From an uncultured bacterium (GTDB taxonomy: Bacteria > Bacteroidota > Bacteroidia > CAILMK01), in assembly GCA_903829945.1 (NCBI GenBank), contig CAIKRV010000055.1, positions 1 to 40,602 of the forward strand: 40,602 bases of DNA, read 5' to 3'. The position numbers were made by a program, and so were the translations under genes. A model generated the notes under the pieces. The model saw nothing but the letters and a program-made list of their open reading frames with translations, did not search any database and had not been told where the DNA came from. The number at the start of each line of letters is the position of its first letter. The stretch's first letter is position 1. Shown piece after piece: positions 1 through 40,602 of this stretch.

Positions 1-40
1 ATATCTTTAAAATATCAATGTAGCTACATACAAAATGCGT

Positions 41-72
41 ATTAATTTTAAAGCCTAATGTTTAAAATTAAT
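41..72. repeat. 12-bp inverted repeat (hairpin) downstream of the MBOAT operon
   Basis: The arms at 41-52 and 61-72 are perfect reverse complements (12 bp) around an 8-nt loop. The hairpin lies just beyond the 3' end of the minus-strand acyltransferase gene, so it could end or stabilise that transcript. It has no run of T on the minus side, so a classic intrinsic terminator is not certain. The arm core TTTAAAAT also occurs in the next hairpin (79-107), so arms of the two could pair alternatively. Confidence 0.45.
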
Positions 73-78
73 TGATTT

Positions 79-107
79 CCAATTTTAAAAAGAATAATTA
101 AAATTGG
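79..107. terminator. Hairpin overlapping the 3' end of the MBOAT gene
   Basis: Arms 79-88 (CCAATTTTAA) and 98-107 (TTAAAATTGG) match perfectly over 10 bp with a 9-nt loop. The right arm contains the stop codon of the minus-strand MBOAT gene. Position and shape suggest a 3'-end structure for the operon, but it is AT-rich and lacks a clean U-tract, so termination is an inference. Confidence 0.4.
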
Positions 108-1519
108 AAGTAAATAAAAGGTAAAACTCCTTGGGGCTCTATGAGAAATATTAATTGGATAACAATAATTAGAATTATAGTCTTGAGAAGGAAATGCATT
201 TTGCCGGTTTGAAATTTAATTTGAAGTTTAAATTTTTCTGGAATAAATTGAATGCAATATCCGGCAATCAATAACACTACTAAAAGGGTTCGGGTTTGAA
301 TAAAAGGCAAAATATAATTTAAGTCCATTTGTGTAAATATACTTTTAATACTTACTATAGCATCATTAAAAGTACCTGCTCTAAAAAATATCCATAAAAA
401 TGCAACAAAATGGAAGGTTAAAGTCCATGAAAATAAATTCCAAAGAGTACCGCTTAAGAATTTTGAATTTTCCGGTTTTACATATTTCATCCAAAGTTTA
501 TGGATGGCTAAGCCTAATCCATGTACACCACCCCATAAAACAAACTTCCAGCTTGGACCATGCCATAATCCACCAATAAGCATGGTTAACATTAAAAATA
601 GGTATTGATTGAATGCTCCTTTTCTATTGCCACCCAAAGGAATGTATATATAATCTCGCAACCAAGAGGATAAAGAAATATGCCAACGACGCCAAAACTC
701 AGTAATGCTACGCGAAATATATGGGGTATTAAAATTATCACCTAATTGGAAGCCCATCCATTTTGCCAATCCTATCGCCATATCGGAATACCCCGAGAAA
801 TCGCAATAAATTTGCAGCGCATAAACATACATGGCCATTAAATTTTCAAAGCCAGTATATCCTGTAGGATTTCCGTACACTAAATCGGCGTATTGACTAA
901 TATAATTTGCGAAAATGGCTTTTTTAATTAAACCTTTTACGATCAGATAAAAACCTTCGCCGACGTCCTGCCTGTCAATGGTAAGAGTTTCTCTTATTTG
1001 TGGTAAAAAATCACGGGCACGAACAATAGGACCTGCCACCAAATGCGGGAAAAATGACATGTAAAAGGCATAATCCATGAGGCTTTTGGTAGGTGCTAAT
1101 TTGCCTTTATAAACATCAATTATATAACTTAAGGTCTGGAAGGTATAAAAGGAAATACCTATTGGTAAAAAAATATTTTTTAAAGCGAATTTTGTTCCTG
1201 ATAAATCGTTTATATTCTGAATAAAGAAATCAGTATATTTAAAGTAACACAATAAACCAACATTTGCGCTGACTGATAATACCAGCCAAAATGTTTTTAG
1301 GTTTTTCGTTTTGGCATCGTGTATGAGAAACGCTATAAAATAATCTATTAAAATGGAAAGCAATAATATAAGAAGATACCAACCACTGGCCTTATAGTAA
1401 AAGAAAAAACTGAACACTAAAACGTATAAAGTGCGAACCCATTTTTTTTGATATATGAAAGCATATATTGCAATGAATACGGTAAACAATACTAAAAATT
1501 GGCCGCTATTAAATAACAT
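98..1519 (-). CDS. MBOAT family membrane-bound O-acyltransferase (AlgI-like)
   Basis: Polytopic membrane protein of about 473 residues that should transfer acyl (usually acetyl) groups across the inner membrane to an envelope sugar or polymer. Diagnostic MBOAT segments are visible: HLVAGPIVRARDFLPQI, CDFSGYSDMAIGLAKWMGF, FWRRWHISLSSWLRDYIYIP and GGLWHGPSWKF, the last containing the conserved catalytic histidine at about residue 320. The frame stays open to a TTG at 1576, but I place the start at the ATG at 1519 because MLFNSGQFL is the usual N-terminus of this family. This leaves 40 bp to the upstream SGNH gene. The pairing with a membrane-anchored SGNH hydrolase resembles the AlgI/AlgJ and PatA/PatB arrangements. 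The acceptor cannot be told from the sequence. Confidence 0.93.
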   Translation of the reverse strand: MLFNSGQFLVLFTVFIAIYAFIYQKKWVRTLYVLVFSFFFYYKASGWYLLILLLSILIDYFIAFLIHDAKTKNLKTFWLVLSVSANVGLLCYFKYTDFFIQNINDLSGTKFALKNIFLPIGISFYTFQTLSYIIDVYKGKLAPTKSLMDYAFYMSFFPHLVAGPIVRARDFLPQIRETLTIDRQDVGEGFYLIVKGLIKKAIFANYISQYADLVYGNPTGYTGFENLMAMYVYALQIYCDFSGYSDMAIGLAKWMGFQLGDNFNTPYISRSITEFWRRWHISLSSWLRDYIYIPLGGNRKGAFNQYLFLMLTMLIGGLWHGPSWKFVLWGGVHGLGLAIHKLWMKYVKPENSKFLSGTLWNLFSWTLTFHFVAFLWIFFRAGTFNDAIVSIKSIFTQMDLNYILPFIQTRTLLVVLLIAGYCIQFIPEKFKLQIKFQTGKMHFLLKTIILIIVIQLIFLIEPQGVLPFIYFQF

Positions 1520-1559
1520 AGGGCTTGCTTCTTTGTATTGAAAAAGCTTAATAATATTT

Positions 1560-2492
1560 TCAGGATTGAGGTTCAATTATGGCGGGGTTTTTAGTAATTA
1601 CTTTCGGTTTTTTGTTCAAATTTTTGCGTTTTGATTTATAACTAGGCTTGGTTGGCAAGGCTTTTTTTAAGGTATCATTCGGGTCTTTTGGTAAAATCAT
1701 ATTGCCCGAGCTATCATATATGGGTCTTTTGAGCTTGATGGGATAGCGACTTTGAGTCATGATCCATTCAGAAATACTATCGGCCCATTTATAACATTGG
1801 TCGGCTTTAGGATGTACCCCGTCGCGTTTTCTTAGAAAGTGCATATACTTTGAAACAAAGAATCTGTCTGTTCCAATATTGCGTGCTATCAAATCATTAA
1901 TCCCATTATCTTTTTTGGGATTGGGAGGTCCTACCCAAATGAATTTTGTATTGCCTAATTGGGCTAAAATATTTTTTACATAAGGCTCTCTTTCTTCAAT
2001 ATTCCTAATAAATAATTCATTGGAGCCAATGGAAACAATAACGTATGTAGGCTTTACTAAATCAATTATTTTCTTTAAGGTATCATTGGCACCCCAATCC
2101 AATAAACGTGAGCCGTACCATATTTTTGGAATAATGGTATGGCCATTAAATTTTCCATATTTCTTGAAGGGAAACATTAGGCCTTCAATCATACTTTCGC
2201 CCACCATTAAAATTTTTTGAGGAGTTGAATCCATGAGGTGTTCCGGCGGAGCAACTTGTATGCTTGTGTTTTTACCGGTATCAGAAGGAGGAATCTTTTG
2301 CTTAACTAAATTTTTATCTTTAACCTGAAGGATATTTGTTGTAGTATCAGTTAGAAATTCTTTTATTGGGGCTGTTTTAATATAGGGAGCTATAACTGAA
2401 TCCTTCGGAAAATAAAAGGCATATGCAGCTAAGGATATTATGGTAATTAATAACATTACAGCAATTTCCAATATTGGATTTTTTAAATTCAT
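1560..2492 (-). CDS. Membrane-anchored SGNH/GDSL-type hydrolase or acyltransferase
   Basis: 310 residues with one N-terminal transmembrane segment (about residues 9-28), a linker, and an SGNH fold. Catalytic blocks are readable: GES with Ser100 (block I, here GES rather than GDS), Gly127 in WYGS, GSNE with Asn158 (block III), and DGVH with Asp224 and His227 (block V). The C-terminal ~50 residues are Lys/Pro-rich and probably disordered. Together with the following MBOAT gene it probably completes acyl transfer to, or removes acyl groups from, an extracytoplasmic glycan, as AlgJ/AlgX or PatB partners do. That role is inferred from context. It lies 18 bp after the alpha/beta hydrolase gene in an apparent operon. 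Confidence 0.85.
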   Translation of the reverse strand: MNLKNPILEIAVMLLITIISLAAYAFYFPKDSVIAPYIKTAPIKEFLTDTTTNILQVKDKNLVKQKIPPSDTGKNTSIQVAPPEHLMDSTPQKILMVGESMIEGLMFPFKKYGKFNGHTIIPKIWYGSRLLDWGANDTLKKIIDLVKPTYVIVSIGSNELFIRNIEEREPYVKNILAQLGNTKFIWVGPPNPKKDNGINDLIARNIGTDRFFVSKYMHFLRKRDGVHPKADQCYKWADSISEWIMTQSRYPIKLKRPIYDSSGNMILPKDPNDTLKKALPTKPSYKSKRKNLNKKPKVITKNPAIIEPQS

Positions 2493-2510
2493 TGCTTGTA
2501 ATTCCGCCTA

Positions 2511-3296
2511 TTATTTATTAGCATTTAAATGTTGGGCAAACATCCATTTTGGAATTTTAAGATCGCCATAGGCACTATCCCAACAATGATGACCCATGCC
2601 GGCATATTCCGTATAAATAGGATGACCACCCGCAGCTCTAATGGCTGCGATTATATTTCTACTACGTATGGTTTTAACCAGTTTATCATTTCCTCCATGA
2701 AAGTCCCAAATGGGTATATTTTTTAAAAGTTCCGCCTTGGTTTCATCGGCACCGCCACAAACCGGGGCAGCTGCGGCAAATTTATTCGGGAACCTTTGCA
2801 ATAAATCCCAAACACCAAAGCCACCCATGGAAATGCCGGTTAAATAAATACGAGTGGTATCAATAGGATATTCACGTATTGTTTTATTGAGTAATGCTAC
2901 TACTAATCTAAGAGGAAAGGAAAGCGTATCCGGCATCAAGTGTTTATCTAGATGCCAATCGGTATCTACCCATTTCAAATCAGAAGGGCACTGTGGAACC
3001 AACATATAGCAAGGGAATTGTTCACGCACCTCTGGTTTTACAAAAAGTTGTACACCATTTCTTAATTGGATGCTATCATCATTGCCACGTTCGCCGGCAC
3101 CATGTAAAAATAGAACTAAAGGATATTTTCTTCCTTTTTCCATTTTAAGCGGTTGTAAAAAACGATAAGGCAATTTTCCTCCTTTGGGATCCACAAAAAT
3201 TCTCTTCTCAAAATATTGAGAAATTGGAGTGCTGCAGAAAATAAATCCCGCCAATGGCAGCACCAGAAGAAGGGTAATGATGAAATGTTTCTTCAT
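2511..3296 (-). CDS. Secreted alpha/beta hydrolase (esterase / prolyl oligopeptidase-like)
   Basis: 261 residues with an N-terminal hydrophobic signal (about 1-22). The fold is that of the Bacteroidota phospholipase/carboxylesterase and PHB-depolymerase-like hydrolases. Seen: oxyanion-hole segment LFLHGAGERG (about 63-71), nucleophile elbow GISMG with Ser156, acid Asp204 in HGGNDKLV, and His236 or His237 in GMGHHCWD. The ATG at 3296 is preferred over the TTG at 3299. It is likely exported to the periplasm or surface. The substrate is unknown; the location between pepT and the SGNH/MBOAT pair would fit an esterase acting on acylated envelope glycans, but this is inference. Confidence 0.85.
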   Translation of the reverse strand: MKKHFIITLLLVLPLAGFIFCSTPISQYFEKRIFVDPKGGKLPYRFLQPLKMEKGRKYPLVLFLHGAGERGNDDSIQLRNGVQLFVKPEVREQFPCYMLVPQCPSDLKWVDTDWHLDKHLMPDTLSFPLRLVVALLNKTIREYPIDTTRIYLTGISMGGFGVWDLLQRFPNKFAAAAPVCGGADETKAELLKNIPIWDFHGGNDKLVKTIRSRNIIAAIRAAGGHPIYTEYAGMGHHCWDSAYGDLKIPKWMFAQHLNANK

Positions 3297-3306
3297 CAAA
3301 TATTAA

Positions 3307-4545
3307 TTAGCTTTTTTCCTCCCAGATTGAAGTTAAATGAATGATAGTATCTACTGCTTTTTGCATATCTTGTACGCTTACCCATTCTTGTTTACTATGG
3401 AAGGCATGTTCGCCTGCAAAAATATTCGGACAGGGTAGCCCCATAAATGAAAGGCGCGAACCATCCGTTCCACCTCTAATGCTGGAAAGTACCGGTTCCA
3501 TGCCCGCCCTTTTGATTGCTTCCACAGCATACTCGGTTACTTGAGGAAATTGGTCCAATATATCTTTCATATTTCGGTATTGTTCCTGAACCTTCATAGT
3601 AAAGCTACATTTGCTGTATTTTGATATTACTTTGGTAGCAATGCTTTCCAATTCATTTTCCAAAGCTTTAAGGGTAGGTATATCAAAAGCGCGAATGATA
3701 AAACTGATGCTTACTTGTTTCAAGCCACCTTGAATAGCAGTAGGATGTATAAAAGGTTCTTTGTTTTCAGTCGTTTCAGGGGTTTTGTCCTTTGGTAAAT
3801 TTGCAATAATTTCAGCTGCTATTTTAATAGCATGTTGCATTTTATTTTTTGCAAATCCCGGGTGTGTTGGAAAACCTTGAATGGTAATAGTAGCAGCATC
3901 TGCAGAGAAGGTTTCGTTTTCAATATGAGCAATAGTTTCGCCATCCATGGTATAAGCAAAATCCGCCGCAAGCTTTTTCATGTTCAACTTATCAACTCCT
4001 CTGCCAATTTCTTCATCCGGCGTGAATAAAACTCTTATTTTCCCATGTTTCACTTCGGGATGGTTTTTTAAATAATGAACCGCGTCCATTATTTCAGCAA
4101 CGCCTGCTTTATTATCAGCCCCCAAAAGGGTGGTACCGTCTGTGGTAATAATATCATTTCCAATTTGAGCTTCCAAGGCTTCATGTTCTGAAAAACGAAT
4201 TACCTGGCTAGTATCATTAGGCAAAATAATATCTCCACCTGGATAATTTTTATGCATAATTGGATTCACATTTGCCCCTGAACAATCCGGGGAAGTATCC
4301 ATATGCGAGCAAAAGCAAATTACAGGTACATTTTTAGCAGAATTTGAAGGCAAGGTGGCAAAAACGTATCCATGTTCATCCATTTCAACATCTTCTAAAC
4401 CAATAACATGCAATTCTTCAACCAATACTTTTCCTAAGTTTTTTTGCTTTTCGGTAGAGGGGCAAGTCGGAGAATTCGGATCAGATTGTGTATCAATCCG
4501 GACATAGCGCATAAAACGCTCTGTTACTGTATAATTATAATTCAT
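3307..4545 (-). CDS. pepT: Peptidase T (tripeptide aminopeptidase)
   Basis: Cytoplasmic dinuclear zinc aminopeptidase of the M20 family that removes the N-terminal residue from tripeptides. The 412-residue product matches the family length. Metal and catalytic residues are visible: HMDTSP with His81 and catalytic Asp83, GADNKAG with Asp144, TPDEEIG with catalytic Glu178 and ligand Glu179, MDGE with Asp201, and His380 in GEHAFHSKQEW. The frame opens further to a TTG at 4581, but that TTG is part of the -7 box at 4579-4586, so the ATG at 4545 is the start. It is the first gene of a probable four-gene operon with the hydrolase, SGNH and MBOAT genes downstream. Confidence 0.96.
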   Translation of the reverse strand: MNYNYTVTERFMRYVRIDTQSDPNSPTCPSTEKQKNLGKVLVEELHVIGLEDVEMDEHGYVFATLPSNSAKNVPVICFCSHMDTSPDCSGANVNPIMHKNYPGGDIILPNDTSQVIRFSEHEALEAQIGNDIITTDGTTLLGADNKAGVAEIMDAVHYLKNHPEVKHGKIRVLFTPDEEIGRGVDKLNMKKLAADFAYTMDGETIAHIENETFSADAATITIQGFPTHPGFAKNKMQHAIKIAAEIIANLPKDKTPETTENKEPFIHPTAIQGGLKQVSISFIIRAFDIPTLKALENELESIATKVISKYSKCSFTMKVQEQYRNMKDILDQFPQVTEYAVEAIKRAGMEPVLSSIRGGTDGSRLSFMGLPCPNIFAGEHAFHSKQEWVSVQDMQKAVDTIIHLTSIWEEKS

Positions 4546-4578
4546 AATATGCTTTAGGTTGGCTTGATTCCTATCGTG

Positions 4579-4586
4579 CAAAGTTA
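4579..4586 (-). promoter_or_regulatory. Bacteroidota -7 box for the pepT operon
   Basis: Reads TAACTTTG on the minus strand, a perfect TAnnTTTG match, giving a predicted leader of about 30 nt before the pepT ATG. It excludes the longer TTG-initiated form of PepT. I did not find a convincing -33 TTG at standard spacing. Confidence 0.65.
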
Positions 4587-4702
4587 ATAGTTACACCAAT
4601 ACTAAAGTTCAGAATTTCGTTTTGGCGTAAAAGCTACTAAATTGAGTAAGATTATTAATAAAAATTAAGGTTCAACCGCACTTGCTTATCGAAAGTATTT
4701 AA

Positions 4703-4729
4703 TTGTTTCTTTAAAAATCCCTAAATTCG
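4703..4729 (+). promoter_or_regulatory. Probable promoter of the C10 protease operon
   Basis: TAAATTCG at 4722-4729 matches the TAnnTTTG consensus except for C in place of the third T of the TTTG core. A TTG at 4703-4705 lies 16 nt upstream as a possible -33 element. The box ends 22 nt before the protease ATG. Confidence 0.45.
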
Positions 4730-4751
4730 CTGACAATAAGATATTATACAC

Positions 4752-7379
4752 ATGAAAAATATTTACGTAATTCTTTTGATTTTGCTTCCTTTTGGTCTTT
4801 TTGCGAAGCAAATAGATGTACAAACTGCACAAATGATTGGTACTCGTTTTATAGAAAATAAAGCGATATCGAATACTTTAAAAAATAATGTGCATTTGAA
4901 ATTGGTATATACCTCACAATCGGAGAAGCAAGATAATACCAATACCTCTGTTTATTTTTATGTTTTTAATATTAATACTGACCAAGGCTTTATTATCGTT
5001 TCAGGTGATGATATCGTAAATCCTGTATTGGGTTATTCCTTGGAAAGCGGATTTGAATTTAGCAAAATGCCACCGCAAGTGGCTAATTGGATAGAAAATT
5101 ATCGTAATCAAATAGCTTATGCAATCAACAATAATTTAGAAGCAACTCCGAGCATTAAAAGTAAATGGGATGAATTGTATAACAATTCTTATGTTTTAGC
5201 TAAAAAGAGTGGAGGTGTAAGTGCACTATTAAAAGTAAAATGGGATCAAAGTCCATATTATAATGATAAATGTCCATATGATAATTCAGCCGGTGCAAGA
5301 ACAGTTACCGGGTGTGTGGCTACAGCGATGGCGCAAGTGATGAAGTATTGGAGTTATCCGGCCAAGGGTTCCGGATTTCATTCTTATAAACATTCTACTT
5401 ATGGAACGCTATCTGCTGATTTTGCTAATACCAGCTACCCTTGGTCTTCCATGCCAAATTCAGTAACAAGTTCAGATTCCAATGTTGCAAAACTGATGTA
5501 CCAAGTGGGAGTAAGTGTGGATATGAATTATGGTGTAAAATCTAGTGGTGCTTATGTAATAAGCTCTCAGAGTCCGGTGACTAATTGTGCTGAATATGCT
5601 TTAAAAAACTACTTTAAATTTGATAAGAATTTAAAAGGAATTACACGCTCAAGTTATACCGATGCAAAATGGATTAGTACTTTGGAAACCCAATTGGATT
5701 CCAGTTGGCCGGTTATTTATGCAGGATTTGGTTTAGGTGGCGGACATTGTTTTGTTTGCGATGGATATGATGCAAATAATTACATGCACATGAACTGGGG
5801 TTGGTCAGGGTATTACAATGGATATTTTCAAGTGGATTCTCTAAATCCAACCGGTACCGGTACCGGTGGTGGTAGCGGAGGATACAATAGCAGTCAGCAG
5901 GCTATTATAGGGATAAAGGGTGTTACTTCAAATACCACTTCAGGTGATTCTATGTTTTTGGATAAAGATTTAGTTACTGATAAAGCAACCTATTATTATG
6001 GCGGAGGTATAAAAGTAACTACTGATATTAAAAATACCAGCAAGACTAATTTTACAGGTTATTTGTGTGTTGCCATTTTTGACAATTCAAATAATTTTGT
6101 TGATTATTTACATATAGATAGTAATATTACTATTAAGGCAGGTCAAACGTATGCTTATACCGTAAAAGATTCATCCTATGGCATATTACCCGGGACATAT
6201 ACATTATATGCCTACCATAGAGTCTCCGGCGGGAATTGGGACTTATTAAATCCTGCCACTAATTTGGTAAATTATTATTCTAATATTTCAATAATAAACC
6301 CAAGTGCTTTGGAAATGAATACCGATGACAGTTTGGTGCCAACTGAATTTGTTCAGGGAAAATCAGCATCTGTTTATTTTAATTGTGGCAATTTTGGTAG
6401 TATCAGATTTAAAGGAACGGTAGGGGTTTATTTATATACACTTGACGGACAATTTGTGGATAGCATCCAAACCATACGTCCTAAAGCATATTTGCCTCCA
6501 TTTGTTTCACCCTATACTACCTATTATATTTTCCCTAAAAAACTGGTTTTTACTACTTCAAAAATAAATGCTAATCCGGGTACTTATTTATTGGCAGCCC
6601 AATACAAGTATGATACCACTTACAATAACTATAATAAATATTGGTTCTTAATCGGTTCAACTTATCATCAGAATCCAATTAAGGTTAATGTGAAAGCTGC
6701 ACCGCTCAGTCCGGATAAATATGAAGTGAATGATTCCTTACCGATTGCCTATAGTTTACCGGTTAGCTTTAGTGGAAATAAAGCCACCGTTAATACCACC
6801 GGGTCTAATATACACGTCACTACTGATAAGGATTATTATAAGGTAGTATTACCGAGCGGGTATGATTATACCATTGGTGCTACTTTGCAAAATAGCAGCT
6901 ATTCTACGAATTCGAATACTTATACCTTAAATGCCATTTTCTCTTATTCTACCAATGCGGGAAGTACTTGGGGCGGCCCCTATGGAGACACCTTACCTTC
7001 TAAAATAAAATTGGTAAATGGAGGAGTGGCTTATTTCAATGTATCTCCATATTTTGCAGGCAATACCGGTACTTATGAATTAGATCTAGGAATTACCAGG
7101 ATTGTACATACAGGAATAGAAAATACTAGCAATGATCAAAATATTTTCGTGTATCCAAATCCTGCTCATGATTTATTAAATATTGATATTTCAGGATATA
7201 ATCAAAAGGTACAATGGATGAGTTTAACTGATTTGCAAGGCAGAGAAATGCTTGCCATAGCAGGAGGAGCATCTCAAAGAGTTTATCAAATGCAATTGGG
7301 TACCTTAGCTAAGGGAATATATATTTTAAAACTGATATCGGGTGAAAATGTAATTACTAAGAGAGTAGTTGTTGAGTAA
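4752..7379 (+). CDS. C10 family (streptopain-like) cysteine protease with T9SS type A sorting domain
   Basis: Secreted protease of 875 residues. Order: signal peptide (1-18); inhibitory Spi-type propeptide (about 20-150); C10 peptidase domain (about 155-395) with nucleophile Cys188 in TGCVATAMAQ and His332 in GGGHCFVCDGYD, followed by the MNWGWSGYYNGYF strand typical of SpeB; a Gly-rich loop (GTGTGGGSGG); beta-sandwich regions (about 400-790); and a C-terminal sorting domain (VYPNPAHDLLNID to KGIYILKL). The last should route it through the type IX system to the cell surface or medium. By analogy with SpeB and the Bacteroides fragilis proteases it is made as an inactive zymogen. The stop overlaps the start of the next gene by one base, indicating translational coupling. 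Confidence 0.95.
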   Translation: MKNIYVILLILLPFGLFAKQIDVQTAQMIGTRFIENKAISNTLKNNVHLKLVYTSQSEKQDNTNTSVYFYVFNINTDQGFIIVSGDDIVNPVLGYSLESGFEFSKMPPQVANWIENYRNQIAYAINNNLEATPSIKSKWDELYNNSYVLAKKSGGVSALLKVKWDQSPYYNDKCPYDNSAGARTVTGCVATAMAQVMKYWSYPAKGSGFHSYKHSTYGTLSADFANTSYPWSSMPNSVTSSDSNVAKLMYQVGVSVDMNYGVKSSGAYVISSQSPVTNCAEYALKNYFKFDKNLKGITRSSYTDAKWISTLETQLDSSWPVIYAGFGLGGGHCFVCDGYDANNYMHMNWGWSGYYNGYFQVDSLNPTGTGTGGGSGGYNSSQQAIIGIKGVTSNTTSGDSMFLDKDLVTDKATYYYGGGIKVTTDIKNTSKTNFTGYLCVAIFDNSNNFVDYLHIDSNITIKAGQTYAYTVKDSSYGILPGTYTLYAYHRVSGGNWDLLNPATNLVNYYSNISIINPSALEMNTDDSLVPTEFVQGKSASVYFNCGNFGSIRFKGTVGVYLYTLDGQFVDSIQTIRPKAYLPPFVSPYTTYYIFPKKLVFTTSKINANPGTYLLAAQYKYDTTYNNYNKYWFLIGSTYHQNPIKVNVKAAPLSPDKYEVNDSLPIAYSLPVSFSGNKATVNTTGSNIHVTTDKDYYKVVLPSGYDYTIGATLQNSSYSTNSNTYTLNAIFSYSTNAGSTWGGPYGDTLPSKIKLVNGGVAYFNVSPYFAGNTGTYELDLGITRIVHTGIENTSNDQNIFVYPNPAHDLLNIDISGYNQKVQWMSLTDLQGREMLAIAGGASQRVYQMQLGTLAKGIYILKLISGENVITKRVVVE
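5850..5867 (+). repeat. Three tandem ACCGGT hexamers in the protease gene
   Basis: Three perfect consecutive ACCGGT units, read in frame as Thr-Gly repeats, sit in the Gly-rich loop after the catalytic His of the C10 protease. In-frame slippage would change loop length by two residues per unit without a frameshift. Confidence 0.8.
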
Positions 7380-7873
7380 TGAGATACTTTATTTTATCTT
7401 TAGTTCTTGTGCTATGCAATTGCACTTGTCCCAACAAAATGCAAAATAGCACCATTACTCCTAGCTATCATGATGAAGCGCATGTAGTGGTATATAAAAC
7501 CAGGGGAAATTATATAAACAATGTTCCCATAACACTTTCGGAAGATAGAAAGAGTGTGCTTTCATATCCAGACCCGTCAGATTTAAAAGTGGGTAATGAA
7601 TTTACAATGCCTACACCATTGAAGGATGGTTATTTATTGGACCGAAGAGGCGTATCAAGAAACAGTGTGTTTTTGAAATTAAATTATACGGAATACGCAA
7701 ATTTGAAAAAAGCTCCTAGCCGAGATGAATTATTTTCAATTATAATGGATGAAACTCCATTTATAGAATTAATTGACTGTGGAGATAGGAGTGCTTATAA
7801 AAATCTGCTCGCCGATATTAATTTATTAATTACGACAAAGCAATTGCGTAAAAAGTGTAAAATTATAATTTAA
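7379..7873 (+). CDS. Small secreted protein of unknown function, coupled to the C10 protease
   Basis: 164 residues. The first ~15 residues are a hydrophobic signal ending in a Cys cluster (CNCTC). A lipoprotein is possible, but no canonical lipobox with G, A or S before the Cys is present. The body has short conserved-looking segments (NNVPITLSEDRKSVLSYP, KDGYLLDRRGV) resembling a family I recall as uncharacterised in Bacteroidota; that recollection is unverified. Its ATG shares the A of the protease stop codon (TAATG) and the CotH gene follows 5 bp later, so all three are probably one transcript. C10 proteases are often accompanied by small specific inhibitors (Spi in Streptococcus, Bfi in Bacteroides), so an inhibitor or chaperone role is a fair hypothesis, not a finding. 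Confidence 0.8.
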   Translation: MRYFILSLVLVLCNCTCPNKMQNSTITPSYHDEAHVVVYKTRGNYINNVPITLSEDRKSVLSYPDPSDLKVGNEFTMPTPLKDGYLLDRRGVSRNSVFLKLNYTEYANLKKAPSRDELFSIIMDETPFIELIDCGDRSAYKNLLADINLLITTKQLRKKCKIII

Positions 7874-7878
7874 GAGCC

Positions 7879-10665
7879 TTGAAAAAACATTTAATTTTTC
7901 TCATTTTAATTTTACCAAATTTACTTTTTGGAACATCCACTTTTTACAAAGGGGTTGGCGGAAAAATAAATGATAAAGGTTCGGGCGTTGATTTTAAAAT
8001 TAAACTTAGTGGGATTACACCTAATGCTGCAACGGATACCTTCGGAATAGAGGCTGTTTGTATAAAGGTTTCCCACAAAGATGTAAGTAAATTGGCTTTT
8101 TCATTGGTAGCACCGGATGGTACTACTATTGCTTTAGCTACGAATATTGGCTCAGGAAATAGATATGACAGCACAATATTTTCGGATACCGGTACCATGT
8201 TAATTGATTTGAGCAAGGTGCCATTTCGAAATAATTATAAGGCCGAAGGCCAACTAAAATTAGTCAATGATGGACAGTTGCTGGATACCAATTGGACTTT
8301 ACATATTACGGATTCATATTCACCTGCAGGAACAGGTGGATCATTAACCTATTGGTATTTGGTTGTAGGAGATCATCCGGCATCAGATGTTAAATTGTTT
8401 AGTTCAAATTTGCCCATATTGGTTATTAATACACGAGGGGTAAGCATGCCTTATTGGTCCAAAACTATGGCTGATATGCGGGTGATTTATAATAATTCCG
8501 GTAATAGAAATTTTTTAAGGGATACTGCAAAAAACAAGGGTTATTGTATGATTGGTATCCGTGGCAGTTCTTCGTCCGGATTTCCAAAAAAAAGTTATTC
8601 ACTTATTACCACAGATAAAAATGGGGTTAGTAAAGATACTAATTTTATGGGCTTCCCTATTGAGCATAGTTGGGATTTAATTGCAAATTATACAGATAAA
8701 ACTTTACTTCATAATTACCTGACATATTTATATGGCAGGAGGATGGGACATTGTTCTGCCAGGACAAAATTTGCCGAGGTAATTGTAAATGGAGTTTATC
8801 AGGGTGTTTTTTTAGTGGATGAATCCATTAAAAAAAATATCAACAGAGTTAATATAAATAAACTTGGTTCAGCGGATACCACGGGTGATGCATTAACCGG
8901 AGGATATATTATCAAGATTGATAAATTCACCGGCACCTATACCGGTTATTGGGCATCAAATTATAGTCCGCCTAATCATGCTTATGGTCAGCAAATATTA
9001 TTTCAATATGATTATCCCTATCCTTTGCAGACTCAACAAACAAATTATATTCAAAAGTATATAGATAGTTTTGAAACTGCCCTCAATGGTTCTAATTATC
9101 AGGATACCGTGATTGGGTGGCGAAAATATGCTTATGAAAATGATATGATTGATTATTTTATCAGTACTGAATTATGTAGAAACGTAGATGGCTATCGTTT
9201 AAGTACTTTTTTATATAAGGATAGAAATAGTGTGGGAGGAAAAATACATATGGGGCCATTATGGGATTATGATTTGGCATGGGGTAATGCCAATTATTAT
9301 AGTGGTTCCAGTACTTCCGGTTGGGCTTATACTTCTACAGATCCGGGTGATGGCTTCCAAACGCCTTTTTGGTGGGGTAAATTCTTAAAGGATTCCACTT
9401 ATAAAAATAACCTTAAATGTAGATGGACAGTATTGCGTAGAAATATGCTAAGCGATTCTGCAATTAAATCAGACATTACTAATGCAGTAAATATACTCAG
9501 TGAATCAGAAGTTAGAAATTTTAATGAATGGCCGGAACTAGGCGTTTATGTGTGGCCGGAACCTAGTTATCCAGCTACCTATGCATTAGAAATCAGCAAT
9601 CTTAGAAAGTGGGTTAAAGCACGAACTTTATGGTTGGATAAAAATATTCCCGGTACCTGCAGAAAAGATATTACCCCACCGGTAGTAGCATTAAACTATA
9701 AGGATACCGTTTATTTGGAAGTGAATACTCAATACAAAGATTCAGGTATTACTTATAATGACAATGTAGATGGTAAAGCATGTAAAATTGTAATATCTCA
9801 AAATGTGGATTCTTCAACATTAGGAACCTATGTGTACTATTACGACGTATATGACAAGGCCGGGAATAAAACCGAGGTACATCGAATCGTAATTGTAATA
9901 GATACGATTCCTCCAACTATTAATTTTGTAAATGGAGATACCATTAATCTTGAAGTGCTAACAAAGTATTCTGAAAAGGATGTGATTATAACTGATAATT
10001 ATGATACTGCTTTAGTAAAATCACGTAGTGGCAATTTTAATTTTATTAATAATATTCCGGATAGCCTAGGTACTTATACTTTAAAATATACAGCTACGGA
10101 TAAATCAGGTAATAGTACTGCAAAGACAAGGTATATTCATGTGATTGACTCTATTCCACCTGTTATAAATTTTATTGGTCATCCACTAGTGAATCTAAAG
10201 CAAAATGATAGTTATACCGATTCAGGATATATTGTAAAAGATAATTTTGATAGCTTTCCTACTGTTACAAAAGGTGGCACTTTTTTAAATACTTTACTTC
10301 CAGGAAGCTTTACTTTAACCTATCAGGCGATGGATCATTCCGGAAATAAAAGTAATTTATTGACCCGAACTATTAACGTAGCTTCAACTACGGGTATTAG
10401 TAATGAAGAAAATATCAATGAAATAATTAATGTTTTTCCTAATCCAAGTAAGGGTAGCATTACTTTAAATAGCAATGTCAATAAATATTATCATGTGGAA
10501 TTGATAGATAATTTAGGGATAACCGTTCAATACTTTACGTGGAATGCTATTCAGCAATCAAATATTAGTTTTAATTTGTCCGGCAGTTTATCAGACGGTA
10601 TTTATATTTTAAAAATATATTCTGGTACCTCTTCATTCCATCAACAACTTATATTAAAGCGATAA
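7879..10665 (+). CDS. Secreted CotH-kinase family protein with P-domain, Ig-like repeats and T9SS type A domain
   Basis: 928 residues starting at a TTG (7879); no ATG precedes the signal peptide (1-18). Order: proprotein-convertase P-domain (about 25-165, with LVAPDGTTIAL and DSYSPAGTGG); CotH domain (about 170-600), with GIRGSSS and the characteristic GPLWDYDLAWGNANYY containing Asp463 and Asp465; three DUF5011/Ig-like repeats each opening with a TPPxxx-type motif (about 605-680, 681-757, 758-835); and a C-terminal type A sorting domain (VFPNPSKGSITL to DGIYILKIYSG). CotH proteins are atypical secreted kinases in spore formers; in Bacteroidota the role is mostly unknown, and surface protein modification or polymer binding are both possible. 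It is the third gene of the C10 protease operon. Confidence 0.9.
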   Translation: MKKHLIFLILILPNLLFGTSTFYKGVGGKINDKGSGVDFKIKLSGITPNAATDTFGIEAVCIKVSHKDVSKLAFSLVAPDGTTIALATNIGSGNRYDSTIFSDTGTMLIDLSKVPFRNNYKAEGQLKLVNDGQLLDTNWTLHITDSYSPAGTGGSLTYWYLVVGDHPASDVKLFSSNLPILVINTRGVSMPYWSKTMADMRVIYNNSGNRNFLRDTAKNKGYCMIGIRGSSSSGFPKKSYSLITTDKNGVSKDTNFMGFPIEHSWDLIANYTDKTLLHNYLTYLYGRRMGHCSARTKFAEVIVNGVYQGVFLVDESIKKNINRVNINKLGSADTTGDALTGGYIIKIDKFTGTYTGYWASNYSPPNHAYGQQILFQYDYPYPLQTQQTNYIQKYIDSFETALNGSNYQDTVIGWRKYAYENDMIDYFISTELCRNVDGYRLSTFLYKDRNSVGGKIHMGPLWDYDLAWGNANYYSGSSTSGWAYTSTDPGDGFQTPFWWGKFLKDSTYKNNLKCRWTVLRRNMLSDSAIKSDITNAVNILSESEVRNFNEWPELGVYVWPEPSYPATYALEISNLRKWVKARTLWLDKNIPGTCRKDITPPVVALNYKDTVYLEVNTQYKDSGITYNDNVDGKACKIVISQNVDSSTLGTYVYYYDVYDKAGNKTEVHRIVIVIDTIPPTINFVNGDTINLEVLTKYSEKDVIITDNYDTALVKSRSGNFNFINNIPDSLGTYTLKYTATDKSGNSTAKTRYIHVIDSIPPVINFIGHPLVNLKQNDSYTDSGYIVKDNFDSFPTVTKGGTFLNTLLPGSFTLTYQAMDHSGNKSNLLTRTINVASTTGISNEENINEIINVFPNPSKGSITLNSNVNKYYHVELIDNLGITVQYFTWNAIQQSNISFNLSGSLSDGIYILKIYSGTSSFHQQLILKR

Positions 10666-13557
10666 TTAATCTCTGCGGAATCTTTTGAAATCACCAGGCT
10701 GATCAGTAGGGCTGGTAGTAGGTGGAATATATCCTTTAAATGCTCTGATGGTATAAGTAATATTCAGCATAAAATACCTTTTTAAGACCAAGGTTTTATC
10801 ATCTTCAATATAGGTTTCAGTAATGGAACGGCTGATGCTTTTATTTTGACCCAATAAATCAAAGGCACTTACTTTTACTTCCAGCCCTTTATTTTTAAGA
10901 AATTTATATCCAAAAGCAGCATTCCATAGGAAAAAATTCTGATTATAACTTTGACTTAAACCGGTATAATAAGTATTATTAAGCGTAGTATTAAAAATAA
11001 ATCCGTTAAAGAAAATGTAATTTAATTTTACTCCGGCGGTATGATAAAAATAATGTTGATTGCTTTGACTTTGAACAGAGTTCATTACATCATTATAATT
11101 TCCGCTGTAGGATAACGTAAAATCTAAATTTTCACTAATATTACTTCCTAAAACCGCGGAACCTGTGTAGGTATAATTATTCGAAATGTTTTCAATTTTA
11201 TTAATAATAGCCGGCGTACGACCATAAGTAAATCCACCGCTTAGATTTAAATTTGATTTGAAGAAGCCGACAGGCATACCATAAGTAAGAAAGCTTCTAC
11301 CGGTCCAATATCCTTGCAAATTGATAGGCTTGCTCAGTTGACTGCCTTCACCTAATAATATTCCACCCGGTAAATTTATTGGACGACCTGCAATTATGGT
11401 AGAATTACCAATATAATCCTGGGTATATGAGCCATTGATAAACATAAATAAGCTGGTTGCATTCTTTGCATTAACTGAGCCGAATCTGGCTGTTAAATTT
11501 TGGGCATATTCTTGCTTTAAATCCGGATTTCCAACACTCAATTGGAGAGGATTTGAATTATTTACTACATTTTGTAATTGACTAACTGAAGGAGCATTGG
11601 TAGAGGCTCTATAAAATATTCTTAAATTAGTAGCAGATGAAAATTTATAATTTAAATTAAATTGAGGAAGTAAATTGGTAAATATCTTTTGAGGCATATC
11701 ATAGGTTTTTGGATAAGTTTCGCTGCCATTCAAAAACGCAGTTTGATAATCTATGCCTGCCGCCAAGCTCAACTTTTTATCTCCTAATCTATAGCTAATA
11801 CCGCCTCTTTGTGTTAAGTAGGTACTGTGATATTTATTACTAAGCTGAGAATCTAAAACAGAGAACTCTTTTCTGACCGGGTCGAAATTATTGGTGCTTT
11901 TATCTGTCGTACTAATACTATAAGAAGGCAAATAACTGAACATAATTAAACTTATTTTGCTTAAAGGTTCAGTATATGAAAGATTGGTGGAAATACTTTG
12001 ACTGGAGGTGGTTTGTGGAATATATTGATTGATTATATTGGAAGAATCTTTCCCATTCCGATAATAATCGTTTTGAGAATATTGAGTAGTATTTCCCGTT
12101 TTATAATTATCGGAACCTGTTATGGCCAATGATATAGTTCTGCCTATGGTTCTAAATTTATGGCGTAAGGTTAATGTACCACTGGCATTATATCCATTAT
12201 TTAAGGCGCTGGAATTATTTTGTGTTTTACTTAATGTATCAATTCCTTGTCGGGTATTTATACCGGTGGTAGTTTTTAAAGTATTATTGTTTTGAAAACT
12301 AATCCTTGGCTGAAAGATGATAGAATTAAAAGAGTCTATGGCATAATCCATCCTTAAGTTTAATCTATTATTATAATTTAAACTATGGGTATTATTATGC
12401 TCTTTATATACCAGACCACTATCAGATGAGCTAAAATACGTTCGTGTAAGGTCAGTAGTATTATCATTACTTGCAGAATTGAAAAAATAACTGGCAGTAA
12501 TTTTTATCTTTTTACCCCACATATCAGAATAATTAAAGCCTGCAGAGTTTGTTAGAGCAATTCCACTTTGAGGACCAACTAAAAAATTTCCCGGATTTGA
12601 ACCATTATTAAAATTACCTCCGCCTCCGCCGCCACCGCCACGAAACATTCCTCCACCTCCACTAGACCTGCCGCCTGCTCCGGTACTTTGCCCTAATACG
12701 CCAAGAATATCATCCATATTGAAGTTTTGCTGATTAATATTATTGCTTAATCCAAGCAATGATATTCTGCGATCTCCATTGAAAAAATTCAAAGCACCAC
12801 CCTCAATAAATCTATTGTCAGGGCCATATCCCGTATATATTTTACCAAATATGCCATTGGCTTTTTCTTTTTTGGTGGTAATGTTGATTGTTTTTTGAGA
12901 GTTTCCATCATCAATCCCGGTAAAGGCAGCTTGGTCACTCAGTTTGTCCATTACCTGCACCCGGTCAACCACCTCTGCAGGTAAGTTTTTAAGGGCTACA
13001 TTTGGGTCATCGCCAAAAAAAGGTTTACCATCCACGGTTACTTGTTGCACTTGTTCACCGTTTACTTTCACAACACCACCGTCACTGGTAACGCCCGGCA
13101 TTTTGGTGACTAAGTCTTCTGTGGTTGCATCTTTATGGACTTTATAAGCATCAGCTCTAAATTCTGTAGTATCTCCATGTTGTTCCACTCTTATTTGTTT
13201 GCCTTCAACTTCAACGTTTTTAAGACTATAACTGGAGACCTTCATTTTAATAGTACCAATATTTACGTCTTGATTACCAACACTTAAAATCTTTCGAATG
13301 CTAGTATATCCTAAAAACGAGATCTTTAGGACATAATTTCCCGGATTTACATTGTAAAACACAAAGTTTCCGTCATAATCAGCAACTTTACCCATATGCT
13401 GGGTGGAGTCAGTGGCATTCATTAAAATGACATTAACCCCAAAAAGTGATGAATTATCGGCAGCATCTTGAATTTGCCCGGAAATTTTAACACCTTGACT
13501 ATAAGCGCTATTAATGAAAAATAATAGGCTTAAAAGTAAATATAGTTTTTTAATCAT
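10666..13557 (-). CDS. TonB-dependent receptor-like outer membrane beta-barrel protein
   Basis: 963 residues: signal peptide (1-20), CarboxypepD_reg-like beta-sandwich (about 22-108), plug-like domain (about 120-230, with VTKMPGVTSDGGVVKVNG and TVDGKPFFGDDP), then a long beta-barrel (OMP_b-brl_3 type) to the C-terminus. A Gly-rich stretch lies near residues 295-325. This class is abundant in Bacteroidota and usually lacks an assigned substrate. No SusD partner is adjacent. The stop codon directly abuts the stop of the convergent CotH gene, leaving no room for a terminator. Its upstream region faces the DinB gene and carries an imperfect -7 box (AAACTTTG on the minus strand, 13599-13606). Confidence 0.92.
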   Translation of the reverse strand: MIKKLYLLLSLLFFINSAYSQGVKISGQIQDAADNSSLFGVNVILMNATDSTQHMGKVADYDGNFVFYNVNPGNYVLKISFLGYTSIRKILSVGNQDVNIGTIKMKVSSYSLKNVEVEGKQIRVEQHGDTTEFRADAYKVHKDATTEDLVTKMPGVTSDGGVVKVNGEQVQQVTVDGKPFFGDDPNVALKNLPAEVVDRVQVMDKLSDQAAFTGIDDGNSQKTINITTKKEKANGIFGKIYTGYGPDNRFIEGGALNFFNGDRRISLLGLSNNINQQNFNMDDILGVLGQSTGAGGRSSGGGGMFRGGGGGGGGNFNNGSNPGNFLVGPQSGIALTNSAGFNYSDMWGKKIKITASYFFNSASNDNTTDLTRTYFSSSDSGLVYKEHNNTHSLNYNNRLNLRMDYAIDSFNSIIFQPRISFQNNNTLKTTTGINTRQGIDTLSKTQNNSSALNNGYNASGTLTLRHKFRTIGRTISLAITGSDNYKTGNTTQYSQNDYYRNGKDSSNIINQYIPQTTSSQSISTNLSYTEPLSKISLIMFSYLPSYSISTTDKSTNNFDPVRKEFSVLDSQLSNKYHSTYLTQRGGISYRLGDKKLSLAAGIDYQTAFLNGSETYPKTYDMPQKIFTNLLPQFNLNYKFSSATNLRIFYRASTNAPSVSQLQNVVNNSNPLQLSVGNPDLKQEYAQNLTARFGSVNAKNATSLFMFINGSYTQDYIGNSTIIAGRPINLPGGILLGEGSQLSKPINLQGYWTGRSFLTYGMPVGFFKSNLNLSGGFTYGRTPAIINKIENISNNYTYTGSAVLGSNISENLDFTLSYSGNYNDVMNSVQSQSNQHYFYHTAGVKLNYIFFNGFIFNTTLNNTYYTGLSQSYNQNFFLWNAAFGYKFLKNKGLEVKVSAFDLLGQNKSISRSITETYIEDDKTLVLKRYFMLNITYTIRAFKGYIPPTTSPTDQPGDFKRFRRD

Positions 13558-13594
13558 TGGTTTTAGTGTGTTGACGTTTTTAGACCAATTTGTT

Positions 13595-13627
13595 GTTGCA
13601 AAGTTTAAAATCTTTGCTGTATGTTTG
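13595..13627 (+). promoter_or_regulatory. Promoter of the DinB-family gene
   Basis: TATGTTTG at 13620-13627 is a perfect TAnnTTTG box, with a TTG at 13595-13597 about 22 nt upstream as a possible -33 element. The predicted leader before the ATG at 13647 is about 16 nt. The upstream part overlaps the likely promoter of the divergent receptor gene. Confidence 0.55.
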
Positions 13628-13646
13628 CATCATTAAATCATTAATT

Positions 13647-14153
13647 ATGACATTAGCAGACGCACTCATCAAGGAATTACGTTATGAATCCGGAAAATCA
13701 AAGAAAATGATTGAAAGGGTTCCACAAGATAATATGGGATGGAAAATTCATGAAAAGTCCATGCCTATTGGAAGATTAGCACAACATATTGCTAGTACCC
13801 CTATTTGGGCCGGTAGAACCTTGGATTCCGATCATATTGATTTTGGGAATGGTTCCGTGCCACCGCCTATCGGTCCATTGGAAAGTGTTGATGAAATTCT
13901 TACTTTATTTTCACAAAAGATAGATGAAGCAGTTGAAACGTTTGCAAAATATCCGGATGAGCACTATCATGCACAATGGGAAATGCGAAACGCAGGCAAT
14001 ATACTTTTTGCACGTCCTAGAATTGATGTGATTCGTGATTTTCTTTTTAATCATACCATCCATCATCGTGGGCAATTAAGTGTTTATTTGCGTGTATTAG
14101 ATATACCTGTTCCGGGCATGTATGGGCCTAGTGCCGATGAAGGGAGAGGATAG
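13647..14153 (+). CDS. DinB family protein (putative metal-dependent hydrolase/transferase)
   Basis: 168 residues, four-helix bundle of the DinB/YfiT type. The three histidines expected to bind a divalent metal are present: His47 in AQHIAS, and His136 and His140 in HTIHHRGQLSVYLR. Reported family members include thiol-S-transferases and damage-induced proteins; the reaction here cannot be assigned. The frame extends upstream to a TTG at 13590, but that would place the start before the promoter box at 13620-13627, so I use the ATG at 13647 (MTLADALIKEL). Confidence 0.9.
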   Translation: MTLADALIKELRYESGKSKKMIERVPQDNMGWKIHEKSMPIGRLAQHIASTPIWAGRTLDSDHIDFGNGSVPPPIGPLESVDEILTLFSQKIDEAVETFAKYPDEHYHAQWEMRNAGNILFARPRIDVIRDFLFNHTIHHRGQLSVYLRVLDIPVPGMYGPSADEGRG

Positions 14154-14220
14154 TATTTTATTTATTTCGGAAAAATAGTGCTTGGGCAGAACAATTGTTT
14201 CAATTCCTGCCGAACTTTGT

Positions 14221-15786
14221 ATGGCCATGGAAATTTTTAACAGAAAGACAAAATTTTATTTTTTGTCCTTCATTAAGCATGATTTCAAAGCGAGCATTAC
14301 CGTTTTCTTTGTTGCATTACCTTTGTGTCTGGGAATTTCATTAGCATCCGGCGTACCCGTATTTTCAGGATTGCTCGCAGGTATAATAGGCGGGCTTATT
14401 GTAAGTATTTTAAGTGGTTCCCAATTGAGTGTTAGTGGACCTGCTGCAGGATTAACTGCCATTTGTGCCGCTTGCATTTTGCAATTTGGAAATATTTCTT
14501 TTTTATTCCTTGCTACTTTAGTAGCCGGAGGTTTACAAGTATTATTAGGATTATTAAAACTGGGAGGCTTCACTCGATTTATTCCTTCGGCAGTTATTAA
14601 AGGGATGCTGGCAGCCATCGGCATTATTTTAATGTCTAAACAAATTCCGATTCTTATTGGTTATGATCAAGCTAATTTTTGGACGAAAGAACTTTTTAAT
14701 ATAATAACTTTAAATCACGGCATTGAGCACATTGAAAATGTTTTTGTACATACTTCCGTAGGTGCTATTATTATTACTATTTTTTCGTTTTTGGTATTAA
14801 TATTTTGGAAAAAAATATCAGGTAAGAAATTAAGTTTTATTCCTACCTCATTTGTCATAGTATTTTTGGCTTCCATATTGGCATGGGTATTCTATCGGTT
14901 TATACCTTCATTGGCATTAAGTCCAACACAATATGTACATCTGCCGGAAAATTTATTTAGCCAAATCAAATTACCTAATTTTAATTTATTATTTCAAAAT
15001 TTTGAAATAATAAAGACTGTAATTATCATATGTTTTGTAGCCACTTTAGAAACCTTATTAAGTATTGAAGCCATTGATAAATTGGACCCAAATCATCGTA
15101 GTACGCCACAAAATAGAGAACTCATAGCACAAGGTATCGGAAATATGCTTGGGGGCTTATTAGGTGCATTGCCTATTACGGCAGTTATCGTTCGCAGCTC
15201 TGCCAATAAGGAAGCCGGTGCACATACTAAGCTTTCAAGCTTCTTTCATGGGTTTTGGTTATTACTTGTGCTTTTATTTTTGGTCAGCATATTGAGTTAT
15301 GTTCCTTTTGCGGTTTTAGCTGTTATTCTGGTACAAACCGGTTTTAATTTAGCAAAACCAAAAATGATTTTTTCTGTATATAAACTGGGAAGGGAGCAAT
15401 TTATACCATTTATCGTTACCGTAGGCGCCATTTTACTCACGGATCTTTTAATTGGTGTTTGTATAGGTATAGCCTATGCGGCATATTTCATTTTAAAAAA
15501 TACCTATAAAGCAGGATTTACACTTGAAAAAAGGATGGATGGGCATAATATGCATTATTATTTTAGAATGGCAATCAATGTCAGTTTTATAAATAAGAAA
15601 AAAATTAAGGAGGAATTGGAAAAAATACCTGAGTACTCCATTGTTGAGATTGATGGTTCGCATAGTGTATATATTGACTATGATGTTTTGGAAATTTTAA
15701 ATGAATTCAAATCCAAGGCAACTCAAAAACATATTGAATTAATATTAAAAGGTATTGCTGAAGTAGAGCTGGTCTCCATTCATTAA
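14221..15786 (+). CDS. SulP family inorganic anion transporter
   Basis: About 521 residues with some 10-12 hydrophobic segments, a SLC26/SulP permease that probably moves sulfate or bicarbonate through the inner membrane. Family signatures: LPLCLGISLASG at the first membrane segment, GGLIVSILSGSQLSVSGPAAG, and ALPITAVIVRSSANKEAGAHTK. The C-terminal region (about 445-521) is a short STAS-like domain (VEIDGSHSVYIDYDVLEIL). A longer form from a TTG at 14182 is possible, but its N-terminus does not look like the family. ATG 14221 or 14227 is likely; an imperfect -7 box (GAACTTTG, 14212-14219) would favour 14227. Substrate not determinable. Confidence 0.93.
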   Translation: MAMEIFNRKTKFYFLSFIKHDFKASITVFFVALPLCLGISLASGVPVFSGLLAGIIGGLIVSILSGSQLSVSGPAAGLTAICAACILQFGNISFLFLATLVAGGLQVLLGLLKLGGFTRFIPSAVIKGMLAAIGIILMSKQIPILIGYDQANFWTKELFNIITLNHGIEHIENVFVHTSVGAIIITIFSFLVLIFWKKISGKKLSFIPTSFVIVFLASILAWVFYRFIPSLALSPTQYVHLPENLFSQIKLPNFNLLFQNFEIIKTVIIICFVATLETLLSIEAIDKLDPNHRSTPQNRELIAQGIGNMLGGLLGALPITAVIVRSSANKEAGAHTKLSSFFHGFWLLLVLLFLVSILSYVPFAVLAVILVQTGFNLAKPKMIFSVYKLGREQFIPFIVTVGAILLTDLLIGVCIGIAYAAYFILKNTYKAGFTLEKRMDGHNMHYYFRMAINVSFINKKKIKEELEKIPEYSIVEIDGSHSVYIDYDVLEILNEFKSKATQKHIELILKGIAEVELVSIH

Positions 15787-15842
15787 TATTTCTCTTTTTA
15801 TATTCTTTTGCCGTTCATTAATAATTTATTTAATTTGCATGT

Positions 15843-16604
15843 ATGAAAATAATCTCATATAATGTAAATGGTATTCGTTCTGCCATTGGTAAAAATTTGG
15901 CCGGCTGGATACAAGAAGAAAAGCCCGATGTAATTTGTCTTCAAGAAATAAAAGCAAATCCCGACCAAATAGATACTTATCTTTTTGAATCCATGGGATA
16001 TCATTCTTATTGGAATCCGGCGCTTAAAAAGGGATACAGTGGCACTGCAATATTAAGTAAAACTAAACCGGACCAAATTATTATGGGCTGCGGAGTAGAT
16101 AAATATGATCAAGAAGGAAGAATGATTCGCGCAGATTTTGGCGATACTACTGTTCTTTCGTTGTATTTACCTTCCGGGAGCAGCGGTGATGAAAGGCAGG
16201 CATTTAAAATGGAATTTTGTGAATTTTTTCTGCCTTATGCAGTGGAATTGGTTAAGAGCAGACCTAATTTAATCATCTCCGGCGATATTAATATTTGTCA
16301 TGAAGCAATTGATATCCATGATCCAAAAGGCAATGCAAACAGCTCCGGCTTTTTGCCTGAAGAACGTGAATGGATGACACGTTTTTTAAATGCCGGTTTT
16401 ACCGATTCATGGCGACACCTAAATCCAGGTATTAAAAAATATTCTTGGTGGAGTTTTAGAGCAAATGCACGAAATAATAATAAAGGTTGGCGTATAGATT
16501 ATCATTTGGTGAGTAATTCGCTACGAGATAAAATTAATGAAGTAGCAATTTTTAATGAAGCCAAGCATTCCGACCATTGTCCAATAATGGTGGATATTTT
16601 ATAA
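15843..16604 (+). CDS. xth: Exodeoxyribonuclease III (AP endonuclease, ExoA/Xth family)
   Basis: 253 residues, full length for the exonuclease III/AP-endonuclease family that cleaves DNA 5' to abasic sites and trims 3' ends in base-excision repair. Motifs: NVNGIRSAI at the N-terminus (metal-binding Asn), CLQEIKA with the metal-binding Glu, YSGTAILSK, SGDINICH with the catalytic Asp/Asn pair, WRIDYHLVS, and the terminal SDHCPIMVDI with the catalytic Asp-His. A near-consensus -7 box (TTAATTTG, 15830-15837) ends only 5 nt before the ATG, suggesting a very short leader. It converges with the epimerase gene, 25 bp apart. Confidence 0.96.
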   Translation: MKIISYNVNGIRSAIGKNLAGWIQEEKPDVICLQEIKANPDQIDTYLFESMGYHSYWNPALKKGYSGTAILSKTKPDQIIMGCGVDKYDQEGRMIRADFGDTTVLSLYLPSGSSGDERQAFKMEFCEFFLPYAVELVKSRPNLIISGDINICHEAIDIHDPKGNANSSGFLPEEREWMTRFLNAGFTDSWRHLNPGIKKYSWWSFRANARNNNKGWRIDYHLVSNSLRDKINEVAIFNEAKHSDHCPIMVDIL

Positions 16605-16629
16605 ATCATGGCGTATGGCTTAATTAATT

Positions 16630-17601
16630 TTAAAGGTATTTATTGGGTATTAAATATTCCTTGACATAATCCTGCACGCCTTCTTTAAGATTATGGAATG
16701 GTTTTGTATAGCCAATAGCTTTCAATTTATGCATATTTGCCTCTGTAAAATATTGATATTTGTCCCTAATATCCTCCGGAGTATCGATAAATGAAATCTG
16801 CTCCGGCAAGGACATGGCTTCAAATGTATTTTTTACCAAGGATAAAAATGTATCTGCTTTCCCGCTTCCTAAATTATATATACCATTGTCTTCTTTTCTT
16901 CGATGTTCCATTAAAAAGATCAGAACATCGCATACATCTTTTACATATACAAAGTCACGCATTTGTTCTCCGTTCTTAAAATTGGGGTTGTGGGAGCGGA
17001 ATAATTTCATAGAGCCTTGTTCTTTTATTTGGTGAAAGGCATGTAAAATTACTGAGGCCATTCTTCCTTTATGATATTCATTGGGTCCATATACATTGAA
17101 GAACTTTAATCCTACCCAAAAATAAGGCGTACGTTCTTGCAACAAGGCCCATTTATCAAATTCGTTTTTTGAAATTCCATATGGGTTTAAAGGAAGCAAA
17201 TGAGGTATGATACTATGGTCATCATTATACCCTAAAGTACCATCTCCATAAGTGGCAGCAGAGGAGGCATAAACGAAAGGCAATCCAAATTCAATACAGG
17301 ACTTCCAAACTTGCTTGGTATAATCCAGATTTAGTTTATTTAATAAATCAATATCGAATTCGGTGGTATCCGTGCGTGCGCCCAAATGAAATACAAATTG
17401 AACCAGGCGATGATTTTCACGCAGCCAATTAAAAAATTGATCACGATGCACTTGGGCTGTAATATTTTTACCTACCAGGTTTTTCATCTTTTCAGGATGG
17501 CTAAAATCATCTACTACAACTATATCCTGATAGTTGTTTTTGTTTAGCTGTGCAACCAATGCACTCCCTATAAAACCTGCTGCACCCGTAACTATTATCA
17601 T
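16630..17601 (-). CDS. rfaD: ADP-glyceromanno-heptose 6-epimerase
   Basis: 323-residue short-chain dehydrogenase/reductase that epimerises ADP-D-glycero-D-manno-heptose to the L-glycero form used for LPS core. It follows E. coli HldD closely: TGAAGFIGSAL dinucleotide-binding loop, FHLGARTDTTEFD, SSAATYGDG with the catalytic Ser, YGISK with the Tyr/Lys pair, KFFNVYGPNEYHKGRMASV, RDFVYVKDVCDV, and KPFHNLKEGVQDYV at the end. It indicates a heptose-containing LPS. A perfect -7 box at 17606-17613 lies only 4 nt upstream of the ATG, so the transcript may have essentially no leader. Confidence 0.96.
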   Translation of the reverse strand: MIIVTGAAGFIGSALVAQLNKNNYQDIVVVDDFSHPEKMKNLVGKNITAQVHRDQFFNWLRENHRLVQFVFHLGARTDTTEFDIDLLNKLNLDYTKQVWKSCIEFGLPFVYASSAATYGDGTLGYNDDHSIIPHLLPLNPYGISKNEFDKWALLQERTPYFWVGLKFFNVYGPNEYHKGRMASVILHAFHQIKEQGSMKLFRSHNPNFKNGEQMRDFVYVKDVCDVLIFLMEHRRKEDNGIYNLGSGKADTFLSLVKNTFEAMSLPEQISFIDTPEDIRDKYQYFTEANMHKLKAIGYTKPFHNLKEGVQDYVKEYLIPNKYL

Positions 17602-17605
17602 ATTG

Positions 17606-17613
17606 CAAATTTA
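17606..17613 (-). promoter_or_regulatory. -7 box immediately upstream of rfaD
   Basis: TAAATTTG on the minus strand, a perfect TAnnTTTG, ending 4 nt before the start codon. If the box is centred at -7, the mRNA would start within one or two bases of the ATG. No clear -33 element. Confidence 0.5.
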
Positions 17614-17695
17614 TATCAATTTACGGTTTTCCTGCTGTTTTTATATTTGGTCTATTTCGAGTAATGAAGGTATAATGAATTTAAAAATAGAGATG

Positions 17696-17703
17696 TACCT
17701 TTG
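17696..17703 (+). promoter_or_regulatory. -7 box of the PTPS-family gene
   Basis: TACCTTTG is a perfect TAnnTTTG box 21 nt before the TTG start codon at 17725. A second match (TAGTTTTG, 17720-17727) overlaps that codon and is less likely to be used. Confidence 0.6.
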
Positions 17704-17724
17704 TAGCCATAAATACCAATAGTT

Positions 17725-18138
17725 TTGCCAATTTGCTATATAACAAGAAAAGAGCATTTTAATGCTGCTCACCGACTTTCGAGAGCGGATTGGAGTGATG
17801 AGAAAAATGAAGAAGTATTTGGCCGTTGCGCCAATAAAAACTGGCATGGTCATAATTTTATATTACATGTTACAGTTAAAGGTGAACCTAACCCGGAAAC
17901 AGGTTTTATTATTGATTTAAAATACTTAAGCAAGCTTATAAAAAAAGAAATTACAGATCATTTAGATCATAAAAATTTGAATTTGGATGATACATTCATG
18001 TTTGGTATTTTGCCATCTATAGAAAATATTGCCATTCAGGCTTGGAATAAGTTAGAACCTCATTTGCCGAAAGGCTCTTTACATTGTATTAAGATTGTTG
18101 AAACCGAAAACAATGACGTAACTTATTACGGTGAATGA
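17725..18138 (+). CDS. 6-pyruvoyl-tetrahydropterin synthase / 6-carboxytetrahydropterin synthase (PTPS/QueD family)
   Basis: 137-residue pterin enzyme acting on 7,8-dihydroneopterin triphosphate. Zinc-binding histidines are in AAHRL and HGH. The catalytic Cys lies in CANKNWHGH, a C-x5-HGH spacing as in animal and Bacteroidota PTPS (biopterin type), whereas typical bacterial QueD has C-x3-HGH. The LDHKNLN segment also matches that group. A biopterin-type synthase is therefore favoured over a queuosine enzyme, though some C-x5 members can do both. The start is TTG at 17725: in-frame there is no ATG or GTG between an upstream stop (17710-17712) and the conserved ITRKEHFNAAH segment. The genes beside it are not queuosine genes. 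Confidence 0.9.
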   Translation: MPICYITRKEHFNAAHRLSRADWSDEKNEEVFGRCANKNWHGHNFILHVTVKGEPNPETGFIIDLKYLSKLIKKEITDHLDHKNLNLDDTFMFGILPSIENIAIQAWNKLEPHLPKGSLHCIKIVETENNDVTYYGE

Positions 18139-18141
18139 AAG

Positions 18142-18149
18142 TAAATTTG
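18142..18149 (+). promoter_or_regulatory. -7 box upstream of fabD
   Basis: TAAATTTG, a perfect TAnnTTTG match right after the pterin-synthase stop codon, predicts a leader of about 33 nt for fabD and so an independent promoter. Confidence 0.5.
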
Positions 18150-18185
18150 TAACGTGAGTACTAGAAATTAAAAAATTAATATATA

Positions 18186-19112
18186 ATGAGTTATTATTTA
18201 GATAAAAGCATACCTGCAGCGTACATATTTCCCGGCCAAGGTTCTCAATATCCCGGAATGGGAAAGGATTTATATAAAAATATCGAAACTGTTAGGGATA
18301 TTTTTGATCGTGCGGATGAAATTCTAGGATTCTCCATTTCGCATATAATGTTCGAAGGAAGCGAAGAAGATCTTAAACAAACCAAGGTCACCCAACCTTC
18401 TATTTTTATTCATTCTTTGGCTTTAATTAAGGCATTAGGATCTCATTTTGAGCCTTTTATGGTTGCCGGGCATTCATTAGGAGAGTTTTCGGCCTTAGCT
18501 GCTGCCGGTGCCATTGATTGGCAAGATGCACTTCGTTTAGTAGCAGCTCGTGCAAATGGAATGCAGAAAGCGTGTGAAATGCAAGCATCCACCATGGCTG
18601 CCATATTAGGTTTGGATGATAATATAGTTGATACAACTTGTCGAGAAATAGATGCTTTAGTGGTGGCGGCCAATTTCAATTCTCCGGGCCAAGTAGTTAT
18701 TTCCGGAAGTATCGAAGGTGTAAATTTAGCATGTGAAAAACTCAAGGAAAAAGGTGCTAAAAGAGCAATTATTTTGCCGGTGGGCGGTGCGTTTCACTCA
18801 CCATTAATGGAACCTGCTCGTGAGGAATTAGCCAAAGCTATTGAAAATACGCAGTTCCATGCTCCAATATGCCCTATATATCAAAACGTTACTGGTAAGG
18901 CCGTAAAGGACCCCGTGGAAATTAAAGAAAATCTAATTATCCAACTTACGGCTCCTGTTTTGTGGACTCAAACCATTGAAAATATGGTTATTGATGGGGC
19001 AAATTTATTTGTCGAAGCCGGTCCGGGAAAGGTATTACAAGGTTTAGTTAAAAAGATCAATAAAATGACTCAAACTGAAAGCTTGGAAGAGGTTATTTCA
19101 AAGCAAGAATAA
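18186..19112 (+). CDS. fabD: Malonyl-CoA:ACP transacylase (FabD)
   Basis: 308-residue cytoplasmic enzyme that loads malonyl groups onto acyl carrier protein for fatty-acid elongation. Seen: FPGQGSQYPGMGKDLY near the N-terminus, nucleophile Ser97 in AGHSLGEFSALAAAG, the malonyl-binding Arg in the following helix (ARANGMQ), catalytic His204 in GGAFHSPLMEPA, and GPGKVLQGLVKKI near the C-terminus. Length is normal for stand-alone FabD. It is separated by about 100 bp and a promoter from the methionine aminopeptidase gene. Confidence 0.97.
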   Translation: MSYYLDKSIPAAYIFPGQGSQYPGMGKDLYKNIETVRDIFDRADEILGFSISHIMFEGSEEDLKQTKVTQPSIFIHSLALIKALGSHFEPFMVAGHSLGEFSALAAAGAIDWQDALRLVAARANGMQKACEMQASTMAAILGLDDNIVDTTCREIDALVVAANFNSPGQVVISGSIEGVNLACEKLKEKGAKRAIILPVGGAFHSPLMEPAREELAKAIENTQFHAPICPIYQNVTGKAVKDPVEIKENLIIQLTAPVLWTQTIENMVIDGANLFVEAGPGKVLQGLVKKINKMTQTESLEEVISKQE

Positions 19113-19170
19113 ATTTAATTTAATATTTTTTATACTTATGTAATGTAAAGCAATGGAAAAGATTGACTTC

Positions 19171-19200
19171 TTTGGGTCCAAGCCTTTTTCCCTAACTTTG
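19171..19200 (+). promoter_or_regulatory. Promoter of map (-33 and -7)
   Basis: TTTG at 19171-19174 and TAACTTTG at 19193-19200, separated by 18 nt: the best-formed Bacteroidota sigma-ABfr type promoter in the window. Predicted leader about 12 nt before the ATG at 19216. Confidence 0.75.
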
Positions 19201-19215
19201 CATTTTAGTTGAATT

Positions 19216-19974
19216 ATGGGCATGATTATTATTAAGACTCCTGAGCAGATTGAAGGCATTCGCAAGAGTTCAAAGCTTGCTGCAAAAACTTTACAATATT
19301 TGGAGCAATTTGTGGTAGCTGGTAATACTACGGCTTTTATTAATCAAAAAGCTGAGGAGTTTATGCGTAGTCACGGTGCAATTCCGGCAACCTTAAATTA
19401 TAAAGGCTATCCTGCTGCATCTTGTATTTCAGTAAATGACGAAGTATGTCATGGCGTACCCAATCAATATGTTTTAAAAGACGGTGACATCGTAAATGTA
19501 GATGTAACTACTATATTAAATGGTTATTATGGAGATACGTGCAAAATGTATAGTGTGGGCCAAGTAAGTCCGGAAGCCCAAAGACTTATGGATGTAACCT
19601 TGGAATGTTTGAACCTTGGTATTGCTGAATGTAAACCGGGTAATTTTGTAGGAAATATTGGCTGGGTAATTGGAAATTACGCACGTAAAATGGGATATGG
19701 AGTGGTATATCAATTTTGTGGACACGGCGTTGGAGTGAAATTTCATGAAGATCCGGAGGTAGCACATGATGCTGACCGTAATTCCGGTCCTAAAATGAAA
19801 CCGGGGATGACTTTTACCATTGAACCCATGATTAATGAAGGAAAGGCAAGGGTTAAAGTTGACAAATCAGATAAATGGACGGTAAGAACCATCGACGGTA
19901 AACTTTCTGCACAGTACGAACATACTATCCTAATTACTGAATCAGGATGTGAAATTTTAACTTCACTAGATTAA
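19216..19974 (+). CDS. map: Type I methionine aminopeptidase
   Basis: 252 residues; removes the initiator Met from nascent proteins. The five metal ligands of the family can be seen: two Asp in VDVTTILNGYYGDTCKMY, His in GHGVGVKFHEDP, Glu in FTIEPMINEG, and Glu in QYEHTILIT. CHGVPNQYVLKDGDIVNVD is typical of type I enzymes. The first Met (19216) and the third residue (Met, 19222) are both possible starts; the promoter spacing fits either. A hotdog thioesterase and rlmH follow on the same strand with short gaps (19 and 14 bp), so the three are likely cotranscribed. Confidence 0.97.
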   Translation: MGMIIIKTPEQIEGIRKSSKLAAKTLQYLEQFVVAGNTTAFINQKAEEFMRSHGAIPATLNYKGYPAASCISVNDEVCHGVPNQYVLKDGDIVNVDVTTILNGYYGDTCKMYSVGQVSPEAQRLMDVTLECLNLGIAECKPGNFVGNIGWVIGNYARKMGYGVVYQFCGHGVGVKFHEDPEVAHDADRNSGPKMKPGMTFTIEPMINEGKARVKVDKSDKWTVRTIDGKLSAQYEHTILITESGCEILTSLD

Positions 19975-19993
19975 GTTTCTGAAATTATAAAGC

Positions 19994-20473
19994 ATGGAAT
20001 TTGAAGCGCCCATAAAATATACAGCACAAAATCCCTTATTCAAGGAATTAATTGCAGATAAAATGAGTCGTCAGTACTTTATGCATCATAATGGAATGAC
20101 TTTATCAAAAATTGAAGCAGGATATATTGAAGCACAAGCACCCTTAAATAAGAATCTATTACAGCAAGATGGATTTGTACATGGAGGAGTTACATCCAGT
20201 ATTGCAGATATTGTAACAGGATTTGCTGCATTTTCCTTAGTAAAGAATGACGATAGAGTAGTCACCTCTGATTTAAAAGTGTCTTACTTTAATCCGGGCA
20301 AGGGAGATACCATTTTTGCTCGCGGATGGGTCATTAAAGCCGGTTCAAGATTACACTATTGCGAAAGTGAAATATATGTTATTAAAGATGAAATATATTT
20401 TATGATTGCAAAAGGATATTCCATTATGGCCGTAATTTCAGGAAAAAATAAGAGTGGCAGTGGTGCCCAATAA
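19994..20473 (+). CDS. PaaI family hotdog-fold thioesterase
   Basis: 159 residues with the hotdog thioesterase pattern: an N-terminal helix region, then GYIEAQAPLNKNLLQQDGFVHGGVTSSIADIVTGFAAFS, in which GFVHGGVTSSIAD matches the active-site helix of PaaI/YbgC-like acyl-CoA thioesterases, and TSDLKVSYFNPGKGDTIFARG for the central beta strand. It probably hydrolyses an acyl- or aryl-CoA in the cytoplasm; the substrate is unknown. It sits between map and rlmH, 19 and 14 bp from them, in a likely operon. Confidence 0.88.
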   Translation: MEFEAPIKYTAQNPLFKELIADKMSRQYFMHHNGMTLSKIEAGYIEAQAPLNKNLLQQDGFVHGGVTSSIADIVTGFAAFSLVKNDDRVVTSDLKVSYFNPGKGDTIFARGWVIKAGSRLHYCESEIYVIKDEIYFMIAKGYSIMAVISGKNKSGSGAQ

Positions 20474-20487
20474 CTTAAATTTCTACT

Positions 20488-20955
20488 ATGAAGGTATCTT
20501 ATTGGTGTATTGGAAAAACTGATGATGCCTATTTGAAAGAGGGGACGGCCATTTACCTTAAAAAATTAATGCCCTACCTTAGCTTCCAATATCTTGAATT
20601 ATCAGCTTCTAAATTAAAAAATGGGGTAGCGGATATGCACCGCAGTTTTGAAAAGGATGAGGTGCTGAAAATTTTAAAACCCAATGACCTATTGATTTTA
20701 TTGGATGAAAAAGGAGAATTAATGTCTTCTGAAAAATTTGCACAATGGATGCAAAAAAAATTCAATGTAGCCCAAGGAAATATAGTTTTTCTTAGTGGAG
20801 GGGCTTATGGCTTTCATGAGGAATTATATAAACGATCTATTGCTAAGTTGGCACTATCGGAAATGACTTTTACCCATCAAATGGTTCGTCTAATTTTTTT
20901 AGAGCAACTTTATCGCTGTATGACTATTTTGCGGAAGGAACCTTATCACCATTAG
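20488..20955 (+). CDS. rlmH: 23S rRNA (pseudouridine-1915-N3)-methyltransferase RlmH
   Basis: 155-residue SPOUT methyltransferase that methylates pseudouridine 1915 in helix 69 of 23S rRNA. Seen: LLILLDEKGELMSSEKFA, the SAM-binding knot segment VFLSGGAYGFHEE, and the typical end TFTHQMVRLIFLEQLYRCMTILRKEPYHH. Length and C-terminus match the family. Its last 32 bp overlap the convergent small membrane-protein gene. Confidence 0.96.
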   Translation: MKVSYWCIGKTDDAYLKEGTAIYLKKLMPYLSFQYLELSASKLKNGVADMHRSFEKDEVLKILKPNDLLILLDEKGELMSSEKFAQWMQKKFNVAQGNIVFLSGGAYGFHEELYKRSIAKLALSEMTFTHQMVRLIFLEQLYRCMTILRKEPYHH

Positions 20956-21439
20956 CAGGTGGAACTTTGCAATCTTTGGTTTGCTTATATAAGCTTACAC
21001 GTACTTGAATACCATATTCATCTGAAAGATGGCCCATAAGTTCATAATATTTTAACTCCTTGTATAAAGCTTTTCTACTCGAGGAAATTAAAAAATAAGC
21101 TCCTGTTAAACTGGTAACTCCGCCAACAATCCCTAACAGTGCCGGATGTCCTACCGCAAGGTCTCCAATATTTGGATTAGGTTGAATAATACCGTTTAAA
21201 ATTACTATGGCAGGATATAAAGGCAAAACATAAAATCCAATTCTTCTATCTCTAAAGAAAATATTAATGAGGGCTTTGGCAGAATCATCCTTACCATACA
21301 GCGCCATAAATTCTTTTTTGCTTAATTTGTATTCTGATTTTTTGGGATGCATTCCTTCACGTGGATCTTTGTGACCCAATGCAAAACTCATTCCTGCAAA
21401 CAGTAGCATGAATGTAAAAAACACGATTAACTTTTTCAT
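20924..21439 (-). CDS. Small exported or membrane protein of unknown function
   Basis: 171 residues from the ATG at 21439 (MKKLIVFFTFM). The open frame reaches an ATG at 21451, but the later start gives a normal signal peptide (about 1-20, cut near SFALG). The mature part begins with a charged stretch (KLSKKEFMALYGKDDSAKALINIFF) and has hydrophobic segments around residues 72-85 and 97-118 that could be membrane helices. The tail is Lys/Pro-rich. I do not recognise a named family. The 3' end overlaps rlmH by 32 bp tail to tail, and the start is divergent from yraN, 34 bp apart. Confidence 0.75.
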   Translation of the reverse strand: MKKLIVFFTFMLLFAGMSFALGHKDPREGMHPKKSEYKLSKKEFMALYGKDDSAKALINIFFRDRRIGFYVLPLYPAIVILNGIIQPNPNIGDLAVGHPALLGIVGGVTSLTGAYFLISSSRKALYKELKYYELMGHLSDEYGIQVRVSLYKQTKDCKVPPANGDKVPSAK

Positions 21440-21473
21440 ATCCATACACAAATATACTTAATACCCATTCAAA

Positions 21474-21833
21474 TTGCAAAATAGTAATAGAAAAACAGGA
21501 CTTATCGGCGAAGATTTAGCATTAAATTATTTATTAAATCAAGGTTACTTACTTTTAGAGCGAAATTGGCGGTTCAAACATTATGAAATTGACCTCATCA
21601 TGAAAGATGGTTCATTTTTGGTTTTTGTGGAGGTTAAAGCCAGAAGTACGGCTGCGTTTGGTTGGCCAGAGCAAGCAGTACACCTGAGTAAACAAGCTTT
21701 TTTATTAAAAGCGGCACAGGAGTACCTCTTCCAAAATAATAATCAAGGTGAATTACGTTTTGATATTATTGCAATTATTTTGACTAAGTCAGGACCCAAA
21801 ATTGAACATATAAAGGACTTTTTTATCCCTTAA
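21474..21833 (+). CDS. yraN: YraN family protein (UPF0102, nuclease-like fold)
   Basis: 119 residues, normal for the UPF0102 family of predicted Holliday-junction-resolvase-like endonuclease folds. Core motifs: GLIGEDLALNYLLNQGY, LLERNWRFKHYEIDLIMKDG with the Glu/Asp pair, and VFVEVKARS with the ExK motif. The start is a TTG at 21474: upstream in frame the first stop is at 21459-21461 and no ATG or GTG lies between. The biochemical role of the family is not settled. Its stop overlaps the convergent receptor gene by 4 bp. Confidence 0.9.
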   Translation: MQNSNRKTGLIGEDLALNYLLNQGYLLLERNWRFKHYEIDLIMKDGSFLVFVEVKARSTAAFGWPEQAVHLSKQAFLLKAAQEYLFQNNNQGELRFDIIAIILTKSGPKIEHIKDFFIP

Positions 21834-24001
21834 AAATTCATTCTTACTACTAAGTTTACTACGCGTCCTTCTAATGGTCCCCAAATTGGTCGAAACGTTG
21901 GATTAGAAATCGGACCACTTACGACTTGTTCAAACCGTGTTTGACGTGTATCGGTAAGGTTTTCACCATTTAGAACAATTGTGAAATTCCCAATGGCTTT
22001 TGATACCATGATTCCCGCAACGAAATATTCATGACTAAGTGTATTGTCCGGCAAGTGTTGCACCCCTGTAAAGAAAGTTTCCAAACCAAACCTCCATTTG
22101 TTGGTGGTATTAACTACAAATGTCCCCACTAAACGGTGTTTGGGTACAAAACTTAAAGTAGGATTTTCCTTATCATAACCTTGTTTGGCTTCAATGTATG
22201 TATATGCCAAAACTAAATCAATGCGACGAGTAGAAACTCTAATATTGGATTCACTACCTTTAGATTCGATAGGGGAACTTGCATTGATATATCGAATCAG
22301 TCCTTTATAATACTGTGCACTATCAACTACCAATGGTGATTGTAATCTTGTATAATAAAAGGCCTGATTTAAAGTAAGGCTCATATTTGGTGTAAAATAA
22401 TATTTATAAGTAAAATCCAAATTTAAACCGGATGCATTTTCAGGTTTTAGATTTTTATCAATGGGTAAAACATTTCTATATCCTGCCTCCTCAGAGGTTT
22501 CTGTAAATACCGTAGGACTTTTATAACCCATACCTCCTCCAAATCTTCCACTAAACTCTTCGGTAAAATGATAAATAGCTGATAGACGAGGCAAAGTATA
22601 AAATCCAAATTTATTTTGATAATCTTCACGGATGCCACCTTGGATAATCATGTTTTTTATAATATGCCAATCATCCTGTGCAAATACGCCTAAGGTGGAA
22701 TACACATAGCTTCTGTCTAATAAGCTTAGTGTTTTATCTTCCATAAAATTTTCCGTTGTAAAACTAGAGCCTAACACAATATTATGTTGTTTTTCACGAA
22801 TAAAAACGGCGGCTTCAGTAAATGAATTAATTTGCGAACCTTTAAAAAACGATGATCCGCTTTGCAGTGTTCTGGTATAATAACCAACACTATTTTTAAG
22901 GGTTAGATAGACGTTAGAGCTTAATTTTGCATCATATCGCATTTGCGAATATTCCCTCTGACTTTGACTCCTTTCTAAATAGCTATGAACAGAATCCGGT
23001 TTATATCTAATGGCGTACATATCACCGCCACTTCTATCTTCATAGGTTGCATTCATACCAATGGTAAAGAGTGAAGAATCTTTCCCGTAAAAAAATAATT
23101 TTGGAGCAAAACTTAGTTGTGAAAGTTGCGGTACATCTGAAAATCCATCATGATTTACATCTACTGCTTGTCCATTGACACTATTTACGAGGATAGTATA
23201 TCCAATTTTTTCGTTTCTTCCGGAAAAGAAAGCACCAAGGTCAGTTTCATGCAATGATGTTTGATTAAGTACAATAATTCTTTCAGGAGTAGTGGATGGC
23301 GCCTTAGATACAAAATTAATAATCCCTGCAATGGCATCTGCTCCATATAAGGTAGAAGAAGATCCTTTAATTACTTCTGCTTGTTTTAAATCCAAAGGAG
23401 GAATGGACATTATACTTAAGCTACCGGAAAAGCCGCCATATAATGGAAAGCCATCTTTTAAAATTTGAGTATATCTACCATCCAATCCTTGAATTCTTAT
23501 ATTTACATTTCCACTGGTTGCGGAAGTTGTTTGGCTCTGAATACCTGTAGTTTCGCCAAGTAAATTAGAAATATTGGCCGGTTGCATTACGGTTTCTTCT
23601 TCCAAATCTTCCTGCCCAATCACTTCAATTCGAATCGGAATATTCTCAATCCTTGAATTCGTTCGGGTACTGGTTACCGTTACTTCTTCTTCTTCAATAG
23701 ATTCAGAAGGGAGCAAAATAATTTTTGAGGAAGAATCTGATTGAGGGAAGTGAACCGGCACCTCTATTTTTTTATAACCAATAAGTGAAAAAACTAAAGT
23801 AATATCACCATTTGGGAGATTGTAGATGACTACATTACCTTTACTAACGGCCCCGGTTTTAGTTCCTTTTATAAATACACTTACCCCGGGTAAGACATCG
23901 CCATCTACACTGTCCTTGATTATAGCACGATAGGTGTTTTGTCCGTACCCTTGGATAACAGATAATACAAATAAAATCGGGAGATATAATAGTTTTTTCA
24001 C
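21830..24001 (-). CDS. TonB-dependent outer membrane receptor
   Basis: 723 residues beginning at a GTG. Order: signal peptide (1-20), CarboxypepD_reg-like domain (about 22-105), TonB box-like EEEVTVTSTRT, plug (about 113-235, with NVNIRIQGLDGRYTQILKDG and KGSSSTLYGADAIAGIINF), and a beta-barrel to the terminal Phe (VVNLVVRMNF), as expected for BAM-dependent barrels. It resembles BtuB/CirA-like receptors more than SusC (no SusD gene nearby, shorter). The ligand is unknown; siderophore, haem, cobalamin or metal are options. A perfect -7 box (TATTTTTG, 24006-24013) sits 4 nt before the GTG. Confidence 0.93.
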   Translation of the reverse strand: MKKLLYLPILFVLSVIQGYGQNTYRAIIKDSVDGDVLPGVSVFIKGTKTGAVSKGNVVIYNLPNGDITLVFSLIGYKKIEVPVHFPQSDSSSKIILLPSESIEEEEVTVTSTRTNSRIENIPIRIEVIGQEDLEEETVMQPANISNLLGETTGIQSQTTSATSGNVNIRIQGLDGRYTQILKDGFPLYGGFSGSLSIMSIPPLDLKQAEVIKGSSSTLYGADAIAGIINFVSKAPSTTPERIIVLNQTSLHETDLGAFFSGRNEKIGYTILVNSVNGQAVDVNHDGFSDVPQLSQLSFAPKLFFYGKDSSLFTIGMNATYEDRSGGDMYAIRYKPDSVHSYLERSQSQREYSQMRYDAKLSSNVYLTLKNSVGYYTRTLQSGSSFFKGSQINSFTEAAVFIREKQHNIVLGSSFTTENFMEDKTLSLLDRSYVYSTLGVFAQDDWHIIKNMIIQGGIREDYQNKFGFYTLPRLSAIYHFTEEFSGRFGGGMGYKSPTVFTETSEEAGYRNVLPIDKNLKPENASGLNLDFTYKYYFTPNMSLTLNQAFYYTRLQSPLVVDSAQYYKGLIRYINASSPIESKGSESNIRVSTRRIDLVLAYTYIEAKQGYDKENPTLSFVPKHRLVGTFVVNTTNKWRFGLETFFTGVQHLPDNTLSHEYFVAGIMVSKAIGNFTIVLNGENLTDTRQTRFEQVVSGPISNPTFRPIWGPLEGRVVNLVVRMNF

Positions 24002-24005
24002 GCGG

Positions 24006-24013
24006 CAAAAATA
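24006..24013 (-). promoter_or_regulatory. -7 box immediately upstream of the TonB receptor gene
   Basis: TATTTTTG on the minus strand matches TAnnTTTG perfectly and ends 4 nt before the GTG start, the same geometry as at rfaD. It may drive a leaderless or nearly leaderless mRNA. Confidence 0.45.
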
Positions 24014-24099
24014 CTAAGCCAATAGTATTATCGGTGGTTTAATTTGAGGGCTTAATGTTTCCTTAATATAGGTTTTACAATCTTCTAATAATCAGGGTC

Positions 24100-24107
24100 T
24101 AATTTTG
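24100..24107 (+). promoter_or_regulatory. -7 box upstream of the interrupted small ORF
   Basis: TAATTTTG is a perfect TAnnTTTG box 20 nt before the ATG at 24128, in the 373-bp gap between the receptor and guaB. Confidence 0.4.
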
Positions 24108-24127
24108 TATTTAATATCGAACAGCTT

Positions 24128-24343
24128 ATGGAATTCAAATATACAAAGTATATAACCTTCGTATTAATCATTTTTGCGTTAACTGCATGGCATTTTGCTT
24201 CGCATGCCTAAGCCAATAAATGGATGAATACTTCCTTCTTTTTTTATTGTATTAATGGTCAAGCCATCATCCGTCAATTAGATAGGAATGGTCAGCCAAT
24301 CGATTTTCATATTATAGCGAATGAAATTCGAGTTCAGAAATAA
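24128..24343 (+). pseudogene. Small ORF interrupted by an in-frame TAA (fragment or pseudogene)
   Basis: From the ATG at 24128 the frame codes 27 residues (MEFKYTKYITFVLIIFALTA, hydrophobic, signal-like) to a TAA at 24209-24211. The same frame then continues open, with an ATG at 24224, for 39 more residues (including CINGQAIIRQLDRNGQPID) to a TAA at 24341-24343. If the internal stop is ignored, the product is about 71 codons long with a signal segment and a soluble tail. It may be a decayed small secreted-protein gene, a sequencing error, or two micro-ORFs. No family recognised. This is the only notable content of the 24002-24374 gap apart from the promoter boxes. Confidence 0.4.
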
Positions 24344-24374
24344 GAATTACCCGAAGTTAAATTTACTTTAATCC

Positions 24375-25847
24375 TTATTTCGGGCTATAATTTGGCGCTT
24401 CTTTAGTAATGACTACATCATGTGGATGGCTTTCGCGAATGCCACTGGTAGTTATTCTAATAAACTTAGCTTGTTGCAAATGTTCAATGGTAGCTGCGCC
24501 TGCATACCCCATTCCTGCACGCAATCCACCAATATACTGATACATTACCTCTGATAAGCGTCCTTTGTATGGTACTCTTCCTACAATACCTTCAGGAACC
24601 AGCTTTTTAATTTCATCATCCGGATCTTGAAAATAACGATCACCGGAGCCTTGTTTCATGGCTTCAAGAGAGCCCATTCCTCTATATGTTTTGAATTTTC
24701 TTCCTTCAAAAATGATGGTTTCACCGGGAGCTTCTTCCACACCTGCAAAAATACTTCCGGCCATAATGGTACTTGCGCCTGCTGCTATAGCCTTTACAAT
24801 ATCCCCTGTAAAACGTATACCTCCATCAGCAATGACTGGAATTCCTGTGCCTTTTAAAATATTAGCACATTCCATAATTGCAGATAGTTGTGGCATTCCA
24901 ATTCCAGCTATTACTCGAGTAGTACATATAGAACCCGGTCCTACACCTACTTTTACCGCATCAGCACCAGCATCAGCTAATGCTTTTGCGCCGGCAGCTG
25001 TGGCAACATTGCCCGCAATAATTTCTGCATCAGGAAATTTTGCACGCACACGTGCAATCGTTTCCAATACTCCTTTAGAATGGCCATGGGCTGTATCTAT
25101 TACAATTACATCGGCCTCAGCTTTTAATAACGCCGCAACACGTTCTTCAATATCATAAGTTACCCCAACACCAGCACCCACACGAAGACGGCCATATTTA
25201 TCCTTGCAAGAATTTGGATAAGAACTAAGTTTTTCAATATCCTTAAAAGTAATGAGCCCTTTTAAAGTCCCTTCCTTATTTACCACCGGGAGCTTTTCAA
25301 TCTTATATTTTTTCAATAATTCTTCTGCTTCTCCCAAGCTAATGCCTTCTTCAGCTGTAATAAGATGATCGCGTGTCATTACCTCGGAAACACCTCGGTT
25401 CATTACTTCTTCAAAACGAAGATCGCGATTGGTAAGGATGCCTACCAGTTTCCCTTCATTATTTACAATGGGGATGCCTCCTATCTTATTATCTTTCATT
25501 ATTTTGAGCGCATCAGATACGGTGGCTGTTTCTACCATGGTAATGGGATCCTGAATCATTCCGCTTTCCGAACGTTTTACGCGGCGAACTTGCTCAGCTT
25601 GATCTTTGATAGACATATTCTTATGGATTATACCTATACCACCTTCTCTGGCTATAGCTATGGCTAAAGAATATTCAGTTACTGTATCCATTGCAGCAGA
25701 TACGATTGGAACATTGATGCGAATATTACGCGTCAAATTAGTTTCTAATCGAGTTTGAAAAGGTAGGATTTCAGAAAAGGCCGGCACTACCAGAACATCG
25801 TCATAAGTAAGGCCTTCAAAAAGAATTTTATCATTATACGTTGACAT
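24375..25847 (-). CDS. guaB: Inosine-5'-monophosphate dehydrogenase
   Basis: 490 residues; oxidises IMP to XMP with NAD+, the committed step to GMP. Features: GLTYDDVLVVPAFSEILP at the N-terminus, two CBS domains inserted at about 95-215, GVGVTYDIEERV, GNVATAAGAKAL, the catalytic loop GVGPGSICTTRV with the nucleophilic Cys, DGGIRFTGDI, the YRGMGSLEAM flap, and the C-terminal AGMGYAGAATIEHLQ. I start at the ATG at 25847 (MSTYNDKILFEG) rather than 25859. The CBS pair suggests allosteric purine-nucleotide control, as known for the family. It is a single gene with its own promoter. Confidence 0.98.
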   Translation of the reverse strand: MSTYNDKILFEGLTYDDVLVVPAFSEILPFQTRLETNLTRNIRINVPIVSAAMDTVTEYSLAIAIAREGGIGIIHKNMSIKDQAEQVRRVKRSESGMIQDPITMVETATVSDALKIMKDNKIGGIPIVNNEGKLVGILTNRDLRFEEVMNRGVSEVMTRDHLITAEEGISLGEAEELLKKYKIEKLPVVNKEGTLKGLITFKDIEKLSSYPNSCKDKYGRLRVGAGVGVTYDIEERVAALLKAEADVIVIDTAHGHSKGVLETIARVRAKFPDAEIIAGNVATAAGAKALADAGADAVKVGVGPGSICTTRVIAGIGMPQLSAIMECANILKGTGIPVIADGGIRFTGDIVKAIAAGASTIMAGSIFAGVEEAPGETIIFEGRKFKTYRGMGSLEAMKQGSGDRYFQDPDDEIKKLVPEGIVGRVPYKGRLSEVMYQYIGGLRAGMGYAGAATIEHLQQAKFIRITTSGIRESHPHDVVITKEAPNYSPK

Positions 25848-25883
25848 AACGGCAAACAATTTTAGATTTCATTATTTGCGGTA

Positions 25884-25891
25884 CAAAATTA
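25884..25891 (-). promoter_or_regulatory. -7 box of guaB
   Basis: TAATTTTG on the minus strand, a perfect TAnnTTTG match, predicts a leader of about 33 nt before the guaB ATG. Confidence 0.6.
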
Positions 25892-25935
25892 CGTAAAATT
25901 CTTTTAATCTGAAAGAAAAGCAAGAAGTCTTATTT

Positions 25936-26274
25936 CTAAAGTAATAATAATATATTTTCCGGAGGCCTCCCAATCACTGCTTTTTCACCTAAAACTACTA
26001 TGGGTCTTTCTATCAAGGTAGGAAATTCAGCCATTAAAGTGATGAGTTCCTTGTCCGTCAAATTCAATGACTCATACTTTACTCTATATAGTAATTCGCT
26101 TTTTCGTAGTAATTCCGAGGCTTTCATGCCAAGTTTTTTAAGCAAATCTTTGATTTCTTTCTCCGTCAATGGGTTTTTTAAATATTCGATGACTTCTGGA
26201 TTTATGCCTTGAGCTCGTATTAATTCCAAAGTGGAACGGCTTTTACTACAACGTGGATTATGATAAATTTTCAT
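25936..26274 (-). CDS. arsC: ArsC/Spx-family arsenate reductase-like protein (glutaredoxin type)
   Basis: 112 residues with a thioredoxin-like fold of the ArsC family. The catalytic Cys9 lies in IYHNPRCSKSR, followed by EYLKNPLTEKEIKDLL, the LLRKSE segment with its anion-binding Arg, and ERPIVVLGEKAVIGRPPE with the C-terminal Arg residues. It would reduce arsenate with glutathione/glutaredoxin, although Bacteroidota often lack glutathione and members without other ars genes may have other thiol roles (YffB-like). No arsR, arsB or acr3 gene is nearby. It starts 1 bp after the stop of the upstream T9SS type B gene on the same strand, so the two are likely cotranscribed. Confidence 0.85.
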   Translation of the reverse strand: MKIYHNPRCSKSRSTLELIRAQGINPEVIEYLKNPLTEKEIKDLLKKLGMKASELLRKSELLYRVKYESLNLTDKELITLMAEFPTLIERPIVVLGEKAVIGRPPENILLLL

Positions 26275-26275
26275 T

Positions 26276-28663
26276 TTACTTTAATGTCATTACATTACCG
26301 GTGATGTAATGCGTACTTAAATCCCAACCGGTATAAGTAATTTGATAAACATATACATTATTGAAATTGTTTTTACCTCTAAAATTACCATCCCATAGTT
26401 GGTGCTTATTATCCGCTTGAAATACTGTTTCGCCCCAACGATTAAATACTTTCAAGCTAAAATCTTTAACAAAAACCGGTACGATGCCCCATTTATCATT
26501 TAAACTGTCACCGTTTGGGGTAAATACATTAGGCGCATAAACCACAGGTGCTTGTATAAGTTGTAATTCATTTGAGGTGCTGCTCGCATTGTAGCCATTG
26601 GGTCCTTCGTGTGCAATTATTTTATACCAATAAATTCCCCAATCTATGCTAAGTTTATCATCCACAAATGTGACATTGGGTGCCAGCGTATAATTTAATG
26701 AATCCAAGGTATCCTGTGGATCACGTCTTGCTATAGAATAATATTCAACGCCTCCTTTCCATTCTATATACGGATTCCAAGTTAAATGACTTTCAAAAGG
26801 AACAGAATTTCCTTGTAAAAGAATGGAACAAGCCTCGTTACTTTTTTTACTGATATAACCACATTTACTTGTTGCTATTAATTGATAACAATAAGAATGA
26901 TTCATTACATCCACCTCAGAATCTAAATATGAAATTTCATTTCTATTTTTAAAAATCTTAAGAAGAGTTAAAGAATCTCCGAGTTTATCTGATTTTTTAT
27001 ATAGTATATAGCTCATAAAATCTCCTTCCGGAGCTACTTGCCAATTAATTCTAACTTTTTTATTTTCTACACTTGCACTAACAATATATCTGGAAGAGGG
27101 TGCTTTTGGATAACTTGGATCGGAATACACAAGATAACTGGGATCACCCGCTTTACCGCATATATTATATCCTATAAAATAATACTTATAAAATTTATGG
27201 GTATTATCAAATGCTGTTTTATCCAAAAAATAGGAAACATTTATCTTACTGAATAGCGTGTCAACAACCGTTTCAGTGCTATCAGGATTTTTTCTTATTA
27301 AAAGATAATAGGCAAAATATTTATTAATATCCAGTTGTCCGAAATTAATGCGCAAAGTATTACTATCTATTCTATCTAAACAAACAATTTGAGGAGGAGC
27401 AGGGGTAGGAGTAGGAAGAATAATAATCTTTATTTTTGAACTCGAAATTCTATGAATTGGACAGCCATTATCTTCTGTCCTAAAATAAACATATTCCGTG
27501 TCCGGTGCATTTGTATTGCAATTTGTCACCCAATCAAAATAAGTATGATACTCGCCTTTTCCACCACCACTGCCTTCGCTTAAGGTTGCATAGGGCGGTT
27601 TGATTGTTTTGCTACCATTAAAAACGGTTCCCGTATAAGAAAAATAAACAGAATCTTTGTTTGGGTCTACAATGTCTATCGGGAAATGCAAGGTATCAAT
27701 GGCATAAATAGTATATACATCATTATTGGCGGAATCATTATATACCGGCGCAGGATTATTGGCACAAGAACTTATTGTTAATTGTAATTCTCTTCGTATT
27801 TCACCTAGTTTCTTTCCATGCCGGTATTCTTCCACACGAATAGAAATTGCATATACTCCTTGTGCTCTTGGCGTAACACTTAATTGTCCGGTATGGGGAT
27901 CTATTTTTAATTTATCATTGCTATAAGCATCCATGATATTATTTAAGGAATAACCTCTAACCCATGATACATCAGGATAAGGTCCTGCATTCATAACTGG
28001 GTAGTTGGTCTGCTTATCATCATTGGGATTGGAGCCGCTGGTAAATCCTTTTAAAGGAGTAACTAATGAATACACTAAGGAATCTCCGTCAGCATCCGTG
28101 CAATTGTAATTAAATACAAAAGGGCTTCCTACACAAAGCAAGGTCAAAGGATCTTTTTTAAAAACCGGGGTTGAGTTTATAATGTCTAATCTAGGAATTT
28201 CCATATAATAGGCTTCTCCTGTATTTCCCGAAGAACCAACTCCTACATCTATATTTTTAATAATAACATTTCGGCAGCAACGCTCCCAACTGAAATAATA
28301 GCCGGCTGTGCTCGTGTAAATATTCGGGTCTAAACTTACTCTGGTTTTATAGGTTCCAATATGGGTACAACCTGTAGGAATGCGAATGCAATTTTTAGCC
28401 ACAAATACCAGAGTATCATTAGAAATAATGTTACCCATATAAATATCCTGAACCATACGGTTGTTGGATTTATCATACATTCCAACATGTACATTTTCAT
28501 TGAACCACGGAATCCCATGTTCACAATCCCTAAAGATGTGAAGTGATAATTCATATACATTGCCACTTACATGTTGTAAACTAAAATCTCCTCCAACCAA
28601 ATGCGATGCCTTGGCCTCAGTTAAGGCAAAGAAAATGAGAAATATGGAGCAGAGTTTTTTCAT
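26276..28663 (-). CDS. Large secreted protein with type B T9SS (CHU_C, gliding-motility-associated) C-terminal domain
   Basis: 795 residues from the ATG at 28663 (an earlier TTG at 28672 is less likely). Signal peptide at 1-20, then SHLVGGDFSLQHV, an N-terminal motif common in large Bacteroidota surface proteins. The middle (about 25-700) consists of beta-sandwich/fibronectin-like segments, including a Cys-rich part (about residues 100-130, RCCRNV). The last ~85 residues form the CHU_C domain: APNVFTPNGDSLNDKW, LKVFNRWGETVFQ and LWDGNFRGKN. Type B signals usually anchor cargo to the surface without the A-LPS attachment used for type A. The function is unknown; adhesin or matrix roles are plausible. 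Confidence 0.9.
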   Translation of the reverse strand: MKKLCSIFLIFFALTEAKASHLVGGDFSLQHVSGNVYELSLHIFRDCEHGIPWFNENVHVGMYDKSNNRMVQDIYMGNIISNDTLVFVAKNCIRIPTGCTHIGTYKTRVSLDPNIYTSTAGYYFSWERCCRNVIIKNIDVGVGSSGNTGEAYYMEIPRLDIINSTPVFKKDPLTLLCVGSPFVFNYNCTDADGDSLVYSLVTPLKGFTSGSNPNDDKQTNYPVMNAGPYPDVSWVRGYSLNNIMDAYSNDKLKIDPHTGQLSVTPRAQGVYAISIRVEEYRHGKKLGEIRRELQLTISSCANNPAPVYNDSANNDVYTIYAIDTLHFPIDIVDPNKDSVYFSYTGTVFNGSKTIKPPYATLSEGSGGGKGEYHTYFDWVTNCNTNAPDTEYVYFRTEDNGCPIHRISSSKIKIIILPTPTPAPPQIVCLDRIDSNTLRINFGQLDINKYFAYYLLIRKNPDSTETVVDTLFSKINVSYFLDKTAFDNTHKFYKYYFIGYNICGKAGDPSYLVYSDPSYPKAPSSRYIVSASVENKKVRINWQVAPEGDFMSYILYKKSDKLGDSLTLLKIFKNRNEISYLDSEVDVMNHSYCYQLIATSKCGYISKKSNEACSILLQGNSVPFESHLTWNPYIEWKGGVEYYSIARRDPQDTLDSLNYTLAPNVTFVDDKLSIDWGIYWYKIIAHEGPNGYNASSTSNELQLIQAPVVYAPNVFTPNGDSLNDKWGIVPVFVKDFSLKVFNRWGETVFQADNKHQLWDGNFRGKNNFNNVYVYQITYTGWDLSTHYITGNVMTLK

Positions 28664-28849
28664 TTTTGGCAATTCAACCTAAATTAAAAAAAGAACATAC
28701 AAAAGTCGCAATAATAAACATCAATCCTATAAAATGATAGCTATTTCTATGTCATATTACGAAATAACTGCCAAATAAGTTGGGTACTCAGTGGCATAAC
28801 TAACATTATATCTTAGCAGGTAAGTTCCTTTTTATGCAAATAGGAACAA

Positions 28850-28879
28850 TTGTCCTTTTATTAATAATTACTAACTTCG
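28850..28879 (+). promoter_or_regulatory. Promoter of the biotin carrier gene
   Basis: TTG at 28850-28852 and TAACTTCG at 28872-28879, 19 nt apart, form a -33/-7 pair with one mismatch in the -7 box. It lies inside an N-terminally longer reading of the gene, supporting the ATG at 28906. Confidence 0.5.
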
Positions 28880-28905
28880 AGCCTCCAAAGTCTAATAAGT
28901 TTAAA

Positions 28906-29403
28906 ATGCTGCAAGTACTAGTTAATAAGGAAACGAAATTTGAAATTGAAAATAAGGATAATATATTTACAATCAATGGAGTATCCTATAAGCCTGATAT
29001 TGCAAAAGTATCTGAATCAGAATATCACATGATTCTGAATTATAAATCATATCGGTTGGTAATTGCAGAGCAACTTAATGATAAAGAGCTTGTTATCGAA
29101 GTAAATGGCACCAGGTATCCTATATCTTTGAAGGATAATTTTGATATTTTATTAGAGAAGTTGGGGATGAATAGTTCTGCCAATCAATTGGCTAAAGATG
29201 TAAAAGCCCCAATGCCCGGATTAGTAGTTGATGTTTTAGTAACTCCGGGTCAAGAAGTAGAAAAAGATACCCCTTTACTTATTTTAGAAGCAATGAAAAT
29301 GGAAAATATTTTAAAATCCCCGGGTGCCGGTATTATTGATAAAATATTTGTTCATAAAAAAGATGCAGTTGAAAAAAACCAAGTGCTTATTGCATTCAAA
29401 TAA
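28906..29403 (+). CDS. Biotin/lipoyl carrier protein (biotin carboxyl carrier subunit-like)
   Basis: 165 residues. The C-terminal ~70 residues are a biotinyl domain: APMPGLVVDVLVTPGQEVEKD, then EAMKMENILKSP with the biotin-accepting Lys131, ending in QVLIAFK. The N-terminal part is typical of the carrier subunits of acyl-CoA carboxylases and pyruvate or oxaloacetate carboxylases in Bacteroidota. The carboxylase partner is not in this window. The frame extends to an ATG at 28834, adding a hydrophobic 24-residue stretch, but a promoter at 28850-28879 falls within that extension, so the ATG at 28906 is preferred. It stands alone, divergent from the T9SS type B gene. Confidence 0.88.
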   Translation: MLQVLVNKETKFEIENKDNIFTINGVSYKPDIAKVSESEYHMILNYKSYRLVIAEQLNDKELVIEVNGTRYPISLKDNFDILLEKLGMNSSANQLAKDVKAPMPGLVVDVLVTPGQEVEKDTPLLILEAMKMENILKSPGAGIIDKIFVHKKDAVEKNQVLIAFK

Positions 29404-29502
29404 TTATTGATTTGTAATTTATTCCAACAATATTATACATTCATTAATGCCTAGTGTGCAAATAAGTCTTGCTAGCAGTATTTTAATAACTTAATAAATT
29501 AC

Positions 29503-29510
29503 TACCTTTG
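29503..29510 (+). promoter_or_regulatory. -7 box of the TPR lipoprotein pair
   Basis: TACCTTTG is a perfect TAnnTTTG box with only 7 nt between it and the ATG at 29518, so the predicted leader is about 4 nt. Confidence 0.6.
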
Positions 29511-29517
29511 CACTTCC

Positions 29518-30216
29518 ATGAGAAAATCACTAGTTTTTATTATTTCCTGCCTACTTTTGTTTGCTTGTAAGCAATCAAAAGAGTCTGATTCACAAAAAGA
29601 TAAAGAAAAGGAGTATATTATAGCTACCTATCATCGAACTATTGATTTCGGGGATATAGGCGGAGCTATTTTTAGCATACAATCCTTGCTTTCGAGGGAT
29701 ACCAGCAATTATAGCTATTATGATTCCTTGGCCATTCTCTATTATAATTCCAATAATTTTGCACAATCCTTCAAAGCAGCGGATAAAGCTTTAGTTAAAT
29801 ATCCAAATAGTCCAAAATTAATTCGTTTGATGGCAGAAGATGCCAAACGTATGGGCAGAGATGATTTAGCCTTGCCTTATCTTTTAAAATTAAATGAAGG
29901 AAGCAAGGATCCGCAATTGCAGTATGAAATTGCTGTATCGCGTTTTTATAATAAAAATTATGAGGATGCAGAGAAGGCGGTGATGGAAACCATGAAAGTT
30001 CCGAACAGTGATCATGTTTTTGTCCTTATTGCCGCTGCAGATGGAAAGCAACAAAAAGTTCCTATGCATGCAGCATTGTACAACTTATTAGGTTTTATCA
30101 GAGAAAAACAAAATAAAAAGAAAGAGGCTTTGGATAATTATAATAAAGCATTACAAATTTATCCTGAGTTTACACAAGCAAAAAACAATATTGACGCATT
30201 AAATAAATCAAAATAA
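29518..30216 (+). CDS. TPR-repeat lipoprotein 1
   Basis: 232 residues with a lipoprotein-type signal (LLLFAC, Cys17) and a Lys/Glu/Ser/Asp-rich linker after the Cys. The rest is alpha-helical tetratricopeptide repeats: YYDSLAILYYNSNNFAQSFKAADKALVKYPNS is one clear unit, and HAALYNLLGFIREKQNKKKEALDNYNKALQIYPEF the last. It should be a membrane-anchored periplasmic or surface scaffold for protein-protein contacts. The next gene begins 2 bp after its stop and has the same layout, so the pair looks like a tandem duplication. No partner is evident from context. No named family recognised. Confidence 0.88.
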   Translation: MRKSLVFIISCLLLFACKQSKESDSQKDKEKEYIIATYHRTIDFGDIGGAIFSIQSLLSRDTSNYSYYDSLAILYYNSNNFAQSFKAADKALVKYPNSPKLIRLMAEDAKRMGRDDLALPYLLKLNEGSKDPQLQYEIAVSRFYNKNYEDAEKAVMETMKVPNSDHVFVLIAAADGKQQKVPMHAALYNLLGFIREKQNKKKEALDNYNKALQIYPEFTQAKNNIDALNKSK

Positions 30217-30218
30217 AT

Positions 30219-30986
30219 ATGAAAATTTCTGTAGTCCTTTTTATACTATTGGCTCTTGGATTTGGAGCATGTAAAAATAACACCGGATCCGCAAAATCAG
30301 GTGGAGAATCCATATCAGTATCAAAAGATGAAAATGCAATAGCTTTAAATAAAAAAATATTTGCAACAGCAACCCATAATAAAGATTATTATACCGCATT
30401 GTATGCAGCAAATGCCATCATAGCTTTGGACAGTTCCAACGCAACTATATATTATGATACTTTAGCAACAATTTATGCCGGATTAAGTCAAATTGATGCT
30501 GCCACACAAATGGCAAATAAAATACTTGCAAAGGATCCGAACAATAAAAAAATGTTGGAAATAAAAGCAAGCGGTGCTGCGGCTACCGGTGATATGACTA
30601 CTGCTATTTCAATCAGCAAAAAGCTTTATGAATTAAATAAGCAGCCTAAGTATTTGTTTAATATTGCTACTTTGTATATTCAAGGTGGAAACTATGGTGA
30701 AACGGAGCAAACGCTAGATCAAATAGAAAAGGATCCAAGATATGCTAAGGATTCTGTTGATATGCCGGGGCAAAGGCAAGGAGCTTTTCAACGCGTTCCT
30801 TTAGAGGCAGCGGTAATTTACTTACGCGGAAATCTAGATTTGAGTAAAAATAGAATTATGGAAGGAGCTACTAAAATAAAGCAAGCAATTGATCGCTTTC
30901 CTGCATTTTACATGGCTCGCAGAGATATGCAAATGATTCAACAAAGCATGGCACAGCAAGGAAAAGGTGCGGCTCCTAGAAGATAA
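30219..30986 (+). CDS. TPR-repeat lipoprotein 2 (tandem relative of the preceding gene)
   Basis: 255 residues with a lipoprotein signal (GFGAC, Cys18), a Gly/Ser/Lys linker, then helical TPR-like units (YYDTLATIYAGLSQIDAATQMANKILAKDPNN; YLFNIATLYIQGGNYGETEQTL). It shares with its neighbour the lipobox, the YYDxLAxxY repeat, the VPxxAAxxYLxG segment and a closing AIxxFPxFxxAxxxM helix, which supports duplication and divergence. The tail is Gln/Met-rich and basic. A hairpin with a short T run (30988-31008) follows, so the pair may form its own transcript upstream of uvrA. Confidence 0.87.
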   Translation: MKISVVLFILLALGFGACKNNTGSAKSGGESISVSKDENAIALNKKIFATATHNKDYYTALYAANAIIALDSSNATIYYDTLATIYAGLSQIDAATQMANKILAKDPNNKKMLEIKASGAAATGDMTTAISISKKLYELNKQPKYLFNIATLYIQGGNYGETEQTLDQIEKDPRYAKDSVDMPGQRQGAFQRVPLEAAVIYLRGNLDLSKNRIMEGATKIKQAIDRFPAFYMARRDMQMIQQSMAQQGKGAAPRR

Positions 30987-30987
30987 T

Positions 30988-31008
30988 TGAACCACAATGG
31001 TTCATTTT
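30988..31008 (+). terminator. Possible intrinsic terminator after the TPR lipoprotein pair
   Basis: TGAACC (30988-30993) and GGTTCA (30999-31004) form a 6-bp stem with a 5-nt loop, followed by TTTT. The stem is short, so termination may be partial and allow read-through to uvrA. Confidence 0.4.
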
Positions 31009-31063
31009 ATGTTGAATTGCGGACTATTAGCTACCATTTAATAAAATAGTACAGTTTACCATT

Positions 31064-33919
31064 ATGAGCGCAAAGAAAAAAGCACCACCTATACCTATTG
31101 AGCAAATTGAAGGGGGAACGATTGAAGTTTTTGGTGCTCGTGAACATAATCTTCAAAATGTAGATATTGTTTTACCGCGAAATAAACTTATTTGTTTTAC
31201 GGGGCTGAGTGGAAGCGGTAAATCTTCTTTGGCATTCGATACCATTTATGCAGAAGGTCAGCGTAGGTATATGGAAACCTTTTCATCCTACGCGCGTCAA
31301 TTTATGGGCAATATGCAACGCCCTGATGTAGATAAAATAAATGGCTTAAGTCCGGTTATTGCCATCGAACAAAAAACAGTCAGCAGAAATCCCCGATCTA
31401 CCGTAGGCACGATTACTGAAATTTATGATTTTCTTCGTCTTCTTTATGCCCGTGGTTCCGATGCATATAGCTATGTAACCGGCAAAAAGATGGTTCGATT
31501 TTCCGATGAGCAAATTCTATCTGCTATCAACGATCGATTTCCGGGGCGATCAATTTTTATTTTGGCACCTTTGGTTAAAAGAAGAAAGGGGCATTATAGA
31601 GAGTTATTTGAACAACTTCAAAAAAGCGGTTATACTCGAGTTAGGGTCGATGGTGACGTCCAGGACATTGTTCCTAAAATGCAATTGACCCGTTACAAAA
31701 TTCATGATATAGAATTAGTAATTGATAGGATAAAAATTGGGGACAATACCGATTCTCGTTTGAGAACTTCCATGGATTTAGCACTTAAACAAGGCAAAGG
31801 CACTTTGAGTGTATTGGATGTAGAAAGTGACACAGAATTTCATTTTAGCCGTAATTTAATGTGTTTGGAATCGGGTATTTCTTATGATGAGCCGCAGCCT
31901 AATACTTTTTCATTTAATACACCATATGGTTGGTGTCCTAAATGTAAAGGCCTTGGTTTTACGTATCAATTTGAAATGGCGGCCATTTTTCCGGATACTG
32001 AACTAAGTATAAGAAGTGGTGGTATAGCACCGTTTGGAAAGGAAATTGATGCATGGACTCTTTCTGTTCTGAAAGCAGTTGGCAAAAAGCATAATTTTAA
32101 ATTAAATGATCCTATAAAATCTATTTCTGAAGCAGGCATACAGGAAATGTTATATGGTAGCGAAGAAAAATTAGCGGTTGAATATAATTATTCAGAATAT
32201 AGTGTTGAAAATGGAGGACTGGTTCAGCATTTTCAAGATATTTTAATTGGCAAAACCAATTCTCCACTCAAAGAAACATTAGAAGAATTTGGTAGTTTAG
32301 CAGATTGTCCGGATTGTCATGGATATCGCTTAAAACAGGAATCCCTATACTTTAAGGTTGGTGAGAAACATATAGGGGAATCTTCCTTATTGGAATTAGA
32401 TCAATTCATGCAATGGATTGATGATGTAAACGCCGGATTAGATAAAAAAGGAAAGTTGGTTGCCGGCGAGATTCTGAAAGAAATCCGAACTCGAACTCAG
32501 TTTTTATTGGATGTCGGATTAAATTATTTAAATCTCAATCGTCCCGCATTTTCGTTATCCGGAGGTGAAGCTCAAAGAATTCGATTAGCGACACAAATAG
32601 GTTCCCAATTAATAAACGTAACGTATATTTTAGATGAACCAAGTATTGGCCTTCATCAGAGAGATAATGTGCGATTAATTCAATCTTTAAAAAATTTACG
32701 TGACCTTGGAAATACTGTTATTGTTGTAGAACACGATAAGGATATGATCCTTGAATCTGATTATATTGTTGATTTAGGTCCCGGTGCGGGTATTCATGGC
32801 GGAAAGATTGTTGCTGAAGGTACCATAACAACCATTATGAATTCCGGAAGTATTACTACGCAATATTTAGAAGGAACGCGAAGTATCTTGGTGCCCAAAG
32901 AGCGCAGAAAAGGAAACGGAAAATTTCTTGAATTAAAAGGTGCAAAAGGACACAATTTAAAGGACGTTTCGGTTAAATTCCCTTTAGGCACATTAATATG
33001 TTTAAGTGGGGTATCAGGCAGTGGTAAATCCACTTTAATTACGGATACATTATATCCGATTCTAAAAAAACATTTTTTCCATTCAGCTGCCATTCCTCTT
33101 CCGTACAAAAGCATTGATGGTCTCAAGGAATTGGATAAAGTTATAGAAATAGATCAATCTCCGATAGGAAGAACGCCTCGAAGCAATCCTGCTACCTATA
33201 CAGGTTTATTTACACATATTCGAAATTTATTTGCTATGTTGCCCGAGGCAAAAATTAGAGGCTATCAGCCGGGACGCTTCTCATTTAATGTTAAAGGAGG
33301 ACGGTGTGAAGAATGTGGCGGGGCAGGCTTAAAATCCATTGAAATGAATTTCTTGCCGGATGTTTATGTGGAATGTCCAACTTGCTTTGGAAAGCGATAC
33401 AATCGCGAAACGTTGGAAGTTAGATATAAAGGCAAATCCATATCTGATGTTTTGGATATGACAGTGGAACATGCAGTTGATTTTTTTGAGAATATTCCTC
33501 AAATCAAGAAAAAAATTGAAACATTGGCAGAAGTGGGCTTGGGTTATATAAGTTTAGGACAATCCTCTACAACATTAAGCGGAGGCGAAGCTCAAAGGGT
33601 TAAGTTAGCCACTGAATTATCGAAGCGTGATACAGGAAAGACATTTTATATTTTAGATGAACCCACTACCGGTTTACATTTTGAAGATATTAGAATATTA
33701 ATGGAACAAATAAATCGTTTGGTGGAACGAGGGAATACCGTCTTAATAATAGAGCATAATCTGGATGTGATAAAATTGGCAGATTGGGTAATTGATTTAG
33801 GGCCTGAAGGGGGCGCCGGAGGAGGCCGTATTTTAGCAGAAGGAACACCGGAACAAGTTGCAAAGAGCAAAAATAGTCATACCGCCATTTTCCTTAAAAA
33901 GGAATTGCAAATAAAGTAA
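31064..33919 (+). CDS. uvrA: UvrABC excinuclease subunit A
   Basis: 951 residues, normal for UvrA, the damage-recognition ATPase of nucleotide excision repair. Two ABC modules: Walker A GLSGSGKSSLAFDT near residue 50 and GVSGSGKSTLITDT near 650; signature motifs SLSGGEAQRIRLATQIGS and TLSGGEAQRVKLATELS; Walker B segments TYILDEPSIGLH and FYILDEPTTGLH. Zinc-finger cysteines appear in WCPKCKGLGF with CPDCHG, and in CEECGGAG with CPTCFG. The N-terminal insert RRYMETFSSYARQFMG is the UvrB-contact region. No LexA-type operator could be recognised upstream. A strong terminator follows. Confidence 0.98.
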   Translation: MSAKKKAPPIPIEQIEGGTIEVFGAREHNLQNVDIVLPRNKLICFTGLSGSGKSSLAFDTIYAEGQRRYMETFSSYARQFMGNMQRPDVDKINGLSPVIAIEQKTVSRNPRSTVGTITEIYDFLRLLYARGSDAYSYVTGKKMVRFSDEQILSAINDRFPGRSIFILAPLVKRRKGHYRELFEQLQKSGYTRVRVDGDVQDIVPKMQLTRYKIHDIELVIDRIKIGDNTDSRLRTSMDLALKQGKGTLSVLDVESDTEFHFSRNLMCLESGISYDEPQPNTFSFNTPYGWCPKCKGLGFTYQFEMAAIFPDTELSIRSGGIAPFGKEIDAWTLSVLKAVGKKHNFKLNDPIKSISEAGIQEMLYGSEEKLAVEYNYSEYSVENGGLVQHFQDILIGKTNSPLKETLEEFGSLADCPDCHGYRLKQESLYFKVGEKHIGESSLLELDQFMQWIDDVNAGLDKKGKLVAGEILKEIRTRTQFLLDVGLNYLNLNRPAFSLSGGEAQRIRLATQIGSQLINVTYILDEPSIGLHQRDNVRLIQSLKNLRDLGNTVIVVEHDKDMILESDYIVDLGPGAGIHGGKIVAEGTITTIMNSGSITTQYLEGTRSILVPKERRKGNGKFLELKGAKGHNLKDVSVKFPLGTLICLSGVSGSGKSTLITDTLYPILKKHFFHSAAIPLPYKSIDGLKELDKVIEIDQSPIGRTPRSNPATYTGLFTHIRNLFAMLPEAKIRGYQPGRFSFNVKGGRCEECGGAGLKSIEMNFLPDVYVECPTCFGKRYNRETLEVRYKGKSISDVLDMTVEHAVDFFENIPQIKKKIETLAEVGLGYISLGQSSTTLSGGEAQRVKLATELSKRDTGKTFYILDEPTTGLHFEDIRILMEQINRLVERGNTVLIIEHNLDVIKLADWVIDLGPEGGAGGGRILAEGTPEQVAKSKNSHTAIFLKKELQIK

Positions 33920-33937
33920 ATTGAATATACTGAGAAT

Positions 33938-33967
33938 AAAAAAAAACGGGCTTACAGGCCCGTTTTT
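33938..33967. terminator. Bidirectional intrinsic terminator between uvrA and the small secreted-protein gene
   Basis: Stem ACGGGC (33946-33951) / GCCCGT (33958-33963) with a 6-nt loop, extended by flanking A and T runs: TTTTT follows on the plus strand and a nine-base T run follows on the minus strand. This is the clearest rho-independent terminator in the window and serves both convergent genes. Confidence 0.88.
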
Positions 33968-34007
33968 CATGAATATATATTAGATCAAACAAAATAGTCA
34001 AGGGATA

Positions 34008-34034
34008 GTCATCTTAATTCTGAATTAAGATGAC
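34008..34034. repeat. 27-nt near-perfect palindrome
   Basis: Arms 34008-34020 and 34022-34034 are perfect 13-bp reverse complements around a single T. It lies 7 bp past the stop codon of the minus-strand small secreted-protein gene and before the bidirectional terminator. It may be a 3' stabilising stem, a binding site for a dimeric protein, or a cruciform; nothing decides between these. Confidence 0.8.
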
Positions 34035-34041
34035 AAATTAA

Positions 34042-34287
34042 TTACCATCTTCTTCCCCATCCTTCATGGCGATAGTATGGTCTTTCGCAACGTTCAAACC
34101 TATGATATCTATATTCAGGATAAACTCTTACTTGGCAAGGTTCTGCATAATATCTAGGTACCGGTTGATAAATTACTCGTTCATGGAATTCACCACAATG
34201 ACGACCATATCCAAATCCACCTCGAGGATGAGCAAATAATCCAGTGCTGAGTAAGAAGGCTGCTGCTAGTACGATTAGAGTTTTCAT
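34042..34287 (-). CDS. Small secreted Arg/Tyr/His-rich protein of unknown function
   Basis: 81 residues with a clear signal peptide (1-19, cut after GLFA). The mature ~62 residues contain about 12 Arg, 9 Tyr, 5 His and 3 Cys, with a Gly/Arg-rich start (HPRGGFGYGRH) and repeated aromatic-basic words (RYY, YRYHR, PYYRH). It contains almost no Lys, unlike neighbouring proteins. No domain recognised. The composition suggests a small cationic envelope or matrix protein that might bind metal or polyanions. It has its own 3' structures (palindrome and terminator) and so is probably a monocistronic transcript. Confidence 0.78.
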   Translation of the reverse strand: MKTLIVLAAAFLLSTGLFAHPRGGFGYGRHCGEFHERVIYQPVPRYYAEPCQVRVYPEYRYHRFERCERPYYRHEGWGRRW

Positions 34288-34415
34288 AGCTTTAATTATT
34301 TATTGTTATTTAGATTATTTCAAACCTTGTGCCAAATTGAAATATTATTTTTAAAACTCTATAAAACAATAAGTTAAATTATGAATATGCCAGTCGTACT
34401 TTTCGTTTTTATCTG

Positions 34416-34423
34416 TACCTTCG
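34416..34423 (+). promoter_or_regulatory. -7-like box upstream of ruvC
   Basis: TACCTTCG, one mismatch from TAnnTTTG, lies 34 nt before the ruvC ATG. No clear -33 element. Confidence 0.35.
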
Positions 34424-34457
34424 TATATATTACTTTAAGTTATACTTAATTTTTGGC

Positions 34458-35027
34458 ATGGAAAAAATCATCTTAGGCATTGATCCCGGAAGTCAGATAA
34501 TGGGATACGGAATAATTACCAGTGTTGGTAAAAGTTTTCGTTTGCTTGATCTTGGCGTTGTTCAAACTGGAAAACATAAGGATGGCATGGAAAAAATGAA
34601 AGTAATTTTTGAAGAAACTTCTCGTCTTATACAATTACATTCACCGACCGAACTTGCCATTGAGGCACCGTTTTACGGGAAAAATATTCAGTCTATGTTA
34701 AAATTAGGAAGGGCACAAGGGATTTCCATAGCGGCTGCATTAAATCATGGCTTGGAAGTATTCGAATATGCGCCTAGAAAAGTAAAGCAAAGCATTACCG
34801 GTAAAGGAACAGCTACCAAAGAACAAGTTGCAAATATGTTGCAAAGATTGTGTGATATTGGAGAATTACCACAATATATGGATGCTACTGATGGCTTAGC
34901 TGTAGCTGTTTGTCATTTTTTCCAAAATGGCATGCCTGCACCAAGCAAAGGAGCAAGTACTAAATCTAATAAAAAATACGGATCCTGGGAAAGTTTTGTT
35001 TCAGATAATAAAACTAGGTTGAAGTAA
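34458..35027 (+). CDS. ruvC: Holliday junction resolvase RuvC
   Basis: 189-residue crossover-junction endodeoxyribonuclease that cuts Holliday junctions in recombination repair with RuvAB. The acidic catalytic tetrad is visible: Asp9 in LGIDPGSQIMGYGI, Glu69 in AIEAPFYGKN, and Asp142 and Asp145 in DATDGLAVAVCHFF. GRAQGISIAAA and EYAPRKVKQSITGKGTATKEQV are typical. The basic tail after residue 160 (about 30 residues) is a little longer than in E. coli but common in Bacteroidota. ruvA and ruvB are not adjacent. Confidence 0.96.
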   Translation: MEKIILGIDPGSQIMGYGIITSVGKSFRLLDLGVVQTGKHKDGMEKMKVIFEETSRLIQLHSPTELAIEAPFYGKNIQSMLKLGRAQGISIAAALNHGLEVFEYAPRKVKQSITGKGTATKEQVANMLQRLCDIGELPQYMDATDGLAVAVCHFFQNGMPAPSKGASTKSNKKYGSWESFVSDNKTRLK

Positions 35028-35107
35028 TTATATTATAATTACATAAATTTTCTTTTCCTGGTTTTCATTTCAGCGCTTGCTTCTTGTTTACATTAAGTTA
35101 ATGTATC

Positions 35108-35172
35108 GCTAATGATTTAATTATATATGCACACTTATTTTGCATATTGAATAAGTGTAGCTAAACATTAGC
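35108..35172. repeat. Nested inverted repeat between ruvC and the phosphoesterase gene
   Basis: Inner arms 35131-35139 (ACACTTATT) and 35150-35158 (AATAAGTGT) pair perfectly over 9 bp around a 10-nt loop. Outer arms 35108-35114 (GCTAATG) and 35166-35172 (CATTAGC) pair over 7 bp. The element ends 4 nt before the ATG of a small ORF. It could be a structured leader, a small RNA, or a regulator site. Confidence 0.6.
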
Positions 35173-35176
35173 AACT

Positions 35177-35386
35177 ATGGCACAAAGCGCACAAATCATT
35201 CATCCACCTATCCAGAATCTTTCTGCGAGCCCTGTACTCTCACCTTTAAAAAGTCTGAATTCCTTTAAATCAAAGGTAATGAAATCAATATATTTTATGT
35301 ATGAAACAATCCTGCTCCATTGTTTTTTTTACAAATTGGCAGGAATTTCATCTGCCTTTAGATTTTTAAGAAGTAAACGACAGTGA
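35177..35386 (+). CDS. Doubtful small ORF, 69 residues, no known family
   Basis: The ATG-initiated frame codes a 69-residue product with a Ser/Pro/Leu-rich first half and a hydrophobic, aromatic second half (YFMYETILLHCFFYKLAG) ending in a basic tail (FLRSKRQ). No family recognised. It lies alone in the 380-bp gap between ruvC and the phosphoesterase gene, just after a nested inverted repeat. No convincing -7 box: the closest is an imperfect TTATTTTG at 35135-35142. It might be a small membrane peptide or a chance ORF. Confidence 0.3.
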   Translation: MAQSAQIIHPPIQNLSASPVLSPLKSLNSFKSKVMKSIYFMYETILLHCFFYKLAGISSAFRFLRSKRQ

Positions 35387-35407
35387 GGAAATTAAAATAA
35401 ACACAAT

Positions 35408-36265
35408 ATGATGGAAAAAACGGAAGGGAAAAGGAAAGTAGAAGTAGCCATAATTTCAGATGTTCATTTAGGAACTTATGGTTGCCATGCCAAAGAAATT
35501 TTATTGTATCTAAAAAGTATTAAGCCAAAAATTTTAGTTCTCAACGGTGATATTATAGATGTATGGCAATTTAGTAAACGATATTGGCCGACATCACATA
35601 TGAAAGTTGTGAAACAAATTACCGGTATGCTAAGTAAAGGTACTAAGGTTTATTATGTAACCGGAAATCATGATGAAATGCTGAGAAGATTTGCCGGACA
35701 GACCATGGGAAATTTGGAATTGGTCAATAAAGTTGTTTTGAATTTGGATGGTAAAAAAACATGGATTTTTCATGGAGATGTTTTTGATGTAACCATGGAA
35801 CATTCTAAGTGGCTTTCTAAATTGGGAGGTACCGGATATGAAATTTTAATTTTACTTAATAAGGCAGTAAATTGGATTTCTAAACGAATGGGGAAAGGCA
35901 AATTATCTTTCTCAAAAAAAATAAAAAATAGTGTGAAAGGCGCCGTTAAATATATTAATGATTTTGAAGGCACAGTTGCAGATATTGCTATTGAAAATGG
36001 ATATGACTATGTAGCTTGTGGTCATATTCATCAACCGGAAATTCGTAAAATTAAAACGGACAAGGGAGAAATAACGTATTTAAATTCCGGTGATTGGATT
36101 GAGAACTGTACTTCCTTAGAATATAATGAAGGAAAATGGAATTTGTTTCATTTTGATCAAGACGAAAAGCTTAAAGCCAAATTGGAAAAGAAGTTGCGAA
36201 AGGAACCAGCCAACAAAGAATTGTTTGCAAATGTTGTTCGTGAACTTAAAGAAATGCACTTATGA
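35408..36265 (+). CDS. Calcineurin-like metallophosphoesterase, UDP-2,3-diacylglucosamine diphosphatase-like (LpxH family)
   Basis: 285 residues with every dinuclear metal motif of the family: SDVHLG (Asp18, His20), NGDIID (Asp48), GNHDE (Asn87, His88), HGDVFD (His122), and CGHIHQPE near residue 205. It resembles the LpxH-like UDP-2,3-diacylglucosamine pyrophosphatases of lipid A synthesis, with a lipid A or other nucleotide-sugar-lipid substrate likely. The Lys-rich insertion around 155-180 (RMGKGKLSFSKKIKNSVKG) may contact membrane. It overlaps the glycosyltransferase gene by ATGA, so the two are translationally coupled. Whether it is the cell's main LpxH cannot be told. Confidence 0.88.
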   Translation: MMEKTEGKRKVEVAIISDVHLGTYGCHAKEILLYLKSIKPKILVLNGDIIDVWQFSKRYWPTSHMKVVKQITGMLSKGTKVYYVTGNHDEMLRRFAGQTMGNLELVNKVVLNLDGKKTWIFHGDVFDVTMEHSKWLSKLGGTGYEILILLNKAVNWISKRMGKGKLSFSKKIKNSVKGAVKYINDFEGTVADIAIENGYDYVACGHIHQPEIRKIKTDKGEITYLNSGDWIENCTSLEYNEGKWNLFHFDQDEKLKAKLEKKLRKEPANKELFANVVRELKEMHL

Positions 36266-37317
36266 GAATATTATATGCCATCCAAGGAACGGGAAATGGT
36301 CATTTGAGCCGCGCTCGTGACATTATTCCGATTTTAAAACGTAAAGCAGATGTTGATTTATTAATAAGCGGTACGCAGGCAGATATTGCATTGCCGTATC
36401 CAGTAAAGTATCGTTTCGAAGGGATGGGGTTTATTTTTGGAAAAAAGGGAGGAGTAGATTTATTACAAACTTACAAGGATTTAAATTTTAAAAATTTAAT
36501 GAATGAAATAAATCAGCTCCCGGTGGAAGATTATGATATTGTAATAAGTGATTTTGAACCGGTTTCTTCTTGGGCTTGTTTGCTCAAAAATAAACCATGT
36601 ATTGCGTTTAGTCATCAAAGTGCAGTGATTACAAAGGGAACCCCTCAGCCGAAGAAAAAAGATTTGATGGGGATTGCTTTATTAAAATATTATGCTCCAT
36701 CCACAGCACAATATAGTTTGCATTTTGCCCGATTTACAGAAACGATGTACACTCCTGTTATTCGTAGTGAGGTTCGTGCAATGAAAATTTCTGATCATGG
36801 ACATTATACGGTGTATTTACCAGCCTATGATGATGACGTATTGATGGAACAATTATCTAAATTTCCAAATATAAAATGGGAAGTTTTTTCAAAGCATAAT
36901 AAGAAGGCGATTAAAAAAGGAAACGTTCAAATTTGGCCTATCAATAATGAAGCATTTATGAAGAGTATGGCCTCAAGTACAGGTGTATTGTGCGGTGCTG
37001 GATTTGAAACCCCTGCTGAAGCTTTATTTATGGGGAAAAAGCTTATGGTCATTCCTATGAAACATCAATATGAACAAAAGTGTAATGCACGAACTTTAGA
37101 GTATATGGGAATACCCGTGATTAAAAGTTTGAAAGATAAACATCATGCTAAAATTCAACATTGGTTAGATAAGGGCAAGGTATTAAAAGTAAATTTTCCG
37201 GATATTACAGAAGATATTATTGACACAATTATACTTAAGCATTATCAGCCAAAATCTGCACCTGTTCGTCCAATAAGAGAAAACACGCGTGCCAGACTAC
37301 AAACGGCAAGTATTTAG
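36262..37317 (+). CDS. Glycosyltransferase, MJ1255/VC2487 family (UDP-glucuronosyltransferase-like fold)
   Basis: 351 residues with the GT-B pattern of the archaeal/bacterial MJ1255-type family: MRILYAIQGTGNGHLSRARD at the N-terminus, ISDFEPVSSWACLLKNKPC, and the C-terminal nucleotide-sugar site GVLCGAGFETPAEALFMGK followed by PMKHQYEQKCNARTLEYMG. It probably transfers a sugar from an NDP- or lipid-linked donor to an envelope glycolipid, though the acceptor is unknown. The start codon overlaps the stop of the phosphoesterase (ATGA), and a GH1 glycosidase follows 53 bp later. The tail (PVRPIRENTRARLQ) is basic. Confidence 0.88.
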   Translation: MRILYAIQGTGNGHLSRARDIIPILKRKADVDLLISGTQADIALPYPVKYRFEGMGFIFGKKGGVDLLQTYKDLNFKNLMNEINQLPVEDYDIVISDFEPVSSWACLLKNKPCIAFSHQSAVITKGTPQPKKKDLMGIALLKYYAPSTAQYSLHFARFTETMYTPVIRSEVRAMKISDHGHYTVYLPAYDDDVLMEQLSKFPNIKWEVFSKHNKKAIKKGNVQIWPINNEAFMKSMASSTGVLCGAGFETPAEALFMGKKLMVIPMKHQYEQKCNARTLEYMGIPVIKSLKDKHHAKIQHWLDKGKVLKVNFPDITEDIIDTIILKHYQPKSAPVRPIRENTRARLQTASI

Positions 37318-37370
37318 TCAACTTAGCTTTTGTATTAATTTAGAAATTCATTTTATAACTCACATATCCA

Positions 37371-38744
37371 TTGCAGCGTACAGATTTTGGTGAAGAATTT
37401 AAATGGGGAGTATCAACTGCTGCCTACCAAATAGAAGGAGCGCATGATACCGATGGCAAAGGTCCTTCTATTTGGGATCATTTTACCTCTATAAAAGGAA
37501 AAATCGCCGATAATCATCACGCCCGTCATTCTGGCGATTTTTATAATAATTATCCCGGTGATATTGAATTATTAAATACGCTTTCAATTCCTAATTTTCG
37601 ATTTTCAATCAGTTGGCCAAGGGTGATGCCGGGGGGGGTTCATTTTAATAGAAAAGGCCTGGATTTTTATCATAGGGTAATTGATGCTTGTTTAGAAAAA
37701 AACATTGAACCATGGATAACTCTCTATCATTGGGATTTGCCATTGGCATTGCATAGGCAAGGCGGTTGGGAAAATCGAGATATTGTTTCTTGGTTTGCAG
37801 AATATGTTTATTTATGTGCCAGAGAATTTGGTCATAAAGTTAAATATTGGATGGTATTGAATGAACCCATGGTTTTTACCGGAGCAGGTTATTTTTTGGG
37901 TATTCACGCACCTGGGAATAAAGGTTTAAATAAATTTCTGAAGGCGGTACACCATGCTACATTGGCTCAGGCACGTGGCGGCACTATCCTTAAAAAGGAA
38001 TTGCCTCAAGCAATGGTTGGATCTACTTTTTCGTGTTCTTATTTAACTCCATATAGCTCAAGCGAAAGGGATGCACGTGCAGTGGTTCGCGCTGATGCCT
38101 TACTAAATCGGTTATTTATTGAACCTTCCTTAGGTTTGGGATATCCGATAAAGGATTTACCATTTTTGGAAAGAATTGAAAAGTATTTTCATGCAAATGA
38201 TGAAAAGCGAATGTATGTTGATTTTGATTTTATAGGTATTCAAAATTATACCAGAGAAGTCATTAAACATTCATGGCTCACGCCTTTAATTCATGCTAAA
38301 ATTATTCCTCCTGCCAAGCGCAAAGTACCCGGAACAGTGATGAATTGGGAAGTGTATCCGGAAAGTATTTATCAAATGATTAAAAAATTTAGTGCATATC
38401 CGGGGGTAAAGAGAATTTATGTAACCGAAAATGGAGCTGCTTTTCCTGATCATGTTCACGGAGGAAAAATTAATGATTTGGAACGAATAAGTTTTCTTAA
38501 AAACTATTTGGCTCAAGTTCTTCGCGCCAAAAATGAAGCATGTCCGGTAGAGGGTTATTTTGTATGGACTTTTACAGATAATTTTGAGTGGGCGGAAGGA
38601 TATCATCCACGGTTTGGCTTGGTTCATGTAAATTTTGATACTCAAGAAAGAATTATCAAAAACTCAGGTTATTGGTATCAAGCATTCCTCCAAGGAAAAG
38701 AAAACCTAAAGTTCCATCCGGAACCATTTCTAACTTCCAACTAA
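37371..38744 (+). CDS. Glycoside hydrolase family 1 (beta-glucosidase/beta-glycosidase)
   Basis: 457-residue (beta/alpha)8 enzyme without a signal peptide, hence cytoplasmic. Seen: FKWGVSTAAYQIEGAHDTDGKG at the N-terminus, FSISWPRVMPGG, WDLPLALHRQGGW, the acid/base Glu165 in LNEPMVF, the nucleophile Glu353 in YVTENGAA, and WTFTDNFEWAEGYHPRFGLVHV at the C-terminus. It should cleave beta-glucosides or related beta-glycosides with retention. The start is TTG at 37371: an upstream in-frame stop (37356-37358) leaves no ATG or GTG. The gene contains a run of eight G at 37631-37638. It follows the phosphoesterase and glycosyltransferase genes. Confidence 0.94.
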   Translation: MQRTDFGEEFKWGVSTAAYQIEGAHDTDGKGPSIWDHFTSIKGKIADNHHARHSGDFYNNYPGDIELLNTLSIPNFRFSISWPRVMPGGVHFNRKGLDFYHRVIDACLEKNIEPWITLYHWDLPLALHRQGGWENRDIVSWFAEYVYLCAREFGHKVKYWMVLNEPMVFTGAGYFLGIHAPGNKGLNKFLKAVHHATLAQARGGTILKKELPQAMVGSTFSCSYLTPYSSSERDARAVVRADALLNRLFIEPSLGLGYPIKDLPFLERIEKYFHANDEKRMYVDFDFIGIQNYTREVIKHSWLTPLIHAKIIPPAKRKVPGTVMNWEVYPESIYQMIKKFSAYPGVKRIYVTENGAAFPDHVHGGKINDLERISFLKNYLAQVLRAKNEACPVEGYFVWTFTDNFEWAEGYHPRFGLVHVNFDTQERIIKNSGYWYQAFLQGKENLKFHPEPFLTSN

Positions 38745-38781
38745 GCTTATCAAGGCATTTAATGAAGCTATATATTTGATA

Positions 38782-38803
38782 ATCAAAAATAAGGCTTTTT
38801 GAT
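38782..38803. terminator. Weak hairpin after the GH1 gene
   Basis: ATCAAAAA (38782-38789) pairs with TTTTTGAT (38796-38803) across a 6-nt loop, 37 bp after the stop. It is AT-only apart from one C-G pair and the T-run is inside the stem. A second palindrome (GATTAGCTAATC) follows nearby. Termination is uncertain. Confidence 0.3.
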
Positions 38804-38860
38804 GAGGATTAGCTAATCGTAAATTTATTTAAAGTATTAATTAACAATATTTTAAGTATG

Positions 38861-39004
38861 TAGCTTTGTGCTAAGTACATTCATTTAGTGTAAATTAGAT
38901 TTGCGATGCTTAAAGTGCTGAAAAATAACCCCATATAATTTCAATATTTTTTTTCAACATTTACACCGGCGTCAAAAATCATTTTGGCTTTTTCCCTACA
39001 TTTG
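38861..39004 (+). promoter_or_regulatory. Three successive -7 boxes upstream of the TPR-protein gene
   Basis: Perfect TAnnTTTG matches at 38861-38868 (TAGCTTTG), 38896-38903 (TAGATTTG) and 38997-39004 (TACATTTG). The last gives a leader of about 17 nt to the ATG at 39025; the first two would give leaders of about 120-155 nt. Alternative start sites or a short RNA are possible. Between them I see no gene beyond a trivial 10-codon ORF. Confidence 0.5.
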
Positions 39005-39024
39005 TGAAATAGATTTCTTGAACG

Positions 39025-40434
39025 ATGGAGGAGCACACAAACAGTTTCGAAGAGGAAAGCCGTCTATTGGCGGAACGATATGAGAAGCAGGCTGATGAAG
39101 ATGCTCCAGCTTATTTTGAATCCGATGAATTTGAGGTAATTATAGAGCATTATTTACGCATTGGGAATTTCAGAAAAGCTTTGGAAGTAGCTGAACTCGG
39201 ATGTAGTCAATTTCCTTATGCTGCCATTTTTATGTTAAAGAAAGCTATGTTGGTTTCATTATTGGATAGTTCCTATGAAGAATCTATGCAATTGCTCAAT
39301 CAAGCCTTAATTTTTGAACCAACCAATCCGGATATTTATGAACAAATGGCCGTTCTACATGAGGACAATGGTAATACAGATGAGGCCTTAGCTTGTTATG
39401 ACCAAGCCATTTCCTATGGCGGCAATATTGAGGATATTATTTTTGCAAAAGCCTATATATTTGAGGATAATGAAAAATATAAAGAAGCAATTTTTTGCTT
39501 AGAGGAAATTTTAATTCGTGATCCTCAGAATTTTAATGCTATCTACGAATTAGCATATTGTTATGACTATTTAGATCAAACTGAGAAATCTATAGAATTA
39601 TATTTAAAATTTATTGATTTTAAACCTTACTCAGCGGATGCTTGGTTTAATGTAGGTTTGCTTTACTCTAGATTGGAGAAATATACTGAGGCTATTCAGG
39701 CCTATGAATATGCTACTTTTGCAGACAAGAAGTATGTTTCGGCCTATGCTAACATGGGACAGGTATATATTTTGCTTGAGAAATTCGATATGGCTATTTC
39801 TTGTCTGGAGGAGGCTATAAAAATATTCCCTGAAAACTCAAGTTATTATTGTCAAATTGCTAACTGTTATAAGCTTACGGAACAATATGAAGATTCCAGG
39901 CACTTTTTCAGAAAGGCGATGGAACTTGATGATAAGAACGCGGAAGCTTGGTATGGCATGGGTCTTTCCTATTTTTTTGAAGATCGTTTAAATCAAGCAA
40001 TGTTTTATTTGAAAAAGTCAGTAGCCTTGGCTCCAGATCAGGATAACTATTGGTCTAATATTGGTCACTGTGCTTTGGAAATGGGTGAATTAGAGCTTTG
40101 CGAACAAGCTTATAAAAAGGCCTATGAATTAGGGAATGAAGCGGATAGTTTTGAATACTTAAAGGATTATGTTTATGCCCTTCATTTGATGGATAAATAC
40201 GACGAAGCGATAGCCTTGGTCCGTGAAGCCATAGAAGAATGGGATAATCATCCTCACTTATTAATGATGTTGGCAGGACTTTTGTATGCAACAGGTCGTT
40301 TGGAACAGGGTGATGACTTATTTGAATTGGCCTTGGGTATGAATCCAAAATCTTACCATGTTTTATTTGAATATTTTGAAGAACAAGAAAGTAATGCGCA
40401 TTTGTGGGTATTAATTGGAAAATATCAGGCATAA
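39025..40434 (+). CDS. Tetratricopeptide repeat protein
   Basis: 469 residues, acidic, no signal peptide, almost wholly TPR units from about residue 30 to the end; clear examples are NPDIYEQMAVLHEDNGNTDEALACYDQAI, SADAWFNVGLLYSRLEKYTEAIQAYEYA and NAEAWYGMGLSYFFEDRLNQAMFYLKKS. It is expected to be a cytoplasmic scaffold. No enzymatic domain is visible. It is followed after 57 bp by the phosphosulfolactate synthase gene on the same strand. The partner is unknown. Confidence 0.92.
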   Translation: MEEHTNSFEEESRLLAERYEKQADEDAPAYFESDEFEVIIEHYLRIGNFRKALEVAELGCSQFPYAAIFMLKKAMLVSLLDSSYEESMQLLNQALIFEPTNPDIYEQMAVLHEDNGNTDEALACYDQAISYGGNIEDIIFAKAYIFEDNEKYKEAIFCLEEILIRDPQNFNAIYELAYCYDYLDQTEKSIELYLKFIDFKPYSADAWFNVGLLYSRLEKYTEAIQAYEYATFADKKYVSAYANMGQVYILLEKFDMAISCLEEAIKIFPENSSYYCQIANCYKLTEQYEDSRHFFRKAMELDDKNAEAWYGMGLSYFFEDRLNQAMFYLKKSVALAPDQDNYWSNIGHCALEMGELELCEQAYKKAYELGNEADSFEYLKDYVYALHLMDKYDEAIALVREAIEEWDNHPHLLMMLAGLLYATGRLEQGDDLFELALGMNPKSYHVLFEYFEEQESNAHLWVLIGKYQA

Positions 40435-40491
40435 GTTAGAACTTATTGCTGAGCACAAAAGGTGAATTACAATTATAATAGATAGAGAACA

Positions 40492-40602
40492 ATGAATTTT
40501 GAAATGTCGCAACTTCCTCATCGTACCTTGAAACCACGTCAAGACGGTTTGACTATGGTAATGGATAAGGGCGTGAGCTTGAGAGAAGCAGAAGATTTTG
40601 TA
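40492..40602 (+). CDS. comA: Phosphosulfolactate synthase, 5' part (cut by the window end)
   Basis: The first 37 codons from the ATG at 40492 are visible; the gene runs past the window edge. The peptide includes LPHRTLKPRQDGLTMVMDKG followed by VSLREAEDFV, which matches the N-terminus of ComA-like phosphosulfolactate synthases (Michael addition of sulfite to phosphoenolpyruvate). In methanogens this starts coenzyme M synthesis. In Bacteroidota coenzyme M is not made, and the product is thought to feed sulfolactate or sulfonate metabolism, possibly sulfonolipids; that link is inference. The assignment rests on 37 residues only. Confidence 0.75.
   Translation, partial: MNFEMSQLPHRTLKPRQDGLTMVMDKGVSLREAEDFV

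Follow-up and report, generated by a model that had tools for sequence, protein, structure and literature searches.

A small lipoprotein encoded beside C10 cysteine proteases in Bacteroidota: a conserved gene pair and a proposed periplasmic guard role

The window analyzed here, a stretch of 40,602 nucleotides from an uncultured member of the Bacteroidota, contains three closely packed open reading frames on the + strand, at 4752–7379 (875 aa), 7379–7873 (164 aa), and 7879–10665 (928 aa), the third of which starts with a TTG codon. The stop codon of the first gene and the start codon of the second overlap by 1 bp (taATGa), and the second gene is separated from the third by a 5-bp gap. These coordinates bear out the layout on one strand that had been described in an earlier sequence-only reading of this DNA. 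That reading had also placed the start of the unit at 4722, behind one likely promoter; a promoter-like element was indeed found at this position—that is, a weak, putative −7-like element of the Bacteroidota type, TAAATTCG (4722–4729, + strand), ahead of the protease gene—but the gene itself begins at 4752. The single promoter is unproven, with 155 Bacteroidota-type promoter matches observed across the window versus 138 +/- 11 expected by chance, and scans of the window for promoters and terminators gave signals not above chance.

The first gene (4752–7379) encodes a predicted C10 (streptopain-like) cysteine protease. The C10 family counts streptopain, interpain A, and periodontain among its members, and the first two of these are the closest solved relatives of the window protease in a search of the PDB. 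The protein consists, in order, of a signal peptide, an I69 (Spi-type) propeptide (residues 18–121, 4803–5114, + strand; PF13734, Inhibitor_I69, 2.1e-21), a Peptidase_C10 catalytic domain (residues 164–359, 5241–5828, + strand; PF01640, 1.3e-59) in which the catalytic Cys and His are aligned and conserved, a beta-rich tail, and a C-terminal type A sorting domain of the type IX secretion system (T9SS) (7149–7373, + strand; PF18962/TIGR04183, Por_Secre_tail 1.5e-10). By its domains, it is thus assigned to the C10 (streptopain) peptidases with an I69 propeptide. The structure model of the full protease had a pLDDT of 47, too low for use.

The third gene (7879–10665, + strand) encodes a protein assigned by domain to the CotH family (PF08757, 1e-45), which also has a T9SS type A sorting domain (Por_Secre_tail 2.6e-9). 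The three Ig-like repeats ascribed to it from sequence were found again, and the P-domain just passes, at 21.1 bits against a cut-off of 21.0. The sorting domain noticed on both large proteins was confirmed, PF18962/TIGR04183 scoring above cut-off in each, and both are accordingly classed, by their C-terminal Por_Secre_tail, as predicted T9SS type A cargo. Another apparent T9SS cargo is encoded elsewhere in the window, at 26276–28672 on the − strand; this protein, of 798 aa, has a CHU_C (type IX) domain at its C terminus and gave no further match in Pfam. The gene convergent with the CotH gene (10666–13557, − strand) encodes an outer-membrane beta-barrel protein (OMP_b-brl_3), its stop codon abutting that of the CotH gene, and the same convergent arrangement is seen in a congener, G001 (locus L051).

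The distribution of the small protein encoded by the second gene was examined across related genomes. A first search of 149 relatives recovered a homologue in 14 genomes, and two further loci (L002 and L003) were taken from GTDB contigs; at 14 of these 16 early loci, a C10 protease is encoded immediately upstream, in most cases with its stop codon overlapping the start codon of the small gene. With a profile built from the 16 loci, 395 genomes of the class were then searched; the small protein was found in 29 of these and a C10 protease in 85, with all 29 carriers of the former encoding the latter (hypergeometric p=6e-22, a value that ignores kinship). The carriers span 16 family-level groups in the class, and 25 of the 29 have the small gene immediately behind a C10 gene, on the same strand. 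G324 and G448, which belong to another class, likewise have the small gene beside a C10 gene on the same strand. The family as considered below has 33 members—the 29 class carriers together with L002, L003, G324, and G448—and a C10 gene adjoins the small gene in 29 of them.

The spacing within the pair is tight. Among the 28 copies located downstream, 23 overlap the stop codon of the protease gene (15 by 4 bp, 5 by 1 bp, and 3 by 14 bp), and the other five start 3–78 bp behind the C10 gene. G448 (L117:4511-8435) shows the opposite order: the small gene comes before the C10 gene, at a distance of 40 bp, and its product bears a non-lipoprotein signal peptide; this reversed yet adjacent order argues for selection on proximity. 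The four non-adjacent members are found in G026, G074, G584, and G593 (the loci being L056, L059, L119, and L120), each with C10 genes elsewhere in the genome. Judged from these genome comparisons, the C10 gene and the small gene are an old, conserved two-gene pair. Co-occurrence of the three families in related genomes had been named in the sequence-only reading as a refuting test; by this test the pair of C10 protease and small protein holds, and the trio does not, a CotH gene following the pair only in the window's own genome and in G001.

The proteases that carry the partner are not scattered at random among C10 enzymes. When 51 C10 catalytic domains were placed in a tree, the partnered proteases clustered, with 6 label changes compared with a mean of 16.8 after shuffling (0 of 500 shuffles as low), and most fall in one group of T9SS proteases of ~860–880 aa. 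One partnered enzyme (L131) is distant in the tree. It is also one of the shorter partnered proteases, along with L003 and L061, and the latter two indicate that the long tail is not required for a partner. The catalytic Cys and His are kept in all partnered C10 proteases that cover the site, L133 being a contig-end fragment, and the active sites of these proteases are thus intact. Distances between partners correlate modestly with those between proteases (Mantel r 0.34, 54 of 5000 permutations as high). Most C10 proteases do not have this small partner, including close relatives that lie inside the partnered group (L074 and the first copy of L125) or nearby (L066 and L081), and the small lipoprotein is therefore not essential to this type of enzyme.

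The small gene of the window (7379–7873, + strand) encodes a 164-aa protein whose family has no description in the libraries searched. The protein itself matched no model in Pfam or NCBIfam, and the family profile found no relative of note among PDB sequences and no family in Pfam. Members are mostly 155–182 aa long. Residues highly conserved in the family include, in window numbering, Y39, P64, D68, P78, L81, G84, L87, D88, R90, G91, P127, C134, and G135, and its conserved motifs are Y-L-L-D-x-R-G and D/N-C-G. Within the block, the small protein is the least conserved between the window and its congener, with 48% identity as compared with 67–82% for its neighbors. Given three sequences, AlphaFold produced a mixed alpha/beta model that is confident for most of residues 34–164 (block means 70–95). 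A fold search of this model against the PDB gave nothing significant (best E 0.88), and the predicted fold thus yields no functional lead. Two candidate identities were rejected. For an inhibitor resembling the Spi/I69 propeptide, no PF13734 match was found in 16 members, and the profile–profile comparison with hhalign gave a probability of 0.1%. For a staphostatin, there was no match in Pfam, in the PDB profile search, or among the best 50 of 83 fold matches.

The signal segment noticed at the N terminus of the middle protein is, in nearly all relatives, a lipoprotein signal: a lipobox is present in 30 of the 33 members, and the remaining three have a conventional signal peptide. For five members the scripted call fell on an earlier Cys, and reading the N termini by eye led to the same result. 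Surface export of Bacteroidota lipoproteins needs a K/S-(D/E)2-like signal past the lipidated Cys, that is, K, S, or Q followed by an acidic pair (PMC5080379). An acidic pair directly after the lipidated Cys occurs in none of the 30 lipobox-bearing members, in which basic residues are common at this place, and the export signal of a surface-exposed lipoprotein is therefore absent from them. With a lipobox and no surface-export signal, the small protein should face the periplasm, on the inner side of the membrane to be crossed by the protease on its T9SS route.

The small proteins studied so far that are encoded beside papain-like bacterial proteases are inhibitors, namely Spi for SpeB and the staphostatins for the staphopains, or putative inhibitors, namely Bfi and Bti (PMC2873492; PMC3462683). 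The pair described here has the same layout, with proteases that have to pass through the periplasm on their way to the type IX translocon. A guard role is the best explanation for it: on balance, we favor the reading that the small lipoprotein is a periplasmic guard or inhibitor of the C10 zymogen, unrelated in sequence to the Spi propeptide fold. The protease would be made as a zymogen with its I69 propeptide and would reach the surface by way of the periplasm, exported by the type IX system. The overlapping gene, probably by coupled translation from the same mRNA, would yield a lipoprotein anchored in the envelope and facing the periplasm, where it would most likely bind the C10 protease, block prematurely matured enzyme, and so protect the cell, much as Spi and the staphostatins do in the cytoplasm of Gram-positive bacteria. 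Several points count against this role: the protease already bears an inhibitory propeptide of its own, most C10 proteases do without this partner, the distances of partner and protease show no more than a modest correlation, and four members of the family are away from any C10 gene. A bolder version, in which the small protein represents a new fold class of C10 inhibitor, an inner-facing lipoprotein guarding the periplasm against a T9SS cargo protease in transit, is tentative, and we regard it as conceivable rather than probable. A search of the open literature found nothing on this partner with type IX C10 proteases, and the papers covered describe no protective layer of such a kind for a T9SS protease. 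If a guard role is true, bacteria would have recruited guard proteins for C10 enzymes several times over, and it would give a name to a family of ~160 residues that no searched database describes. It would also pose the question of what renders destructive type IX cargo harmless during its passage through the periplasm of Bacteroidota.

The main rival, which we consider unlikely, gives the lipoprotein a dedicated role in folding or export—that is, as a foldase-like, membrane-tethered chaperone keeping the C10 zymogen competent for the translocon. Such a helper would give the same genomic pattern as a guard, sharing the pairing, the coupling, and the predicted periplasmic location of the lipoprotein, and most partnered proteases do share the long ~860–880 aa architecture with a T9SS tail. 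However, close C10 relatives of the same architecture have no such partner (L074, L156, and the first copy of L125), while partners also occur behind the three shorter proteases, suggesting that neither the tail nor export needs the partner. In addition, the known small partners of C10 and C47 proteases are inhibitors or putative inhibitors (PMC3462683). Less likely still, the lipoprotein may serve the envelope in a way of its own, such as by taking up or binding peptides, and share no more than its regulation with the protease. The four members without an adjacent C10 gene fit such a role, but their genomes, as every other census genome with the small protein, also encode a C10 protease; the lack of a surface-export signal speaks against it, as does the absence of a transporter or any other constant third gene beside the adjacent pairs.

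It is highly doubtful that all three genes work as a single unit, with the CotH kinase-like/P-domain protein serving the protease as a substrate, activator, or surface partner, as the sequence-only reading had proposed. The spacing is tight in two species of the genus, the CotH gene of G001 (L051) standing third after a gap of 1 bp and encoding a protein 67% identical to that of the window, and T9SS sorting domains are common to both large proteins. However, no CotH gene lies beside any of the other 27 adjacent C10–lipoprotein pairs. G003, which belongs to the same family, encodes relatives of this CotH protein (up to 50% identity) on contigs other than that of the C10 gene, and the window's genome encodes four CotH proteins versus one C10 protease. 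The proposed relation to the protease, whether as substrate, activator, or kinase, thus finds no comparative support and the three-gene module was rejected; of the coupled operon, the first two genes stand as a conserved pair, and the third is limited to the genus. The CotH gene is best seen, from its distribution, as a genus-specific neighbor of the pair, perhaps sharing its transcript. In the window's genome, three further CotH-domain proteins are encoded in one cluster on contig C66 (5188-12995). An open-literature search for CotH with T9SS found nothing.

Several known systems can be compared with the proteins of this locus. The third protein is like the CotH spore-coat kinase family in having a full-length CotH domain; unlike those kinases, it is predicted to be exported by the T9SS and carries a P-domain and Ig repeats, and its kinase activity is putative. 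With SpeB and Spi of Streptococcus pyogenes, the pair has in common a C10 protease and a small partner gene in the same operon, but Spi is propeptide-like and cytoplasmic, whereas the window family has an export signal and no detectable relation to the I69 propeptide. The staphopain–staphostatin systems of Staphylococcus (C47) likewise have a papain-like protease gene followed by a small partner gene, whose product is a co-transcribed inhibitor; staphostatins are, however, cytoplasmic lipocalin-like barrels, to which the window family has no match in sequence or fold.

The layout and the predicted location also resemble those of the Bfp/Bfi and Btp/Bti systems. The bfp and btp C10 genes of Bacteroides are co-transcribed with small exported putative inhibitors, often lipoproteins, some encoded 4–5 bp downstream (PMC2873492; PMC3462683). 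The window family similarly consists of small exported proteins, often lipoproteins, encoded within a few bases of a Bacteroidota C10 gene, with a predicted guard role in the periplasm. The two are set apart by their descriptions: Bfi and Bti are staphostatin-like, mostly beta proteins of 116–138 aa, whereas the window family is mostly 155–182 aa with a mixed alpha/beta model, and Bfp and Btp are predicted lipoproteins, whereas the window protease is predicted T9SS cargo. In plasmid and phage records, C10 matches are present, with no Bfi/Bti-like partner gene beside those examined. Behind three short lipoprotein-type C10 genes of other genomes (L145:2473-4322, L144:1520-2595, and L139:2379-4272), at −4 to +5 bp, lie genes for small Bfi/Bti-like lipoproteins that do not match the profile of the window family, which suggests repeated recruitment of C10 partners that differ in sequence.
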